Of a DNA stretch of 64,000 nt, positions 1-64,000 are shown in pieces (positions within the stretch are counted from its first letter, which is position 1; each line of letters opens with the position of its first letter). A model generated the notes under the pieces. It had not been told where the DNA came from, searched no databases, and was given only the letters and a program-made list of their open reading frames with translations. The stretch spans positions 1 through 64,000 of the forward strand of contig JALSRK010000026.1 in assembly GCA_026984795.1 (NCBI GenBank). The letters run 5' to 3'. The position numbers and the translations under genes were made by a program. The stretch comes from Solibacteraceae bacterium (GTDB lineage: Bacteria > Acidobacteriota > Terriglobia > Bryobacterales > Bryobacteraceae).

Positions 1-357
1 CGGGCCGACGGCACGATCCCGGAGGTGATGGCCCGGCGGCTCCGCGACGCCGGCGCCTGGCTGAAGGTGAACGGCGAGGCGATCTACGCGACGCGCCCGT
101 GGAAGCGGTTCGAGGAGGGCGACTTCCGCTTCACCCGCAAGGGCAACGCGGTCTACGCCATCGCCCTCGAGTGGCCGGGGCCGGGCGAGACGACGCTGCG
201 CTCGCTTTCGAGCAAAGAAGCCAAGGTAAAAGAGGTCCGGCTGCTGGGGCACGCCGGCAAGCTCGAGTGGAAGCAGACGGAAACGGGACTCTCCGTAGTG
301 CTGCCGGAGAAGCCGCCGTCGCGGTTCGCGCAGGCGCTGAAGATTACGCTCGAGTAG
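1..357 (+). CDS. Alpha-L-fucosidase (GH29), C-terminal fragment
   Basis: This is the last ~118 residues of a glycoside hydrolase family 29 alpha-L-fucosidase, which releases terminal L-fucose from glycans. The frame is open from base 1, so the catalytic TIM barrel lies outside the window. What is seen is the hallmark junction of the family: a DGTIPE stretch, then [17 protein letters not shown] (about residues 18-34), followed by a beta-sandwich with repeated short strands, ending in a TAG stop. No catalytic residue can be checked. The neighbour on the other strand is a sugar isomerase-like protein, and a fucokinase/GDP-fucose pyrophosphorylase lies at 16-19 kb, so a role in fucose release is consistent. 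Identification is by family resemblance of the C-terminal motif; confidence is good although the gene is partial. Confidence 0.85.
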
Positions 358-388
358 CGGGACGGCGCGCCGCCCGCACCGGGAATCC

Positions 389-1309
389 TCAGGCCCCGAA
401 CACTTCGCGGACGCGCGCCAGGAACGCGGTGACTTTCTGGGCCGGGTCCCCGGGGCCCAGGGTCTCGATGGGCAGCACGCCGCGGTAGCCGGCGCGTTCG
501 ATGATCCGTTTCACACGCCCGAGATCGATCGGCTCGGCTTCACCGCCGCGCCAGACGTTCTCCTTGAGCTGCCAGGAGACGGCGTAGGGCACGAGCTTTT
601 CGATCTCCTCGTAGGGATCGCCCTGGCGCAAGCTGCCGACGTCGAGGACGACGCCGAACCACTCCGAATCGACGGTCTCGACGAGGCGGATCGTCTCGGC
701 GGCGGTCTTCAGAAAGTCGTTGTGGTTCTGGACGCCGACGATCACGCCGCGGCGGCTCCCGTACTTGGCGCATTCCTGCATCAGCGGGACCATCCACTCG
801 AGGACTTCCTCGAAGCTCCGCCCCTCCGGCACGCGGCGCCCCGAGAAGACCCGGATCACCGATGCGCCCAGCTTCCGGGCCACGTCGATCCATCGTTTGA
901 CCAGCTCGACGTCGCGGCGGCGGGCCGCGGCGTCTTCGACGGCGAAGTCGTTGCGGACGCCGGTGCCGTGGATGGCCACGCCGTTGAGGAAGCCACGCCT
1001 CTTCAGGCGGTAGACGTACTCGTCGGGCGGGGCGTCCGGGTAGCCGGGAAAGTAGTAGCCGGTAGCGTCCAGGCTGGCGATGCCGTGGCGGGCGCAGAAG
1101 TCCACCACCTCGGGCAGCGTGATCCCGCCGGCGCGCAGCGGCTGGTTGAAAGAGTAGACGTTCAGGGCGATCTTGACGCCGGAGCCGGGCAGCCGCTCTA
1201 CTTTGCCACGGGCGGCGTCCGATCTCACCGCTCCGGCCCCGGCGGCCGCGGCGGCCCCCAGGGAGCCCAGGATCCACCGGCGGCGGTTCAGCAGGTCGTC
1301 GTTGCGCAT
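389..1309 (-). CDS. Tat-exported sugar phosphate isomerase/epimerase-like protein (TIM barrel)
   Basis: A 306-residue xylose-isomerase-like/AP-endonuclease-2 type TIM-barrel protein. Such proteins bind divalent metal and isomerise or epimerise sugars, but the substrate here is unknown. The start at 1309 (ATG) was chosen over a longer open frame because it opens with NRRRWILG followed by an Ala/Gly-rich stretch, a typical twin-arginine signal. Barrel motifs visible are VGVQNHND and VVLDVGS, which carry likely metal ligands, and PIETLGPGD near the C-terminus. The upstream region is shared divergently with the small membrane protein at 1427. Family members in this phylum often sit with Gfo/Idh/MocA oxidoreductases and glycoside hydrolases, as here. 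Export of a sugar isomerase is unusual outside Acidobacteria and Planctomycetes. Confidence 0.8.
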   Translation of the reverse strand: MRNDDLLNRRRWILGSLGAAAAAGAGAVRSDAARGKVERLPGSGVKIALNVYSFNQPLRAGGITLPEVVDFCARHGIASLDATGYYFPGYPDAPPDEYVYRLKRRGFLNGVAIHGTGVRNDFAVEDAAARRRDVELVKRWIDVARKLGASVIRVFSGRRVPEGRSFEEVLEWMVPLMQECAKYGSRRGVIVGVQNHNDFLKTAAETIRLVETVDSEWFGVVLDVGSLRQGDPYEEIEKLVPYAVSWQLKENVWRGGEAEPIDLGRVKRIIERAGYRGVLPIETLGPGDPAQKVTAFLARVREVFGA

Positions 1310-1364
1310 CTTCTCTTCAGCTTCGCAGATCGCGGGGCGGAGAAAAAAATCCCGGCGAACTCTG

Positions 1365-1392
1365 TTGTCCGGCTCGACCGCTGGCATATAAT
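1365..1392 (+). promoter_or_regulatory. Sigma70-like promoter for the 1427 gene
   Basis: A perfect -10 hexamer TATAAT lies at 1387-1392 and a partial -35 TTGTCC (four of six) at 1365-1370, separated by 16 bp. Transcription would begin near 1399, giving a ~28-nt leader that contains a strong Shine-Dalgarno AAGGAGGA (1413-1420) before the ATG at 1427. Confidence 0.55.
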
Positions 1393-1426
1393 GCGCGGCG
1401 GGACCCGTCCCCAAGGAGGAGCCGTT

Positions 1427-1843
1427 ATGACCACATCGTTCCCGCCGCTTTCTTTGCTGCTGCAGCAAGAAGGGCCTGGGGCTGTAGAAACCGTTTCGTT
1501 GCTGATCTGGATCGTCGTGGCCGTCGTTCTGGTGGCGGCCTACTGGAGAATCTTCACCAAGGCGGGGCAGCCGGGATGGGGTGTGCTGATCCCCATCTAC
1601 AACGCCTACCTGATCTTGAAGATCGCCGGGCGGCCCGGCTGGTGGCTGCTGCTGATGTTGATCCCGCTGGTGAACGTCATCGTCTGGGCCATCGTCTGCA
1701 TCGACGTGGCCAAGGCGTTCGGCAAGGACGCCGTCTTCGGTCTCCTGCTGCTGTTCCTGCTCAGTCCGATCGGCGTGTTGATCCTCGGCTTCGGCAGCGC
1801 GGCCTACCAGGGCCCGGCGCGGGCTGGAGCGGCAGCCACCTAG
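1427..1843 (+). CDS. Small multi-pass membrane protein (DUF5684-like)
   Basis: A 138-residue integral membrane protein. The ATG at 1427 is set by an excellent Shine-Dalgarno AAGGAGGA ending six bases upstream; the longer open frame upstream is antisense shadow. After a short N-terminus there are about four hydrophobic segments: roughly residues 22-42, 55-75, 78-98 and 103-125. Between the first two is a motif with TKAGQPGWGVLIPIYN, followed by a GRPGWW repeat, characteristic of the DUF5684 family (annotated sometimes as signal peptidase I-like). No catalytic residue is evident and the biochemical role is unknown. It stands alone on its strand, with its own promoter and a bidirectional terminator just after the stop. 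Confidence 0.75.
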   Translation: MTTSFPPLSLLLQQEGPGAVETVSLLIWIVVAVVLVAAYWRIFTKAGQPGWGVLIPIYNAYLILKIAGRPGWWLLLMLIPLVNVIVWAIVCIDVAKAFGKDAVFGLLLLFLLSPIGVLILGFGSAAYQGPARAGAAAT

Positions 1844-1858
1844 AGCTGTTCCTGGAAA

Positions 1859-1893
1859 AAGCCCGCCCGGAGCCGGGAGCTCCAGGCGGGCTT
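1859..1893. terminator. Bidirectional hairpin terminator
   Basis: A 9-bp perfect stem AAGCCCGCC / GGCGGGCTT (1859-1867 with 1885-1893) around a 17-nt loop, lying between convergent genes ending at 1843 (+) and 1919 (-). Read leftward it is followed by TTTTT, a good intrinsic terminator for the TIGR03437 gene; read rightward the T-run is short. Confidence 0.7.
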
Positions 1894-1918
1894 GTCAAAT
1901 CAAATCAAGCTCTGCAGC

Positions 1919-3643
1919 TCATTGCGGCGCTGGTGCGTGGTAGGAGACATTCTTCATCGACATATTGGTCCAGGAGACGAAGCCCGCGTCCAGCCCGTTG
2001 GCGTCGAAGCGCTTGGGGTCCATCGCAGTGAACAGCCCCAGGAAGCCTAGCGGGACGTTCTCCTGGATGGTGGAAGCAGGTAGCGAGTCGATCACCCAGG
2101 CCGGCACGTCGAACTGTCCGGCCGCGCCGTCGGCGAGGCAAAAGAACATGCCCACGACATCGTTCGGGTCGTCGATCGATGCGCCGGAAATGATCACGTT
2201 GCCGTTCGGAACGCCGGTCCAGGTGATGCGCAGCGGCTGGCCGCCGGGCACGTTGTTGATCGCGTCCCGGTTGGTCCACTGGGCCGGGTTGACAATGTCG
2301 AAGGAGGTATTGAACGGGCCGACATCGGCGCCGCCCTGGCCGTTGTCGATGGTGTACTGGCCCGGATCGAGGTACAAGCCTTGCGGCTGGCCGGGAAGCG
2401 GGAACGGGAAGTTATTGCCGAGCGGAGCGTTATAGATGCCCTTCTGCCCTTGGACCGGCATCAACTGGCGCTGGCCGTTCGGACCGTTGATGTTGATGGC
2501 CGGGCCGGCGTCCAGAGAGGTCTGCGCATGCACGGGATCGGACTGGCTCGGGTCTGAGCTAGGCGGCCCCTCCTCTCCCTCTTTCTGGGACGAGACGAAG
2601 ACGTAGCAGGAGTCCCGCGCCACGATCCCCTGGGCGGGCTGGACGGCGATCAACTGGCTGTACGTGTAGCGCTCGAAGGTCGCCGAACCATTCTCGGTGA
2701 TCAGTTCGTCGAGTCCGCCCTGACCCTGCATCGGAGCCTGGATGGCCGTGCGGCTGAGGCCGACCCAGCCTTCGGCCATGGCGCCTTTCTGTTTGGCTTC
2801 TTCAAGGACCTGGGAGGTCATGACGCCCGGCACCGAGCAGGCGCCGCCCTGCGGGTCGATGGACATCGTCACCGAGTTGCTGGGCACGCCGTTGACGATG
2901 ACCACCAGCGGAACGTAGCAGCCGGTGACATTGGGTACCACGAAGCGGATCTGGTCGATGCCGGCGCAGCAGCCGGAACGGCCGGCGTAGAGCACCTCGG
3001 CCTGCCGGCCGCCGACGATCACCTGGACATTGATCTGACCCCGCAGGTCGCCCGGCAGCGGGCCGCTGGCCTCGTCGCCGGAGACGGGGCCGAGCCCGGT
3101 ACCCCAGATGTCGTACCAGTCACCCGGGGAGCCCGAAGTGGTGAGCGTGTTGATCCAGTTCGGGTCATTGGCCGGGAGCAAGGCGTTGGTGAAGATCCCC
3201 GGTCCGCTGCCGGCCTGGTTCAGGGCGAAGATGCCGAAGGCGTTCGGCACGATGCGGAGGGGGAACGAATTGCTGGTTTGCCCGTTGTAGGTGAGCTGGA
3301 CCTCGGCGTTGCCGGCGGGAACGTTCGAGGGGATCAGGATGGTAGTCTGCCGGGTCCAGACGACGATGGGGATGGCGTCGAAGGTCTGCCCCCCGGCGGT
3401 GATCTTGGCGCTGACGCCGGCCAGGGTAGTCTGCAGGGGAAACTGGGATACCTGGACGAAGGGGTCGGGTCCCAGGTCGTTGCCGAACAGGGTTACCAGA
3501 GAGCCCTGGGCCAGCCCGCCGTTCGGCAGCGCGGGCGACAGGAAGCTCGCCGCGTTGGTCGCCCCGTTGATTTGCGGTGCAGCCAGAGCGGGAACTGTGA
3601 GCAGAAGCAGAAAAGAACACAGAATTCCACTACGGACGATCAT
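1919..3643 (-). CDS. Secreted TIGR03437-domain protein
   Basis: A 574-residue exported protein. The ATG at 3643 is preferred because a GGAGG lies six bases upstream. An N-terminal Sec signal (hydrophobic SFLLLLTVPALA) precedes a Solibacter-type TIGR03437 domain at about residues 22-250: it opens with INGATNAASF, contains GSLVTLFGNDLGPD and PNVTGCYVPL, and resembles IPT/TIG beta-sandwiches. In most family members this domain is the C-terminal ~215 residues of a larger extracellular protein; here it is N-terminal, followed by ~320 residues I do not recognise. The function is unknown; a role in extracellular assembly or surface binding is only inference. It is monocistronic, with its own promoter and terminator. 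Confidence 0.75.
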   Translation of the reverse strand: MIVRSGILCSFLLLLTVPALAAPQINGATNAASFLSPALPNGGLAQGSLVTLFGNDLGPDPFVQVSQFPLQTTLAGVSAKITAGGQTFDAIPIVVWTRQTTILIPSNVPAGNAEVQLTYNGQTSNSFPLRIVPNAFGIFALNQAGSGPGIFTNALLPANDPNWINTLTTSGSPGDWYDIWGTGLGPVSGDEASGPLPGDLRGQINVQVIVGGRQAEVLYAGRSGCCAGIDQIRFVVPNVTGCYVPLVVIVNGVPSNSVTMSIDPQGGACSVPGVMTSQVLEEAKQKGAMAEGWVGLSRTAIQAPMQGQGGLDELITENGSATFERYTYSQLIAVQPAQGIVARDSCYVFVSSQKEGEEGPPSSDPSQSDPVHAQTSLDAGPAININGPNGQRQLMPVQGQKGIYNAPLGNNFPFPLPGQPQGLYLDPGQYTIDNGQGGADVGPFNTSFDIVNPAQWTNRDAINNVPGGQPLRITWTGVPNGNVIISGASIDDPNDVVGMFFCLADGAAGQFDVPAWVIDSLPASTIQENVPLGFLGLFTAMDPKRFDANGLDAGFVSWTNMSMKNVSYHAPAPQ

Positions 3644-3731
3644 CACACTCCTCCAAAGGCAAGATCGAGGCGCCCGATACTCCTCCGGGCCGTCCGGCGG
3701 TGGTGATCGCGGCCCACAGGCACCCTACACA

Positions 3732-3762
3732 TATATAGCACAGGAAGTAGAGATTCCTTCAA
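3732..3762 (-). promoter_or_regulatory. Candidate promoter for the TIGR03437 gene
   Basis: On the minus strand TTGAAG (3762-3757) and an AT-rich TATATA (3737-3732) are separated by 19 bp, 89 bases upstream of the ATG at 3643. The stretch is strikingly AT-rich for this GC-rich genome. The spacer is longer than ideal, so this is tentative. Confidence 0.35.
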
Positions 3763-3764
3763 GA

Positions 3765-4445
3765 TCAGCCGCGGCCTTTGCGGGCCGAGTAGCGGTTCAG
3801 CAAGCTGATGAAGCGCCGGGCGGCTTCGGGGATGGCCAGCTCGCTTTCGAGGATGTCCCGGTTGCGGTAAGGCTTGCCGTACAGACGCTCGTTGACGCCC
3901 CGGTCCTCGCGGAGCGTGGCCCCGTCCAGCGCAATGCCTGCAAAGACGCCGCGCGAGCGGGACCAGGAAAGGATCTCGGCGGTGAAGAGGGCGTCGGTGC
4001 CGGCAGCCAGAGTGCGCCCGACCGGCCCGGCGGCCGCGGTAGCGTCTCCGCCGATGGTGAACCGGCTCTTGAGCAGCCGCTTCATGCCGCGCCGGTTCAT
4101 GATGAGCAATACCAGATCGGTTTCCGTCCCGCCGGCCTGCAGGCCGAAGTTGAACCCCTCGATGCGGACCGCGGCCGGGGCCGACCAGCCGATCCCACTG
4201 GCCTTCCGGCAGGAGACGAATCCGCGCCCATACTTTCCACCGAAGATAAAGGCCCCCTTCTTCGCCCCGGGAATCACGACGACGCATTCGGCGCGGTTCA
4301 GCAGCTCCTGCGGGATCGACTGCTCGGGCGCCTCCATGATCTCGTAGAAGACCTGGGCCGCCGCTTCGAGGCGTTTCTCCCATTTCGGGCGCGCCTCGAG
4401 GGCTGCCGAAGCGACGGTCACAATCAGCACGATCCGGAACCACAT
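3765..4445 (-). CDS. SYLF-domain (YSC84-like) lipid-binding protein
   Basis: A 226-residue secreted protein. After a short signal peptide (about residues 1-18) the rest matches the SYLF/YSC84 domain: the segment RAECVVVIPGAKKGAFIFGG, then the GRGFVSCR stretch, GFNFGLQAGGTETDLVLLIM, and the AAGPVGRTLAAGTDA segment are in the order seen in bacterial and eukaryotic SYLF proteins, which bind phosphoinositides or other lipids. Bacterial members are usually periplasmic and of unknown physiological role. The ATG at 4445 has an AAGGGAG Shine-Dalgarno upstream. It is separated by ~200 bp without a gene from the ABC permease. Identification is confident; function in this organism is unknown. Confidence 0.85.
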   Translation of the reverse strand: MWFRIVLIVTVASAALEARPKWEKRLEAAAQVFYEIMEAPEQSIPQELLNRAECVVVIPGAKKGAFIFGGKYGRGFVSCRKASGIGWSAPAAVRIEGFNFGLQAGGTETDLVLLIMNRRGMKRLLKSRFTIGGDATAAAGPVGRTLAAGTDALFTAEILSWSRSRGVFAGIALDGATLREDRGVNERLYGKPYRNRDILESELAIPEAARRFISLLNRYSARKGRG

Positions 4446-4657
4446 GGGGCCGAACTCCCTTCGTTTTCAGTCTCGCACGGCCCGGCGCGGATTACCGCAG
4501 CCGGCCCCGCCGCCGGCCGGCGGCCCACCTGAGCCGGGCATCCAGACGCGGGGGAAGGCCGGATGGGCTCGAGGAGACCTCACCCGGCAACGGGACGGTG
4601 AAGGTTCTATGTGTGGAAACGGGTCCAGACCCCGGCTTGCCCGATTTCCGGTGGCAC

Positions 4658-5806
4658 TCATTGGAACCGGAAGCTGCGGGCGGCGAGCCAGCCGGCGACG
4701 ACGGCGGAAAGCCCGAGAGCAGCGATGTGCGGCAGTACGGCCGCCGGCGGCGCGCCGAAGCTCATGAGCTGGTGTAGCGCGTCCATGGCCCAGCCGGTCG
4801 GCAACGCCATGGCCAGCCGCTGCGCCCAGAGCGGCGTGATCTCGATGGGCCACCAGCAGCCGCCGAGCGCCGCCAGCAGGTTCGCCAGGATGACGCCCAG
4901 GGCGATGGCCTGGCCCTCGGACCGGACGAGATTGCCGTAGAGGACGCCCGCCGAGGCGGCGAAGGCGGCGTAGACCGCCAGCAGCGCCAGGACGGCCAGC
5001 CGGTGGGGACCCCAATCGACGCCGAAGACGAGCGCGCCGAGCACGACGGCCCAGGCGATCTGGACCGCCCCGAGGACGAAGCGCGCTCCCCACTTGCCCA
5101 GCACCACGGCCCCTCGCGGCATCGGGGCCGACGCCAGCCGCCGCAGGATGCCGTGCCGGCGCTCCAAGAACAGGGTGACGCCGCCGGTGATGAGCAACAC
5201 CAGCAGGGTGGTCATCACCATGGTGCCGGGCACGGCCTGTTGGAAGCCGGAGGGGATGCGCTGGAGATAGCCCGCCCGGCGGACTTCGAGCGAAAGCGTG
5301 CCGGGGCCGTCTTCGAGCCTCTTCAGGACCGTCTCGGGCGGCTCGCCGAGGCGCTCGGCGACCACCAGCCCGGCCAAGGCCGAATAGAGGGCGCGGCGGA
5401 TGCGGAACTCATCGAACTGCGCCTCCTCCTTGTCGCCATAGGTGAACTGCACCTTGGCCTGCTCGCCGGACAGCACGGTCTCGGTGAAGCGCTCCGGGAA
5501 GACGAGGCGGCGGGAGAAGTTCTGCGCCTCTTCTCCGGAGACCCGCTCGACGGAGAAGCCGCAGCGCTCGAGTTGGGCGAGCACGTGTCCGGCGAGGTAG
5601 CCGGCGGATTCAGGAACGACGGCGGCGAGGCGGTCCTTGGACAAAGAGTCCCCGGCGCCGCCGAAGCCGCCGGTGATGGTGCCGATGAAATAGAAGAAAA
5701 CGATGGGCATGGCGAAGGCCCAGAACCAGACGACGCGCATGCGCAGGAAATGCCAGGCGTCCTTCCGCGCCAGAACCCAGCCCATCTTGAACGTTTCCCG
5801 CCACAT
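4658..5806 (-). CDS. ABC-2 type exporter permease (distal)
   Basis: A 382-residue ABC-2 family permease, one half of an exporter membrane channel. A first transmembrane segment at about residues 28-50 is followed by a ~170-residue extracytoplasmic domain and then five or six hydrophobic segments in the C-terminal half, the usual topology of NatB/YhgE-like permeases. The ATG at 5806 (or the GTG at 5809) sits 7 bases or fewer after the stop of the upstream permease, with GAGGT inside that gene, so translation is coupled. It is the last gene of the leftward cluster. The substrate is not evident; this class exports drugs, sodium, polyketides or lipids. Confidence 0.85.
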   Translation of the reverse strand: MWRETFKMGWVLARKDAWHFLRMRVVWFWAFAMPIVFFYFIGTITGGFGGAGDSLSKDRLAAVVPESAGYLAGHVLAQLERCGFSVERVSGEEAQNFSRRLVFPERFTETVLSGEQAKVQFTYGDKEEAQFDEFRIRRALYSALAGLVVAERLGEPPETVLKRLEDGPGTLSLEVRRAGYLQRIPSGFQQAVPGTMVMTTLLVLLITGGVTLFLERRHGILRRLASAPMPRGAVVLGKWGARFVLGAVQIAWAVVLGALVFGVDWGPHRLAVLALLAVYAAFAASAGVLYGNLVRSEGQAIALGVILANLLAALGGCWWPIEITPLWAQRLAMALPTGWAMDALHQLMSFGAPPAAVLPHIAALGLSAVVAGWLAARSFRFQ

Positions 5807-5812
5807 CACCGT

Positions 5813-7024
5813 TCACCTCAGGAAGGCGCGCCGCAGTCGCCGGACGCAGATCCACCAGCAGACCAGGCCCACGCCCAGGACGAGGGCGAAGGCGCGCAGC
5901 GCCGCCATAGGATCGCCGCCGCCGGAGAGCAGCCGCCGCAGCTCGAGCAAGGCCCAACCGTTGGGCGTCCACATGCCGATCCCGGCCATCCAGGCGGGCA
6001 TCAGCTCGAAGGGAAAGAAGCTGCCGCCGACGAGAGCCAGCAGCATCACCGCGAGGTTGTTGCCGATGGCCGCGGAGCGGTAGCTGGAGGCGTGCACCTG
6101 CAAGAGCATGGAGAGCAGGTAGAGAGCGCCGCCGCTGAAGCCGATCCAGACGACGGCCAGTACAGGCCGGCGCGCGTCCAGGCCCAGCAACGCCGCGCCC
6201 CCCACCACTCCCGCCGCGCCCAGGGCGAGGAAGACGGCGACGGCGGCGGCGAGCTTGCCGCCGAGCAGAGCCGTGACGGACCCGGGAGACGAAGCGGCCC
6301 GGGGCAAGGTCCCCATCTGCTTCTCGCGCCAGATGTCGTAGCTCATGCCGCCGGCGGCGAGCAGCACGGCCATGTAGAGCAGGCCGGGGAAGAACAGGGC
6401 GCCCCAGTCGGTGGACTCGTCTTCGCCGGCGGAGGTCTCGACGTCGATCAGCGGGGGATCGAAGTATTTCGCCGCCTGGCGCACGGTGTGGTTGACGGCG
6501 ACGGCCATGGCGGCGACTTGCGCGTCGGAGGGGGCTTCCCCCCGGGGCAGACTCTCCAGGTCTTCGCCGAAGGCTTCCTGAAAGTAGCCGGCGGCGTCGA
6601 GCATGGCCGCGGTGGCCTCGACGACGATACGCGGCACGATCGACTGCGCGGGGTTGGTGACGATCTCGACCCTGGCCGGCGCGCGGTCGAGGAAGCTCTT
6701 GCCGAAACCTTCCGGGATGATCACCAGGGCGGCGGCCTCGCCGCGGTCCATCCGGCGGCGGCCCTCCTCGGCGGTGACGGCTTCGACGGCGAGCATCTCG
6801 GCCATCGGGCCCTGCGAGTAGGCTCCCGCCAGCATGCGGCTGAAGAAGGAGTCGTCCTGGTCGGCGACGAGGACGCGGCCGTGGGGGGTGGGCGATCCGC
6901 GCCCGAAGAGAAGAAACAGCAGGACGGCCAGAACGACGGGGATGCCGATCCAGGCCGCCAGACCGAGCGGGTCGCGGCGGTAGCGGCGCAGCTCCTTTCT
7001 CAGGCTCACCAGCAGCGCGCCCAT
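5813..7024 (-). CDS. ABC-2 type exporter permease (proximal)
   Basis: A 403-residue ABC-2 permease with the same plan as its downstream neighbour: one N-terminal transmembrane segment (about residues 22-40, LAAWIGIPVVLAVLLFLLFG), a large extracytoplasmic domain with several conserved acidic stretches, then a cluster of five hydrophobic segments from about residue 200. Two distinct permeases with one ATPase imply a heterodimeric channel. The start at 7024 lies 3 bp after the ATPase stop. The extracytoplasmic loop begins with a VLVADQDDSFFSRML-like segment common to NatB/LinL-type permeases. Substrate unknown. Confidence 0.85.
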   Translation of the reverse strand: MGALLVSLRKELRRYRRDPLGLAAWIGIPVVLAVLLFLLFGRGSPTPHGRVLVADQDDSFFSRMLAGAYSQGPMAEMLAVEAVTAEEGRRRMDRGEAAALVIIPEGFGKSFLDRAPARVEIVTNPAQSIVPRIVVEATAAMLDAAGYFQEAFGEDLESLPRGEAPSDAQVAAMAVAVNHTVRQAAKYFDPPLIDVETSAGEDESTDWGALFFPGLLYMAVLLAAGGMSYDIWREKQMGTLPRAASSPGSVTALLGGKLAAAVAVFLALGAAGVVGGAALLGLDARRPVLAVVWIGFSGGALYLLSMLLQVHASSYRSAAIGNNLAVMLLALVGGSFFPFELMPAWMAGIGMWTPNGWALLELRRLLSGGGDPMAALRAFALVLGVGLVCWWICVRRLRRAFLR

Positions 7025-7027
7025 CGG

Positions 7028-7969
7028 CTATTCCCGCAACTCCTTTCCGGTGAGCTTGATGAAGAGGCTCTCGAGGCTGGGCTGGGTGAGGGTGACGTCG
7101 CGGATCTCCATGCCGCTCTCCGCCAGCGCCGAGAGCAGGCCGGGCAGCCGGCGGGGAGCGTCGCTGACGGCGCACAGCAAGACGGATTCCTCAGCCTGGA
7201 CGACTTCGACGCCGCCGTTCTCCGCCAGCAGGCGCCGGGCGGCGGCGGGAGCGAAGCGGCCCGTGAGGCGGAGCATGTCGCGCTCGCCCAGCATGGCGCG
7301 CAACTCGGCCAGGGTACCCTGGGCGATGATGCGGCCGTGGTCCATGACGCCGATGCGGTCGCACAGCGTCTCGGCTTCCTCCATGTAATGGGTGGTATAG
7401 AGGACGCACGCTCCGGCGCGGGCCTGTTCGCGGATGACCTCCAGCAGGCGGACGCGGCTCTGAGGATCGACGCCGACGGTGGGCTCGTCGAGCAGCAGGA
7501 CCCTCGGCTCGTGCACGAGGCCGCAGGCGAGGTTGAGCCGGCGCTTCATGCCGCCACTGAAGCCCTTGACCGGCTCAGTGGCCCGCTCGGCCAGCCCGGT
7601 GAGTTCGAGAACCTCCCGACTCCGCTCCTTCAGCTCGCGGCCCCGCAGCCCGTAGAGGCCGCCCCAGTACTCCAGGTTCTCGACGGCGGAAAGCTCCTCG
7701 TAGAGGGCGATCTCCTGCGGGACGATGCCCAGGGAGCGCCTCGCCTCGAAGCCGTCCGCGCCCACGTCGTGGCCGTTGACGCGCACGCTGCCGGCGTCAG
7801 GCCGCAGCAAGCCGGAGATGCAACCGATGGTGGTGGTCTTGCCGGCGCCGTTGGGTCCGAGCAAGCCGAAGATCTCGCCGGCGCGGACTTCGAAGGAGGC
7901 GTTCTCGACGGCGACGAGGGCGCCGTAGAGTTTGCGGAGGCGTTCGACCTGGATCATGGGCGTGCTCAT
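7028..7969 (-). CDS. ABC transporter ATP-binding protein (exporter)
   Basis: A 313-residue nucleotide-binding subunit for the two downstream permeases. All catalytic motifs are intact: Walker A GPNGAGKTT at residues 38-46, Q-loop VPQE at 83-86, signature FSGGM at 137-141, Walker B VLLLDEP at 157-163 and a switch histidine in TTHYMEEAETLC (about 194-205). The ~80-residue C-terminal extension is typical of the CcmA/DrrA/NatA exporter group. It follows tsaB by 33 bp and precedes the first permease by 3 bp, so ATPase and permeases form one unit. DrrA-like proteins drive export of hydrophobic compounds; the substrate here cannot be told from sequence. Confidence 0.92.
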   Translation of the reverse strand: MSTPMIQVERLRKLYGALVAVENASFEVRAGEIFGLLGPNGAGKTTTIGCISGLLRPDAGSVRVNGHDVGADGFEARRSLGIVPQEIALYEELSAVENLEYWGGLYGLRGRELKERSREVLELTGLAERATEPVKGFSGGMKRRLNLACGLVHEPRVLLLDEPTVGVDPQSRVRLLEVIREQARAGACVLYTTHYMEEAETLCDRIGVMDHGRIIAQGTLAELRAMLGERDMLRLTGRFAPAAARRLLAENGGVEVVQAEESVLLCAVSDAPRRLPGLLSALAESGMEIRDVTLTQPSLESLFIKLTGKELRE

Positions 7970-8002
7970 CAGAGTGTCAGCGGCGGCGCGCCGGGCACAG
8001 TC

Positions 8003-8674
8003 TCATCGGTCCTTCCATTTCAGCTCGGCATCGGTGCGGCGGACGTAGTTGGCGTCCAGGGCGGCCGGATCTCCCGCCTCCCCCGCAGCCAGGCGGCGGG
8101 CGGCGATACGGGCCACGGCTCCAGCCAGAGCCCGGGGCGCGCGGACGACGGGCGCGCCGGCGAAGCGTGTTCCGGCCAGCGCCGGCTCGAAAGCTTCCGG
8201 ATTCGTGGAGACGAACTGCAAACGATCCTCAGGAAGGGTTACGAGCCAGTCCTGGAATTTGTTCACCACTTCCGGGGAAACGAGTTCCAGTTGCACGTCG
8301 TAGACGGCGCCGTAGATCTCGCCCCGGCGGGCGTCGAGCACCACGGCGCGCAGCGGCGCCGATCCGAAGGAGGCGACCGCCTGCAGGTTCGAGACGCCCA
8401 GGGCTCTCTTGGCCAGCGCTTCGGCCAGCCCTTTGACAGCGGCCAGGCCCACGCGGACGCCGGTGAACGAACCCGGGCCCGCGGCGGCGGCGAAACAGTC
8501 GATCTCACTAATGCGCCAACCGTGAGCAGCCAGCAGGCGCTCCAGGTGGCCGAACAGGACGTGGGCGAAACCGTCGGGCGAGTGAAGGGGAAGCTCCGCG
8601 ACGACCCTCTCGTCCTCGGCCAGGGCGAGGCTGCCGAACTCGCCGGTGGTGTCGAGGCTGAGAATCCGGGCCAT
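8003..8674 (-). CDS. tsaB: tRNA threonylcarbamoyladenosine biosynthesis protein TsaB
   Basis: A 223-residue TsaB, the partner that scaffolds TsaD and TsaE in making the t6A37 modification of ANN-decoding tRNAs. The start at 8674 gives the family's N-terminus ARILSLDTT; the longer open frame is not needed. Diagnostic motifs are AAAGPGSFTGVRVGLAAVKG (about residues 59-78) and LDARRGEIYGAVY (about 105-117). It lacks the metal-binding histidines of TsaD, as expected. Its ATG overlaps the stop of the upstream DUF4038 gene by one base (TGATG), so the two are translationally coupled even though their functions look unrelated. No tsaD or tsaE is in the window. Confidence 0.93.
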   Translation of the reverse strand: MARILSLDTTGEFGSLALAEDERVVAELPLHSPDGFAHVLFGHLERLLAAHGWRISEIDCFAAAAGPGSFTGVRVGLAAVKGLAEALAKRALGVSNLQAVASFGSAPLRAVVLDARRGEIYGAVYDVQLELVSPEVVNKFQDWLVTLPEDRLQFVSTNPEAFEPALAGTRFAGAPVVRAPRALAGAVARIAARRLAAGEAGDPAALDANYVRRTDAELKWKDR

Positions 8675-10533
8675 CACTTCTCCTGGAGCGTGTAGACCCG
8701 GTTCAACAGGTAGACCTTGCCGTAGGTGTTCATCCCGTAGACGCGAAGGTTCATGTTGGCCGGCAGGCGGCGGACGAGGCGGCGCGGCACCCGGAATTCG
8801 CCTTCTTTGCCGGTGGCCAGCACCTGGTAGCCGGTACCGGCGCCGGCCACTTCGCCGGTCCACAGGAAGAGCATGCGGCTGGTGGCGCGGGTCTCGCGGG
8901 TGAGCCTCAGCGAGAAGCGTACCGGGGTGTCGATCGGGAGGGTCTCGCCGGGCGGCTCGGCGATCTCGTAGGGGCAGCGCTTGGGGTCGAGCTCGACCTC
9001 CTGCATCAGCACCGGCCGGGACTCGAAGTAGTACCGCTTCGCCATCGAGGCCTTCTTGCCGTCGCGGGAAAGGTGTAGCACCCAGTCGTGGTCGAGGGTG
9101 GGCGGCCGGCCGCTGAAGCGCTCGCCCTTGTACTTCTTCTTCTTGGGCCGGACGAACTCGCCGGTGATGGGGTTGAACCAGTAGATCTGATACTCGCGCT
9201 TTTCGGTGACGAGCTCGACGGGGCCGGGCTTCTCCAGGTAGACGATGTACTCGATGCCGGGCAAGGCCAGGGCCCGGCCGCCGTCCACGTCGTAGTAAGG
9301 CTCGAGCTCCCAGTGGCGGGTGCGCGAGAAGAAGTCGTACCAGTGCGTCATCTGCTGGGCGCCGGGGGCGTCCAGATACTCGGCGCTGATCTCGATGCCG
9401 CGGCCGCCGTAGGTGCCGGTATTGCCGTAGGTGGGATACATCCCGCTCATGGTGGCGATCCAGAGCCGCTTGCGGAAGGTGTCCGTATCGACGTGGTGGC
9501 GGTGGGTGGCGCCCGCGCCGGAGTTCTCATAGGCGAATTCGGCGTTCACCTGGGGGGCGGCGTAGAGCTGGTGCTCGATGGCCTCGAGCGCCTCGTCGGA
9601 GGTCTGGTAGACGATGTAGTCCATCCAGCCGTCGTCGAGCAGCGGGGCGGCGGTGGAGGTAGTGTGGGTCGAGCGCGGGTGCCCGTAAGGATCGAGCTTC
9701 TTCAGCAGGCCGCCCAGCTCCTTCATCAGGTCCCGGCCGTCCTTGTACTCCTCGAACTCCTGCACGAGCTGCCAGGTGACGTTCATCGGCGCATAGCGCG
9801 CCACCACATAACGGATGTAGCGCTGCCGCTGGCGCCAGCTCGGGAAGAAGTCGGCCAGGTGGTTGCGGTCGCCGCCGAGGATGAGGTCGGCGGTGATGCC
9901 CTTGCTGTTCATATAAAGGATGCGGCGGTCCAGCTCCTGAAAGTAGGCGACGTTGGGGGTGTCGGGATCCAGGTAGACCTTCTCGCCGCCGGGGAAGTTG
10001 CCGAAGACGAGACCCCGGATGTGGTTGAACTTCTGCTCGGCGCGGCGGTCCACGATCTGTTCGAAGAGTTCCCGGCCGATGAAGGCGAACCGGTAACAAG
10101 TGTCGCCCATCCAGAGGTGGGGGATGGGACGGCGGCCCCTCTCGGTGTACGAGAAGTGGTGGACGTTGGCGGCGCGGACGAAGCCTTTCGAGTCGGACTC
10201 GACGGCGGTGAAGTGGCCGATCATGCCGTTCCAGCGGGAGATGTTGCTGGTGACGCGGTAGTCCCAGCGGCCCGCCTCCATCGGAGCGAAGCGGATCACC
10301 AGACGCCGCCCGCCGTCCCAGAAGCCGGGCATCAGGAAGGTCCGGGCCTCGGGCGAGCGGAATTCGGCATGGATCTGGACGGAGAGGTAGGGGTTGGGGT
10401 GGGCTTGGGCCTCCTGGTCGCTCAACTCGAAGACGATTTCGCAAATCGAGTAGGTCGGCGTCTCCGGACAAGCGGGCTGGGCCGAAAGAAGCGCAGAAAA
10501 CAATACACCGGCAGCCGCGATGCGGTATATCAT
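8674..10533 (-). CDS. Secreted DUF5060/DUF4038 glycosidase-like protein
   Basis: A 619-residue exported protein with a Sec signal (about residues 1-18). Residues ~25-115 form a DUF5060 beta-sandwich (YSICEIVFELS, then PGFWDGG and GRWDYRVTSN). Residues ~130-420 are a DUF4038-type TIM barrel, the family of putative apiosidases and related glycoside hydrolases, with HLWMGDTCYRFAF at its start, VTWQLVQEFEEY and NAEFAYENSG as likely acid-bearing strands. The last ~150 residues are beta-rich, like the collagen-binding-like C-terminal domain of the family. It probably hydrolyses a plant or microbial glycan outside the cytoplasm; the bond is unknown. It heads the tsaB/ABC cluster and is divergent, across only 32 bp, from a Gfo/Idh/MocA oxidoreductase. 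Confidence 0.75.
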   Translation of the reverse strand: MIYRIAAAGVLFSALLSAQPACPETPTYSICEIVFELSDQEAQAHPNPYLSVQIHAEFRSPEARTFLMPGFWDGGRRLVIRFAPMEAGRWDYRVTSNISRWNGMIGHFTAVESDSKGFVRAANVHHFSYTERGRRPIPHLWMGDTCYRFAFIGRELFEQIVDRRAEQKFNHIRGLVFGNFPGGEKVYLDPDTPNVAYFQELDRRILYMNSKGITADLILGGDRNHLADFFPSWRQRQRYIRYVVARYAPMNVTWQLVQEFEEYKDGRDLMKELGGLLKKLDPYGHPRSTHTTSTAAPLLDDGWMDYIVYQTSDEALEAIEHQLYAAPQVNAEFAYENSGAGATHRHHVDTDTFRKRLWIATMSGMYPTYGNTGTYGGRGIEISAEYLDAPGAQQMTHWYDFFSRTRHWELEPYYDVDGGRALALPGIEYIVYLEKPGPVELVTEKREYQIYWFNPITGEFVRPKKKKYKGERFSGRPPTLDHDWVLHLSRDGKKASMAKRYYFESRPVLMQEVELDPKRCPYEIAEPPGETLPIDTPVRFSLRLTRETRATSRMLFLWTGEVAGAGTGYQVLATGKEGEFRVPRRLVRRLPANMNLRVYGMNTYGKVYLLNRVYTLQEK

Positions 10534-10565
10534 CGTTCCTAGTTTACGCAGGAAGGGAGGGCGCC

Positions 10566-11957
10566 ATGAACGGAGCCAGCCGGCGGCAATTCTTGAAAGC
10601 AGGGGCGGCGCTGGGAGCCCCGGCGCTGGCAGCGAGCCGAAGGAGCGCGAACGACCGGATCCGCGTGGCGGTGGTCGGTTTGCGGGGCCGCGGCCGGTCG
10701 CACATCCGGGCCTTCCACGACCTCAGCGGCGAGAACGTGGAGCTGGTGACGCTGTGCGACTGCGACGAGAACGTGCTCGGCCAGCGGGTGGCCGATTACG
10801 AGAAGCTTTCCGGCAAGCGAGTGAAGACGGCCCACGACATGCGGGAGGTCTTCGACGACAAGACGATCGACGCCGTCGGGTTCGCCACGCCGAACCACTG
10901 GCACGCGCTGGGCACGATCTGGGCGTGCCAGGCGGGCAAGGACGTCTACGTAGAGAAGCCGGCCTCGCACAACATCTACGAAGGCCGCAAGGTGGTGGAG
11001 GCGGCGCGCAAGTACAAACGCATCGTGCAGCACGGCACCCAGAACCGCTCCAGCCCGAACATCGTCGAGGCGATCGAGCAGCTCAAGAAGGGGGTGATCG
11101 GCCGCGTCTACATGGCCCGGGGCATCGCCTACAAGAAGCGCCGGGGCTTCCAGCAGATCCGGGAAGCCCCCGTGCCGAAGGGGCTGGACTGGGACATGTG
11201 GCAGGGGCCCGCCCCGTACCGGCCTTACGCGCGGGAGCGGCACCGTGGCTGGCATCTGCTGTTCGACTACGGCAACGGCGACATCGGCAACCAGGGCGTC
11301 CACGAGCTGGACATCATCCGCTGGGGACTGGGCCTCGACGAGCACCCGGCGAAGATCGCCTCGATGGGCGGCGTCTGGGTGGACCGGGGCGCACAGCAGT
11401 ATCCGCAAATCCAGGCGGTGATGTATGAGTGGACGGGCCGGGACGTGCTGGTGACCTTCGAGACGCGCTCCGGCTACACGAACCCGGAAGCCGGCATGGG
11501 CAAGGAGTACATCTTCCTGGACAAGCGCAACGCCGTGGGGGTGATCTTCCTCGGCACCGACGGCTACATGATCCTGCCGGACTATTCGAGCTATTACACG
11601 TTCCTCGGCAAGAGGGCCGAGCCGGGCCCGAAGGCGGAAGCGGGAGGGATGGTGCGCCAGCTCGCAGTGCCGCGGACGATGGGGCCGTCGGCGGTGGGCG
11701 AAGGCAACATCGCCAACCTGCCGCACTTCCGCAGCTTCATCAAGGCGGTGCGGAGCCGGAAGGAATCGGACCTCAGGGCGGGCCCCGAGGATCTGCACTA
11801 CTCCTCGGCGCTGCCGCACCTGGCCAATATCGCCTGGCGGACGGGACGCATGATCCACTTCGATCCCAAGGCCGAGAAGTGCATCGGCGACGAGGAGGCG
11901 AACCGGCTGCTGACGCGGGACTACCGCGCCCCGTACGTGGTGCCGGAGAAGGTCTGA
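10566..11957 (+). CDS. Tat-signal Gfo/Idh/MocA family oxidoreductase
   Basis: A 463-residue NAD(P)-dependent oxidoreductase of the Gfo/Idh/MocA family. It begins with a twin-arginine signal (ASRRQFLKAGAALG, about residues 4-17), then a Rossmann fold opening RIRVAVVGLRGRGRSHIRAF (about 30-49), the family's EKPASHNIYEGR motif after the fold, and the long C-terminal alpha/beta domain with DIGNQGVHELDIIRWGLG, typical of the acidobacterial and planctomycete exported group. These enzymes oxidise or epimerise sugars, or act on glycosides through tightly bound NAD. The ATG has a strong AGGAAGGGAGG upstream. The divergent glycosidase-like gene suggests a shared carbohydrate substrate; that is inference. 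Confidence 0.88.
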   Translation: MNGASRRQFLKAGAALGAPALAASRRSANDRIRVAVVGLRGRGRSHIRAFHDLSGENVELVTLCDCDENVLGQRVADYEKLSGKRVKTAHDMREVFDDKTIDAVGFATPNHWHALGTIWACQAGKDVYVEKPASHNIYEGRKVVEAARKYKRIVQHGTQNRSSPNIVEAIEQLKKGVIGRVYMARGIAYKKRRGFQQIREAPVPKGLDWDMWQGPAPYRPYARERHRGWHLLFDYGNGDIGNQGVHELDIIRWGLGLDEHPAKIASMGGVWVDRGAQQYPQIQAVMYEWTGRDVLVTFETRSGYTNPEAGMGKEYIFLDKRNAVGVIFLGTDGYMILPDYSSYYTFLGKRAEPGPKAEAGGMVRQLAVPRTMGPSAVGEGNIANLPHFRSFIKAVRSRKESDLRAGPEDLHYSSALPHLANIAWRTGRMIHFDPKAEKCIGDEEANRLLTRDYRAPYVVPEKV

Positions 11958-11958
11958 A

Positions 11959-11999
11959 GCGGGCCGCCTTCCCTAGCGCGCCGGCGGCCGGCGGCCCGC
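11959..11999. terminator. Bidirectional hairpin between convergent genes
   Basis: A perfect 10-bp stem GCGGGCCGCC / GGCGGCCCGC (11959-11968 with 11990-11999) with a 21-nt loop lies between the oxidoreductase stop and the convergent hydrolase stop at 12007. There is no clear T-run on either strand, so termination strength is uncertain. Confidence 0.45.
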
Positions 12000-12006
12000 G
12001 GATTCC

Positions 12007-12699
12007 CTACCACTGAACGGGCTTGCCGATCTCCAGCGGCCAGACTTCGGTGTCGAGGTCCTTGATCAGCCCGGCCAGCTCCTCGGGCTTGCCGGTGAGC
12101 GGCGGGAAGGTGCCGAAGTGCATGGGAACCACCTTGTTCGCCTTGAGCAGGCGGCAGGCGACGGCGGCCTCGCGGGGGCTCATGGTGAAGAGGTCGCCGA
12201 TGGGCAGGAAGGCCAGCTCGGGCGCGTACATTTCCGCGATGAGGCCCATGTCGGTGAAGACGTTGGTGTCGCCGGCGAAGTAGGCGCGGCGGCCGTCGGG
12301 GAAGGTGATGACGAAGCCCGCGGCCTCGCCGCCGTAGACGATCTTGCCCTCGTCGAGGATGCCGCAACTGTGGACCGCCTCGGTCATCGTCACGGTGACC
12401 GGGCCGACCTTCTGCGAGCCGCCCTTGTTCATCGGACAGCAGTTCTCGACGCCCTTCGAGCCGAGCCACTCGCAGATCTCGTAGATGGCCGCGATCGGAG
12501 GTTTGAACTGCTTGGCCAGGGGCACGACGCTGTGGATGTGGTCGAAGTGCCCGTGAGTGACGAGGATCGCGTCGATCCTGTCGAATTGGTGATCTTTCGG
12601 GTAGGTAGGGCCGTCGGTCCAGGGATCGCAAAGCACGACTTCACCGCTATCGAGCTTGAATTGGAACGTTCCGTGTCCGAGCCAGGTGATTTCGACCAT
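12007..12699 (-). CDS. UPF0173-type metal-dependent hydrolase (MBL fold)
   Basis: A 230-residue metallo-beta-lactamase-fold protein of the UPF0173 (YtkL-like) group. The start at 12699 gives the family's MVEITWLGHGTFQF; a GGAGG lies upstream in the leader. The metal-binding signature is THGHFDHIHS (about residues 53-62), with further ligand histidines in EAVHSCG and in VPMHFGTFPP, and the aspartate in YFAGDTNVF. The biochemical substrate of this group is not established. It follows miaA on the same strand with a 62-bp gap, so the two may be co-transcribed. Identification of the fold is confident, the function open. Confidence 0.88.
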   Translation of the reverse strand: MVEITWLGHGTFQFKLDSGEVVLCDPWTDGPTYPKDHQFDRIDAILVTHGHFDHIHSVVPLAKQFKPPIAAIYEICEWLGSKGVENCCPMNKGGSQKVGPVTVTMTEAVHSCGILDEGKIVYGGEAAGFVITFPDGRRAYFAGDTNVFTDMGLIAEMYAPELAFLPIGDLFTMSPREAAVACRLLKANKVVPMHFGTFPPLTGKPEELAGLIKDLDTEVWPLEIGKPVQW

Positions 12700-12761
12700 G
12701 ATCTGTTGCCTCCACCAACGATGATAGTGCACCGCGGGCGCGGGACAGCGGAGGAACGGGG

Positions 12762-13751
12762 TCAGCGGGCGGCGCCGCGCGGCGCGAATCCCGGAAAGCG
12801 CTCGAGGAACCGGGAGACGAGGCTGAGAATCCGCTCTTGCGTCTTGCGCTCATCGCCGAAGCCGGGAACCCAGACGGCGTCCTTCTCGCGGCGGAACCAG
12901 GTCCACTGGCGCTTGGCGTAGCGGCGGGTCTCTTGCTGGGTCGAGGCGATGGCCTCCTCCAAAGTGATCTCGCCGCGGAGGCAGGCCAGCGCCTGCTGGT
13001 AGCCGATGGCCTCGAGGGCCTTGGACTCCGGGGGGAATCCCCGGGCGAGGACGGCGCGGACCTCGTCGAGGAGGCCGGAGCGGAACATCTGCTCGGCGCG
13101 CCGCTCGATGCGGCGGTAGAGTTCCTCGCGGGGCGGATCGAGGACGATCTTCAGCGTTTCGAAGCCCTCGAGCGGGTCGCGGCCCCGGCGGAACTGCTCG
13201 GAGATAGGGGCGCGCCCGAGGAGGCAAGCTTCCACCGCGCGGATGAGCTTGTTGCGGTCCCGGGGGTGGATGCGGGCGGCGGTGGGGGGATCGAAGCGGC
13301 GCAGGAAGCGGTGCAGCAGGCCGGGGCGGCGGATTTCGGCCTCGAGAAGGCGGCGGCGGAGCCGGTCGTCGCGCGGGGGGCCGGGAAAGAGGCCGTCGAG
13401 CAGCGCGCGGAGGTAGAATCCGGTGCCGCCGGCGACGATGGGCAACCGGCCCGAGCGGGCGATGGAGCGGACGACGGGCCGCGCGCGCCGGGCGTATTCG
13501 CCGGCGTTGAAGAGCTGGTCCGGGTTCAGAAGATCGAGAAAGTGGTGCGGGACGCCGCAGCGTTCTTGCGGGCCGAGCTTGGCGGTGCCGATGTCGAGGT
13601 ACCGGTACAATTGCAGCGAGTCGCAGTTGACGATCTCGGCCGGCCAGCGGCGGGCCACGGCGAGGGCGGCTTCGCTCTTGCCGGAGCCGGTGGGGCCGAG
13701 GATCGCCACCAAAGGAGCCAGGTGGCCTCGATCCGATTGATTCTGCGCCAC
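12762..13751 (-). CDS. miaA: tRNA dimethylallyltransferase MiaA
   Basis: A 329-residue MiaA, which transfers dimethylallyl from DMAPP to A37 of UNN-decoding tRNAs. The P-loop LGPTGSGKSEAALAVA (about residues 19-34), the NCDSLQLYRYLDIGTAK motif (about 43-59), GVPHHFLDLL and the AGGTGFYLRALLDGL stretch are all present and in order, and the C-terminal QTRRYAKRQWTWFR motif is intact. The start is a GTG, as no upstream ATG is available. Length is usual for the family. Its partner MiaB is not in the window. Upstream lies a ~220-bp divergent region shared with the TPR gene at 13969. Confidence 0.95.
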   Translation of the reverse strand: MAQNQSDRGHLAPLVAILGPTGSGKSEAALAVARRWPAEIVNCDSLQLYRYLDIGTAKLGPQERCGVPHHFLDLLNPDQLFNAGEYARRARPVVRSIARSGRLPIVAGGTGFYLRALLDGLFPGPPRDDRLRRRLLEAEIRRPGLLHRFLRRFDPPTAARIHPRDRNKLIRAVEACLLGRAPISEQFRRGRDPLEGFETLKIVLDPPREELYRRIERRAEQMFRSGLLDEVRAVLARGFPPESKALEAIGYQQALACLRGEITLEEAIASTQQETRRYAKRQWTWFRREKDAVWVPGFGDERKTQERILSLVSRFLERFPGFAPRGAAR

Positions 13752-13895
13752 TTCGATTCCAGTCTAAGATACCGGCGCGGGCGGCCCCCGGACGAGGAGC
13801 AGAAGTTGCCCGCCAAACGGCTGTATCGGGATCGTGGCCAGCGTGCATCTAATTGAACAGCCGTGGGAATCGGCGGGCGAGAGACCGATCGGCGG

Positions 13896-13901
13896 TATAC
13901 T
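13896..13901 (+). promoter_or_regulatory. Candidate -10 element for the TPR gene
   Basis: TATACT at 13896-13901, 67 bases upstream of the ATG at 13969, in the divergent region between miaA and the TPR gene. No convincing -35 is visible, so this is tentative. Confidence 0.3.
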
Positions 13902-13968
13902 GTTTGAAGAAAGGATTCCACTCTTCCCACGGGCCTTGTGCGGATGAAGCTGGAACCAGGTCAACACG

Positions 13969-16026
13969 ATGAGTAGAAACCACTTGCTCGCTTGCTTCTT
14001 GATAGCGGGTTTGCTGGCCGGCGGGGCGACGGGAGCTGGGAGCTCAGAGAGTTCGGCCAAGGAATCGGTACCGGACCGCGCCTCCGCTTATTATCATTAC
14101 TCGCTCGGCCACCTTTACGCGGAGCTCTCCGGCGCCTACGGCCACCGGGGGGAATTCGTAGACAAGGCGATCGAGAACTTCCGCAAGGCGATGGAGGAAG
14201 ATCCAAGTGCGGCGTTCCTCAGCGAGGAACTCGCCGAACTCTACTTCCATTCCGGCAGGCTGCGTGATGCTGTGGAAGATGCCGAGGCCGCGCTGAAAAA
14301 GAACCCGAACAATCTAGCGGCGCGGCGGATTCTGGCGAGGATTTACACCCGGCTGATCGGCGATACGCGGACGCAGCGGGTGAGCCAGGAGATGCTCGAC
14401 AAGTCGATCGAGCAGTACGAGAAGATCACGGAGCTCCAGCCCCAGGATGTTCAGGCGTGGCTGATGTTGGGGCGGCTGCAGAAGATCAATCACGACTCGC
14501 TCTCGGCTGAGGCGGCTTACAAGAAGGTCCTGGAACTGGATCCGGACAACGAGGATGCGCTGATCCAGTTGGGGCTGGTCTATTCCGATCTGGGCGACCG
14601 GCCGCGGGCGGTGGAGATCTTTCAAAGGGCCGTCAAGAAAGATCCCTCGGCAAGGACCCTGAGCTACCTTGCGGCCACCTATGAGGAGATGAACCGGTTC
14701 GACCTCGCCGCCCAGGCGTACCAGAAGGCCATGGAAGCGGCCCCGGAGAATATCGAACTGAAACGGGCGTACGCGTCGAGCCTGCTCCGGGCGAACAAGA
14801 TCGAAGAGGCGCGCAAGGTTTTCGAGGAGGTGGCCGCCGCCGATCCGAAAGACTATCAGGCGCATCTGCGGCTGGCGCAGATCTACCGGCAGCGGGGAAA
14901 ACTGGAGCAGGCGAGAAAAGCTCTCGATGCGGCTCTGGAGGCGGCCCCGGGCAACCTGGAGGTGCTCTACACGAACGTGGGGCTGCTCGAGGCCGAGGGC
15001 AAGGTGGACGAGGCGATCCAGGCGCTGAAGGAGATCCTCGATTCCACCGAACGCCTCACCTACAGCAAAGGGGAGAAGTCCAACCGGGCGATCTTCCTCG
15101 AGAGGCTGGGGCTCATGTACCGTCTGGCGGGCCGCTACGAGGATGCGGTGGCGACGTTCCACAAGCTCGAGAAGCTCGACCCGGACACCGCGCCGCGCAT
15201 GGCGGCCCAGATCGCCGATACTTACCGGCAAAGCAAGGAGTTCGACAAGGCGTTCGAGGTAATCGAGGCCGCCCGCAAGAAATACCCGGACAACGACCTG
15301 GTCGGCGTCCTGTACGCCACTGTGCTCGCCGACCTGGGACGGACCGACGAGGCGGTGAAGGCGATCCGGAAGGTGACCAAGGGGAAGAACGACCGGGACA
15401 GCCTGCTGACGAAAGCCCAGATCTACGAGAAGGTCAAGCGTTACGATCTGCTGTCGGACGTTCTCGACAAAGCGCTCAAGCTCTCCAAGACCGACCAGGA
15501 GCGAGCCGACGTGCTTTTCCTGCAAGGGGCGATGTACGAGCGCCAGAAACGGGTTCAGGAAGCCGAGGCGGCCTTCCGGGAGGTGCTCCGGCTCACTCCT
15601 GACAACGCCTCGGCGATGAACTACCTCGGCTACATGTTCGCCGATCAAAACATCAAGCTGGACGAGGCGCACAAACTGATCAGCAAGGCGCTCGAGTACG
15701 AACCGAACAACGGGGCCTTTTTGGACAGCATGGGCTGGGTCTACTATCGGATGAACCGGCTCGAAGAGGCGGAAAAGTATCTGCAGCAAGCGGTGGAGAA
15801 GGTTTCGAGCGATCCCGTGGTCCATGATCACCTGGGCGACGTCTACTTCAAGCTTGGGAAACTCAGGGAGGCGGTCGCACAGTGGAAGCTCTCGCTCCAA
15901 GAGTGGGAGCACAGTTCGGCCACCGAACAGGACCCCACGCAAGCGGCCCAGGTGCAGAAGAAGCTCGAGCGGGCGGAGATCCGGCTGGCCAAGGAGGCGC
16001 TGCAGGCGAAGCCGAAACAGCCCTGA
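13969..16026 (+). CDS. Secreted tetratricopeptide repeat protein
   Basis: A 685-residue protein with an N-terminal signal or anchor (LLACFLIAGLLAGG, about residues 6-19) followed by an almost unbroken array of TPR units from about residue 40 to 660. Clear repeats include AIENFRKAMEEDPSAAFLSE, EAAYKKVLELDPDNEDALIQ and EAAFREVLRLTPDNASAMNY. The final region ends in a charged, Lys/Ala-rich tail. Such proteins act as scaffolds for other exported or envelope proteins; no partner can be named. It is flanked by miaA (divergent) and the fucokinase gene (convergent), so it is probably monocistronic. Related proteins are widespread in Acidobacteria as TPR proteins of unknown role. Confidence 0.85.
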   Translation: MSRNHLLACFLIAGLLAGGATGAGSSESSAKESVPDRASAYYHYSLGHLYAELSGAYGHRGEFVDKAIENFRKAMEEDPSAAFLSEELAELYFHSGRLRDAVEDAEAALKKNPNNLAARRILARIYTRLIGDTRTQRVSQEMLDKSIEQYEKITELQPQDVQAWLMLGRLQKINHDSLSAEAAYKKVLELDPDNEDALIQLGLVYSDLGDRPRAVEIFQRAVKKDPSARTLSYLAATYEEMNRFDLAAQAYQKAMEAAPENIELKRAYASSLLRANKIEEARKVFEEVAAADPKDYQAHLRLAQIYRQRGKLEQARKALDAALEAAPGNLEVLYTNVGLLEAEGKVDEAIQALKEILDSTERLTYSKGEKSNRAIFLERLGLMYRLAGRYEDAVATFHKLEKLDPDTAPRMAAQIADTYRQSKEFDKAFEVIEAARKKYPDNDLVGVLYATVLADLGRTDEAVKAIRKVTKGKNDRDSLLTKAQIYEKVKRYDLLSDVLDKALKLSKTDQERADVLFLQGAMYERQKRVQEAEAAFREVLRLTPDNASAMNYLGYMFADQNIKLDEAHKLISKALEYEPNNGAFLDSMGWVYYRMNRLEEAEKYLQQAVEKVSSDPVVHDHLGDVYFKLGKLREAVAQWKLSLQEWEHSSATEQDPTQAAQVQKKLERAEIRLAKEALQAKPKQP

Positions 16027-16100
16027 GGCGACGCCGGCTTCGCCGCGGGCAGCACATAGCAGAAAAGGCTCCTCGGTTTTCGGCGGAGCGCGATATCCGG

Positions 16101-19100
16101 CTACCCCGTTTCCACTGCTAACCCGGTCTGGGAGATAGAGTAATCGTGAAGCCGTCCGGGGAATTGCTTGTCCGGGGAAGAGAGCAGTTTCCGCAATCGC
16201 CCGGCGGCTTCCGGGCCCCTGGCCATCATCATCAAGAATCCGCCCCCGCCGGCGCCGGCGAGTTTGCATCCTGAGACGTAGGGGCGGACGGCGTCCAGAA
16301 TCGCTTCGATCGGAGCGTTCGTCGTGTGGGGATCGAGGATCTTGTTCAGTTCCCAATGGCGGCGCATCAGCTCTCCGAGGTGAGTCCAGTCGCCGTCGAG
16401 CATGGCGTAGCGCATCTCGAGGGCCAGGGTCTTGATGCTGTGGAGCACCTGGACAGCGTCGCCGCGGCGGGTCAAGTAGTTGCCGACGACCTGGGCGAGC
16501 AGATCTTTGGCAACCCGGCGCAGGCCCGTGTAATAGAGGACGAAGCGCTGGTGGAACGAGCGGCGCAACTCCTCGCTCCAGTCGAGGGCTTCGACGCGCA
16601 GGCGCTGGCGCAGGCCGGGGCCGGTGGTGACGAGCTTGACGCCGGGGAAGATGCCCCCGGCCTGGTCCTGCCAGCCCCCGCCGGTGGTCATGAGCTGCTC
16701 CAGGCGCATCACCTGGTCGCTGAGATCGGCGTCGGTGAGTTCGATGCCGGCCATCACCGCGAGAGCTTTGATGAGCGCCGCGCCCAGGATGCTGCTCGTG
16801 CCGAGGCCGGAGCCTAGAGGCAGGTCTGCGGCGGTGCGGATCTCCAGGCCGCCGCCGAGCGCGGCCAGCCGTTCGGGCAGGGGAACGTCCTCGCGGGCGA
16901 TGCCCAAGAGGCGGAGGGCGGCCCGGGGAATGGCCGCCGGCAAGCCCGGTGAGAGTCGCCCGAAGATCGCAGCGTTGTCCTTCAGCTCCACCGGGGCGTC
17001 TCCGCCGCCATGGCAGCGCACCAGGGGCTCTTCGAGACGCCTCACGGCGGCCGTGACGGGGAGGCGTCCATCCAGGCAGACGGCGGCGTTGAGCACCGCC
17101 CCGCCCCAGTCGAGGCAGAACGGCGGCGTGTCGGACCAGCCGCCGCCGAAATCGACCCGCGCGGGAGCGCGAACGTGGACCTCAGAGTGACGCCAGCCCT
17201 CCGGCTCGAAAGCCGCCTCTTCCCGGGAGCCCCGATCGACCGCCCGCTGGACGCAGCCGAAGGCATCGGCCCGGGACCGCTCGCCTTCTTGCTCGAGGCC
17301 GGCCTGGGCGAAAAACAGCCCCGCCTGGAAGTGGAGGCTGGCGGCCTCGGTGGGCCTGGTGGTCTCGAGCTCCCGGGCCCGGGCGCGCAACCGCCGGCCG
17401 GCCCGCGCCAGCGCCCCGAGGCCCGGTGCGCGGGCCAGCATCGGCCGCAGGTCGGCTCCGGTTTCAGCCAGCGAAACCGCCGCAAGCTCCCAGCCCGCTT
17501 CCAGGCGCCGGGTGCGCGCCTCGGCCAGCGCAGCGGTGTCGGCGAGCCGGGCGCTCTCGGCGAGCGAGAGGCGCCGCGCCCGGCGCCAGGCGGCCGCCGA
17601 ATAGTCGGTGTCGAAACCCATCAGCCACAGGGCCGCCTTCCAGGCCTCGGCCGCCGGCCCGGCGGCGAAGAGCGCAGCGTTCCACAACGACCGCTCGGCC
17701 TCGGGCACGCCCGGCCAGACGTCTTCCGGCCGGATTCCGAGCTCGTCGAACGCTTCCCGGATGGGGCGCCCGAACCAGGTGCTGCGGCCCGATCCGACGA
17801 GTTGCTTCGGATCGTCCTCGATGCCGTAAACCCGGAACACGACACCCGCCCCGCCATCCTCGAGCCGGACCGGGATCTGGTGGACGACGGTTTCCGGCGG
17901 GATCTCGACCGGCTGCTCAATGCCCATCAGTCCGTGGGCGATGGCCCCACGCCCGGTGCGGAGCGGCACATCCAGCAGACACTCGATGGCGAGCGATTCC
18001 GGCCCGATTTCGGCGCCGGCGCGAAAGACGCTGTCCACGACGACGCCGGAGGAAACCACGCCGGGAGGCGCCGGCCCACCCAGATGGAGTTGCGCCCGGT
18101 AGAGGTCCCGGAAGCGGGACTCTTGGGTCATCAGGCGGTGGAAATGGGAGGTGGTCCCGATGTGAGTGAATTCGCCATCCACGAGCGAGCACCAGAACGG
18201 CGTGCCGCGGAGCGCTTCCGCCAACCGGGCGATGCTTGGGTGGCCGGTCGCCGCTGGCCGGTATTGGCCGGTGAGAGCCAGAGTCACGTGCTGGTAGAGG
18301 TCGATCTCCGGAGCGCCGGGGCCCAGAATGCCGGTGGTGAGCTCCCAACGCGAATCCCGCTTCACGACGCCGGCAAGCTCGGTGAGGCGCGCGGCCGTGG
18401 GGGCATCAAAACGCAGCAGCCCGATATCGAGGGCCACCTCCCCGCCGGGCAGCAGCCCGCCCGCCGCCTTCACCTCGGCGGCCGAGGGCTTCTGCAGGAA
18501 CGAGTAGACGCGGCCCTCGTCGCCGAGTACGTAGACGCCGTGCTGGGAGCCGGTCTCCACCGGCTGGCGCATGGCCACCCCGCAGACGCCGGGCCGGTCC
18601 CACTGAAGCTGGCTGGCGGGAAACGTAAGGATGACGTCGCCGGAAGCCACCAGCAGGCCGCTTTCGAGCCGCCCGGCCCAGGCGGTGGAAAGCGCCATCG
18701 TCTCGTCGAAGACGGTGCTGACTTCACCCCAAGGGGTCTTCACCGGCAGCGCGCTGAAGAGCTTGCCGGCCAGCGAGTATTCGGGGAGCCGGCGGGAATC
18801 GCCGCCGGAATGCACGACGAGGACGCGCTGCCGCCGCCACCAGCTCTCGAGCGAATCCGGCTGCTCGGCGTCCAGAAGGCGCTCAGCCAGGGCCCGCAAG
18901 GCGTTGAGGGTGGCGCCTCCGGAGCCCATCCTCCGGTCGCCGCGGTCCGGCACGACCAGGAAGAGCGCACCGCGGGGGAGCTTGCCGGCCGCCCGGCGGC
19001 GCTCGATCTCGGCCTCGTAACGCTCTGCCTGGCGTTCCGAGCTGGCAGTGACGATCACCGCCGTCCACCAGCTCTCCGGGGCGCCCTCGCCGGTGATCTG

Positions 19101-19169
19101 GGCGACGTAGGCGCGGCGGGCCTGTTCGGCGATTTCACGAAGGGAACGGAGGCGGGAGTCGGCAGGCAT
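16101..19169 (-). CDS. Bifunctional fucokinase / fucose-1-phosphate guanylyltransferase (Fkp-like)
   Basis: A 1022-residue two-domain enzyme of the FKP/FKGP type, which phosphorylates L-fucose at C1 and transfers GMP to make GDP-L-fucose. The N-terminal pyrophosphorylase-like part contains DRRMGSGGATLNAL (about residues 78-91) and HSGGDSRRLPEYSLAGKLF, the signatures of fucokinase-family nucleotidyltransferases. The C-terminal part is a GHMP kinase: ARVDFGGGWSDTPPFCLDW opens it, LPLGSGLGTSS (near residue 785) is the ATP loop, and KLAGAGGGGFLMMM closes it. The start at 19169 was chosen over a GTG at 19196. Known homologues are in Bacteroides and plants. Alternatively it may use another sugar, such as D-glycero-D-manno-heptose, since heptose kinases share the GHMP fold. 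With GH29 in the window, fucose is the likeliest substrate. Confidence 0.82.
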   Translation of the reverse strand: MPADSRLRSLREIAEQARRAYVAQITGEGAPESWWTAVIVTASSERQAERYEAEIERRRAAGKLPRGALFLVVPDRGDRRMGSGGATLNALRALAERLLDAEQPDSLESWWRRQRVLVVHSGGDSRRLPEYSLAGKLFSALPVKTPWGEVSTVFDETMALSTAWAGRLESGLLVASGDVILTFPASQLQWDRPGVCGVAMRQPVETGSQHGVYVLGDEGRVYSFLQKPSAAEVKAAGGLLPGGEVALDIGLLRFDAPTAARLTELAGVVKRDSRWELTTGILGPGAPEIDLYQHVTLALTGQYRPAATGHPSIARLAEALRGTPFWCSLVDGEFTHIGTTSHFHRLMTQESRFRDLYRAQLHLGGPAPPGVVSSGVVVDSVFRAGAEIGPESLAIECLLDVPLRTGRGAIAHGLMGIEQPVEIPPETVVHQIPVRLEDGGAGVVFRVYGIEDDPKQLVGSGRSTWFGRPIREAFDELGIRPEDVWPGVPEAERSLWNAALFAAGPAAEAWKAALWLMGFDTDYSAAAWRRARRLSLAESARLADTAALAEARTRRLEAGWELAAVSLAETGADLRPMLARAPGLGALARAGRRLRARARELETTRPTEAASLHFQAGLFFAQAGLEQEGERSRADAFGCVQRAVDRGSREEAAFEPEGWRHSEVHVRAPARVDFGGGWSDTPPFCLDWGGAVLNAAVCLDGRLPVTAAVRRLEEPLVRCHGGGDAPVELKDNAAIFGRLSPGLPAAIPRAALRLLGIAREDVPLPERLAALGGGLEIRTAADLPLGSGLGTSSILGAALIKALAVMAGIELTDADLSDQVMRLEQLMTTGGGWQDQAGGIFPGVKLVTTGPGLRQRLRVEALDWSEELRRSFHQRFVLYYTGLRRVAKDLLAQVVGNYLTRRGDAVQVLHSIKTLALEMRYAMLDGDWTHLGELMRRHWELNKILDPHTTNAPIEAILDAVRPYVSGCKLAGAGGGGFLMMMARGPEAAGRLRKLLSSPDKQFPGRLHDYSISQTGLAVETG

Positions 19170-19298
19170 CGTTTTCGGCGATCCCAACCCATGCACTATA
19201 CTACGGTTGTTCTTCGCGGGAACCGCCAGCCCCCGACCTTCCAGGCGAGGATGCGAGCGCTCAAGCAGTGAAGACGGACAAGGGACAGGAGAAGGAAG

Positions 19299-21008
19299 GT
19301 GAACAGGAAGATTCTTGCGCTATCGATTCTTTGGATCCTCCCGGCGATCTGGGCCGCTGAGCCGGGCAAGTATGACGTCGCAGCGGATATCGGTGTCCGC
19401 GCCGCCATGAGGGACGGGACGCTGCTGGCGGCCGACGTCTACCGGCCCGAAGCCAAGGGCAAGTTTCCGGTGCTGCTCGAGCGGACCCCGTACAACCGCA
19501 AGGGCGGGCGCACGGCCGGCCGCCTGCTCGCCTCGCACGGCTACATCGTGGTGATCCAGGACGTGCGCGGGCGCTACGACTCGGAAGGCGAGTGGTACCC
19601 CTTCAAGCATGAGAGCGCCGACGGCTACGACACGGTGGAGTGGGCCGCCCGGCTGCCGGGTTCCGACGGCCGCGTCGGTATGTTCGGCGGCTCCTACGTC
19701 GGCGCGACGCAGATGCTGGCGGCGATCGCCAGGCCGCCGCATCTGGAGGCGATCTTTCCCTACGTCACCGCCTCGGAATACTACGACGGCTGGACTTACC
19801 AGGGCGGCGTGCTGATGCAGTGGTTCACGCAATCCTGGACCGCCGGCCTGGCCCGCGACACGGTTCGCCGCAAGGCAAAAACGCCATTTTCACGCTCGTA
19901 CCTGCCCCGCCCGGAAGACTTCCCCGTCCTCTCCCTTCCCTCCGAGCGTGGGCTCGCCCCCTACTACTTCGACTGGGTGAAGAACGCGACCGACAACGGC
20001 TACTGGAAACCCTGGAAGATCTCGGACCACTACGCCGAGCTGGACATCAAAGCGCTGCACGCCGGCGGCTGGCACGACATCTTCCTGAAGGGCACGCTGA
20101 AGAACTACATCGGCCTGCGGAGCTCCGCCAAGACGGCCGAGGCCCGCCAGGGACAGCGGCTGCTGATCGGACCGTGGGCCCACGCCGCAACCTCTCCCGA
20201 GGGCAAGATCGGCGGGTACGTCTTCGGCAAGCAAGCCGTGCTCGACATGAATGGGGCGATCCTCGAGTGGTACGACTTCGTCTTCAAAGGCAGGAAGAAC
20301 GACTACGCCAAGAAGCCGCCGGTGAAGATCTTCGTGATGGGCGAGAACGCCTGGCGCTACGAAAACGAATTTCCGCTCGAGCGCCAGAAGCTCACGCGTT
20401 ACTACCTGCACTCCTCAGGCAAGGCGCGGACCATCAACGGCGACGGGCAATTGAGCCTCTCTAAACCCAGCGGCGAGCCGCCGGACCAGTTCCGGTACAC
20501 CCCCAGGGACCCCGTGCCTACCATCGGCGGGCGCCTGTGCTGCGCAAACAGTCTGTTTCCCCCGGGCCCCTTCGACCAAAGCCCGAACGAGTTCCGCCCC
20601 GACGTACTGGTCTACTCCACGCCGCCGCTCGAGCGGGACACCGAGGTCACGGGATTCGTCAAGGTGGAGCTCTACGCCGCCACTACCGCCCACGACACGC
20701 ACTTCACTGCAATGCTGGTGGACGTCTCGCCCACCGGCTATGCGCGCCTGCTGACCGACGGCATCATCCGGGCGGGTCTGCGCAACGGCCTGAGCCGCAT
20801 CGAGGAAGTCGAGCCGGGCAAGATCTACCGCTACGAGATCGACCTCTGGGCCACCAGCAACGTATTCAAGAAGGGCCACCGCATCCGGCTCTACATCTCC
20901 TCGAGCAACTTCCCGCGGTTCGCCCGCACTCGGGACCGGGCCAACCAGACGATCTACCACGACGCCGAGCACCCCTCGGCCCTGGTGCTGCCGGTGATCC
21001 CGCGGTGA
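19299..21008 (+). CDS. CocE/NonD family hydrolase (X-Pro dipeptidyl-peptidase S15-like)
   Basis: A 569-residue secreted alpha/beta hydrolase. The start is a GTG at 19299 after GGAGAAGGAAG, giving a Sec signal (KILALSILWILPAIWA). The S15-family domain shows RTPYNRKGG, VIQDVRGRYDSEG and the nucleophile elbow MFGGSYVGATQ (about residues 127-137; Ser in GGSYVG). The C-terminal third is the jelly-roll domain of the CocE/NonD group, ending in ISSSNFPRFARTRD, where the family is very conserved. These enzymes cleave esters, amides or acyl groups (cocaine esterase, glutaryl-7-ACA acylase, X-Pro peptidases); the substrate here is unknown. A hairpin and a new promoter separate it from ilvD. Confidence 0.88.
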   Translation: MNRKILALSILWILPAIWAAEPGKYDVAADIGVRAAMRDGTLLAADVYRPEAKGKFPVLLERTPYNRKGGRTAGRLLASHGYIVVIQDVRGRYDSEGEWYPFKHESADGYDTVEWAARLPGSDGRVGMFGGSYVGATQMLAAIARPPHLEAIFPYVTASEYYDGWTYQGGVLMQWFTQSWTAGLARDTVRRKAKTPFSRSYLPRPEDFPVLSLPSERGLAPYYFDWVKNATDNGYWKPWKISDHYAELDIKALHAGGWHDIFLKGTLKNYIGLRSSAKTAEARQGQRLLIGPWAHAATSPEGKIGGYVFGKQAVLDMNGAILEWYDFVFKGRKNDYAKKPPVKIFVMGENAWRYENEFPLERQKLTRYYLHSSGKARTINGDGQLSLSKPSGEPPDQFRYTPRDPVPTIGGRLCCANSLFPPGPFDQSPNEFRPDVLVYSTPPLERDTEVTGFVKVELYAATTAHDTHFTAMLVDVSPTGYARLLTDGIIRAGLRNGLSRIEEVEPGKIYRYEIDLWATSNVFKKGHRIRLYISSSNFPRFARTRDRANQTIYHDAEHPSALVLPVIPR

Positions 21009-21016
21009 GACGCCCC

Positions 21017-21038
21017 CGGCCGGCCGAACCGCCGGCCG
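21017..21038 (+). terminator. Hairpin after the CocE-family gene
   Basis: A perfect 8-bp stem CGGCCGGC / GCCGGCCG (21017-21024 with 21031-21038) around a 6-nt loop, nine bases after the hydrolase stop. No U-run follows, so it is terminator-like rather than proven. Confidence 0.4.
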
Positions 21039-21041
21039 CCA

Positions 21042-21047
21042 TACAAT
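21042..21047 (+). promoter_or_regulatory. Candidate -10 element of the ilvD promoter
   Basis: TACAAT at 21042-21047 just downstream of the hairpin, giving a leader of about 30 nt with two Shine-Dalgarno-like AGGAGG copies (21064-21069 and 21073-21078) before tandem ATGs at 21081 and 21084. No leader peptide or T-box structure is visible. Confidence 0.35.
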
Positions 21048-21083
21048 AGGGGAACTACTACTCAGGAGGCGCAGGAGGGGATG

Positions 21084-22745
21084 ATGCCTTTGAGAAGCTA
21101 CGCCATCACCCAGGGCCGCGACCGGGCCGGCGCGCGGGCCATGCTCAAGGCGATCGGCTTCACCGACGAGGATCTGCAAAAGCCGATCATCGGCGTGGCC
21201 AACACCTGGATCGAGACGATGCCCTGCAACTACAACCTGCGGGAGCTGGCCGCCCACGTCAAGCAGGGCATCCGGGAAGCCGGTGGCACGCCCATGGAGT
21301 TCAACACCATCGCCATCAGCGACGGCGTGACGATGGGGACCGAGGGAATGAAGGCGTCGCTGGTGAGCCGGGAAGTGATCGCCGACTCCATCGAGCTGCT
21401 CGTCCGCGGCCACATGTTCGACGGCGTCATCGCCCTGGTGGCCTGCGACAAGACCATCCCCGGGGCCGCCATGGCGCTGCTGCGCTGCGACGTCCCCGGC
21501 GTGATCCTCTACGGCGGCACCATCTTGCCCGGCCGCCACCGCGGCCGGGACATCACGCTGCAAGAGGTCTACGAGGCGATCGGCGCCCACGCGGCGGGCA
21601 AGGTCAGCGACGAAGAGCTGCTGGAACTGGAGAACGCCGCCTGTCCGGGGCCGGGAGCCTGCGGCGGGCAGTTCACCGCCAACACGATGGCCACGGTGAT
21701 GGAGATCATCGGGCTAGCGCCGCTCGGCACCGCCTCGACGCCCCAAGTGGATCCCCGCAAGCAGGGCGTCGCGCACCGCTGCGGGCGTATCGTGGTGGAA
21801 GCGGTGAACCGGGATTTGAAGCCCCGGCGGATCGCTACCCGGACGGCCTTCGAGAACGCCATCGCTTCGGTGGCCGCCACGGGAGGCTCGACGAACGCGG
21901 TGCTCCACCTGCTGGCGATGGCGCGGGAAGCCGGGGTACCTCTCGAGCTGGACGACTTCCAAGCCATCAGCGAGCGAACGCCCCTGCTGGTGGACCTGAA
22001 GCCGGCCGGGCGCTTCGTCGCCGTGGACGTGGACAAGGCGGGGGGCATCCCGGTGATCGCCAAACGGCTGATCGACGGCGGCTACGCCGACGGCTCGGCC
22101 CTCACTGTGACCGGCCGTACGCTGGCCGAGGAGGCCGCCGAAGCCCGCGAGACGCCGGGACAGGAGGTGATCCGCCCGCTCTCGAATCCGCTCAAGCCCG
22201 ACGGCGGCCTGGTGATCCTCAGAGGATCGCTGGCGCCGGAGGGCTGCGTCATCAAGGTCACCGGACTCGATCGGCGGCGGCACTCGGGACCCGCCCGCGT
22301 CTTCGATTGCGAAGAAGAGGCCATGGCGGCCGTCACCGGCGGCAAGATCCAGGCCGGCGACGTCGTCGTGATCCGTTACGAAGGCCCAAAGGGCGGTCCG
22401 GGGATGCGCGAGATGCTGGGCGTCACCGGGGCCATCGTGGGGGCGGGCCTCGGCGAGTCGGTCGCCCTGGTCACCGACGGCCGTTTCAGCGGCGCCACCC
22501 GGGGGTTCATGATCGGGCACGTCGCCCCGGAAGCCGCCGCCGGCGGTCCCATCGCCCTGCTCCAAGACGGCGACCGGATCGAGATCGACCTAGACCGGAG
22601 GACGATCGACGTAGCCGTCGAACGGCTGGCCGAGCGCCGCCGCAACTGGCAGCCCCCGCCGCCGAAGTACCGGCGGGGCGTCTTCGCCAAGTATGCCGCT
22701 GAGGTAGCCTCGGCCGCCGATGGAGCGATTACGGGCGGGGGATGA
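21084..22745 (+). CDS. ilvD: Dihydroxy-acid dehydratase IlvD
   Basis: A 553-residue IlvD, the [Fe-S] enzyme that dehydrates 2,3-dihydroxy acids to 2-keto acids in valine, leucine and isoleucine synthesis. Tandem ATGs occur at 21081 and 21084; the second has better spacing from the adjacent AGGAGG. Cluster-ligand and substrate motifs are intact: [13 protein letters not shown] (about residues 34-46), [20 protein letters not shown] and [17 protein letters not shown] (about 190-206). The C-terminal small domain includes [20 protein letters not shown]. Length is normal. No other branched-chain gene is nearby, so ilvD stands apart from ilvBNC here. It converges on trxA with only 21 bp between stops. 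Confidence 0.96.
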
Positions 22746-22766
22746 AAGGGACGAAGATCCTTTGAT

Positions 22767-23099
22767 CTATGAAACGTGCGGCTGGACCATCTCGACCACT
22801 TCGGCTTTGCTGATGGCGCCTACCCGCTGGTCCACCACTTCGCCGCCCTTGAACAGCAGGAGCGTAGGGATGCCCCGGATGCGGTAGCGCATGGCGGTGT
22901 TGCCGTTGTGGTCGACGTTGAGCTTGCCGACCTTCAGCTTGCCGGCGTACTCCTCGGCGACCGAATCGATCGTCGGGCCCATGACGCGGCAGGGGCCGCA
23001 CCATTCGGCCCAGAAATCCACCAAAACGGGGACGTCGGACTTCAAGACTTCCTGGTCGAAATTGGCGTCTGTGAATGTAAGCGTGTGTTCCGATGCCAT
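22767..23099 (-). CDS. trxA: Thioredoxin
   Basis: A 110-residue cytoplasmic thioredoxin. The start at 23099 gives [20 protein letters not shown], the normal N-terminus; the longer open frame adds an unlikely His-rich extension. The active site [14 protein letters not shown] is at about residues 28-41 and the cis-proline motif RGIPTLLLF at about 74-82. It reduces protein disulfides using thioredoxin reductase, which is not in the window. Length and motifs are canonical, and it is encoded alone. Confidence 0.96.
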
Positions 23100-23195
23100 C
23101 GCGTATCTCTCTAAGTCTACATGATGACGAAATACCGCCAAAGGATTCAACGTGGCCTGTAATAATGAGGCGGGGAGGAGGGACCTAAATCAGCG

Positions 23196-23759
23196 GTGAC
23201 GATCTTCCTGATGTTGCTTTTCCTCGCGCCGCCCTTCTGGGAGGCGAAACCGCCGAGCGAGTGGACTGACGCCCAGATTGCCTGGCTGCTCACGGAGTCG
23301 GCCTGGGCCAGCCGGGAAAAAGGGGCGCAGATCTACCTGGCCAGCGCCCGGCCCATCTGGCAGGCCGAGCGGGAGCGCCGCCGGCGGCAGGCGGGCAAGG
23401 CGGCGGAACGAGGGACCGGCGACGTCCGAGAGTATTTCGACTTCCTCGAAGAGAACCGGGACCGCTACATCGTGCTGGCCGTAAGGATTCCGCTGCCGCA
23501 GTACCTGCTCACTCGGAAGGCGACGAAGAAAATGGAGGAGCGTTGCGTGATGATCGCCGGCGGGCGGAGGTACCGGATCGTAGGCCATTTCCCGCCCACG
23601 GCGGCGGATCGCTACCTGCGGCTGGTCTTTCCACGGATCGAGGCGCCGGCCGGCGGGGCGATCGAATTCAACTTATACGTACCCGGCGTCCCGCTGCCCT
23701 TCCGGCGGGTGCGGTTCGAAGTGGATCGATTGAAGTACCGGGGGCGGCCGGAGTTCTGA
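23196..23759 (+). CDS. Unknown secreted protein
   Basis: A 187-residue protein I do not assign to a named family. It starts at a GTG (23196) with a purine-rich GGGGAGGAGGG upstream, and a short hydrophobic signal (FLMLLFLAPPFW) follows. The mature part begins PPSEWTDAQIAWLLTESAWA, reminiscent of small acidobacterial exported proteins whose N-terminus reads like P-x-x-W-[ST]-x-x-x-x-x-x-LL-x-x-S-x-W. A helical, Arg-rich middle (residues ~60-80) is followed by a beta-rich C-terminal half with YRIVGHFPPTAADRYLRLVF. Codon usage matches the neighbourhood. It is monocistronic, between divergent trxA and the convergent oxidoreductase. Confidence 0.6.
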   Translation: MTIFLMLLFLAPPFWEAKPPSEWTDAQIAWLLTESAWASREKGAQIYLASARPIWQAERERRRRQAGKAAERGTGDVREYFDFLEENRDRYIVLAVRIPLPQYLLTRKATKKMEERCVMIAGGRRYRIVGHFPPTAADRYLRLVFPRIEAPAGGAIEFNLYVPGVPLPFRRVRFEVDRLKYRGRPEF

Positions 23760-23779
23760 CACCCCGGCGCCCATGCCGC

Positions 23780-23796
23780 CCGGCGGAGTCCGCCGG
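23780..23796. terminator. Short GC hairpin between convergent genes
   Basis: A perfect 7-bp stem CCGGCGG / CCGCCGG with a 3-nt loop AGT lies in the 41-bp gap between the convergent genes ending at 23759 and 23801. No T-run is seen. Confidence 0.35.
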
Positions 23797-23800
23797 CCGC

Positions 23801-25210
23801 TCAGCCGCTGCTCTTGAGGATCTCGTCCACCTTGTCGAGACCCATCTCGTCGATCTCTTTCGTGTAGACGCGGCGGCCTTCGTCCATCGCAAGATTCGAC
23901 AGCATGACGGCGGTGGAATCCGCGAGGCCGACTTCCAGGTCCGCCAGAGGACGCTTGCCGGTGCGCACGGACTCGAAAAAGCTCAACAACTCCGTGTCCA
24001 CGGGGTTGCGCTCCTCGGGCACCATGACGCCCTTCTGGTAGAGCCACATCTTGGCGTACTTGACCTCCCGCGCCAGGAACGAGTCTTTCTCAGAGGGCTG
24101 ATCGCTCTCGAAAATGATGGGGAAGCCGCGGGCGCCCTTGCCGGTACTCTCGAGGGTCGCGCCGGCGATGGCGGGCTTTTTCTCGCCGGCTTGCTCGGCC
24201 TTCTTCAACTCCTCGGGCCGCGGCTCGTAGAACCACAGGCCGATCGCCGGCTCGCGGTCGCTGCCGACGGTGATGTGGATGGTGCCCTCGGTACCCATGA
24301 TGATCTCGCCGAACTCGGTCCGCTGGCTGTAGAACAGCGGCAGGTGCTTGTTGGTCGAGATCGAAGAGTAGATCAGCTTGCGGCCCTTCGGGTAGCTGTA
24401 GATGAGCTGGATGTTGTCGTAGACGTCGCGCCCGTCGTGGATGAAGTCGAGGCCGCCGACGCCGACGATGAAGTCCGGTTCCATGCCGAACATCCAGCTC
24501 GCGACGTCGATCTGGTGCGAGGCCAGCTCGGCCGTCAGGCCGCCCGAGTATTGGCGGAACAGGCGCCAGTTGCGCTCCCGCTGGCGGCTGGGATACTGTT
24601 TCATCCGCCAGCCGGGGTTGCGGTGCCATTGGGCGCGGACGTGCGTCACCTCGCCGAGGATACCCTTGTCGATCATCTGCTTGGCCGTTTGATAGAAGCG
24701 GCTGTAGCGGCGCTGCAAGCCGACCTGAAGTACCTGGTTCGGCCGCTCCCGGCAGATGCGCCGCAGCGCGTGGACTTCTTCGGGCTTGAAGACCAGGCTC
24801 TTTTCGCAAAAGACGTGCTTGCCGGCGTAAAGGGCGTCGCGGGTGATCTGGAAGTGCACGTAGAGGGGGACGGTTACGACGACCGCGTCCACGTCCTGGC
24901 GGGCGAGGACTTCACGGTAGTCCTTGTAGCCTTCCGGCTTGTCCTTGGAAGTCTCCATGGCCCGTTTCAGCGCCTCATCAAGGATGTCGCAGACGGCGAC
25001 GCAGCGGCCGCCGTCGAGGCCGTTGAAGTGGCGCAGGAGGTAAGTGCCCCGGCCGCCGGTGCCGATGACGGCGAAGTTTACGATCTCGTTGGCGGCGCGG
25101 ACCTTCTGGATCGCCGGGGCCCCGCGAACTTTCTTGGCCGCGGCGATGGCCGCTGCGGCCCCAGCCATTCTCATTACGTCGCGGCGGGTGACGTCACGTT
25201 GTTCTGCCAT
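23801..25210 (-). CDS. Tat-signal Gfo/Idh/MocA family oxidoreductase
   Basis: A 469-residue member of the Gfo/Idh/MocA family, distinct from the one at 10.5 kb. The N-terminus DVTRRDVMRMAGAAAAIAAA is a twin-arginine signal. The Rossmann fold starts VNFAVIGTGGRGTYLLRHFN (about residues 44-63), with CEKSLVFKPEEV downstream, and a catalytic-domain segment AELASHQIDVASWMFG that carries the conserved DxxxH-like region of the family (here ASHQID). The C-terminal domain is long, as in exported planctomycete and acidobacterial members. The substrate is probably a sugar or sugar acid. It is separated from the upstream methyltransferase gene by a 100-bp gap containing a perfect palindrome. Confidence 0.87.
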   Translation of the reverse strand: MAEQRDVTRRDVMRMAGAAAAIAAAKKVRGAPAIQKVRAANEIVNFAVIGTGGRGTYLLRHFNGLDGGRCVAVCDILDEALKRAMETSKDKPEGYKDYREVLARQDVDAVVVTVPLYVHFQITRDALYAGKHVFCEKSLVFKPEEVHALRRICRERPNQVLQVGLQRRYSRFYQTAKQMIDKGILGEVTHVRAQWHRNPGWRMKQYPSRQRERNWRLFRQYSGGLTAELASHQIDVASWMFGMEPDFIVGVGGLDFIHDGRDVYDNIQLIYSYPKGRKLIYSSISTNKHLPLFYSQRTEFGEIIMGTEGTIHITVGSDREPAIGLWFYEPRPEELKKAEQAGEKKPAIAGATLESTGKGARGFPIIFESDQPSEKDSFLAREVKYAKMWLYQKGVMVPEERNPVDTELLSFFESVRTGKRPLADLEVGLADSTAVMLSNLAMDEGRRVYTKEIDEMGLDKVDEILKSSG

Positions 25211-25268
25211 CAGGGATACACCTCGGTAATCAGACGAACTGCTATGAAATCTACCAAGAGTCTATCTA

Positions 25269-25302
25269 CATCGTCCGGCGGATTGCAATCCGCCGGACGA
25301 TG
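25269..25302. repeat. 34-bp perfect palindrome
   Basis: Bases 25269-25302 form a perfect uninterrupted palindrome, starting CATCGTCCGGCGGATT and centred between G25285 and C25286. As RNA it would fold as a ~14-bp stem with a TTGCAA-type loop. It lies after the stop of the RlmI-type gene (25311) and 59 bp before the start of the downstream oxidoreductase, so it may terminate the former. No T-run follows on the minus strand. Confidence 0.6.
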
Positions 25303-25310
25303 GTCTCGAT

Positions 25311-26474
25311 TCACAGCACCTCGAAGACGAGGCACTTCAGATACAACGTTTCGGGAACGGCCGGCAACACCGGGTGGTCGCAGGACTGGTACCGCCGCTC
25401 GAGCAGCCGCAGCGTCTTGCCGAGCTCACGGGCGGAGCCGAGTACAGTCTCCAGCAAGAGCGGCTCGGTGAAATGGTGCGAGCAGGAGCAGGTGACGAGG
25501 ACGCCTCCGGGACCGAGCAACTGGAGAGCGCGGAAGTTGATCGTCCGGTAGGCCTCGCGAGCCTTCTTCACCGCCCCGCGGGACTTGGCGAAGGCGGGCG
25601 GATCGAGGATCACCAGATCGAAGCGCCGCCCGGAGACCGCGTAGCCGGTGAGCAGGTCGAAGACGTCGGCCTCGCGGAACGAGATGCGACCGGCCAGGCC
25701 ATTGGCCTCGGCATTGCGCCGGGCGATCTCCAGGGCGCGCTCGGAGGTGTCCACCGCCTCGACCGACTCGCACCGGGAAGCGATGTGGAGGCTGAAGCCC
25801 CCGGTGGAGGCGAAGCAGTCCAGCGCGCGGCCCCGGGCGTAACGGCGGACGGCCAGGTAGTTCTCGCGCTGATCGAGGAAGACGCCGGTCTTCTGGCCGC
25901 CGATCAGGTCGGCGCGGAAGAGGAGGCCGTTCATCCGGAAGAGCACCTCCTCGGGGACGGTTCCCCTGGCCACCCGGACTTCCAAAGGCAGGTCTTCGCG
26001 CTGCCGCCGGGGGACGTCGTTGCGCAAGACGATCCCGTCCGGCCGGACCAGCTCTTCCAGGATGGAGAGAATGTCTTCCCGGGCCCGCTCCATCCCCTGG
26101 GAGAGGGTTTGCACCGCGAGGCAGCCGGCATACCGGTCGACCACCAGAGCCGGCAGCAGATCGCCCTCGGCGTGGCACAGGCGGTAGGCTTCGGTTTCAG
26201 AGACGTACCGGCGACGGTAATTCAGCGCCGCCTCCAGGCGCCGGCGGTAAAAGTCCCGGCCGATCGGTTCCTCGCAGCGTGACAAGAGGCGGAGGGTGAT
26301 CGCGGAGGTGGAAGAGTAGTGGGCAACGCCCAGAACCCGCCCGCTGGGATCACGGACGAGGACCGGCTCGCCGGGTTCGGCCTCGCCCCGGTCGGCGATG
26401 TCGCCGGCGTACACCCACAGATGTCCCTGCTCGAGCCGCCGCGCTCCCTTGCGGGTCACCGTGACCGCGTGCAT
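25311..26474 (-). CDS. Class I SAM-dependent rRNA methyltransferase, RlmI-type
   Basis: A 387-residue methyltransferase with an N-terminal PUA domain (AVTVTRKGARRLEQGHLWVY, about residues 2-21) and a C-terminal Rossmann-fold catalytic domain. Key motifs are GQKTGVFLDQRENYLAVR, LDCFASTGGFSLHIA (SAM-binding motif I), VILDPPAFAKS (catalytic DPPAF) and VTCSCSHHF. This order matches RlmI, which makes m5C1962 in 23S rRNA, and its close relatives RlmK/RlmL C-domain. The start at 26474 was preferred to a longer frame because it gives the normal PUA start. The exact target cytosine cannot be told from sequence, so no gene symbol is given. Confidence 0.88.
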   Translation of the reverse strand: MHAVTVTRKGARRLEQGHLWVYAGDIADRGEAEPGEPVLVRDPSGRVLGVAHYSSTSAITLRLLSRCEEPIGRDFYRRRLEAALNYRRRYVSETEAYRLCHAEGDLLPALVVDRYAGCLAVQTLSQGMERAREDILSILEELVRPDGIVLRNDVPRRQREDLPLEVRVARGTVPEEVLFRMNGLLFRADLIGGQKTGVFLDQRENYLAVRRYARGRALDCFASTGGFSLHIASRCESVEAVDTSERALEIARRNAEANGLAGRISFREADVFDLLTGYAVSGRRFDLVILDPPAFAKSRGAVKKAREAYRTINFRALQLLGPGGVLVTCSCSHHFTEPLLLETVLGSARELGKTLRLLERRYQSCDHPVLPAVPETLYLKCLVFEVL

Positions 26475-26585
26475 CCGTGCGATATTTCTATGGAACCACA
26501 ACCGGCCGGGGGGACCGGGGGCCGGTTGGGCCGGCCGGGCGGCGCGGATGGCGAAGGAAGGCTATTGTCGCCTCGCCCGGGGCGG

Positions 26586-27137
26586 TCACTCGGCCGGCCG
26601 GGCGAGGTTGCGGGCGAAGGACTCGTATTTTTCCCGCCGGTCCGGCTGGACCCTGGGGTTGTCGGGATTGTGGAATTCCGCTTCGAGCTGCTTCATATCT
26701 TCGTCGCTCAGATGCATCACCGCCATCCGGAACAGGACGTTGTCTTCCTTCCAGATGTGATTCCGCAGCACGTTGATGTACTCGTCGGCGTGGCGCCGGA
26801 CAGCCTCGACGGCCTCCGGCGAGCCTTCTTTGGCTTTGGGCAAGTTCTCCCGGATCCCCCGCAATGCCGCCCGGCCCAGCTCGTGCTCATGGAGCATCAT
26901 CCCGATGGGGCCTCCCTCCTTGGGTACCCCCCGGCGCTCCAAGGTGGGGAACAGGGCGGACTCTTCTTTGAAATGGTGATGATTGTCGGCGAACTCCGCG
27001 AAGAACTCCAACGCCTCTTCCACGAAGCCGGCCGGGATCTCGCCGCCCTCGGCGGCCACGACGCGTTTTTCCAACGCTTCGAGAACGCGCTCGATGACGC
27101 GGTGGTCGTCCATCAACTCTTCGACAGGATTTGGCAT
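26586..27137 (-). CDS. Hemerythrin HHE domain protein
   Basis: A 183-residue cytoplasmic hemerythrin-like protein with a di-iron four-helix bundle. The start at 27137 gives MPNPVEELMDDHRVIERVLE, the usual first helix. Iron-ligand candidates are in DDHRVIE, FADNHHHFKEESALFP, MMLHEHELGRAAL and HADEYINVLRNHIWKEDNVLF, in the standard H..HxxxE..H..HxxxxD order. Such proteins sense or bind O2, NO or iron and often protect iron-sulfur enzymes. The gene is divergent from a cytochrome operon; a palindrome AGTGA-N6-TCACT sits ~60 bp upstream, where a Crp/Fnr-type activator could act on a -10-like CAGAAT at 27167-27162. That regulatory link is inference. Confidence 0.88.
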   Translation of the reverse strand: MPNPVEELMDDHRVIERVLEALEKRVVAAEGGEIPAGFVEEALEFFAEFADNHHHFKEESALFPTLERRGVPKEGGPIGMMLHEHELGRAALRGIRENLPKAKEGSPEAVEAVRRHADEYINVLRNHIWKEDNVLFRMAVMHLSDEDMKQLEAEFHNPDNPRVQPDRREKYESFARNLARPAE

Positions 27138-27161
27138 GATTCGCCGGGCCTCCAGGCATCT

Positions 27162-27167
27162 ATTCTG
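27162..27167 (-). promoter_or_regulatory. Candidate -10 element for the hemerythrin gene
   Basis: CAGAAT read on the minus strand (four of six to TATAAT). It would place transcription start near 27155, so the palindrome centred at 27196.5 lies at -41.5, the class II activator position. No -35 hexamer is needed in that arrangement. Confidence 0.35.
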
Positions 27168-27188
27168 GACTCTTTCGAACGCCAAGAC

Positions 27189-27204
27189 AGTGACCTAGAT
27201 CACT
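27189..27204. promoter_or_regulatory. Crp/Fnr-like operator, hemerythrin side
   Basis: A perfect inverted repeat AGTGA-CCTAGA-TCACT, the 5-6-5 geometry of Crp/Fnr family sites. It overlaps a direct repeat GATCACTT-T-GATCACTT (27198-27214). It lies 52 bp upstream of the hemerythrin ATG. Confidence 0.5.
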
Positions 27205-27225
27205 TTGATCACTTCCCGGCCCGCT

Positions 27226-27241
27226 TGTGACCACAGTCACG
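27226..27241. promoter_or_regulatory. Crp/Fnr-like operator, cytochrome side
   Basis: TGTGA-CCACAG-TCACG, with an inner perfect inverted repeat GTGAC-CACA-GTCAC (27227-27240). The left half matches the Crp half-site TGTGA exactly. Its centre at 27233.5 is 37 bp from the other site and about 41.5 bp before the predicted cytochrome transcription start. Confidence 0.55.
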
Positions 27242-27263
27242 CCCAGGCGTAGTGGAGTATTGT

Positions 27264-27269
27264 TATAAT
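27264..27269 (+). promoter_or_regulatory. -10 element of the cytochrome operon
   Basis: A perfect TATAAT with no -35 hexamer, which fits an activator-dependent promoter. Start of transcription would be near 27275, leaving a ~45-nt leader before the ATG at 27320. Confidence 0.55.
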
Positions 27270-27319
27270 TTCGGTGGGCTTTGTCCGGGACTCGCCGGAC
27301 AGGCATGAGGTGGGCCGCA

Positions 27320-29434
27320 ATGCCGGGGAACGAACCAACCCACTGGGAAGAAAGGGCCGCCCGTTGGAAATCGCGGCTGGCCGTCTGGGCGGCCGCTTAC
27401 CTGGCGGCCACGGGATTGACGGGGCTGGGCATCTGGCTGCTTCCTTTCAGCGTTCCCAGCCAGATTGCGGTTCTGGTCCACACGCTGATCGGCGTGGTGC
27501 TGTTGCCGGTCTGCGGCTGGTACCTGGTCCGTCACTTCCTGGCCTACTGGCGGCATACTCTCAGCCACCTGCTCGTCCTGGGCTACCTGGCCGGAGCGGC
27601 CACCGTTCTGTGTCTGGTTTCCGGGATTGCGCTCACCTGGCAAGCGGCATTCGGGATCCGGATCAGTTACTCCTGGGACGCGATCCACCTGGCTTCGACG
27701 ATCGCGCTGTTAACGCTGGGGCTGATGCACGTGGTGCTGGTTGCGATGCGCGACCAGCGGGCGTTGCGGGCCAGCGCCCGGGCGGTCTCGAACTTCGTGG
27801 GCCACTATGGCAAGCGCGTGGCGGCCGGCACGGCGGCCAGCGCAGTCCTGGTGGCGGGCGCGGCGATCCTGTATCCGAAACCCAAGTTGCAGACGAAATT
27901 GCCCGACGACTACAGCTACGTCTACGGCAAGGACCGGCCGTTCGCGCCGAGCCTGGCCCGAACGCCCAACAACCAAGTGATCGATTCCCGGCTGTTGTCC
28001 GGCTCGTTGACGTGCGGGACCTCCGGTTGCCACGAGCAGATCGTCAAGGAGTGGGAGCCCAGCGCGCACCGCTTCGCGGCCATGGATCTCGGCTTCCAGA
28101 AGATCCAGATGAACATGGCCCGGCTCAACGGGCCGGAATCGACGCGTTATTGCGGGGGCTGCCACGATCCGATCTCCCTGTTCTCGGGGACCAAGAACCT
28201 GTTCACCGACACGAAGAAACTCACCTCGCTGGCGGGCTACCAGGAAGGCATCTCCTGCCTGGTCTGCCATGCCGTCCGTCAGGTGGACGTGAAGGGCAAT
28301 GCCAACTACGTCGTTCACCAGCCGACGCGATACCTGTTCGAAATCGAATACCAGGAAAGCCATCGGGAGACGACGCGGTTCTGGCGCGATTTCCTGATCC
28401 GCGCCTATCCCTGGAAGCACGTCGAAGATCTCAGCAAGCGGCTCTTCAAGACGCCGGAGTATTGCGCCGCCTGCCACAAGCAGTTCATCGACAAGGAGAT
28501 CAACAACCTCGGCTGGGTCCAGTTGCAGAACCAGTACGACAACTGGCGCCAGAGCCACTGGAACAAGCCCGGCGACCCGACGCGGACGATCGAGTGCCGC
28601 GAGTGCCACATGCCTCTGGTGGACTCCCGGGACCCGGCCGCCGGCGACTCCGGCGACTACAACCGCTCCCCGAACGACGGCAAGCACCGCAGCCACCGCT
28701 TCATCGCCGCCAATCAAATGATGCCGAAGCTGTTGAAGCTCCCCGGCTGGGAGAAGCAGGTGGAGCTGACCGGCAGGTGGTTGCGCGGCGAGTACCCCAT
28801 TCCGGAGATCGAGCACAAGTGGCACCGGGGCCCGGTGGTGGCGATGGATCTGGAAGCCCCGAAGAGCGTCCGGCCGGGCGAGAAAGTGAGCTTGAAGCTC
28901 GTGCTGACGTCGAACAAGGTGGGCCACGACTTCCCCACCGGGCCGCTGGACATCATCCAGGCGTGGCTCGAGGTCATCGTCAAGGACCAGTCCGGCAAGA
29001 CCGTTTTCTCGACGGGCGCCGTTGACGCGAAAGGGTTCATCGCCCCCGGCACTTTCATGTTCAAGGCCGAACCGGTGGACCGTTATGGCAACCTGATCGA
29101 CCGGCACAACCTCTGGGAGATGGTGGGCGTGCGGTACCGCCGGTCGCTGTTTCCCGGCTTTTCGGACACGGCTGAGTTCGACTTTTTCTGTCCCTCGCTG
29201 AATCCGGTGGACAAGAAAGCGCTGCCGCAGGACGTTTCCTTCGAGTGGAAGGTACCCGAGAATACGGCGGGCCTGCTCACCGTCCGGGCGCGGCTGAAGT
29301 ACCGCAAGATGGACCAGTACCTGGTGAACTTCCTCTTCGGGAAGGACGCCGGAATCAGCTCCCCCATCGTCACCATGACCGAACAGACGGCCGCAATCCG
29401 GGTGTTGTCCCGCAGAGGGGCTGCGGGAGATTGA
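27320..29434 (+). CDS. Membrane-anchored b/c-type multiheme cytochrome
   Basis: A 704-residue protein. ATG 27320 was chosen because the predicted transcript starts near 27275 and GAGGT lies upstream; ATG 27305 and TTG 27281 are alternatives. The first ~190 residues hold five hydrophobic segments with histidines placed as in b-type cytochromes (VHTLIG, HLASTIALL, LGLMH). The rest is periplasmic with c-type haem motifs CGTSGCH (a CX4CH, residue ~232), CGGCH (~278), CLVCH (~313), CAACH (~382) and CRECH (~426). The last ~230 residues are beta-rich with no haem motif, including VGHDFPTGPLDIIQAWLEV, as in multihaem cytochromes of the hydroxylamine-oxidoreductase-like group. It probably moves electrons between quinone and a periplasmic or outer partner; the partner is unknown. 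Two FG-GAP proteins follow after 12 bp. Confidence 0.8.
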   Translation: MPGNEPTHWEERAARWKSRLAVWAAAYLAATGLTGLGIWLLPFSVPSQIAVLVHTLIGVVLLPVCGWYLVRHFLAYWRHTLSHLLVLGYLAGAATVLCLVSGIALTWQAAFGIRISYSWDAIHLASTIALLTLGLMHVVLVAMRDQRALRASARAVSNFVGHYGKRVAAGTAASAVLVAGAAILYPKPKLQTKLPDDYSYVYGKDRPFAPSLARTPNNQVIDSRLLSGSLTCGTSGCHEQIVKEWEPSAHRFAAMDLGFQKIQMNMARLNGPESTRYCGGCHDPISLFSGTKNLFTDTKKLTSLAGYQEGISCLVCHAVRQVDVKGNANYVVHQPTRYLFEIEYQESHRETTRFWRDFLIRAYPWKHVEDLSKRLFKTPEYCAACHKQFIDKEINNLGWVQLQNQYDNWRQSHWNKPGDPTRTIECRECHMPLVDSRDPAAGDSGDYNRSPNDGKHRSHRFIAANQMMPKLLKLPGWEKQVELTGRWLRGEYPIPEIEHKWHRGPVVAMDLEAPKSVRPGEKVSLKLVLTSNKVGHDFPTGPLDIIQAWLEVIVKDQSGKTVFSTGAVDAKGFIAPGTFMFKAEPVDRYGNLIDRHNLWEMVGVRYRRSLFPGFSDTAEFDFFCPSLNPVDKKALPQDVSFEWKVPENTAGLLTVRARLKYRKMDQYLVNFLFGKDAGISSPIVTMTEQTAAIRVLSRRGAAGD

Positions 29435-29446
29435 AGCTCTCGACGG

Positions 29447-31243
29447 ATGCCGCCCCGCCATGCACTTTCCGCCCGCCGGAGGCTGATTCTCAAGTATTCG
29501 CTCGCCGCCGCCGCCGTCGTCGCTGCCGCCGTCGTCGCCGTCTCCGGGCGGCGGTCGGAACAAAAACCGTACGCTCCCGGTGAGGCGGTGGAAGGGATTA
29601 CGAGCGAGCTGGCCCGGCATCTCCCGGCGGACCATCCCCGGATCTCGTTCACCAATGTGGCCCCGGCGGCGGGCATCCATTTCCGGCATTTCCCCGGTAC
29701 GCGCTCCACTCAATTGCCCGAGGACATGGGTTCGGGCCTCGCCTGGGGCGACTATGACGGCGACGGGGACTTCGACTTGTTCGTCTGCAACATCGCCGCC
29801 CCGCTCACGGCGAGTCCGGAACAGGTGGCCGCCTCGCCCGGTACGAACGTCCTCTACCGCAACAACGGCGACGGCACCTTCACCGACGTCACCGCCCAGG
29901 CCGGCCTGGAACACCGGGGCATCGGCATGGCGGCGGCTTGGGCCGATTACGACAACGACGGCGACGAGGATCTCGTCGTCACCACTTACCAGCGGATCCT
30001 GCTGTACCGGAACCGTGGCGACGGCACCTTCGAGGAAGTCTCCAGGAAGGCGGGGCTGGCAGGACTCAAACGGTACTGGGCGGGCGCTTCCTGGGGAGAC
30101 TACAACCACGACGGGTTCCCCGATCTCTACGTCTGCGCCTACGTGGACTATCAGTACCGGCCCGAGGATGTGGGGAAGGTGTCGCGGCAGTTCGAGACCG
30201 TGGTCCCGTTTACGCTCAATCCTTCCTCCTATGCGCCCCAACCCAACGCCCTGTTCCGCAACAACGGCGACGGCACCTTCACCGAGGTCGCCGAACGCGC
30301 CGGCGTGGCCAACGAGACGGGCCGGAGCCTCACGGTTTCCTGGTGCGACTTCGACCTCGACGGCTGGATCGACCTCTACATCGCCAACGACGTCTCCGAC
30401 AACGCCATGTACCGAAACCTGGGCAACGGGCGCTTCGAGGACGTCTCGCACAGCGCCCTGGTCTCCGACTATCGCGGCGCCATGGGGCTGGCCGTGGGCG
30501 ACTACGACAACGACACCGACGCGGACCTCTTCATCACTCACTGGATGGCCCAGGAGAACGCCCTGTTCTGGAACATGTTCCGCGCCTTCGGCGACGAGGC
30601 GGCCGGGAAGCTGCAGTTCATGGACATCGCTGACATGATGGGGCTGGGCCAGCAGGCGCTCGACCGGATCGGTTGGGCGACATCGTTCTTCGACTTCGAC
30701 AACGACGGGCGGCTCGACCTGTTCGTCGTCAACGGCAGCACCTTCCAGAGGGAGGACGACCCCACGCACCTGGTCCCGATGGCGGACTTCCTGTTCTGGC
30801 AGAAGAATCCTCAGGATGGCTTCTTCGATCTCAGCCGGGTGGCCGGGCCCGCCTTCACCGAGCTCCATGTCGGCCGGGGAGGAGCCTACGCGGATTATGA
30901 TGGCGACGGGGACCTGGACCTGGCCATCCTGGAATACGGCGAAGGGCTCTACTTGCTGCGGAACGAGGGCGGCAACCGGCGCCACTGGATCAAGGTTCGG
31001 CTCCGGGGCAGCCGGAGCGGGAGGGACGCGTTTGGCGCCGTCGTCGAACTCACCGCCGGCGGCCGGACCCAGACACGGTTCCACGGCGCTCAGCCGTCGT
31101 ATCTCTCGCAGGACGCGCCGGAGATCCATTTCGGCCTGGGGGACGCCGCGCAAGCCGAACGAATCGTGGTCCGCTTTCCGAGCGGCAAGGTCCGGGAGTT
31201 CACGAACGTCCCCGCCGGCAAGACGTTGATCGTGGAGGAGTGA
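29447..31243 (+). CDS. CRTAC1-type FG-GAP/ASPIC-UnbV protein
   Basis: A 598-residue exported protein with an N-terminal hydrophobic signal or anchor (residues ~16-33). Seven calcium-binding FG-GAP (VCBS) repeats follow: DYDGDGDFDLFV, DYDNDGDEDLVV, DYNHDGFPDLYV, DFDLDGWIDLYI, DYDNDTDADLFI, DFDNDGRLDLFV and DYDGDGDLDLAI. Seven units make a beta-propeller. The C-terminal ~90 residues are an ASPIC/UnbV domain (HWIKVRLRGSRSGRDAFGAV, then SYLSQDAPEIHFGLG). Such proteins are extracellular or periplasmic, bind calcium and probably serve in protein-protein contacts. The gene follows the cytochrome by 12 bp, so the two share an operon. Confidence 0.88.
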   Translation: MPPRHALSARRRLILKYSLAAAAVVAAAVVAVSGRRSEQKPYAPGEAVEGITSELARHLPADHPRISFTNVAPAAGIHFRHFPGTRSTQLPEDMGSGLAWGDYDGDGDFDLFVCNIAAPLTASPEQVAASPGTNVLYRNNGDGTFTDVTAQAGLEHRGIGMAAAWADYDNDGDEDLVVTTYQRILLYRNRGDGTFEEVSRKAGLAGLKRYWAGASWGDYNHDGFPDLYVCAYVDYQYRPEDVGKVSRQFETVVPFTLNPSSYAPQPNALFRNNGDGTFTEVAERAGVANETGRSLTVSWCDFDLDGWIDLYIANDVSDNAMYRNLGNGRFEDVSHSALVSDYRGAMGLAVGDYDNDTDADLFITHWMAQENALFWNMFRAFGDEAAGKLQFMDIADMMGLGQQALDRIGWATSFFDFDNDGRLDLFVVNGSTFQREDDPTHLVPMADFLFWQKNPQDGFFDLSRVAGPAFTELHVGRGGAYADYDGDGDLDLAILEYGEGLYLLRNEGGNRRHWIKVRLRGSRSGRDAFGAVVELTAGGRTQTRFHGAQPSYLSQDAPEIHFGLGDAAQAERIVVRFPSGKVREFTNVPAGKTLIVEE

Positions 31244-31250
31244 GCCGCCG

Positions 31251-33170
31251 GTGCTTCCCCGTACGCTCGTCGGTTGCCTGGTCTGGGCCGGCTTGGTCTT
31301 CACGGCCGCGTGCTCCACGGCGCCGGAGCAGGCGGCGCACGAAGCCGGGGGCGAGAAGCAGAAGATCCGCGAGTTCTGGGGCTCCTACCGCCAGGCCACC
31401 CGGCTACGCCTGGACGGGCGCTACGCCGAAGCCATCGCGCTGTTCCGGAAGTGCCTGCAGTTGGACCCGGAACACGAAGACTCTCTCTACTACCTGGGCG
31501 CCAGCCTGGAACACCTGGGCCGGTACCGGGAAGCGTTGAAAGCCTACCAGCGGCTGATCGGAGTGAACCCGCAGAGCGGCCGGGCTTTGGCGCAGCTCGT
31601 CGAGCTGCTGTCCACGCCATTGCCCGGGGCGCCGGTCGACTACGAACAAGCTGAAAAGTGGGCGCTGCAGTGGGTGGAAGTGAACCGGGAGCAGGCCGGT
31701 CCTTTCCTGCAGCAGGGGCTGCTCGAGCTGAACCGCGGCCGGTTCGCGAAAGCGGCGGAGCACTTCCAGGTCGCGGTCCGTTCCGGCTCTCCGGAAGGCT
31801 TCGCGTGGGCGGGCTACACGGCATGGCTGCGTGGTCTCCAGGGCGAAGCGCTCAAGATGTTCCGCGGCCCGATCGAGATCGAGAAACGCGAGCGGCGGCT
31901 GGCGGGCGCCGGCATCAAGGCCGAAGGCGACATCTTGCCGGAGCCGGGAAAGCCCCTTTCGGCGCTGGATCGGGCAGCCCTCGTCTCGCTCTTCTTCTCA
32001 CGCGTGATCCAGGGCGGCGGGAAGGCGTTCCCGGCGCTTTTCCGGCCGGCGAACGCAGGCCTGGCGGCCGCCGGCCGAGGAGCTTGGGGCGACTACGACG
32101 GCGACGGCGGCGCCGATCTGGCGGTGGCCGGGAAGGCCCTGACGCTCTACCGGAATGCCGGCGGGCGCTTTTTGGACGTGACCGCAGCCACGGGCCTCCC
32201 CGAGGTGAAGGGTGTGGAATGTGTCCTCTGGGCTGATTATGACGGCGACGGCCGGTTGGACCTGTATGCCGGGGGACGCAGCGGCGCCCGGCTGTTCCGA
32301 AACCTGGGCGGCAGCTTCTCGGAGGTCACGGGCAACGCCGGACTGGGCCGGAGCGGACCGGCAGACCGGGCGGTGTTCGCCGATATCGACGGCGACGGCG
32401 ACGTGGATCTCCTCCAATCCGGGCCCGTCGAGGGCGGCTGGGCGGTGCAGGCCTTTCTCAACGCCGGAGGCGCGTTTTCGAAGCCGGACCGCCCGGTCAT
32501 CGAGGTCCCTGCCGCCGTGACTCGGTTGCGGGCAGCCGATCTCGACGGCGACGGCCACCCTGAACTCATCGTCGCCGTCTGGGAGAACGGGATCCGCGTG
32601 CTGGCCCGGAAGCCGGATGGGAGGTGGACGGAGAAAACGGCCGCCGCCGGTCTAAACCAAACGCCGTCCGCGGTCACCGACGCGCTCCTGTTCGACTACG
32701 ACCGTGACGGCGACGCCGATCTCTTGCTCGCGGTTCACGCGCCCTGGGAGGACGCGCTGCGGTCGCTGTTGCAGCCGGAGTTCCGCTCGGCTACAAGCGC
32801 GTCGCGCCTCTACCGGAACGACGGCGGCCGCTTTCAGGACGTCTCCGAAGCTGTGGGGATCACCGCCAGCTACGGCGTGATGGAAGCCCTGGCGGCGGAC
32901 CTCGACGGCGACGGGTGGCAGGATGTGATCCTGGTCAACGGAGGGTACGGAGCCCAGCGAGTGGAACCGACCGCCGTCCTGCGGAATGAGGGGGGGAAGC
33001 GCCTCCGCTTGTGGTCGCGTTTGCCCGGCGCGGGCAATCCGGGCAATTACATCGCCGCATCTGTGGCCGACTACAATGGCGACGGGCGGCCTGACCTGTT
33101 TCTCGCCCGGAACCCGCGCTTCCCTGCCCGGCTCTTCCCAGCCGGCGTGTTTCGTAACGTGCTGCAGTGA
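31251..33170 (+). CDS. TPR/FG-GAP lipoprotein
   Basis: A 639-residue exported lipoprotein. The GTG start at 31251 is 7 bp after the preceding stop, with GGAGG inside that gene. Residues 1-21 are a lipoprotein signal ending in the lipobox TAAC. Residues ~40-190 contain TPR-like repeats (YAEAIALFRKCLQLDPEHED, YREALKAYQRLIGVNPQSGR). Residues ~270-630 carry seven FG-GAP repeats, including DYDGDGGADLAV, DYDGDGRLDLYA, DIDGDGDVDLLQ, DLDGDGHPELIV, DYDRDGDADLLL, DLDGDGWQDVIL and DYNGDGRPDLFL, again a seven-bladed propeller. There is no ASPIC/UnbV domain. It is the last gene of the cytochrome operon and may anchor or dock the complex. Confidence 0.85.
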   Translation: MLPRTLVGCLVWAGLVFTAACSTAPEQAAHEAGGEKQKIREFWGSYRQATRLRLDGRYAEAIALFRKCLQLDPEHEDSLYYLGASLEHLGRYREALKAYQRLIGVNPQSGRALAQLVELLSTPLPGAPVDYEQAEKWALQWVEVNREQAGPFLQQGLLELNRGRFAKAAEHFQVAVRSGSPEGFAWAGYTAWLRGLQGEALKMFRGPIEIEKRERRLAGAGIKAEGDILPEPGKPLSALDRAALVSLFFSRVIQGGGKAFPALFRPANAGLAAAGRGAWGDYDGDGGADLAVAGKALTLYRNAGGRFLDVTAATGLPEVKGVECVLWADYDGDGRLDLYAGGRSGARLFRNLGGSFSEVTGNAGLGRSGPADRAVFADIDGDGDVDLLQSGPVEGGWAVQAFLNAGGAFSKPDRPVIEVPAAVTRLRAADLDGDGHPELIVAVWENGIRVLARKPDGRWTEKTAAAGLNQTPSAVTDALLFDYDRDGDADLLLAVHAPWEDALRSLLQPEFRSATSASRLYRNDGGRFQDVSEAVGITASYGVMEALAADLDGDGWQDVILVNGGYGAQRVEPTAVLRNEGGKRLRLWSRLPGAGNPGNYIAASVADYNGDGRPDLFLARNPRFPARLFPAGVFRNVLQ

Positions 33171-33177
33171 GCGGGCC

Positions 33178-33567
33178 TCATCCGCCGCCCGACGCCTCGC
33201 CGGCCCTCCGCTTCCACGCGCGCCATCCGCGCCGCGCGTAGACACCCAGGTTGAACAGACACACGGCCACGGCCGCCGGCACGAGTACCGCGTACGGCAC
33301 ATCCGGATAGATGATGCGCCCGAGGTAGTAGACCAGGAAGTCCCCCTCGTAGGGGACGAGGCCCGCCTTCCGCTGCGCCCACTGCTCCAGCGCCGTCAGC
33401 GGGCATGGGCGCGAGAAGACCTCGATGAAGATTCCATAGAGGAGTGAAGCGATGTGCGCAGCGGCCAGCAACGGCCTCCTGCGGGTGAACAGCGCCCCGA
33501 AGATCACCCAGAGAATGAAGCCCAGGTGGGCTGCCAGCGCCGTCCAGGCGAGCATGCGGAAGAGCAT
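33178..33567 (-). CDS. DUF2784 domain membrane protein
   Basis: A 129-residue integral membrane protein of the DUF2784 family. Hydrophobic segments occur at about residues 5-26, 31-50 and 88-108, and the family motif RPCPLTALEQWAQRKAG (about residues 52-68) and the FLVYYLGRIIYPDVP stretch (about 76-90) are clear. The role of the family is unknown. Its stop is 7 bp from the convergent FG-GAP gene, and its start faces the TPR gene at 33705 across a strongly structured 137-bp interval. Confidence 0.88.
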   Translation of the reverse strand: MLFRMLAWTALAAHLGFILWVIFGALFTRRRPLLAAAHIASLLYGIFIEVFSRPCPLTALEQWAQRKAGLVPYEGDFLVYYLGRIIYPDVPYAVLVPAAVAVCLFNLGVYARRGWRAWKRRAGEASGGG

Positions 33568-33587
33568 GGGGCGTCTCCTCAGGCCGC

Positions 33588-33628
33588 GGGGCCGGCCCGC
33601 AGCCCGCGGGAGTGCGGGTTCCGGCCCC
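33588..33628. repeat. Long GC hairpin in divergent region
   Basis: GGGGCCGG CCCGCA (33588-33601) pairs with TGCGGG TT CCGGCCCC (33613-33628): a 14-bp stem broken only by a TT bulge, with an 11-nt loop. A second foldable element, CCCCTGGTCC with GGACTACCA, follows at 33625-33647. It lies between divergent gene starts, so it is more likely a leader structure or operator than a terminator. Confidence 0.45.
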
Positions 33629-33704
33629 TGGTCCTATTGGACTACCACGAGGGGGTCGGGCGCGGCGCGGTTTGCTCTTGTACAGAGCGGCCTTCGGAAG
33701 TACG

Positions 33705-34679
33705 ATGGCCTTGGAGGCCATGGGGCGGCGCAGCGGCTGGGTTCTGTTGTTGCTAGCGGCCACGGCGGTCTCGGCGGACCGTAAGCTGGAGCTGGAGGGC
33801 CGCATCGAGCCGCCGCCGGGCAAGTTCTGCTCCGTCACCCTCGACGGATACGATTTCCCTTACGCCGCCAGCATGATCACCGGACCCGGCGGCCGCTTCC
33901 GCTTCAAGAACCTCGACCCCGGCGCCTACACCCTGTACGTCTTCTTGCCGGGCCGCGGTGAAGTGCGGCGCACGGTGTCGATCACACCCAGCCTCGCGGA
34001 CGAGAAGGGCCGCGTGAAGATCACCGTGCCGTTCGAGGTCTCGGGCGCCGCGATCGAAGCGGCCGGGACCGTTTCCGCCAGGCAGCTCGCGATACCGAAG
34101 AAGGCCCGCGCCGAGTACCAGAAGGCCCGCAAGAAACTCAACCGCCGCGACACGAAAGGGGCCATCCAGCACTTGAAGCGCGCCGTCGAGATCGCGCCTG
34201 ATTTCGTCACCGCGTGGAACGAGCTCGGCACCATCGCCTACCGCGAGGAGCGCTACCAGGACGCCGAGCGTTACTTCCGCACCGCGCTCGAGCACGAGCC
34301 CGGGGCCTACTCCCCCACCGTGAACCTCGGCGGCGTGCTGCTCACCCTGGGCCGCTACAAGGAAGCTCTGAGGTACAACGAGTACGCCCTGAAGCTCAGG
34401 CCCGACGAAGCCTTGCCGAATTCGCAGCTCGGTATGAACTGGGCTTATCTCGGCGATGAGGAAAAGGCCATCAAGTACCTGAAGAGGTCCAAGCAGATCG
34501 ATCCCAACCACTTCTCCCACCCGCAGATGATGCTGGCCAAGCTCTACGCCCGGCGCGGCGAGGACAAGCGGGCGCTCGAGGAGCTGAAAGATTTCCTCGC
34601 CCGGCATCCGGATTCGCCGAACGCGAAGATCGCCCAGGGCTGGGTGGAAGTGCTCAAAGAGAGGCTGAAGCGAAAGTAG
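33705..34679 (+). CDS. Secreted carboxypeptidase-regulatory-like / TPR protein
   Basis: A 324-residue exported protein. The start at 33705 (ATG with GGAAG upstream) gives a signal peptide SGWVLLLLAATAVSA; the ATG at 33720 is an alternative. Residues ~25-115 look like a carboxypeptidase-regulatory-like (prealbumin) beta-sandwich: GRIEPPPGKFCSVTLDGYDF, then GRFRFKNLDPGAYTLYVFLP. Residues ~140-320 form about five TPR units, including GAIQHLKRAVEIAPDFVTAW, YQDAERYFRTALEHEPGAYS and EKAIKYLKRSKQIDPNHFSH. Proteins of this two-part design are common in Acidobacteria; their role is unknown. It is a single-gene unit. Confidence 0.8.
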   Translation: MALEAMGRRSGWVLLLLAATAVSADRKLELEGRIEPPPGKFCSVTLDGYDFPYAASMITGPGGRFRFKNLDPGAYTLYVFLPGRGEVRRTVSITPSLADEKGRVKITVPFEVSGAAIEAAGTVSARQLAIPKKARAEYQKARKKLNRRDTKGAIQHLKRAVEIAPDFVTAWNELGTIAYREERYQDAERYFRTALEHEPGAYSPTVNLGGVLLTLGRYKEALRYNEYALKLRPDEALPNSQLGMNWAYLGDEEKAIKYLKRSKQIDPNHFSHPQMMLAKLYARRGEDKRALEELKDFLARHPDSPNAKIAQGWVEVLKERLKRK

Positions 34680-34788
34680 CGCCGGCCGGCGGCCGCCGAA
34701 TCACCCGAACCTTCACCGATCTCGTCGGGCCTCCCCTGCCTCGAGCCTCACGTCGGTGCGCCGTCGCCGGTTATATATTGGTGGTGCC

Positions 34789-36768
34789 ATGTTCCAGATG
34801 ACGCGCCGCGAGTTCGCCGCCATGCCCGCCTTCGCCGCCGCTGCCGCCGCCGCAAAGAAGCGCAACTACCCGGGCCGGCGCCTGCTGAGCCGTCCCTGGG
34901 ACGAGCCGAAGCTCCAGCGGGCGCTGCTCGCGCGGGAGAGTTGGAAGCCGTTTCCCCCGGCTCGTGAGCGGGACGGGTGGAAGGCCTTGCCTCCGGAGAC
35001 CGTCGAGTTTCTCGTCGGCGAGGGAGCCGACCGCTATGCCATACCGTGGCCGGAACTTCGCGCCACCGACTTCCTTGCCTACGTGCGCACCGGGGACCGC
35101 GGCACCGCCGACGGCAAGCGGCACGCCCGCCGCACGAAGCTCACCTCCCTCGCGCTGGCCGAATGCGCCGAATACAAGGGTCGCTTTCTCGACGAGATCG
35201 TCAACGGCATCTGGCTGACCTGCGAGGAGAGCTACTGGGGCTCGCCGGCTCATCTGTCGATGCAGAAAGCCGGCTACGGGCTGCCGGACGTGAGCGAGCC
35301 GACGGTGGACCTGTTCTCCGCCGAGACCGCGTCGGTGCTCGCCTGGTGCGATTACCTGCTCGGCGCGGAGCTGGACCGGATCAGCCCCCTCGTGCGTAAA
35401 CGCATCCGCCTCGAAGTGAACCGCCGGGTGCTTCAGCCGTGCGAGGAGCGCGACGACTTCTGGTGGATGGGGTTCCGGAGCCGCCCCGGCGGGCGACCGC
35501 CGAACAACTGGAACCCCTGGATCAACTCCAACTGGCTGGCGGCGATTCTGCTGCTCGAAACCAACCAGATGCGGCGCGCGCGCCACGTCTACAAGATCCT
35601 CCGCAGCCTCGACATCTTTCTCGAGGGCTACGCCGACGACGGCGGCTGCGACGAGGGCCCTAGCTACTGGGGACGCGCCGGCGCGTCGCTCTACGACTGC
35701 CTCGAACTGCTGCACTCGGCCAGCGGCGGGGCCATCGACGTCTTCGACGACTTCCTGATCCGCGAGATGGGCCGCTACATCGTCCGGGCCCACATCTACG
35801 ACGACTGGTTCGTCAACTTCGCCGACGCCTCGGCCAAGGTCTACATCGACGGCGCGCTCGTCTACCGCTACGGGCGCGCCGTGAAAGACACAGACATGCA
35901 GCATCTCGGCGCCTGGGCGGCCGAACGCCACGGCCAGGGCGTCCGGACGCTCGGCGGCACGATGGAACGGGCGCTGCCGGCGCTGTTCACGCTCAAAGAC
36001 CTGGCCCAGGCCCCGAAACGCCAGCCCCTGCTGCGGGACGTCTGGCTGCCCGGCATCCAGATGATGGCGGCGCGCGTCGAGGGCGGCTCGCCCCGGGGCC
36101 TCTACCTCGCCGCCCACGGGGGCCACAACGCCGAGAGCCACAATCACAACGACGTGGGCGATTTCATCGTCTACGCCGACGGCGCCCCGGCGATCATCGA
36201 CATCGGCGTCGAGAGCTACACCCGTAAGACCTTCAGTCCGCAGCGCTATGAGATCTGGACCATGCGCTCGGACTGGCACAACCTGCCCACCATCGGCGGC
36301 GTGGTGCAGAAGCCGGGCCGCGAGGCGGCGGCGCACGACGTCCGGTACTCGGCCGACGACGAGACGGCCGTCTTCTCGCTCGACATTGCCAAGGCCTATC
36401 CGGAAGAGGCCGGCATCGTGAGCTGGCGGCGGGAGCTCCACTTCGAAAGAAGGACGAACCGCCTTGCGCTTCACGAAGACTACGAGCTGCGCAAAGCCCC
36501 GGGCGAGATCACCCTCACGCTGATGACCCACGTGCGCCCGGAAGAAGCCGCCAAAGGGCGCCTGAAGCTCCAGCGGCCGGAGTTCACCTCCGGCCCGGTC
36601 TGGATCGAGTTCGATCCCGCCCGGTTCACCGCCCGGACCGAAGAGATCCAGATCACCGACTCCCGGCTGCGGCGCTCCTGGGGCGGCCGGCTCTACCGCA
36701 CGCTGCTGGTGGCGAAAGCGCCGCCGCAGAAAGGGAGCTGGCGCGTCGAGATCAGCCAATCGGGATAA
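34789..36768 (+). CDS. Heparinase II/III-like protein
   Basis: A 659-residue exported protein. The start at 34789 gives MFQMTRREFAAMPAFAAAAA, a Tat-like or weak signal; ATG 34798 is also possible. The N-terminal ~340 residues are alpha-helical, like the (alpha/alpha) toroid of PL12/PL21-type lyases and heparinase II/III, and the C-terminal part is beta-rich. The catalytic hallmark is AESHNHNDVGDFIVYADG (about residues 452-469; the HNHND histidine and aspartate are typical), followed by IDIGVESYTRKTF. It probably cleaves an acidic polysaccharide such as a glycosaminoglycan or alginate-like chain by elimination. It converges on a polysaccharide pyruvyl transferase-like gene 13 bp away. Confidence 0.82.
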   Translation: MFQMTRREFAAMPAFAAAAAAAKKRNYPGRRLLSRPWDEPKLQRALLARESWKPFPPARERDGWKALPPETVEFLVGEGADRYAIPWPELRATDFLAYVRTGDRGTADGKRHARRTKLTSLALAECAEYKGRFLDEIVNGIWLTCEESYWGSPAHLSMQKAGYGLPDVSEPTVDLFSAETASVLAWCDYLLGAELDRISPLVRKRIRLEVNRRVLQPCEERDDFWWMGFRSRPGGRPPNNWNPWINSNWLAAILLLETNQMRRARHVYKILRSLDIFLEGYADDGGCDEGPSYWGRAGASLYDCLELLHSASGGAIDVFDDFLIREMGRYIVRAHIYDDWFVNFADASAKVYIDGALVYRYGRAVKDTDMQHLGAWAAERHGQGVRTLGGTMERALPALFTLKDLAQAPKRQPLLRDVWLPGIQMMAARVEGGSPRGLYLAAHGGHNAESHNHNDVGDFIVYADGAPAIIDIGVESYTRKTFSPQRYEIWTMRSDWHNLPTIGGVVQKPGREAAAHDVRYSADDETAVFSLDIAKAYPEEAGIVSWRRELHFERRTNRLALHEDYELRKAPGEITLTLMTHVRPEEAAKGRLKLQRPEFTSGPVWIEFDPARFTARTEEIQITDSRLRRSWGGRLYRTLLVAKAPPQKGSWRVEISQSG

Positions 36769-36781
36769 GCGGCCGCCGGCT

Positions 36782-38056
36782 TCAAGCGCTGTCCGGCCAG
36801 AGGAGCTGCCGCAGCACCGTCATCGCATCGGACTGCAGCTTCCGGGCGTAGATGACGATTTCGTGCACGTCCACTTGGGAGGAGTCGGGGTTCTGGTGGA
36901 TCTCGAGCAGGCGCCCGGCGATTTCCTCCCCGGTAGCCCGATCCGCCTCGAAATACCAGCGGCCGAGCCCCGCCTCCTGCCACAACTGCCCGGTCAAGCC
37001 GGCCTCAGGCTGGTGTACGTAGACGCCCGGCGTGTCGTTGGCCGCGGCGATGATGCCCGAATGGCATTCGAGCGTCAGGATCGCCGCCGCGCGGCGGTAG
37101 ACCGACGAGGCCGTGTCCGTAAGCCAATAGAGCGGCTGGCGCACGGTCTTCGACTTGACGTCGTCGGGCAGCTCCCGGTAGAGGAGCGGGTAGAGGAGAT
37201 CCATCTGGTGCTTCTTCTCGGCGCAGAGAGCCACTTTGTAGCCGGTCTCGCGCACCCAGCGCACGATGGCTTCCCGGAGCTTGGCGTGGTCGGCCGCGGC
37301 GGCTTGCTGGCTCACGTCGCCGCCGCCCTCATCGCGCGATGGCTCCTGGCGCAGCCTCGGCACGACGGCGAGAAACTGCTTCGCTTCCAACTCATATCGC
37401 TTCAGGAACTCCAACGCCGCCTCGCGGTTGGCGAGCTTCAGGCTGAAGGCGGCGTCGGGAGCCGCGCCGAGCCGGGTCATGACGCCGGCCTGCCGCAAGG
37501 CCTCGAGCGAGACGGACTCGCGGGTGAAGACGAACACCGCGCCGTCGAGGATCTGTTTCAGCTCCTCGTCGAGCGCATCGGCGCCCTGGGTTTCCGCGCC
37601 TGGAATCGAGACGCCGAAGATACCGTAGGGCTTGCGCGTAGCAGCGCGCCAGGCCCGCAGATGATCGCGCGCCACCACGTCCGGCCCGGAGCCGTGCAAC
37701 AGGAAATCAGACTCCTCGAACGCCTGGGCCAGCCCCGGTCCGTCGGGCCGGCCTGCCTCGTCTATCTCCCCTTCGACGAACCGCAGCCGCGGATAGGCCC
37801 GGAGCAGCATCGGCTTCACCCCGCGGTCCAGGGAGTTCGACCAGAGGGTGATCTCCGCCTCCGGAGCGTGCATCCTGACCAGCCGCACCATGCCGGCCAC
37901 TTGGGCCGTGTCGCCGATGCTATCGCTGCGCCAGCCGGCGCGCAGCAGCAGTTTCTTGGGTTCCCGCGTGAGGGCCACCGGCGCGGTCCGCTGTTGCGGA
38001 GCCGTACATCCGGCCGCGCCGAGCGCCGCCGCAAGCCACTCTCTCCGGTTCCACAT
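36782..38056 (-). CDS. Polysaccharide pyruvyl transferase-like lipoprotein
   Basis: A 424-residue protein whose body matches the polysaccharide pyruvyl transferase (CsaB-like) fold: GWRSDSIGDTAQVAGMVRLV (about residues 42-61), LWSNSLDRGVKPMLLRAYPR, FLLHGSGPDVVARDHL, TRESVSLEALRQAGV and ECHSGIIAAANDTPGVYV, in the family's order. The start at 38056 gives NRREWLAAALGAAGC, which is both Tat-like and a lipobox (AAGC). That is unexpected, because the donor phosphoenolpyruvate is cytoplasmic. Either the protein is exported and has lost pyruvyl transferase activity, or it acts on another donor. No other capsule gene is adjacent. The fold call is good; the activity is uncertain. Confidence 0.72.
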   Translation of the reverse strand: MWNRREWLAAALGAAGCTAPQQRTAPVALTREPKKLLLRAGWRSDSIGDTAQVAGMVRLVRMHAPEAEITLWSNSLDRGVKPMLLRAYPRLRFVEGEIDEAGRPDGPGLAQAFEESDFLLHGSGPDVVARDHLRAWRAATRKPYGIFGVSIPGAETQGADALDEELKQILDGAVFVFTRESVSLEALRQAGVMTRLGAAPDAAFSLKLANREAALEFLKRYELEAKQFLAVVPRLRQEPSRDEGGGDVSQQAAAADHAKLREAIVRWVRETGYKVALCAEKKHQMDLLYPLLYRELPDDVKSKTVRQPLYWLTDTASSVYRRAAAILTLECHSGIIAAANDTPGVYVHQPEAGLTGQLWQEAGLGRWYFEADRATGEEIAGRLLEIHQNPDSSQVDVHEIVIYARKLQSDAMTVLRQLLWPDSA

Positions 38057-38133
38057 CACCACCAACCGTATCACGGCCGGGCCGCGCCGCAGGCCGCCTG
38101 TTTCCGGAATAATAGGTAGCACGGAGGCTGGCT

Positions 38134-38439
38134 ATGCTCATCGTCCATGTACACGTACACGTGAAACCGGAAGCCGTCGAGGCATTCAAGGAAGCCACCA
38201 TCGAGAACGCCCGCAACAGCGTCCAGGAGCCCGGCATCGCCCGCTTCGACGTCATCCAGCAGAACGACGACCCGACGCGATTCATCCTCGTCGAGGTCTA
38301 CCGCACCGCCGGCGATCCGGCGCGGCACAAGGAGACCGATCACTACAAGAAATGGCGCGACACGGTGGCCGAGATGATGGCCGAGCCGCGGCAAAGCGTG
38401 AAGTTCACCAACGTCTTCCCGGACGATTCCGGCTGGTGA
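38134..38439 (+). CDS. ABM-domain putative quinol monooxygenase
   Basis: A 101-residue ABM (antibiotic biosynthesis monooxygenase) fold protein. The ATG at 38134 has GGAGG six bases upstream. The signature ferredoxin-like sequence starts [19 protein letters not shown] and includes [40 protein letters not shown] and a C-terminal strand. This pattern fits the YgiN/LsrG-like group, small dimers acting on quinols or other aromatic substrates without cofactor. Its partner downstream, 8 bp away, is an iron-containing alcohol dehydrogenase, so the two form a pair that could act in sequence on one metabolite. Confidence 0.85.
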
Positions 38440-38446
38440 GGGCGAT

Positions 38447-39610
38447 ATGGCGGAAGCCTTCGAGTTCGCCACTGCCACGCGGATCCTCTTCGGGGCCGGC
38501 AAGCTGAGTGAGGCCGCCCCGGCCGCCAAGGCGATGGGGCAGCGGGCGCTGCTCGTCACCGGGCGCTCGCCCGGGCGGGCCCGGCGGCTGCAGGACGCCT
38601 TGGAGAGCGAGGGGCTGGAGGTGACCGTCTTCAGCGTCTCTGGAGAGCCCACGATTCCGATGGTCCGCGCGGCTACCGAAGCGGCGCGGCAGAAGCAGTG
38701 CGACGTGGTCCTCTCATTCGGCGGCGGCAGCGCCATCGACGCCGGCAAGGCCGTGGCCGCGCTGCTCGGCAACGGCGGCGACCCGCTGGACTACATCGAG
38801 GTCATCGGCAAGGGGCGCAAGATCACCAGGCCGTCGGTCCCGTTCCTCGCCATCCCGACCACCGCCGGAGCCGGCTCCGAAGTGACCCGCAACGCCGTCC
38901 TGGCCTCGCCCGAGCACCGCGTGAAGGCGAGCTTGCGCAGCCCGTTGATGCTCCCGCGGCTGGCCCTCGTCGATCCGGAGCTGACCCTCGATCTGCCGCC
39001 CGAGATCACCGCCGCCACCGGCCTCGACGCGCTGACCCAGCTCATCGAGCCCTACGTCTCGATCCGCGCCAACCCGATGACCGACATCTTTTGCCTCGAG
39101 GGCATCCGGCGCGCCGCGCGTTCGCTGGTGCGGGCCTACGAAGACGGCCGGAACCTCGCCGCCCGTACCGACATGGCCTTCGCCAGCCTGCTCGGCGGCC
39201 TGGCGCTGGCCAACGCCGGGCTGGGCGCGGTCCACGGCTTCGCCGCCCCGGTGGGGGGCATGTTCCCCGCCCCGCACGGGGCCGTTTGCGCGGCGCTGCT
39301 GCCGCACGTCATGCATGCGAACATCCGGGCGCTCCGCGAGCGCGCCCCGGAGCATCCCTCGCTCGAACGCTACCGCATCGTGGCCCGCCTGCTCACCGGC
39401 GACGAGAAGGCCGCGGCCGAGGACGGCGTCGAATGGGTCCGGCAGACGGCGCGCAAACTTCGCATCCCGCCGCTCGGCGCCTACGGTCTCACGCCCGCCG
39501 GTGTGCCCGCGGTGGTCGAGAAGGCCTCGCGCGCCAGCAGCATGAAAGGCAATCCGATTGCCTTGACGCCTGCTGAACTTACTGGCATTCTGGTAGCGGC
39601 GATCGAGTAG
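38447..39610 (+). CDS. Iron-containing alcohol dehydrogenase
   Basis: A 387-residue group III (iron-type) alcohol dehydrogenase. NAD-binding motif SFGGGSAIDAGKAVA lies at about residues 88-102, TTAGAGSEVTRNAVL at about 139-153, and the metal-binding histidine region GAVHGFAAPVGGMFPAPHGAV at about 261-281 with a further histidine in the metal site. The length and domain order are normal. Substrates in the family include lactaldehyde, butanol, glycerol and maleylacetate; L-lactaldehyde reductase (of fucose breakdown) belongs to this family, but the sequence does not prove that substrate. It is likely co-transcribed with the ABM gene. Confidence 0.88.
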   Translation: MAEAFEFATATRILFGAGKLSEAAPAAKAMGQRALLVTGRSPGRARRLQDALESEGLEVTVFSVSGEPTIPMVRAATEAARQKQCDVVLSFGGGSAIDAGKAVAALLGNGGDPLDYIEVIGKGRKITRPSVPFLAIPTTAGAGSEVTRNAVLASPEHRVKASLRSPLMLPRLALVDPELTLDLPPEITAATGLDALTQLIEPYVSIRANPMTDIFCLEGIRRAARSLVRAYEDGRNLAARTDMAFASLLGGLALANAGLGAVHGFAAPVGGMFPAPHGAVCAALLPHVMHANIRALRERAPEHPSLERYRIVARLLTGDEKAAAEDGVEWVRQTARKLRIPPLGAYGLTPAGVPAVVEKASRASSMKGNPIALTPAELTGILVAAIE

Positions 39611-39640
39611 GGGGCGGCAGTCTGCCCGGCGCCCGAATTC

Positions 39641-40021
39641 ATGGCCCGCATGATCCGAGTCAAACGTGTCTACGACCCCCCGGAGGAGAGTGACGGCGTC
39701 CGCGTGCTCGTCGATCGCCTCTGGCCGCGGGGCCTGTCGAAAGACGACGCCCGCGTCTATCTCTGGCTGAAAGAGCTGGCCCCGAGTACCGAACTCCGCC
39801 GCTGGTTCGCGCACGAGCCGGAGCGCTGGACCGAGTTCAAGCAACGCTACTACCGGGAGCTCGCCCGCTGCCGGGAGGCCCTGGAAGCCATTCAGGAATA
39901 CGCCCGCTCGAGCACCGTGACGCTGCTCTACGCCGCCAAGGACGGGCGGCACAATAACGCCGTCGCGCTGCGGGAGTACTTCGAACACGAGTTGAAGCCC
40001 GCCGCCGGCGGAGCGCGCTGA
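39641..40021 (+). CDS. DUF488 (YeaO-like) protein
   Basis: A 126-residue protein of the DUF488/YeaO family. The motif RVLVDRLWPRGLSKDDARV (about residues 20-38), then LKELAPSTELRRWFAHEPERW and TLLYAAKDGRHNNAVALREY (about 93-112), are the family's conserved positions. It is cytoplasmic and of unknown function; YeaO-like genes are often found singly near metabolic genes. It follows the alcohol dehydrogenase by 30 bp and may be its co-transcript. Confidence 0.88.
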   Translation: MARMIRVKRVYDPPEESDGVRVLVDRLWPRGLSKDDARVYLWLKELAPSTELRRWFAHEPERWTEFKQRYYRELARCREALEAIQEYARSSTVTLLYAAKDGRHNNAVALREYFEHELKPAAGGAR

Positions 40022-40075
40022 CGCGTTGCGGCGCCGTACCGGGCAAAGGAACGCGCCGGGGGAAGAGTGTGCTCC

Positions 40076-40462
40076 TCAGACCTCGTCGTACAACACGGCC
40101 GTGTACTTACCGCCCGCCAGCGTCTTCTCGATCTCCGGCCAGACGCGCTGGTGCTCGGCCGAAGCCACCCAGCCTTGCCGCTGCTCCTCGGTCTCGAAGC
40201 GGATCACGAGCCGGTAGCGCGGCGCGCTCCCCTTCTGGGTGAGCTTGCTGCGCAGCTTGAGCATTCTCACCGCGACGAAGCCCGGCTGGCGGCGGATCAC
40301 CGGCTCGAACTTCGTATGGAAGTTCGCCAGCATCTCTTCTTCGCGCGGAGGATCCACTTCGAGATCGACGTGCAGCTCGATGGGGCGGGCGGCCCCGCCG
40401 GCGCGGCCCAGTCCGGCGGCCCCGGCCAGGGCAATCGCTTTCAGGCAGTCTCGGCGATCCAT
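40076..40462 (-). CDS. Tat-signal ABM/NIPSNAP-like protein
   Basis: A 128-residue exported protein. The start at 40462 gives MDRRDCLKAIALAGAAGLG, a twin-arginine signal. The mature part is a dimeric alpha/beta-barrel-like ABM/NIPSNAP fold: ELHVDLEVDPPREEEMLANF (about 30-49), RRQPGFVAVRMLKLRSK, YRLVIRFETEEQRQGWVAS and HQRVWPEIEKTLAG. It is a second ABM-type protein within 2 kb of the cytoplasmic one at 38134, but exported and without obvious sequence closeness. Substrate unknown. It is followed on its own strand by nothing; upstream, 33 bp away, is the aminotransferase gene. Confidence 0.7.
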   Translation of the reverse strand: MDRRDCLKAIALAGAAGLGRAGGAARPIELHVDLEVDPPREEEMLANFHTKFEPVIRRQPGFVAVRMLKLRSKLTQKGSAPRYRLVIRFETEEQRQGWVASAEHQRVWPEIEKTLAGGKYTAVLYDEV

Positions 40463-40494
40463 GTGGACCATCTTATGCGATGGCCCGCGGCGTG

Positions 40495-41673
40495 TCAGGC
40501 CTGCGCGTAGAAGGCCTCGGCGGCCTGGCGGCCGTTGCCCGCAGGCCGGTAGCCCTCGGCTTCGAGCGCCCGCTGGAAGCTCTCGAGCAGCAGCAGGACG
40601 TTCTCCTTCGTCGAGCCGGCCCCCATGATGCCGATCCGCCAGACCTTGCCCGCCAGGGGTCCGAAGCCGCCCAAGATCTCGATGCCGTCCTCGTTCAGCA
40701 TCCGGGCGCGCACCTTGGCGTCGTCCACGCCTTCGGGTACGCACGGCGTGTTCAGCGGATAGAGCCGGCGGCCTTCTTCGACGTGCATCCGGAGGCCCAT
40801 GGCTTCGATGCCGGCGGCGAAGGCTTTGTGGTTCCGCTCGATGCGCCGGAACCGGTTCTCGAGTCCCTCCTCGTGCACGATGACGAGCGCCTCGCGCAGG
40901 GCGTAGAACATCGAGATCGGCGCCGTGTGGTGGTACTTGTGGGCGCTCAGCAGGTACTCGTCGAGCAGTTTCAGATCGAGGTAGAACGAGCGGTTCATCG
41001 TGCCCCGCCGCCGCAGCCACTCCACCGCCCGCGGTGAGACCGTCACCGGAGCCAGCCCCGGCGGGCACGCCAGCCCCTTCTGGCTGCAACTGTAGGCGAT
41101 GTCGATGCCGGCGGCGTCCACGTTCACCGGGATGTTGCCCAACGAGGTGACCGTGTCGGCGATCACCAGGGCCCCTACCTCGTGGGCCGCTTCGCAAATC
41201 GCCTTCCCTTCCTGGACGGCCCCCGTCGACGTTTCGGCGTGCACGAAGGCCACCACCTGGGGCTTCTCGTCCAGGATGAACTTGCGGGCTTCCTCGTCAA
41301 CGAACGTCTCGCCCCACGGCTTCTCCAGCCGCGCCACCTCGGCCCCCTGCCGCCGGACCATCTCCGAGATCCGGTCGCAGAAGTAGCCGTTGGCGAAGAC
41401 GCAGACCTTCGAGCCGCTCTCGACGAAGTTCGACACCGCCGTCTCCATCCCGGAAGTCCCCGTGCCGGAGATGGCCAGCGTAAACTCGTTCGCGGTCCCG
41501 AAGACTTCCTGGAGCAAGGAGCGGACGTCCCCGGTCACCTCGAAGAAATACGGATCCAGGTGGCCCACGATGGGCTTCGTCATCGCCTGGTAGACGCGGG
41601 GCTCCACGGGACTCGGCCCCGGGCCCATTAGCAACCGGCGCGGCGGATTCAAGGGTGCGTACGTTTCCGGCAT
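40495..41673 (-). CDS. Class V aminotransferase (alanine-glyoxylate/serine-glyoxylate type)
   Basis: A 392-residue PLP-dependent aminotransferase of the alanine-glyoxylate/serine-glyoxylate group. It opens LMGPGPSPVEPRVYQAM (about residues 15-31); the cofactor region AISGTGTSGMETAVSNFVE (about 68-86), the aspartate in IADTVTSLGNIPV and the PLP lysine in SCSQKGLACPPGLAPV (about 191-206) are intact. These enzymes use alanine or serine as donor and glyoxylate as acceptor, and some act on 2-aminoethylphosphonate. It is transcribed leftward with the small ABM gene as possible second cistron. Confidence 0.9.
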   Translation of the reverse strand: MPETYAPLNPPRRLLMGPGPSPVEPRVYQAMTKPIVGHLDPYFFEVTGDVRSLLQEVFGTANEFTLAISGTGTSGMETAVSNFVESGSKVCVFANGYFCDRISEMVRRQGAEVARLEKPWGETFVDEEARKFILDEKPQVVAFVHAETSTGAVQEGKAICEAAHEVGALVIADTVTSLGNIPVNVDAAGIDIAYSCSQKGLACPPGLAPVTVSPRAVEWLRRRGTMNRSFYLDLKLLDEYLLSAHKYHHTAPISMFYALREALVIVHEEGLENRFRRIERNHKAFAAGIEAMGLRMHVEEGRRLYPLNTPCVPEGVDDAKVRARMLNEDGIEILGGFGPLAGKVWRIGIMGAGSTKENVLLLLESFQRALEAEGYRPAGNGRQAAEAFYAQA

Positions 41674-41732
41674 AACGTCCTAGTCTGGTAATAAAGAACA
41701 GCCGCCGTCAACCACAGCCCGCGAGAACGAGA

Positions 41733-44162
41733 ATGGAGCCACTGCCCATCGACGAGGTCTTGCCGGAGATCCGGGAGCGTCTGGCGTGCGCCGGCAATCT
41801 GGTGATCGAAGCCCCGCCGGGCGCCGGCAAGACCACCCGTGTGCCCCCGGCGCTGCTCGAGACGGTCCCCGGGCAGGTGCTGGTGCTCGAGCCCCGGCGC
41901 ATCGCCGCGCGGATGGCCGCCCGGCGCGTGGCCGCCGAACGGGGCGAGCGGCTGGGTGAGACCGTCGGCTACCACGTCCGCTTCGAGTCCGTCGCCGGTC
42001 CCGGAACGCGCCTCCATTTCCTCACCGAGGGCGTACTGGTGCGGCGCCTGGCGCAGGATCGGGAGCTGGCGGGCGTGGGCGCCGTCGTTCTGGACGAGTT
42101 CCACGAGCGGCATCTCGAGACCGATTTCGCTTTGGCGCTGCTGCGGCGGCTGCAACAGACGCGGCGCCCGGACCTGCTTCTGCTCGTCATGTCGGCCACC
42201 CTCGAAGCGGCCCCGGTAGCCGAATTCCTGGGCGGCTGTCCGGTGGTGCGCAGCCAGGGCCGGTCGTTTCCCCTGGAGATCCGCTACACGCCGCACTCGT
42301 CCGCTCCCCTCGAAGAGCAGGTAGCCGGGGCGCTGGAGGACCTGGTCCGCGAGGGGCTCGACGGCGACGTGCTGGTCTTTCTGCCCGGAGCCGCCGAGAT
42401 CCGCCGGGCCGAGCGATTGTGCGCTCCGATCGCCCGCCGGGCGGGAGCCGGGCTATGCCGCCTCCACGGCGACCTTCCGGCCGAGGAGCAGGACCGCGCC
42501 GTCAGCCCCGGGTCCCGCCCCAAGGTGATCCTCTCGACCAACGTGGCGGAGAGCTCGATCACCGTGCCGGGCGTCACCGCGGTGATCGACAGCGGCCTGG
42601 CCCGCATCGCCGCCGATTCCCCCTGGACCGGGCTGCCCTCGCTCCGCATCGCCCGTATCAGCCAGGTCTCGGCCCGCCAGCGCGCCGGACGCGCGGGACG
42701 CCTGCGCCCGGGCCGGGCGGTCCGCCTCTATCCCGAGGCCGACTACGTCCGGCGGCCGCCGCACGAAACCCCCGAGATCCTGCGCCGCGAACTTTCGCCG
42801 CTCTTCCTGCAGCTCCACGCCGCCGGCCTGGGCCGCCCGGATGAGATCGAATGGCTCGACGCCCCGCCTGCCGAAGCCGTGCAGCACGCGGAGTCGTTGT
42901 TGCGGGAGCTCGGGGCTTTGGACGCCGGCAGCGGGCTGACAGCGCTCGGCCGGGCCATGGTCCGGATGCCGGTCCACCCGCGCCTGGCCCGGATGGCGAT
43001 CGAGGCCGCCCGCCGGGGCGCCGCCGGGACCGGCTGTGCCGCCGCGGCCGCGCTGAGCGAAGGGCTGCGCCTGCCGGAAACCGTCCGGGCGGCCGGCCCC
43101 TCCGACGTCCTGGTCCTCGCCGAGGGGAGCCTCCCCGCCCGGGTGCGGCGGCTGGCCAGGCAGATCGAGCGGGCGCTGCCCCGCGGCCCCTCCCGGAACC
43201 GCGCCGCGGACCCGGACGGGGCCCTGCTCGTCGCCGTGCTCTCGGCCTTCCCCGACCGCGTGGCCCGCCGCCGCAGCGGCAACGAGCTGCTGCTCGCTTC
43301 CGGAGGATCGGCCGTCCTGTCGGACCGCAGCGTGGTGCGCGACGCCCGTCTCCTCGTCGCCGTCGAGATCGAGGAACGCCGCGAGCGGGGCCTGCCCCTG
43401 GTCCGCCTGGCCAGCGCCATCGAGCCCGAGTGGCTGCTGGATCTGTTCCCGGAGCGCATCGCCGAGCGCTCCGGCCCGGTCTGGAACCGCGAGGCCGAGC
43501 GCGTGGAAGCCGCCAGCGCCCTGCTCTTCGGCGAGATCGTCATCGAGGAGTCCCGGCGCGCCCCGGACCCCGAAGAGGCGGCCCGGATGCTCGCCGAGAA
43601 GGCCCTCGCCGCGGGCTTGGGGCGATTCGCCGATCTGGAAGCCGTCGAAGCCTTCCGGAACCGCGTCCGGTTCGCCGCCGCCCACGGTCCGGTGCGGGAG
43701 ATCACCGAGGAGGATCTCGGGGACGCTTTCGAGGAGCTGTGCCGGGGCCTGCGCAGCTTCCGCGAACTGGGCGCCGCGGCCGCCAACGGAGGCTTCCTGG
43801 AGCTGCTGCGCTCCCGCATTCCTCTCGAGGAGTGGCGTATGGTCGAAGAGCTGGCCCCCGAACGCATGCGCCTGCCCGGCGGCCGGCGGCTCCGCATCCG
43901 CTACGAGCCCGGCAAGCCGCCCTGGGCGGCGGTCCGGATCCAGGAGCTGTTCGGCATGAAGGAGACCCCGCGGGTGGCTGCCGGCCGCGTCCCCCTTACT
44001 TTGCACCTGCTCGCCCCGAACATGCGGCCGGTGCAGACCACCACCGATCTGGCCGGCTTCTGGGAGCGCCTCTATCCGAGCGTGCGCCGGGAGCTCCGCC
44101 GCCGCTACCCGAAGCACGCCTGGCCGGAAGATCCGCTCACGGCGCAGCCGCAACGCCGGTAG
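41733..44162 (+). CDS. hrpB: ATP-dependent RNA helicase HrpB
   Basis: An 809-residue DEAH-box-type helicase of the HrpB group. Walker A is APPGAGKTTRVPPALL (about residues 28-43), the DEAH-like box is DEFHER (about 119-124), and motif III is MSATLEAAPVAE. Motif VI QRAGRAGRLRPGRAVRLY is clear. The HrpB-specific C-terminus includes MRPVQTTTDLAGFWERLYPS and RRYPKHAWPEDP near the end. HrpB is a nucleic-acid-dependent ATPase of largely unknown physiological role. It is divergent from the aminotransferase across 59 bp and ends 89 bp before tRNA-His. Full length and no break seen. Confidence 0.94.
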   Translation: MEPLPIDEVLPEIRERLACAGNLVIEAPPGAGKTTRVPPALLETVPGQVLVLEPRRIAARMAARRVAAERGERLGETVGYHVRFESVAGPGTRLHFLTEGVLVRRLAQDRELAGVGAVVLDEFHERHLETDFALALLRRLQQTRRPDLLLLVMSATLEAAPVAEFLGGCPVVRSQGRSFPLEIRYTPHSSAPLEEQVAGALEDLVREGLDGDVLVFLPGAAEIRRAERLCAPIARRAGAGLCRLHGDLPAEEQDRAVSPGSRPKVILSTNVAESSITVPGVTAVIDSGLARIAADSPWTGLPSLRIARISQVSARQRAGRAGRLRPGRAVRLYPEADYVRRPPHETPEILRRELSPLFLQLHAAGLGRPDEIEWLDAPPAEAVQHAESLLRELGALDAGSGLTALGRAMVRMPVHPRLARMAIEAARRGAAGTGCAAAAALSEGLRLPETVRAAGPSDVLVLAEGSLPARVRRLARQIERALPRGPSRNRAADPDGALLVAVLSAFPDRVARRRSGNELLLASGGSAVLSDRSVVRDARLLVAVEIEERRERGLPLVRLASAIEPEWLLDLFPERIAERSGPVWNREAERVEAASALLFGEIVIEESRRAPDPEEAARMLAEKALAAGLGRFADLEAVEAFRNRVRFAAAHGPVREITEEDLGDAFEELCRGLRSFRELGAAAANGGFLELLRSRIPLEEWRMVEELAPERMRLPGGRRLRIRYEPGKPPWAAVRIQELFGMKETPRVAAGRVPLTLHLLAPNMRPVQTTTDLAGFWERLYPSVRRELRRRYPKHAWPEDPLTAQPQRR

Positions 44163-44227
44163 CAGGCCACTGCTCCGGCGAAACACCTCGGGCGCCAACT
44201 CGAAGAAGCTTCCGCCCCGGCTATTGC

Positions 44228-44233
44228 TATAAT
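44228..44233 (+). promoter_or_regulatory. -10 element of the tRNA-His promoter
   Basis: A perfect TATAAT, 18 bases before the G-1 nucleotide of tRNA-His. No good -35 is visible at the normal distance. Confidence 0.45.
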
Positions 44234-44251
44234 GAAGTGGATCCCACCTGC

Positions 44252-44329
44252 GGTGCCTATAGCTCAGCTGGTTAGAGCGCCAGGTTGTGGCCCTGGAGGC
44301 CGTGGGTTCAAATCCCACTAGGCACCCCA
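44252..44329 (+). tRNA. tRNA-His (GTG)
   Basis: A complete cloverleaf: acceptor stem GTGCCTA / TAGGCAC, D-arm from AGCTCAGCTGGTTAGAGC, anticodon stem-loop CCAGG-TTGTGGC-CCTGG with anticodon GTG, T-arm GTGGG-TTCAAAT-CCCAC. The extra G at -1 (44252), needed by histidyl-tRNA synthetase, is encoded and faces discriminator C73 (44326). The CCA end (44327-44329) is encoded. Confidence 0.97.
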
Positions 44330-44425
44330 GCCATCCCTTCAGCCGCTCGCTGCAAGCCGCAAGGGGAGGTTCCTGCTTCCCTCCCTGGTACTCCAAACGA
44401 ACCTCGCCTGCAGTATCGTGGATTC

Positions 44426-47191
44426 ATGCGGTCCGCGGCTGTCTCGTTCATCCTCTTGCTGGCACTCGCCTCTTGCGGCAAGAAACCGGTCCCTCGCGGT
44501 GAACATCCCCGTCCCGACTTTCAGCGCAGCGAGTGGCTGAGCCTGAACGGCGCCTGGGAGTTCCGCTTCGATCCCCAGGATCGCGGTCTCGACGAGGGGT
44601 GGCAGCGCTCGGAGACGCCCTGGCCGCTCGAGATCACTGTGCCGTTCTGCTGGGAGAGCAAGCTCTCCGGCGTCCACGACCTGAGCGGCCAGCAGATCGG
44701 CTGGTACCGCCGGAAGATCGACATCCCCTCGGCGTGGGCCGGCAAGCACGTCTGGATCCGGTTCGAAGCCGTGGACTGGGAGGCCCAGGTCTGGGTGAAC
44801 GGCGCGCCGGTAGGCAAGCACGAGGGCGGCTACACCCCCTTCGCCTTCGACATCACCAAGTACGCCCAGCCCGGCGAAACGGCGACCATCGTCGTTCGGG
44901 CCTACGATCCTACTGACCGGGAGCTGCCCACCGGCAAGCAGGTGGCCTTCTGGTACACCTTCACCAGCGGCATCTGGCAGACGGTGTGGCTCGAGGCCCG
45001 GCCGGCGACCTACCTCAGCGCCCTGAAGCTGGTTCCGCAGAACCGGGACGGCAAGTGGTCGCTGGCCGTCGAGGTCGAGGTGGCGGGTGAAGAGACGCCG
45101 GCGCGGGTACGGATCTCATCCCCCGATCCGTCGGTGGCCGCCGCCGAAGGGGAAGCGGAACTGACCGAAGGCCACGGCGTCTACCGGGCCGAGCTGGCGG
45201 TGAGCGATCCGAAGCCCTGGACGCCCGAGACGCCGCATCTCTACGATCTGACCGTCGAAGTCACCGGCCCGGACGGCGCCACCGATACGGTGCAGAGCTA
45301 TTTCGGCCTGCGGACCATCGGCCGCGGCAAGTACGGCGATCTGCCGTATGAATCGATCCTGCTCAACGGCGAGCCGGTCTATCTGCGCGGGGCGCTCGAC
45401 CAGTCCTTCAACCCCGACGGCATCTACACCGCCCCCAGCGACGAGTTCCTCCGGGGCGACATCGAGAGGGCCAAGTCCGTGGGGCTGAACTTCCTGCGCA
45501 TCCACATCAAGCCGGACGAGCCGCGGCGGCTCTACTGGGCCGACAAGCTGGGCATCCTGATCATGCAGGACATGCCGAACACCTGGCGCTACAGCGAGCG
45601 CGCCAAGGCGGCCTGGGAAGCCACGATGCGCGAGGTGATCGCCCGGGACCGGAACCATCCCTCAATCATCGCCTGGTGCCTGTTCAACGAGACCTGGGGC
45701 ATCGGCGGCAACGAGTACAAGAAGCGCCCGGACATCCAGGAGTGGGTCGAGGGCATGTGGCACGAGGCGAAGCGGCTCGACCCCACACGGCTGGTGGAGG
45801 ACAACTCCCCGAACCGCCGCGACCACGTGATTACCGACCTGAACTCCTGGCACTTCTACATCGACAACGAGACCCGCGCCTGGAAGCACATCGAGGAGGT
45901 GGTGCGGAACACCTATCCCGGTTCGACGTTCAACTACGCCCCGGGCCACCGCCAGGGTACCGAGCCGCTGATCAACTCCGAGTACGGAGCCGTCGGCGCC
46001 GGCGGCGGCGACCGCGACATCTCCTGGGGCTTCCGCTACCTGACCACCCGGCTGCGGCGGTACGAGAAGATCCAGGGCTACGTCTACACCGAGCTCACCG
46101 ACGTCGAGTTCGAGCACAACGGGTTCTTCAACTATGACCGGTCACCGAAAGAGTTCGGCTACGACGCCTGGGTTGAGAAGATGAAGGTCGCCGACTTGCA
46201 GCGCGAGGACTTCGTCGGCTTCGACACGCCCCCGGTGATCGTCGCCGAGCCGGCCGAGGATTTGAGCATCCCCGTCTTTGTCAGCCACTGGTCGGACTAC
46301 AAGGGTGAAGTGCTCCTGAAGCGCTGGCTGATCGGGGCGGACGACCTCGGCAGGGAGATCCGGGTGAACCTGGACTCGCGCGTCGTCCATTGGGAGCGTT
46401 ACCGGGTGACGCCCCAAGAGCCCCTCGGAGTGAACCTGCCCGACCGGCCGTTCGCCGGGGCCATGGCCATGGAATTGGTGGGCGAGAACGGCGAGCGCCT
46501 GGCGGCGAACTTCGTCAACGTCGTCATCCCGGCCCGCATCGAAACCGAGGGTTGGCGCTACGAACTGATCGACTCCCGGCACGCTGTCCTGCGCGTCTCT
46601 CCCATGGATATTCATGCCGCCTATTGGACGGGATCCGGGGCGCCGGCGCGGCTCGCGCGGCGGCGGAGCGCCGGTAAGTTTTTCATCTACGGCTCGGGCA
46701 TCGTGGAGTATCTTTTCGAGGTTCCCAAAGAGGTGGTGGAAGCCATGCCGGAGCGGATCGGAATTCTGGTTGAGATGGCGACCAAGGCCCGGGACGAGCG
46801 CCTGGACTGGCCGCAGCAAGTCCATCCTCTGGATTACCCGCAGACGGACGGCCGCAAATATCCCGGAGCGGTGGGCATCTACGTGAACGGGTACCCGCTG
46901 GAGCCGGTAGCGCTGGATGACGATCCAGCCGACGCCCGAGGGGTGCTGTCGCACATGGCCAAGTTCCAGCCCGGGAGCTACGGCTACCTCGTCCAAGCGG
47001 AAATGCTGGTTGAAGGGGCTCCGGGGTTCCTTTCCCGGCTCCGGCGGGATCCCCGCATCCGGGTCACCTTCGAAGTCGAGCCCGGGCCGGAGGCGGCGGG
47101 ACTGAGCGTCTACGGGGCTCGGACAGGGCGGTATCCCCTTGATCCCACGCTCGTCATTCAGACCAGCCGGGACATTCAGAAACGGAAATAA
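44426..47191 (+). CDS. GH2 family lipoprotein (beta-galactosidase/glucuronidase-like)
   Basis: A 921-residue exported glycoside hydrolase of family 2. The start at 44426 was set just after the tRNA; it gives a lipoprotein signal with lipobox LASC. The N-terminal sugar-binding domain has LSLNGAWEFRFDPQDRG (about residues 35-51) and PFCWESKLSG; the immunoglobulin-like domain follows; then the TIM barrel, with the acid/base Glu in IIAWCLFNETWG and the nucleophile Glu in INSEYGAVGAG. The last ~250 residues are an extra beta-rich domain. It probably removes beta-linked galactose, mannose or glucuronate from a polysaccharide at the outer face. The stop is 527 bp from the next gene, with a structured RNA-like region in between. 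Confidence 0.88.
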   Translation: MRSAAVSFILLLALASCGKKPVPRGEHPRPDFQRSEWLSLNGAWEFRFDPQDRGLDEGWQRSETPWPLEITVPFCWESKLSGVHDLSGQQIGWYRRKIDIPSAWAGKHVWIRFEAVDWEAQVWVNGAPVGKHEGGYTPFAFDITKYAQPGETATIVVRAYDPTDRELPTGKQVAFWYTFTSGIWQTVWLEARPATYLSALKLVPQNRDGKWSLAVEVEVAGEETPARVRISSPDPSVAAAEGEAELTEGHGVYRAELAVSDPKPWTPETPHLYDLTVEVTGPDGATDTVQSYFGLRTIGRGKYGDLPYESILLNGEPVYLRGALDQSFNPDGIYTAPSDEFLRGDIERAKSVGLNFLRIHIKPDEPRRLYWADKLGILIMQDMPNTWRYSERAKAAWEATMREVIARDRNHPSIIAWCLFNETWGIGGNEYKKRPDIQEWVEGMWHEAKRLDPTRLVEDNSPNRRDHVITDLNSWHFYIDNETRAWKHIEEVVRNTYPGSTFNYAPGHRQGTEPLINSEYGAVGAGGGDRDISWGFRYLTTRLRRYEKIQGYVYTELTDVEFEHNGFFNYDRSPKEFGYDAWVEKMKVADLQREDFVGFDTPPVIVAEPAEDLSIPVFVSHWSDYKGEVLLKRWLIGADDLGREIRVNLDSRVVHWERYRVTPQEPLGVNLPDRPFAGAMAMELVGENGERLAANFVNVVIPARIETEGWRYELIDSRHAVLRVSPMDIHAAYWTGSGAPARLARRRSAGKFFIYGSGIVEYLFEVPKEVVEAMPERIGILVEMATKARDERLDWPQQVHPLDYPQTDGRKYPGAVGIYVNGYPLEPVALDDDPADARGVLSHMAKFQPGSYGYLVQAEMLVEGAPGFLSRLRRDPRIRVTFEVEPGPEAAGLSVYGARTGRYPLDPTLVIQTSRDIQKRK

Positions 47192-47196
47192 AAAGC

Positions 47197-47224
47197 GGGT
47201 GCGGCTGGTTTGCCGGCCGCACCC
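47197..47224 (-). terminator. Hairpin with T-run for leftward transcription
   Basis: A perfect 9-bp stem GGGTGCGGC / GCCGCACCC with a 10-nt loop. Read leftward it is followed by CGCTTTTTATTT, a good intrinsic terminator for transcripts from the VWFA gene side; read rightward it lacks a T-run. Confidence 0.5.
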
Positions 47225-47248
47225 GGCCAGGGGTGCTAGTGGGGGGAA

Positions 47249-47289
47249 CCGCCGGGAACTCCCCGGAGGAGAAAAGGAGTTCCCGGCGG
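47249..47289. repeat. 14-bp perfect stem-loop
   Basis: CCGCCGGGAACTCC (47249-47262) pairs with GGAGTTCCCGGCGG (47276-47289) without mismatch around a 13-nt purine-rich loop CCGGAGGAGAAAA. It abuts a second hairpin at 47291-47318. Confidence 0.6.
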
Positions 47290-47718
47290 CCGTGCCCGCC
47301 AGAAACCGGCAGGGCACGAATCTTTGCGGGAGCACGCAGGGCGCCGTCTGTGCCAGGTCCAATCGACTCAGCGTAAGTGGGCGTTGGCGCCCTGGCTCCA
47401 GACCCTCAACACCTCAGACGGCAACTGCTGGAATCACCGTGAAACAGCACCGAGGGGTCCGCTGACAGCTATCAGCAAGGCGCGTTGTCTTCAACCGTGG
47501 AGCAGCACCCGAACCGGTTCGCAGCAGTCTATTGAGGCAGACGCGATTCTCGACCGGTTCGTTACAAAGAACTCCCATTCCCGGACGAAAATTCTCAGTA
47601 TTGTCCAGGTTCAAGCTCGGCAAAGCGACGAGCCGGGAAAATGGCCCGTTCGCGACGATTCCCGACCGAGCGATAGGGTATTGTCGCCATCGGTTCCGAG
47701 GCCCCAAGAAGCCTTCTC

Positions 47719-49608
47719 CTACCTGGCTTTGGTCAGCGTGAAGCTTGCCTTCAGCTCGGCCAAGCCACCGCCGGGCGCCGGAACGCCGGCGAAGACCTCG
47801 TAGGTTCCGGGATCGAGTCCCTGGGTGTTCAAAGCCGCGATGTAACGGATCTTGCGCTGCCCCGCCAGGGCGACCGGCTGGCCCGCTCCCTGGAACGTCA
47901 CCTGCTGCCCGCCGCGCTCCAACGCCAGTTGCAGAGGCGGGGGCGAGCTCAACAGATCGTCCGTCGCATTATAGAGGTCGTAGAGCAGGAATACAGGATC
48001 GCCGACGCGAAAGACGTGGCCGCATTCCGGGGTCAAACGCCACTGGCCGACATCGAGCAGCTCGCCAAGAGGGGGCTGGGCCGGTGGGCGGCGCTCGCCC
48101 ATCACTCCACGGCGGGTCACCAGGATGGTGCTCGCCGAGAGCGGGGCAGCCAAATCGGGAATCTCGAGTTCCTGCGCCACGGCGCCCACTTCCCCTGTGC
48201 GGTCGTCGCGGACCAAAGCCCGCAACCGGTACCGGCCCGGCGGAGACTCGACCAGCGAAGCGGTCTCCACCATGACGTTTTCGTCGGCGGCGGCGGCCTC
48301 GATGGCGTCTTTCCGGAACACCTGCCGGGCGGCTCGCTCGTCATAAGCGATCACCTGCTGAGTGGTGGGATCCACCAATTGGACAGCCACCGTGTAGGCG
48401 AGTTCCACGCCCTTGCCGGTGTTTTTTCCCTTCAAGTTCCGCGGGTGCGTCCCCAGCGCGTAGACGAGCGCCGGCCGTTCCCCGGAGCCGCGGAAAACGG
48501 CGTAGCTGAAACGCACGGGGAAGCCGGCCTTCTCGCCGTCGAACAACAGCGCCTGCTGCAAGTGAAGCGAGCGCTCCAACTCACTCATATTCTTGAAAGG
48601 TTTCGATTCCAGATAGCCGTCAGGGGCTCGCACTTCGACGCCCTTGCGGTTCACGGCGACCGTGATCTTGCGCCACCGGCCGCGCTGGCGCGCATCCGAG
48701 GGCCGGTAACGCACCAGGTAGTAACCGCTGGCCGCCTCGCTGACTTTCTGGAAGACGGCGCTACGGTCATTCGAGTAGACCACGCGTCCCCCGGTGGAAT
48801 CGGCGAGCTCGAGCACGCCGAGCTGCCCCTGGCCGGCGATCGACTGCACGCCGGAAGTGTCGGCGACGAAAATCGTCACCCGGTTGCGAATTGCCTCGGA
48901 CCTTAGACGTTGCAGATACAACTGGTTGCGTGCTGGATCTTCATCCGGCTTGTAAACCGTCATCCCTGGCTGGCCACGCTGCGTCCGCATGATCCGCGGC
49001 TCCGAGATGCCCGGGCCCGGTCCCCCGATTTCCACTTCCTCTTCGATACTCAGACCGTGCCGGAACAGCACCAGAAGCTTCTTGCCCGGCCTAAGACTCA
49101 GGGCACGGACGATCGCCATGTACCGGGACAGCGCGAGCCGCCCTTGCAGCGTCACCTGGTTGTCGCTGATCTCCCACAGCGCCGGCAACCCGCTGCCGCC
49201 CTCAGGCCCCTGCTCCAGGATCTTGGAAAGTTCGCCGGCGTCGGCCGTGAAAGGGGCGCCGCCCAATGAAACCTGAAACTCCGGCCGCAGCTCTGCGTCA
49301 ATGAATTTCTGAATCCCCTCCTTGACCCGGGGCCATTCTTTGGGGGTCACCTGAACGGCGACGTAGAGCCAGACGGGCTGGCCTTGGACGGGGCGGCCCG
49401 GCCGCGCCGGGGCTTCGATGAATTCCGCCCCGATTACTTTCTGAGCCTTGCCATTCTCTTTTATGGTGAAGTCAGCCGCGGAAAGATCGGGCACCGGCTT
49501 GCCGTCGGCGGTGACCCGTACCTCGATGGCCGTCTCTTTGACAGCCGCAAAGGCGGCGACCGCAAGCAACGCCGCCGCAACCGGGACCACGAAAAGCGAT
49601 TTGGACAT
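47719..49608 (-). CDS. VWFA-related acidobacterial domain protein (TIGR03436-like)
   Basis: A 629-residue exported protein. A signal peptide (residues ~1-20) precedes a VWFA-related N-terminal region: TAIEVRVTADGKPVPDLSAADFTIKENGK includes the family's opening, then VWLYVAVQV, and IRNRVTIFVADTSGVQSIAG further on. The usual metal-site DxSxS of VWA domains is not visible where expected (VWLYVAVQVTP instead). The C-terminal ~300 residues are beta-rich and end RYIAALNTQGLDPGTYEVFA-like. These proteins are abundant in Acidobacteria and their role is unknown. It is divergent from the sulfatase across 102 bp. Confidence 0.75.
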   Translation of the reverse strand: MSKSLFVVPVAAALLAVAAFAAVKETAIEVRVTADGKPVPDLSAADFTIKENGKAQKVIGAEFIEAPARPGRPVQGQPVWLYVAVQVTPKEWPRVKEGIQKFIDAELRPEFQVSLGGAPFTADAGELSKILEQGPEGGSGLPALWEISDNQVTLQGRLALSRYMAIVRALSLRPGKKLLVLFRHGLSIEEEVEIGGPGPGISEPRIMRTQRGQPGMTVYKPDEDPARNQLYLQRLRSEAIRNRVTIFVADTSGVQSIAGQGQLGVLELADSTGGRVVYSNDRSAVFQKVSEAASGYYLVRYRPSDARQRGRWRKITVAVNRKGVEVRAPDGYLESKPFKNMSELERSLHLQQALLFDGEKAGFPVRFSYAVFRGSGERPALVYALGTHPRNLKGKNTGKGVELAYTVAVQLVDPTTQQVIAYDERAARQVFRKDAIEAAAADENVMVETASLVESPPGRYRLRALVRDDRTGEVGAVAQELEIPDLAAPLSASTILVTRRGVMGERRPPAQPPLGELLDVGQWRLTPECGHVFRVGDPVFLLYDLYNATDDLLSSPPPLQLALERGGQQVTFQGAGQPVALAGQRKIRYIAALNTQGLDPGTYEVFAGVPAPGGGLAELKASFTLTKAR

Positions 49609-49710
49609 GATTCCTCTCGCCGGATTCGAGACTTTCTGCTACTGAGTGTACACTGAGCTTCGACCGGGACATGGGTTTTCCCAGCGTGGCTGCAGTAAAA
49701 TCGGTGGGCT

Positions 49711-51141
49711 ATGCCCCAGCTTACGCGCCGGCGTTTCCTCGCCACAGCCGCGGCGCCCGCACTGCTCTCCTGCAGCTCCGGCAAGCCCGAACGGCCGCCC
49801 AACATCGTCTTCATCATGGCCGACGACCTGGGCTACGGGGAGCTTGGCTGCTACGGCCAAGAGAAGATCCACACGCCGAACATCGACCGGCTGGCCGCCG
49901 AAGGCATGAAGTTCACCGACGCCTATGCCGGCTGCACCGTCTGCGCCCCATCGCGGAGCGTGCTCATGACGGGCCTGCACATGGGACACACCTCCGTCCG
50001 CGCCAATACCGGAGGCGTGCCCTTGCTGGCTGAAGACGTTACGGTGGCCGAGCTGCTCAAACCCGCCGGCTACGCCACGGGCTGTTTCGGCAAGTGGGGA
50101 CTCGGCGACATCGGCACCGACGGCGTGCCCTGGAAACAGGGCTTCGACGAGTTCTTCGGCTATCTGCACCAGGTCCACGCCCACTACTACTACCCGCGCT
50201 TCCTGTACAAGAACGGCGAGGAGTTCCCGCTGCCCGGCAACGAGAACGGCGGCCGCGGGACCTACTCCCACGACGTGATCGCCGGGCAGGCCCTCGCCTT
50301 CATCCGGCGGAACAAGGACCGGCCGTTCTTCTGCTACGTCCCCTTCACCATCCCGCACCTGGAACTGCTCGTGCCGGAAGATTCGCTGCGCGAGTACCTC
50401 GGGAAGTTCCCCGAGCCCAAGCCGCGCCATGACCCCCGCGGCCACTACGCCGACCAGCCGGCGCCCCGGGCGGCCTTCGCCGCCATGATCACTCGCATGG
50501 ACCGCGATGTGGGCCGCATCCTCGATCTGTTGAAAGAGCTGGCCATCGACAAACAGACGCTGGTGATCTTCACCTCCGACAACGGCGGCATGTTCCCGGC
50601 CCTGGATCCGGAGGACTTCTTCCGCTCCAACGCCGGCCTGCGGGGACACAAACGGGACTTGTACGAAGGCGGCATCCGCGTGCCGTTCCTCGCCCGCTGG
50701 CCCGGCCACGTGCCGCCGGGTTCGGTGACCCACTTCCAGACGGCCTTCTGGGACTTCCTGCCCACGGCGCTCGATCTGGGGGGCGTGGAGATACCGCCTT
50801 ACGCCGACGGCGAGTCGATCCGGGAAACGCTGCTCGGCGGCCGGCAGGAGCGGCGGCGCGAGTTCCTCTACTGGGAACTGCCGCGGTACAACGCGAAGAC
50901 CGGTAAGTTCGCCAAGGAGACGCCGCGGCAGGCGGCGCGGTGGCGCAACTGGAAGGTGGTGCGGCCGAAACCGGACGGTCCGCTCGAGCTGTACGACCTC
51001 GCCGAGGATCCAAGCGAGACCCGCGACCTCGCCGCGGAGAAGCCCGAGATCCTGGCGAAGTTCGAGGAATACCTCCAGCGCGCCCGGTACGATCCCCGGC
51101 CGCAGACCCAGCCGCCGCACGACTGGTGGACGACGCGGTAG
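49711..51141 (+). CDS. Tat-lipoprotein sulfatase (S1 arylsulfatase-like)
   Basis: A 476-residue sulfatase. It begins QLTRRRFLATAAAPALLSC, a twin-arginine signal with a lipobox (LLSC), so the enzyme is probably an exported lipoprotein. The catalytic domain opens PPNIVFIMADDLGYGELGCY with metal-binding aspartates; the sulfatase motif CAPSR (about residues 78-82) holds the cysteine that becomes formylglycine, followed by SVLMTGLHMGHTSVR. The metal site DNGGMFPALD near residue 290 is also present. It removes sulfate esters from a glycan. No anaerobic or FGE-type maturase is in the window. It converges on pheT 27 bp away. Confidence 0.93.
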   Translation: MPQLTRRRFLATAAAPALLSCSSGKPERPPNIVFIMADDLGYGELGCYGQEKIHTPNIDRLAAEGMKFTDAYAGCTVCAPSRSVLMTGLHMGHTSVRANTGGVPLLAEDVTVAELLKPAGYATGCFGKWGLGDIGTDGVPWKQGFDEFFGYLHQVHAHYYYPRFLYKNGEEFPLPGNENGGRGTYSHDVIAGQALAFIRRNKDRPFFCYVPFTIPHLELLVPEDSLREYLGKFPEPKPRHDPRGHYADQPAPRAAFAAMITRMDRDVGRILDLLKELAIDKQTLVIFTSDNGGMFPALDPEDFFRSNAGLRGHKRDLYEGGIRVPFLARWPGHVPPGSVTHFQTAFWDFLPTALDLGGVEIPPYADGESIRETLLGGRQERRREFLYWELPRYNAKTGKFAKETPRQAARWRNWKVVRPKPDGPLELYDLAEDPSETRDLAAEKPEILAKFEEYLQRARYDPRPQTQPPHDWWTTR

Positions 51142-51168
51142 CCGCCCCGCCGCCGGGACGGCGTCCGC

Positions 51169-53529
51169 CTAGAGCCGCAGCTCGTAGCCGGCCGCGCGCA
51201 TCCCGTCGATGATCCGCTGGCGGATCGTGCTCACCTCGTCGGCGGTCAGCGTGTGGTCCGGCGCGAAGACCGTGAGGCGGAACGAAAGCGACTTCTTGCC
51301 CTCGGGGAGCGGCGGTCCGGAGTACTGGCGCAGGAAGACGATCGACTCGAGCGAGTCCCCGGCGAGCTCGGCCAGCCGCTTCTGCACCGAGCCCGCGTAC
51401 TCCCGCGCGTCCACCACTACGGAGAGGTCGAACGCGCTCGCCGGGTAGCGCCGCAGCGGCTTGTACTTCTTCTCCCGAGGACCCAGCTCGAGCAGCACGT
51501 CCAGGTCGATGTCCAGCAGGGCCGCCCGCCCCGTCTCGAGCATCTTCGGGTGCAGCTCGAAGATCCTCCCGAGCCGCCGGCCCCGCCAATGCACCTCGAA
51601 ACTCCGGAAGGGATGTTCGTACGGACGCGCCTCGGCCTGGACCACCTCGGCCCCCGGCATGATGCATTCGGCCAGCCGCTTCATCTCGAACAGACCGGCG
51701 GAGCCGTCGCCTTCGCGGGCGTAGATGGCCGCCACCAGATGGTCGATCTCGTCGGGCAGCGGCGCCGGGCGCTTGCCCTCGGGGTTCGGCTTCTTGTGGA
51801 TCTCGTAGCCGATCTCGAACAGGCGGAACGCCTCGTAGTGCTTGGCGTTCTCTCGGATGTTGCGGACGATGCCCGGCGCCAGGCTCATCCGCATCAGCGT
51901 CAGCTCGGCGGCGATCGGGTTCACGATCCGCAAGTGGGCTTCGGGATCCAGGCCGAACTCCCGGGCCAGCTCCTCGCCGATGAAGGAGTAGTTGTAGACC
52001 TCGGTAAAGCCCTGGGCGGAGACCAGCGCCCGCAGGCTGCGGTGCAGCGCCCGCTCCGGATCGGCCGGTGGCACGGTGGAAGGAATCAGTGGGGCCTGGA
52101 CCGGCACGGTGTCGTAGCCCACCATCCGGCCGATCTCCTCGACGAGGTCGTCTTTGATCGAGACGTCCCGCGTGGCCCGCCAGGAAGGCACGGTGACCGC
52201 GATCGACCCCGGCCCCGTCTCCTCGACCTGGAACTCGAGCGCCTCGAGAATCCGCTTCACCTCCTTCTGCTCCACCTCGCGGCCGAGCTTTCTCGCCAGC
52301 CAGCCCATCTCCAGCGCGATCCGCGGCGGCGGGGGCAGCTCGCGCATGGCGTCGGCCAGGCCGCCGGTGATCCGCACCCCCGGCGAAACCTTCCGGAACA
52401 GCTCGACGGCCCTCGCGAGTCCCCGCACGGTATTGTGCGGGTCCTGCGCCTTCTCGAACCGCATCGAGGCATCGGTGCGCAGCTTCAGCCGGACCGAAGT
52501 CTTGCGGATGTTCGCCGGGTGGAAGTTGGCGCTCTCGAGCACGATCCGCGTCGTCGCCTCCACCACGCCGGTGTCCAGACCGCCCATCACGCCGGCGATG
52601 GCCACCGGACCCTTCTCGTCGGCGATCACCAGGGTGGCCTCGTCCAGCTCGTAAGTCTCTCCGTTCAGCGCCGTGATCGTCTCTCCCGGCCGGGCCGTCC
52701 GGACGATGATCGTCTCGCCCCGCAGCGCGTCCCGGTCAAAGGCGTGCATCGGCTCGGCGATCTCGGCCATGATCCAGTTGGTGACGTCCACCACGTTCGA
52801 GATCGGGTTCAGATCGATCGCCTGCAGCCGGTACTGCAGCCACAGCGGCGACGGACCCACCTGGATGCCGTCGAAGGCCAGGGCCGAATAGCGCGGGCAG
52901 AGGTCGAAGTCCTCGATCTTTACGGCGATCTCCGGCTCGCCCTCGGGCAGCAGGCTCATGTCCACCGGGTCGCGCAGCTTCTTGCCCAGGATGGCGGCGA
53001 TCTCCCGCGCCAGGCCGTGGTGGCCCCAGAGATCGGGGCGGTGGGTGATCGACTTGTTGTCGATCTCGATGACGTAGTCCGGCCAGCACCCGGGAACCGG
53101 CTCGCCGGGCTCGGCCTCGAACTCCAGGATGCCGGCGGCGTCGCGGTTGATCCCCAGCTCGGCGCCGGAGGCGAGCATCCCCTCCGACAACACGCCGGCG
53201 ATCTCGACGGAACGGATCTCGCGGCCCCCTTCGAGCGCCACGCCGGGCGGCACATAGGCCGAAACGATCCCCGGCCGGGCGTTCGGCGCGCCGCAGACGA
53301 CGGTCTTCGTGCCGTGGGGACCGGCGTCGATCGCCACCTTCTTGTTCTTGGAGCCGGCGATGGGCTCCACGGAAACCAGGCGCGCCGCGCAGACCTTGTC
53401 GAGCCACGGGGCGTAGGGTTCCACGCCCTCGCACTCGGCGGTCTTCATGGTGATCAGCTCGCCGAGCTCCTTCGGCGTGGCGTCGAGCCCTTCGACCAGT
53501 TCACACAGCCAGTTGTAGGAGAACTTCAT
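51169..53529 (-). CDS. pheT: Phenylalanyl-tRNA synthetase beta subunit PheT
   Basis: A 786-residue PheT, the editing and tRNA-binding subunit of phenylalanyl-tRNA synthetase. The N-terminus MKFSYNWLCELVEGLDATPK is typical; the OB-fold tRNA-binding domain (residues ~38-150) has VVCGAPNARPG, the B3/B4 editing domain lies at ~200-400, the B5 domain and the synthetase-like core follow, and the C-terminal FDX-ACB domain ends FRLTVFAPDHTLTADEV. Length and domain order are normal. It is 37 bp downstream of pheS in the same operon. Confidence 0.96.
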   Translation of the reverse strand: MKFSYNWLCELVEGLDATPKELGELITMKTAECEGVEPYAPWLDKVCAARLVSVEPIAGSKNKKVAIDAGPHGTKTVVCGAPNARPGIVSAYVPPGVALEGGREIRSVEIAGVLSEGMLASGAELGINRDAAGILEFEAEPGEPVPGCWPDYVIEIDNKSITHRPDLWGHHGLAREIAAILGKKLRDPVDMSLLPEGEPEIAVKIEDFDLCPRYSALAFDGIQVGPSPLWLQYRLQAIDLNPISNVVDVTNWIMAEIAEPMHAFDRDALRGETIIVRTARPGETITALNGETYELDEATLVIADEKGPVAIAGVMGGLDTGVVEATTRIVLESANFHPANIRKTSVRLKLRTDASMRFEKAQDPHNTVRGLARAVELFRKVSPGVRITGGLADAMRELPPPPRIALEMGWLARKLGREVEQKEVKRILEALEFQVEETGPGSIAVTVPSWRATRDVSIKDDLVEEIGRMVGYDTVPVQAPLIPSTVPPADPERALHRSLRALVSAQGFTEVYNYSFIGEELAREFGLDPEAHLRIVNPIAAELTLMRMSLAPGIVRNIRENAKHYEAFRLFEIGYEIHKKPNPEGKRPAPLPDEIDHLVAAIYAREGDGSAGLFEMKRLAECIMPGAEVVQAEARPYEHPFRSFEVHWRGRRLGRIFELHPKMLETGRAALLDIDLDVLLELGPREKKYKPLRRYPASAFDLSVVVDAREYAGSVQKRLAELAGDSLESIVFLRQYSGPPLPEGKKSLSFRLTVFAPDHTLTADEVSTIRQRIIDGMRAAGYELRL

Positions 53530-53566
53530 TGGTGCAACACTTCCGGCTCCAGGCGCCCGCGGGCGT

Positions 53567-54589
53567 CTAGAACTGGGTCAGAAACCTCAAATCGCCGCTC
53601 TGCAGCAGGCGGATGTCGTCGATCGCGTAGCGCATCATCACCAGGCGCGTCAGCCCCAGGCCAAAGGCGAAGCCGTTCCACTCCTCCGGGTCGATGCCGC
53701 TCATCCGCAGCACGTTCGGATGCACCAGCCCGCAGGGCAGCAGCTCCAGCCAGCCCGACTGCTTGCAGACCGAGCAGCCCTTCCCCCCGCAGATCAGGCA
53801 GTGGATGTCCAGCTCGAAACCCGGCTCCACGAACGGGAAGTAGCCCGGCCGCAGGCGCACCGTCACGTCCCGGTGGAAGATGGCGCTGAGCAGCGTCTTC
53901 ATGAAGTAGATCAGGTGGCCGATGGAGACGTCGCGGTCCACCATCATCCCTTCGAGCTGATAGAAGGTGTGCTCGTGGGAGGCGTCCACCTCTTCATTGC
54001 GGAAGACGCGCCCCGGCGCGATCATGCGCAGCGGCGGCCCCAGCCGCTCCATGCCCCGGACCTGCACCGGCGAGGTGTGCGTCCGCAGCAGGTTGCCGCC
54101 CTCGACCCAGAAGGTATCCTGGACGTCCCGGGCCGGGTGCTCCGGCGGGATGTTCAGCGCGTCGAAATTGTTGTACTCGGTTTCGACCTCGGGCCCGCTC
54201 AGCACCGTGAAGCCGAGCGAGACGAACAGGTCCTCGATCTCGGCCTGGATCTGGGTGACCGGATGCAGGCTTCCCGGGCGCGGGCCGGGCGCCGGCAGCG
54301 TCAAGTCCACCCACTCGCTTTCCAGGCGCGCCCGCAAGGCTTCCTCATCGAAGCGCCGCTTGCGCTCGTCGAGAAGCTCCTCGAGCTCCCGCTTCACCGT
54401 GTTCAGCAGCCGGCCGATCCTGGCCCGTTCTTCCGGAGCCAGCTTGCCCATCTGGCGGCTGATCTGCGAGAGCTCCCCCTTGCGCCCGAGGTAGCGCACC
54501 CGGACGGCCTCCAGTTCGGCCGCCTCGGCCGCCGCCGCCACGGCCCGCCTGGCTTCTTCGGCGAGTGATTCGAGCTTGGCTTCCAGCAT
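53567..54589 (-). CDS. pheS: Phenylalanyl-tRNA synthetase alpha subunit PheS
   Basis: A 340-residue PheS, the catalytic subunit of phenylalanyl-tRNA synthetase. An N-terminal coiled-coil (residues ~1-90) precedes the class II core with HPVTQIQAEIEDLFVSLGF (motif 1 region, about 107-125), the RTHTSPVQVRGM stretch, GRVFRNEEVDASHEHTFYQL (motif 2) and GLGLTRLVMMRYAIDDIR (motif 3, about 313-330). It is translationally coupled to the upstream unknown gene: its ATG overlaps that stop by one base (TGATG). pheT follows. Length is normal. Confidence 0.96.
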   Translation of the reverse strand: MLEAKLESLAEEARRAVAAAAEAAELEAVRVRYLGRKGELSQISRQMGKLAPEERARIGRLLNTVKRELEELLDERKRRFDEEALRARLESEWVDLTLPAPGPRPGSLHPVTQIQAEIEDLFVSLGFTVLSGPEVETEYNNFDALNIPPEHPARDVQDTFWVEGGNLLRTHTSPVQVRGMERLGPPLRMIAPGRVFRNEEVDASHEHTFYQLEGMMVDRDVSIGHLIYFMKTLLSAIFHRDVTVRLRPGYFPFVEPGFELDIHCLICGGKGCSVCKQSGWLELLPCGLVHPNVLRMSGIDPEEWNGFAFGLGLTRLVMMRYAIDDIRLLQSGDLRFLTQF

Positions 54590-55056
54590 CAGTCGTCCTC
54601 GGCTCCGGTGAACAGCTTCTTGTCCTTGGTCACTTCGAACGCCAGGTGGTTCAAATAGAGCAGGAGCAAAGGCTCGGGGTACTTGCCGCGGAAATGCTCG
54701 AAGGCCCGCTTCTGCCAGTCGCCGGTGAGGATCTCGCTGGCATCCAGATCCTTGTCGAAGAAGCCGTCATGGTGGGGGATGCCCAGGAAGTCCAGCACAT
54801 CGACGATGAGGTCGAAATGGCCCACCAGGATCGCCTGGGCGAGATCGCCCGCCAGCTCCTCGTCGCCCTCTTGGAGGCGCTGCCAGAACTGCGGCGTCAC
54901 CCGCCTCAGGGCCTGCTGGTTCAGCTTCGGCAAGTGCGCCCGCGCCTTCAGCGAGTCATAGAGCTGGAACGTCTTGAGCCGGCTGATCGAAACCGACCGC
55001 ATCAGCTCACGGAAGTTCTCCTCGCCCAGCGTTCGGAAGATGTCTGTCAATTCCAT
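54589..55056 (-). CDS. Unknown protein coupled to pheS
   Basis: A 155-residue cytoplasmic protein I do not recognise. The start at 55056 (MELTDIFRTLGEENFRELMR) looks natural; it has no signal peptide or membrane segment. The sequence is helical and charged, with SISRLKTFQLYDSLKARAHL and a Leu/Asp-rich middle (GHFDLIVDVLDFLGIPHHDG), then YPEPLLLLYLNHLAFEVTKD near the end. It ends one base into the pheS start (TGATG), so it is certainly co-expressed with pheST. Homologues appear to be an acidobacterial family, but that is inference. No motif points to a catalytic role. Confidence 0.6.
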   Translation of the reverse strand: MELTDIFRTLGEENFRELMRSVSISRLKTFQLYDSLKARAHLPKLNQQALRRVTPQFWQRLQEGDEELAGDLAQAILVGHFDLIVDVLDFLGIPHHDGFFDKDLDASEILTGDWQKRAFEHFRGKYPEPLLLLYLNHLAFEVTKDKKLFTGAEDD

Positions 55057-55153
55057 ACCGGGAACGGCGCCACCAGTGGCCGGGAGGGATGCGTTTCCAG
55101 CCACTTACGGGGTGTAATCCAACAGCGTAGCACAGCCCCGCGGGCTCGGGTCT

Positions 55154-56491
55154 TCACCCTTTCGGAGGGGGCTCGTTGCCCGCCGCCACCGCGCCCCGGC
55201 CGACGTCCACCCGCGCCAGCAGCGCCAGCCCGCCGAGAAAGAAGACGATCAGCGAGATCACCGCCGCCCGGTAGCTTCCCGTCCACTGGATCGCCAGCCC
55301 GTAGAGCAGCGGCCCGAGCCAGCTCGTGCCTTTGTCGCTGATCTCGTAGAGGCTGAAGTATTCGGCCTCCTGCCCGCGCGGGATCAGGAAGGAGAAGATC
55401 GACCGGCTCAGCGCCTGGCTGCCGCCCATCACCGCGCCGGCCACCGCCGCCATGATGTAGAAGTCCGTCGCCGTCTTCACCCAGCCGTAGATATAGACCA
55501 GCATCAGGCACCAGACCACCAGCGCGGCCATCACCGCCCGCTTGTTGCCCATCCACGCCGCCACGTACTTGAAGCCGACGGCCCCGCCCAGGCCGACGAA
55601 CTGCGCCAGCAGGATCGAGCCGGTGAGCACGCCCATCGAGAGCCCCAGCGCCTGGCTGCCGAACTGGCCGGCCAGCGTGATCACCGTCTGGATGCCGTCG
55701 TTGTAGACGAGGAAGGCGAGCAGGAACAGCAAAGTCTGCGGGTAGCGCCGGACGTGGCCGAGGGTGCGGCGGAGCTGGCGCAGGCCGGCGGTGAGATAGT
55801 TCTCCCCCGCCCCAAGCGGCTTCCGCGCCCCGCGGTTGCGCAGGCCGGCCAGCGGGATGATGGTGAACACGCCCCACCAGATGCCCGCCGAGGCCAGGCT
55901 CACCCGGACGGCGTAACCTTCCGAGAGGCCCAGCGCCCCGGCCCTGGCGTAGAGCAGCAGATTGAGCGCCAGCAGCAGGCCGCCGCCGAGGTAGCCCAGG
56001 GCCCAGCCGTTCGACGAAACGGCGTCGCGCTCGCCCGGCCCGGCGATCTCCGGCAGGAAGGCGTTGTAGATCACCACCGAGGCGCCGAAGGCGAAGTTGG
56101 CTATCAAGAATAGCGCGCAGCCCCACAGCCAGGCGGCGCCCTGGAGGAAGAACATCAGCACCGTGGCCGCCGCGCCGACGCCGGCGAACAGTCCCAGGAG
56201 CTCGCGCTTCCTCCGGCCGTAGTCGGCGATGGCCCCCAGCAGTGGCAGGGCGATCACCTGCGTCAGCACCGAGAGGGAGATCAAGTAGCTCCAGACCGAT
56301 TCGGCCGCGATCTCGACGCCCAGCAACTCGAGCCGCCCGTCGGCGCCCGCGGCGCTCTTGGCCAGCACGGTGAGGTACGGGCCGAAAAACAGGGTGACCA
56401 CCGTCGTCGGGAAGGCCGAGTTCGCCCAGTCGTAGACATACCAGGCCCACTGTTCCCGGCGGCCGGCGGATTCAGGGTTCGGTTCAGGCAT
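55154..56491 (-). CDS. MFS transporter, UMF1 family
   Basis: A 445-residue major facilitator of the UMF1 (Atg22-like) family, with twelve hydrophobic segments. The diagnostic start AWYVYDWANSAFPTTVVTLF and the first-loop motif are clear, as are GAIADYGRRKRELLGLFAGV (the MFS loop 2-3 motif), SSNGWALGYLGGGLLLALN and SRSIFSFLIPRGQEAEYFSL. The start at 56491 avoids overlap with the upstream gene; ATG 56530 would add 13 residues. Substrate unknown. Upstream, in the same direction, is an ADP-ribosylglycohydrolase gene. Confidence 0.85.
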   Translation of the reverse strand: MPEPNPESAGRREQWAWYVYDWANSAFPTTVVTLFFGPYLTVLAKSAAGADGRLELLGVEIAAESVWSYLISLSVLTQVIALPLLGAIADYGRRKRELLGLFAGVGAAATVLMFFLQGAAWLWGCALFLIANFAFGASVVIYNAFLPEIAGPGERDAVSSNGWALGYLGGGLLLALNLLLYARAGALGLSEGYAVRVSLASAGIWWGVFTIIPLAGLRNRGARKPLGAGENYLTAGLRQLRRTLGHVRRYPQTLLFLLAFLVYNDGIQTVITLAGQFGSQALGLSMGVLTGSILLAQFVGLGGAVGFKYVAAWMGNKRAVMAALVVWCLMLVYIYGWVKTATDFYIMAAVAGAVMGGSQALSRSIFSFLIPRGQEAEYFSLYEISDKGTSWLGPLLYGLAIQWTGSYRAAVISLIVFFLGGLALLARVDVGRGAVAAGNEPPPKG

Positions 56492-56532
56492 CCCGGTAGA
56501 GTCGGTTGATACGATCGCCGGCGGGGCCATGT

Positions 56533-57531
56533 TCACGAATTCGACGCCGGAGCGCTCGCGCAAGTACCGGACGACGGCGACCTGCGTGCATCCTGAGCTG
56601 ACACCAGACGCTCAGCCAATCTGAGAACGTCCACCGGCCAGTAGCGGCACGGCCGCGGGCGGCGCACACCGGGCCGGCCGGGCTCGGGACGGCAGCCGAG
56701 CAAACGGGCTGTCCACCGCTCCGGCACCGCGTCCCGGCCATGAACAGCCCCGAGCAACGCCCCGCAGATCGCCGCGTTCGTGTCCGTGTCCCCTCCGCGC
56801 ATCACCGTATCGACAACGCCTTCCTCCAGGTCCGCCGCGTGAAGTAATTGCCAGAGCGCGTTCTGAAACGCGATCAGGACCCAGCCTTGTTGACGCAGGT
56901 AGTCAGGCGGGGGAACCTCGGCGGCGGCGCGCACCGCGTTGAGCAACCGGGCGTCAACATGACTCTCCTCAGCCCAGCGCCGGACTTGCCGGTACAACTC
57001 CGCGGGGCCGCAGCCGTGCCGGACGGCGTAGGCGATCGCGATGGCGAAGAGCGCGTTCGCCTGCCCGCAAACCGGGTGCGGGTGGGTCAATTCCGCGTCC
57101 TGGCGCGCCCATTCAGCCACTTGCGCCGCTGGGAAGTCCGCCCCGAAGATGCCCAGCGGCGAAATCCGCATCAACGCGCCGTTGGCCTGGCTCGAAGGGT
57201 CAGGCTTGCCCTGCAACCCTCGGCGGACCGTGTTGCCGCAGTCGAACGGGCTGGACTCGAGCCAGGTGACGTAGGCCTGCCGCGCGGATTCCGGGTCGTA
57301 GCGGCGCCGCTCCACCAGCGTCCGCGCCAGAGCCAGCGCCATCTCGGAATCGTCGGTGGGCTGTCCGGCGAGCGTGCCCCAGACCCCGCCATCGGCGAGA
57401 TCCCGCACCCCGTCCGGATATTCTGCCAGAATCGTATCCGGCGTCTGGAACTCGACGAGGCTTCCGAGAGAATCCCCAGCCAACTGCCCGAGCAGACACC
57501 CTTGCGCCCGGCTCACCATTCCGCTCCCCAT
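56533..57531 (-). CDS. ADP-ribosylglycohydrolase family protein
   Basis: A 332-residue cytoplasmic ADP-ribosylglycohydrolase-fold protein. The start at 57531 has a good GAGGAGAGG eight bases upstream and gives the family's GCLLGQLAGDSLGSLVEF (about residues 10-27). The TDDSEMALALARTL stretch (about 58-71) and MRGGDTDTNAAICGALLGAV (about 240-259) supply the paired-metal aspartates. Such enzymes remove ADP-ribose from arginine (as DraG does) or other groups. The last ~20 residues are Ser/Ala-rich and may be dispensable. Its stop is 41 bp before the MFS start. Confidence 0.88.
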   Translation of the reverse strand: MGSGMVSRAQGCLLGQLAGDSLGSLVEFQTPDTILAEYPDGVRDLADGGVWGTLAGQPTDDSEMALALARTLVERRRYDPESARQAYVTWLESSPFDCGNTVRRGLQGKPDPSSQANGALMRISPLGIFGADFPAAQVAEWARQDAELTHPHPVCGQANALFAIAIAYAVRHGCGPAELYRQVRRWAEESHVDARLLNAVRAAAEVPPPDYLRQQGWVLIAFQNALWQLLHAADLEEGVVDTVMRGGDTDTNAAICGALLGAVHGRDAVPERWTARLLGCRPEPGRPGVRRPRPCRYWPVDVLRLAERLVSAQDARRSPSSGTCASAPASNS

Positions 57532-57722
57532 TCCCGTATCCTCTCCTCGTGTCACCCGCCCACCCTCACAGCATAATCTGCCGCGACTTGCCGCCGTTTC
57601 AGCCCCCTTCGAGAAACCGCGCTGACTTGCCCGGAAAGGCCCTCGCGCCCGGGGCGTGGGGGGGGCGCGCAAGCCCGTCCGCCGCTGCCGGGACAGCCCG
57701 GCGCGGCCCCTATAATGGGGTT

Positions 57723-58283
57723 ATGCGAAAACTGGCGATCATCGGCATCGCAGCCGCCGGGGTGCTGTGCGCAGGAAACGGCCTTTACGAATCGGCCAAT
57801 CAGAAGGTGGAGCGGATCATCGCCGAGAGGGCGGCGCCGGGCAGCACCATCCATCTCAGCCTGGAGGAGATCAACGCCCTCGTGCGCGGCAAGATCCGGG
57901 AGAAGAAGATCGAAGGGATCAGCAATCCGCGGGTGGAGCTGGGAGAGGGCCGGGGCACCTGGTCGGGAACAGTGGAGTTCGCCAAACTCCCGCAACTCGC
58001 CAGCCTGCGGGACAATTTCCTGGTGGGGAGTCTCCTGCAGGGATCGAAGCCGGTGGCGGCCACCCTGCGCCTTCAGTCCGGCGGAGGCCGGGCGACGATC
58101 GACGTGGAACAGGTCAAGATCGGCGATACGGAATTCTCCGGCAGCATCCTCGGGTTCCTCGTCGAGAAGCTGGTTCTGGACGATTTCCCCAACGCGAAGA
58201 TCGGCGAACCCTTCCCGCTGGAACACAACGTAGACGAGATCCGGCTGCGCCCGGACGGGATCCTGATCAAGATCAAAAACTAG
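57723..58283 (+). CDS. Unknown secreted protein
   Basis: A 186-residue protein I do not assign. The ATG at 57723 gives a hydrophobic signal (LAIIGIAAAGVLCAGNG, about residues 4-20). The mature part has STIHLSLEEINALVRGKIRE, then VELGEGRGTWSGTVEFAKL and beta strands ending GILIKIKN, a pattern like lipid-binding or DUF2993/YpmS-like exported proteins, but not conclusive. The stop overlaps the convergent hemG stop by 11 bp. Codon usage is like the neighbours. Single gene, no operon partner. Confidence 0.6.
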   Translation: MRKLAIIGIAAAGVLCAGNGLYESANQKVERIIAERAAPGSTIHLSLEEINALVRGKIREKKIEGISNPRVELGEGRGTWSGTVEFAKLPQLASLRDNFLVGSLLQGSKPVAATLRLQSGGGRATIDVEQVKIGDTEFSGSILGFLVEKLVLDDFPNAKIGEPFPLEHNVDEIRLRPDGILIKIKN

Positions 58284-59667
58284 CCTTCCCCAGAGAAGCC
58301 GCGATCTCCTCCGCCGCCTGCTTACCGGTGCGGATGCAATCCGGGATCCCGATGCCATGATAAGCATTGCCGGCCAGGTGCAACCCCTGCAGCTTCGCCG
58401 TCTCTTGTTCGATTCTCTTGACCCGTTCGCCGTGCCCGACCGTGTACTGGGCCATCGAGCGCGGCCAGCGGTGGATGCGGGCGAAGACCGGCGTTTCCGT
58501 GACTCCCATGATGCGGCGTAGCTCCTCGCGCACCATGGCGATCACCGTTTCGTCGGGCTCTTCGAGCACCGCGGCGTCCTCGGCCCCGCCCAGGAAGCAG
58601 CGCAGCAGGACGCGGGAATCACTCACGCGATAAGGGAACTTCGTGCCCACCCAGGTGCAGGCCACCAGCCGCTTCCGCTCCCTGGCCGGCACGAGGAAGC
58701 CGAAGCCGCCCAGGTGGTGAGAGAAGCCGGCGCGCTCGTAGCCGAGCGCCACGGTCATCGAGGAGCTGTAGGGGATCGATTCCAGCTCACGCGCCAGCCC
58801 CGGAGCCGTATTGCGGAGCAACGCTGCGGCCTCGTAAGCGGGACAGGCCAGCACTAGAGCCTCAGCGGCGATCCACTGGCCTCCCGCCCTCACCCGCCAG
58901 CCTGACTGGCCGCGATCGAGGGCTTCGGCCTGCGCGTGGACGGGCTCGCAAGCGCCGGCGATGGCCCTCTCGATGGCTTCAGTCAACCGCCCCAAGCCGC
59001 CCTTCAACGTCTGGAACAGAGGTTTGCCGGCCGCCTCCGCCCGGGCCTTCTTCATGGCCGCCAGCACGCCGCGGGTGAGGCTGCCGTAGCGGCGCTCGAG
59101 CTCGACGAAGCGCGGCAGGACGCTGGCGACGCTGAGCCGCCGCGGATCGCCGCCGTAGACGCCGGCCAGCAGGGGCTCGGCGAGGTAATCCACAGCCTCC
59201 TGGCCGTAGTGATCCCGAACGAAGTCGGCCACGCTGCGGTCGCCCGGAGACGTCCGGCCCGGCCGGCGAAACAGCTCGAACAGCATGCGGAACTTCGTGC
59301 CCCAACCGAGTAGAGGAGTGGCGATCATCGGGGCGATCCGCGTGGGGATCATCATCATCAGGCCGTCGGGCAAAGGCACGAGGCGGCCCCGGCGGAGGAC
59401 GTAGGTCACGCGCAGGTGGTCGTTCGAGCCGATGACTTCATCCGCCAAGCCCAGCTCCCGGATCAGCTCTAGCGCCCAGGGCTTGGCGGCCAGGAAGCTG
59501 TCGGGGCCGCCCTCGATGATGCAGTCATCGACCACCTCGGTAGTGACGACGCCGCCCAAGCGCGGCCGCCGCTCGATGAGCAGCGACGGAATGCCCGCCT
59601 TGTTCAGGTAGTAGGCGGCGGAGAGGCCGGTGATCCCACCGCCGACGATGACGGCCCGCGGAGTCAT
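58273..59667 (-). CDS. hemG: Protoporphyrinogen oxidase (HemY/HemG-type)
   Basis: A 464-residue FAD-dependent oxygen-using protoporphyrinogen or coproporphyrinogen oxidase. The dinucleotide-binding motif AVIVGGGITGLSAAYYLNKA (about residues 5-24) and the RPRLGGVVTTEVVDDCIIEG segment are conserved, as is EGGPDSFLAAKPWAL. Near the C-terminus GLHLAGNAYHGIGIPDCIRT (about 431-450) is a family signature. It is the last gene of the infB-to-hemG cluster, 54 bp after hemE. Whether it follows the protoporphyrin or the coproporphyrin branch cannot be decided without hemH or hemQ. Confidence 0.93.
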   Translation of the reverse strand: MTPRAVIVGGGITGLSAAYYLNKAGIPSLLIERRPRLGGVVTTEVVDDCIIEGGPDSFLAAKPWALELIRELGLADEVIGSNDHLRVTYVLRRGRLVPLPDGLMMMIPTRIAPMIATPLLGWGTKFRMLFELFRRPGRTSPGDRSVADFVRDHYGQEAVDYLAEPLLAGVYGGDPRRLSVASVLPRFVELERRYGSLTRGVLAAMKKARAEAAGKPLFQTLKGGLGRLTEAIERAIAGACEPVHAQAEALDRGQSGWRVRAGGQWIAAEALVLACPAYEAAALLRNTAPGLARELESIPYSSSMTVALGYERAGFSHHLGGFGFLVPARERKRLVACTWVGTKFPYRVSDSRVLLRCFLGGAEDAAVLEEPDETVIAMVREELRRIMGVTETPVFARIHRWPRSMAQYTVGHGERVKRIEQETAKLQGLHLAGNAYHGIGIPDCIRTGKQAAEEIAASLGKASF

Positions 59668-59721
59668 CGGGTCAGAAGGCGCCCCCGCCAGGATTGGAAT
59701 CGAACGAGACCGCCGCCACCT

Positions 59722-60753
59722 TCAGAGCTGGAACTCCCGGACGATCTGCACCACGGCCTTGACGTTCTCCACCGGAGTCTCCGGCAAGATTCCGTGGCCG
59801 AGATTGAAGATGTGGCCCGGCCGGGAGCCGGTACGTTTCAGCAGCTCGAAAACGCGCTCGCGGATCTCGGGAAGGGGAGCGAACAGGATGGCCGGGTCGA
59901 GGTTGCCCTGGATAGCGGAGCGGTAGCTGATGTCCATCCAAGCCTGGTCGATATTCACCCGCCAGTCGATGCCCAGCACGTCGCCGCCGGCGGCGTGCAG
60001 TTCGCGGAAGAAACCGCCGGTGCCGGTGCCGAAGTGGATGACCGGGACGCCGCCGGAGCGGATCCGGTCGATGAGCGCGCGGGAGTAGGGGGCGACGTAG
60101 CGGACGTAGTCGTCCGAGCCCAGGGCGCCCACCCAACTGTCGAAGACCTGGATCGCCTTGGCTCCGGCCGAGATCTGCATCTGGGCAAAGGGGGCCAGCA
60201 CATCGACGAGCTTGCCCATCAGGCGGCGCCAGAGAGTCTCCTGGTTGTACATCATCTTCTTGGTGGTGAGGAAGGTGCGGGAGGCGCCGCCCTCGATGAT
60301 GTAGCTGGCGACGGTGAACGGGGCCCCGACGAAGCCGATGATCGGCACCCTGCCGGCCAGGGCGCGGGCGACGATCTGGATGGCCTCGCCCACGTAGCCG
60401 AGATCTTCGGTGTTGGAAATCGACAAGGCGTCCACGTCGGCGGAAGTACGAACCGGATTGTCGATCACCGGACCGCGCCCGGGAACGAATCGCAGTTTCA
60501 ACCCCATCGGCTCGACCGGCAACAGCAGATCGGCGAAGATGATGGCGGCATCCACATCGAGCACTTCGATCGGCTGCAGGGTCACCTCCGCCGCCAACTG
60601 CGGAGTCTTGCAGATCTCGAGAATCCCGTGCCGGGCGCGGACCGCCCGGTACTGCGGCATGTAGCGGCCCGCCTGGCGCATGAACCAGACCGGACGTACG
60701 TCGGTCGGCCGTCGCCGGCAAGCCTCCAGAAAGCGACTACTCACTGAAGCCAT
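59722..60753 (-). CDS. hemE: Uroporphyrinogen decarboxylase HemE
   Basis: A 343-residue HemE, which decarboxylates uroporphyrinogen III to coproporphyrinogen III. The start at 60753 (or ATG 60759) gives RFLEACRRRPTDVRPVWFMR, then the hallmark PVWFMRQAGRYMPQYR (about residues 21-36), IIFADLLLPVEPMG and GFVGAPFTVASYIIEGG (about 134-150), and FNLGHGILPETPVENV near the end. Length is normal. Its start overlaps the end of apbE by 13 bp, so the two are translationally linked. Confidence 0.96.
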   Translation of the reverse strand: MASVSSRFLEACRRRPTDVRPVWFMRQAGRYMPQYRAVRARHGILEICKTPQLAAEVTLQPIEVLDVDAAIIFADLLLPVEPMGLKLRFVPGRGPVIDNPVRTSADVDALSISNTEDLGYVGEAIQIVARALAGRVPIIGFVGAPFTVASYIIEGGASRTFLTTKKMMYNQETLWRRLMGKLVDVLAPFAQMQISAGAKAIQVFDSWVGALGSDDYVRYVAPYSRALIDRIRSGGVPVIHFGTGTGGFFRELHAAGGDVLGIDWRVNIDQAWMDISYRSAIQGNLDPAILFAPLPEIRERVFELLKRTGSRPGHIFNLGHGILPETPVENVKAVVQIVREFQL

Positions 60754-61718
60754 GCGCATGCTAGCTTGAATCCGTCCTGACAGAAGAAGACTCGAAAGCC
60801 TTCGGGCTTGTGGCGGGCCGCCCACTCCGGCCCCCGGAGGAAAAATGGTTTGGTCCACGCCTCGCTGTCGATGGTCCGGGGCGCGACCACGGATACCGAA
60901 AGCACGCCGTTCGCCGCCGGGTAGCCGGTGCGGGGATCGAAAATGTGGCTGTAGAGTTTGCCTCCGGCGTAAAAGAACTTCTCATAGTTGCCTGATGTGG
61001 AGAGGGACTCGTTGGCGATGACGAGCGTCTCCACGCTGCGCTGCGGCGACTTCGGATCACGGATCTCCACCCGCCAGCCACGCTCACCCGGGGGAGCGCC
61101 AAGGCCGTAGATGCTACTGCCACCCCCGGAAACCAGGGCCGACCGGATGCCTGCATCCTCGAGAATCTCCACCATCCGGTCCACCGCGTAACCCTTGCCG
61201 ATGCCGCCGGGATCCAGTTCCACTCCCGGAACGGTAAAGCGTACGGTCCGTTCCGCCGGGTCCAAGATCACCTTTTCGTACCCGACGCGGCCCAACGCCG
61301 TCCGGATCTCCGCCCGGTGCGGCACCCTGCCGGAACCCTTGTAAAAGCCCCACAACTTGAGCAGCGGGCCGACAGTGATATCGAAAGCCCCGCCGCTCGC
61401 CCGGCTGTAAGCCTGGCACGCCTCCAGCAGGCGAAAGACCTCGTCACTCACAGCCACCGGCCGCTGGGCGGCCTCGCGATTGATCCGGCTCCACTCGCTG
61501 TCCTCGCGGTAGTTCGAGAGGACGGCATCGATGCGGCGCACCTCCTCGAAAGCTGAGTCCACGGCGCCTTGCAACCGGCTCCGGCTCTCGTCGTAGGCGA
61601 CGATCGTGAAGGTAGTGCCCATCGCCTCGGCGCTGGACGAGATCCGCAGCATCTCGCCGTCCGCCAAAGCGAGGTGCGCCAACAACAAAGCTACCACACA
61701 GCGTGCCATCCGGTGCAA
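60741..61718 (-). CDS. apbE: FAD:protein FMN transferase ApbE
   Basis: A 325-residue ApbE-type flavin transferase, which attaches FMN to a Thr of target proteins such as RnfG or NqrB/C. The start codon is probably TTG 61718, since GAGGT is ideally spaced before it; ATG 61709 is the alternative. A signal peptide (CVVALLLAHLALADG) is present. Motifs are EVRRIDAVLSNYREDSEWSR, VELDPGGIGKGYAVDRMVEI, SGGGSSIYGLG and FDPRTGYPAANGVLSVSV. Its usual Rnf/Nqr partners are not in the window; the neighbours are rbfA and hemE. Confidence 0.9.
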   Translation of the reverse strand: MHRMARCVVALLLAHLALADGEMLRISSSAEAMGTTFTIVAYDESRSRLQGAVDSAFEEVRRIDAVLSNYREDSEWSRINREAAQRPVAVSDEVFRLLEACQAYSRASGGAFDITVGPLLKLWGFYKGSGRVPHRAEIRTALGRVGYEKVILDPAERTVRFTVPGVELDPGGIGKGYAVDRMVEILEDAGIRSALVSGGGSSIYGLGAPPGERGWRVEIRDPKSPQRSVETLVIANESLSTSGNYEKFFYAGGKLYSHIFDPRTGYPAANGVLSVSVVAPRTIDSEAWTKPFFLRGPEWAARHKPEGFRVFFCQDGFKLACAWLQ

Positions 61719-61760
61719 GTTTTTGTACCTCAGCAGGTTCCGGTCCGGCGCCGGACAGCT

Positions 61761-62102
61761 TCAAACGCCCCCGGGCCGGCGCTGGCGGCGGAGCGCCGCA
61801 TCCGAGCCCGGTTGGAAAGCCGCCTCGAAGAGGACCTCCGGACTGTGGAATAGCTCCAGCCGCACCGCCAGGAGCCGCCGCACGTATCGCCGCGCATGGT
61901 CCAGGGCTGCCAGAGCCGCCCGGGCGTCGGCCTCTGAAGAGTTCGGCTGGACCCGGGCCACCGCCTTGCGGCCGTCCCGGCTCAGCACGACCTCGACCAC
62001 CGAGACCGAACCGATCCGCGGATCGTCGAGTTCATAGTTTACGATCTCTTCCAGCTCTTCCCGGATCGTCTCGGCCAGCCGTTCGATCCGCCGCAGATGC
62101 AT
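61761..62102 (-). CDS. rbfA: Ribosome-binding factor A (RbfA)
   Basis: A 113-residue RbfA, a KH-domain 30S maturation factor needed for 16S rRNA 5'-end processing and cold adaptation. The start at 62102 gives HLRRIERLAETIREELEEIV, the normal N-terminal helix; RIGSVSVVEVVLSRDGRKA (about residues 30-48) and DHARRYVRRLLAVRLELFHS (about 74-93) are conserved. It follows DUF503 by 5 bp, in the usual infB-ylxP-rbfA order. The ~60-residue C-terminal region ends in an Arg-rich tail. Confidence 0.93.
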   Translation of the reverse strand: MHLRRIERLAETIREELEEIVNYELDDPRIGSVSVVEVVLSRDGRKAVARVQPNSSEADARAALAALDHARRYVRRLLAVRLELFHSPEVLFEAAFQPGSDAALRRQRRPGGV

Positions 62103-62107
62103 GGGCC

Positions 62108-62395
62108 TCAGTCCAACCACTCGATGGAAGCGTCCACCAGATACCGGCCCAGATGGGCGGCGGCGTCGTCTTCCACCGCTTGCAGCACCCGCTGCGCGGC
62201 CAGGCGGGTGGAAGCGACGGTCACCGCCGAGATCAAAGCGCGCTGCCAAAGGTGCTGGTAGTCGATTTCGGCCACGGCGACGTTGTGCCGCTTCCGCAGC
62301 CGGTCCTTCAGACCCTTGACGAAGTGGCGCTTGTCCTTCAGCGAGTGCGCATCCGAGAGGCGCAACTCCAACGTAATGACGCCGATCGCCGCCAT
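62108..62395 (-). CDS. DUF503 (YlxP-like) protein
   Basis: A 95-residue DUF503/YlxP family protein, found between infB and rbfA in many bacteria. The start at 62395 gives AAIGVITLELRLSDAHSLKD, the family's signature start, followed by KRHFVKGLKDRLRKRHNVAV (about residues 23-42) and YQHLWQRALISAVTV. It is linked to ribosome maturation through its context; no activity is established. It is 16 bp downstream of infB and 5 bp upstream of rbfA. Confidence 0.92.
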   Translation of the reverse strand: MAAIGVITLELRLSDAHSLKDKRHFVKGLKDRLRKRHNVAVAEIDYQHLWQRALISAVTVASTRLAAQRVLQAVEDDAAAHLGRYLVDASIEWLD

Positions 62396-62411
62396 CGCAT
62401 CGCTCCCGGCA

Positions 62412-64000
62412 TCAGGCCACCACCTCCGCAGCGACGCGCTCAGTGACGAACGCCTCAATCACATCTCCGGGCTTGATGTCGTTGAAGTTCTCGAGCGATA
62501 CGCCGCACTCAAAGCCGGCTTTCACCTCGCTGGCGTCGTCCCGGAAACGTTTCAGAGAGGCCACCTTGCCCGTGTACACGACGACGTTGTCGCGGAGCAA
62601 CCGGACCTGGCTGTCCCGCCGGATGAAGCCCTCCTGGACGTAACAGCCGGCGACGGTGCCGACCTTGGAAATCCGGAAGACCTCCCGCACTTCGGCTCGG
62701 CCCTGGAACACCTCTTTGTAAACCGGCTCGAGCAGGCCGGCCATCGCTCGCTTGATCTCATCGGTGAGCTCGTAGATCACCGTATGGAGCCGGATGTCGA
62801 TCTTCTCCCGCTCGGCCAGCTCCGCCGCCCCACGCTCGGGCCGCACGTTAAAGCCGACAATGATGGCGTCGGAAGCCGTGGCCAGCAGTACGTCGCTCTC
62901 GGTGATCGCACCCACGCCGCTACGGATCACCTGGACTTTCACCTTCTCGGTGGAGAGTTTCTCGACCGCCTCCGAGATCACCTCCGCCGTGCCGCCGACA
63001 TCGGCCTTCAGGATGATGTTCAGCTCCTTGACCTCACCCTCGCGCAGCCGTTCGTGGAGCCGGTCCAGCGTGAGCCGCGAGGACCGGGCCATCTCCAGTT
63101 CGCGGGCCTTGTTCTCACGGTAGATCACCACCTGCTTGGCCTTGGCGGTGTCGGTGACCACTTGGAAGGTCTCGCCGACCTCCGGCAGGCTCTCCAGGCC
63201 CAATACCTCGACCGGCGTCGAGGGTCCGGCCTCCTTGACCTGCTGCCCGCGGTCGTCATACAGGGCGCGCACTTTGCCGTAAACACTGCCGCAAATGAAG
63301 TGGTCGCCGACCCGGAGCGTTCCGTTCCGCACCAGGACAGTGGCCACCGGGCCCCGGCCCCGGTCGAGCTTCGCTTCCAGCACGGTGGCCACGGCGGGCC
63401 GGTCCGGATTGGCTTTCAAGTCCCTCATCTCCGCCACCAGCAGGATCATCTCCAAGAGCAGGTCGAGGTTCTGTTTCGTCTTGGCGGAGACCGGGACCAT
63501 CACCGTGTCGCCTCCCCACTCTTCGGGCATCAGGCCGCGGTCGGAAAGCTGCTGTTTCACCCGCTCGGGCTCGGCATCCGGGCGGTCGATCTTGTTGATG
63601 GCGACGATGATGGGCACCCCGGCGGCCTTGGCGTGGTCGAGGGCCTCGAGCGTCTGCGGCATGACGCCGTCATCGGCGGCCACCACGAGAACTACGATGT
63701 CGGTAACCTTGGCCCCCCGCGCGCGCATCCTCGTGAAGGCTTCATGACCCGGCGTGTCGATGAAGACGATCTTGTGGCCGTCGTGCTCGATCTCAGAGGC
63801 GCCGATGTGCTGGGTAATGCCGCCTGCCTCCCGCTCAGCCACGCGGGACTCGCGGATCGCATCCAGCAGCGACGTCTTGCCATGGTCTACGTGGCCCATG
63901 ACGGTCACCACCGGGGGCCGGGGAACCAACGCCGTCTCATCGACGGTTTCCTGATCGACGTGGACCGCTTCTTCCTCGAAACTCACCTCGGTGGCCTTGG
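62412..64000 (-). CDS. infB: Translation initiation factor IF-2, C-terminal part
   Basis: The last ~529 codons of InfB; the N-terminal region lies beyond the right edge and the frame stays open to base 64000. IF-2 is the GTPase that brings initiator tRNA to the ribosome. The G domain is complete: G1 [10 protein letters not shown]3 DTPGHEAFT, and G4 NKID are visible, with [20 protein letters not shown] between them, followed by the domain II-IV segments and the C-terminal fMet-tRNA-binding region ending with [20 protein letters not shown]. The operon order infB-DUF503-rbfA is conserved. Confidence 0.96.

Follow-up and report, generated by a model that had tools for sequence, protein, structure and literature searches.

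Two palindromes between a hemerythrin gene and a multiheme cytochrome operon of this Solibacteraceae bacterium are conserved in related genomes, at a fixed distance from the -10 elements of the homologous promoters. We consider it likely that they are separate operators at which P0002, a Crp/Fnr-family protein encoded elsewhere in the genome, acts as a class II activator and co-induces both operons, with nitric oxide, or a nitrogen oxide closely tied to it, as the most likely inducing signal. In the proposed mechanism, each palindrome would be bound by a dimer of the product of the P0002 gene. Placed at about -41.5 of each divergent promoter, both of which lack a -35 element, the dimer would recruit RNA polymerase in the class II manner, and with one operator per promoter the hemerythrin and the cytochrome operon would be induced together. 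The window referred to below is the whole stretch of 64,000 nucleotides that was analysed.

Predicted operators and promoters of the intergenic region

An earlier note on this DNA had described the two palindromes, a TATAAT without a -35 on the cytochrome side, a minus-strand CAGAAT on the hemerythrin side and a dyad at -41.5 of each promoter. All of these were confirmed at the following positions of the window.

26586 to 27137, minus strand: hemerythrin-domain protein P0003, 183 aa (ORF; PF01814, E 3.4e-21)
27162 to 27167, minus strand: -10 of the hemerythrin promoter, CAGAAT, 22 nt past the operator core
27189 to 27204, no strand assigned: operator 1, AGTGACCTAGATCACT, predicted, in class II position for the hemerythrin promoter
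27226 to 27241, no strand assigned: operator 2, TGTGACCACAGTCACG, predicted, in class II position for the cytochrome promoter
27264 to 27269, plus strand: -10 of the cytochrome promoter, TATAAT, 23 nt past the operator core, without a -35
27320 to 29434, plus strand: multiheme cytochrome c P0001, c554-like, 704 aa (PF13435, E 1.1e-6)
29447 to 31243, plus strand: ORF with FG-GAP-like repeats by sequence reading, 12 nt downstream of P0001
31251 to 33170, plus strand: ORF with TPR and then FG-GAP-like repeats by sequence reading, 7 nt after the preceding ORF

The start codons at 27137 (minus strand) and 27320 (plus strand) enclose a gap of 182 bp. Operator 1 (AGTGA and TCACT around CCTAGA) is centred at 27196.5 and has one mismatch to GTGACN4GTCAC; operator 2 (TGTGA and TCACG around CCACAG) is centred at 27233.5. 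The centres thus lie 37 bp apart, between the divergent promoters. The distance from the centre to the first base of the -10 is 30.5 for the cytochrome and 29.5 for the hemerythrin, and with the usual 6-7 nt from the -10 to the start, which makes the starts assumed positions, both centres fall at about -41.5. A sigma-70 -35/-10 pair was looked for between 27100 and 27350 and none was found. Each promoter therefore combines a dyad near -41.5 of its predicted start with a -10 and no -35, and the 21-23-nt spacing is conserved. Operator 1 also continues into a direct repeat, GATCACTTTGATCACTT (27198-27214), through which the minus strand offers a further GTGATC half-site that overlaps the first.

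The NCBIfam models closest to P0003 are those of YtfE/RIC/DnrN, every one of them under its cut-off. From our own reading of its N-terminus, P0001 appears to be membrane-anchored. The ORF at 29447-31243 probably belongs to the P0001 operon, and the one at 31251-33170 probably does as well.

Conservation of the operators at homologous promoters

GTGAN6TCAC occurs in the window at these two sites only, where 0.61 are expected; 12 of 100 shuffles reach two, so that the window by itself proves nothing. The source genome contains 115 such sites compared to 26 for the reversed control, an excess that mixes composition and function. Unlike the count in the window, conservation at homologous promoters is decisive for the palindromes being real.

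A search of 150 genomes from the family yielded 15 orthologs of the hemerythrin at E<=1e-40 (L134-L148, own copy excluded). Nine of them carry an exact GTGACN4GTCAC within 200 nt upstream, compared to a mean of 0.01 and a maximum of 1 in 100 shuffle sets; some of the ortholog genomes come in pairs from a shared genus (L143 with L144, L135 with L138), and not all are independent. These nine operators sit 55-67 nt ahead of the extrapolated protein start and are followed by a NANNNT hexamer after 22 nt in eight cases and 23 nt in one. The hexamer is CAGAAT at the 22-nt spacing, as in the window, in L142 and L147, GACAAT or CACAAT in five others and another NANNNT in two. The exact palindrome was absent from the covered upstream stretch of the remaining six orthologs, four of which (L134, L136, L137, L140) look operon-internal by eye.

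For the cytochrome, 17 homologs with a covered 5' part (34-67% identical) were compared; 12 of 30 loci had been dropped, with a match starting after residue 60 or an identity below 33% (L037, L038, L040, L042-L050). An exact GTGACN4GTCAC lies within 1500 nt upstream in 7 of the 17, whereas 100 shuffle sets gave a mean and a maximum of 0. The operator followed by TANNNT at 21-23 nt, directed toward the cytochrome or its operon, was observed in eight homologs (L022, with one mismatch, L025, L026, L032, L033, L034, L036, L041). The operator was absent from the covered stretch of the other nine, which for L029 comprises only 169 nt upstream. Inspection by eye of cytochrome homologs without the operator (L023, L027, L028, L030, L031, L035) showed, in several of them, a -35 of the TTGACA type or, close to the -10, a motif like TTCATGAACAA; such elements in place of the operator suggest a change of regulator. 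Conservation of the palindromes in related genomes, at the same spacing to the -10, thus holds for 9/15 hemerythrins and 8/17 cytochromes.

The mirror arrangement that the earlier note had pointed out recurs with the cytochrome and RIC, a protein that likewise has a hemerythrin domain. In L036 the two genes are divergent and each has its own operator, with TAACAT (RIC) and TATCTT (cytochrome) at class II spacing. In L032 they are also divergent and share a single operator, with TAGCCT 22 nt away on one side and TATCAT 23 nt away on the other. The order is operator, RIC/ScdA and cytochrome in L025 and L026, and in L033 the operator is followed by a DUF6448-like protein (by sequence resemblance) ahead of the cytochrome. 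A hemerythrin-domain protein thus adjoins the cytochrome under the operator in the window and in 4 of the 17 relatives (L025, L026, L032, L036).

The operator pattern in the source genome and across the family

Nine exact GTGACN4GTCAC palindromes are present in the source genome, three of them inside long open frames with no promoter sign (L053, L062, L063). Further sites lie upstream of a second hemerythrin, with TATAAT; of an HAO-like multiheme cytochrome (75% identical to the L203 target); of a radical SAM protein (76% identical to L241); of a NapH-like protein (70% identical to L253); of an oxidoreductase (43% identical to L096), with the hexamer GAGAAT; and of a porin (63% identical to L252), where TANNNT is absent at the spacing. 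The idea that such sites recur genome-wide before respiratory genes was therefore borne out, for respiratory and redox genes. At L345 (G000:C51), a perfect GTGACTAAAGTCAC was observed between a porin gene and opposite-strand ORFs that resemble Rieske protein and cytochrome b, names that are taken from the sequence.

Across the 150 family genomes, the pattern GTGACNNNNGTCACN{21,23}TANNNT, that is GTGACN4GTCAC, a spacer of 21 to 23 nt and a -10-like hexamer, matched 256 times compared to 19 matches for the reversed control. At least one such site was found in 93 of the 150 genomes and in 56 of 76 genera, and the operator variant occurs mostly in Bryobacterales. Moving the spacer to 16-18 nt gave 31 matches (19 for the reversed control at that spacing); the spacing specificity is measured by this one shifted control, and one of its 31 matches is the window's own site, through an overlapping hexamer. 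Over 134 sites the spacing is 22 nt in 77, 23 nt in 52 and 21 nt in 5. A P0002 ortholog (E<=1e-40) is present in 92 genomes, which hold 226 of the 256 sites, and 79 of these genomes have at least one; 13 have no class II site. The 58 genomes without an ortholog hold the other 30 sites, in 14 genomes. The genomes are related and unequal in size, and the site counts are not independent. The reading of the palindromes as class II Crp/Fnr sites, a prediction from sequence, is supported by this recurrence and by the conserved spacing in relatives.

In the class II sites of L073-L102 and L163-L262, the second base beyond the operator toward the promoter is G in 104 of 134, and the mirrored upstream position is C in 59 of 134. 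Sigma or one of the subunits might make contact with this asymmetric extension.

The candidate regulator

The earlier note had proposed to look for a Crp/Fnr-family gene, and a single candidate was found.

G000:C73:250394-251074 (L001 988-1668), outside the window: P0002, 226 aa, PF00027 and PF13545

P0002 is the sole protein of the source genome that matches PF13545 or PF00325 (HTH_Crp_2 or Crp) at E<=0.001; two further cNMP-binding proteins had no HTH_Crp match. With a cNMP-binding-fold sensor domain, an HTH_Crp domain and no FNR cysteine motif, it has the architecture of DNR, NnrR and HcpR. Upstream, an ORF that reads as HEAT-repeat-like (L001 437-991) shares four bases with the beginning of the regulator gene, so that the two may be coupled in translation.

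An alignment scan of named genomes gave 106 regulator loci, of which the best 80 were kept. Among these, 74 are at least 50% identical to P0002 and are titled Bryobacteraceae, Bryobacterales, Solibacter, other Acidobacteriota or Terriglobia, with one titled Arcobacter (L313). The other six are distant relatives (34-38% identical), five from Caldilineales and one from Acidobacteriaceae. In the 74 close loci, the 36 kb that lie no more than 250 bp from the regulator gene hold 22 sites, in 20 of the loci, compared to 9 in the other 556 kb; the control palindrome was absent from both the 36 kb and the 556 kb. The sites thus concentrate beside the regulator gene, which indicates that the regulator often targets a gene next to its own. 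In L305, L323, L327 and L328 the operator straddles the end of the regulator gene, and the TGA in its first half-site may be the stop codon of the regulator.

The recognition helix R-E-x-x-x-R (R187, E188, R192) is present in 81 of 81 aligned sequences, and we take these residues to correspond to R180, E181 and R185 of CRP. According to passages of Rodionov et al. (PMC1274295), R180 correlates with G3 and E181 with A6 of the operator in the Crp/Fnr family, so the conserved helix of P0002 fits the GTGA half-site. The only cysteines of P0002 are C48 and C117. C48 is kept in 73 and C117 in 74 of the 81 sequences; one of the six distant relatives has C48 and none has C117. An FNR-type 4Fe-4S O2 sensor, which binds its cluster through four cysteines, is excluded by the sequence of P0002 with its two.

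In the cAMP-binding cassette an arginine contacts the phosphate of cAMP. This position is a tyrosine in P0002 and in 70 of the 81 sequences, and a cAMP-receptor CRP was rejected on this basis. The best sequence matches of P0002 are CRP/GlxR-type chains, followed by DNR, and no NO-regulator model or equivalog exceeded its cut-off in an NCBIfam search. A structure model of the ortholog L263 (mean pLDDT 93.3, pTM 0.69) matched DNR, HcpR and CRP without separation. Its whole-length match to DNR (3dkw) has an rmsd of 4.7 over 222 residues; CooA appeared at rank 50 in one structure comparison and was not among the 50 matches listed in the other.

Candidate regulon content in relatives

The census of targets covered 134 of the 256 sites (126 loci, from 30 loci and 100 stretches in table order), a selection among the matches listed. 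A candidate gene was found at 128 sites and none at 6; the genes were called from ORF scores, and some of them, such as L101 and L102, appear spurious. The groups below were named through the Pfam or NCBIfam matches of one representative each.

NapH-like 4Fe-4S proteins: 23 of 134 (for the L083 cluster the NapH match falls below the NCBIfam cut-off)
RIC/ScdA: 18 of 134
Radical SAM proteins, TIGR04053-type: 12 of 134
qNOR: 6 of 134
Hemerythrins: 6 of 134 (4+2)
Alginate-export-type porins: 5 of 134
DUF438-hemerythrin-PAS proteins: 4 of 134
DUF6448 proteins: 4 of 134
Fer4_20/FAD oxidoreductases, cupins, methyltransferases, DUF7009 proteins: 3 each of 134
YwiC, NrfH, dehydrogenase E1: 2 each of 134
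Multiheme cytochromes read as HAO-like (PF13447): 2 of 134
Three pairs unnamed or spurious, and 24 singletons, of 134

The RIC, qNOR and NrfH targets exceed the curated cut-offs. The singletons include a Prismane (Hcp-like) protein, which exceeds the Pfam cut-off, a truncated globin, CcmE and a relative of the window cytochrome (L080); a NapA-like and a NirK-like singleton are both partial proteins under the NCBIfam cut-offs. Many singletons have no evident tie to nitrogen oxides. RIC, at 18 of the 134 sites examined, and qNOR, at 6, belong to the most frequent assigned targets, and the candidate regulon in relatives contains nitrogen-oxide genes, as do those of DNR-, NnrR- and HcpR-type regulators.

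The proposed inducing signal and alternative explanations

Of the three signals that the earlier note had named, O2, NO and redox, NO or nitrogen oxides are the best supported, through the targets in relatives. qNOR answers NO stress. RIC does so too, judging from its regulation, and in P. stutzeri ric is under the control of DnrD (passages of PMC9268430). The nitrogen-oxide signal is proposed because of this target list in relatives and the precedents of DNR, NnrR and HcpR. The source genome, 96.8% complete, gave no match to qNOR (PF22085) or RIC (PF04405), and it is the relatives that supply the case for NO in this organism.

The same regulator and class II mechanism could instead answer low O2 or general redox state, with the nitrogen-oxide genes as part of an anaerobic respiration regulon. 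Hemerythrins can bind O2, the targets include c-type cytochromes, NapH-like ferredoxins, CcmE and porins, and the conserved C48 and C117 (73 and 74 of 81) could be redox-active; the lack of a qNOR or RIC match in the source genome also suits this reading. We nevertheless regard it as unlikely, as P0002 has two cysteines where FNR has four, the NO-stress responders RIC (18/134) and qNOR (6/134) rank high among the assigned targets, and RIC stands next to the cytochrome in L025, L026, L032 and L036. A cAMP-responsive CRP in carbon regulation would account for the GTGA half-site, the arginine at the R180 position and the CRP/GlxR proteins as closest solved sequences. The tyrosine in P0002 (Y in 70/81) at the place of the arginine that holds the cAMP phosphate, and assigned targets that are mainly nitrogen-oxide and redox genes, make this very improbable.

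The layout of the region bears on a different arrangement, in which P0002 represses here or both operators jointly control both promoters. The 37 bp between the centres, flanked by divergent promoters, and the single operator between both promoters of L032 would agree with it. On the other hand, the distance between each operator and its own -10 is that of a class II promoter, the search for a -35/-10 pair found none, and each site is conserved in relatives where the other gene is elsewhere, which means that the pairing is not needed; we judge repression or joint control to be improbable. Chance or structural repeats without any regulator are hardly credible, with both promoters conserved well beyond shuffles and 256 matches compared to 19 in 150 genomes, even though 12 of 100 window shuffles contain two such palindromes. 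Class II activation by P0002 at two separate operators, probably in response to nitrogen oxides, is the reading that we prefer.

Relation to known systems and implications

The proposed regulator is of a known kind, resembling DNR, HcpR and NnrR; its operator, GTGAC-N4-GTCAC, appears new, unlike the published operators of these three. At class II promoters of E. coli CRP the operator at -41.5 replaces the -35 and has a GTGA half-site. Position and half-site are alike here, whereas P0002 is not of the cAMP type by sequence and the regulon is unrelated. Like the proposed P0002, DNR/DnrD of Pseudomonas is a Crp/Fnr NO regulator; it controls nir, nor and, in P. stutzeri, ric (passages of PMC9268430). 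Its operator, TTGATnnnnATCAA, given in passages of PMC1274295, differs, and P0002 has an arginine at the position correlated with G3. NnrR of alpha-proteobacteria is likewise a Crp/Fnr regulator, of denitrification genes, with an operator, ctTTGcgnnnncgCAAag (passages of PMC1274295), that differs from GTGACN4GTCAC. DNR or NnrR proper was rejected for P0002: the operator conserved before both genes is GTGACN4GTCAC, which by comparison differs from the published TTGATnnnnATCAA and TTGcgnnnncgCAA.

HcpR1 of Desulfovibrio and Geobacter is also a Crp/Fnr protein without the FNR cysteine motif and controls genes of nitrogen-oxide stress (passages of PMC1274295). Its operators as given there, wTGTGAnnnnnnTCACAw and wyTTGACnnnnGTCAArw, resemble GTGAC-N4-GTCAC, which combines the G3 of the first form with the C of the second in a hybrid-like manner. 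The core GTGAN6TCAC matches the Desulfovibrio form, while the T that precedes it is found in only 44 of 134 sites and the inner C/G is fixed by our search pattern. The targets differ: a Prismane/Hcp-like protein is rare here (1/134 sites), while RIC and NapH-like proteins are common. HcpR is described as sensing NO through heme (passages of PMC12750200). Our searches of open-licence PMC papers turned up none on a GTGAC-N4-GTCAC operator and no title or opening of an abstract that announces an NO regulon in Acidobacteriota or Bryobacteraceae.

We would entertain, as a possible though doubtful extension, that Bryobacterales have an NO-sensing Crp/Fnr subfamily of their own, with a hybrid operator, a sensor marked by the lineage-specific C48 and C117 and a chemistry for sensing NO or nitrosative stress unlike that of DNR or HcpR. 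Hemerythrin-domain proteins in pairs with the multiheme cytochrome might then be its core clients even where no NO reductase or RIC is detected.

Bryobacteraceae are Acidobacteriota of soil and sediment and are represented here almost only by metagenome assemblies. For such genomes, the operator pattern with its fixed promoter spacing lists candidate members of a nitrogen-oxide regulon genome by genome. The operator would tie uncharacterised hemerythrins, the c554-like cytochrome and DUF438 and DUF6448 proteins to a nitrogen-oxide response, and P0002 is a defined and directly testable candidate for a new NO sensor.
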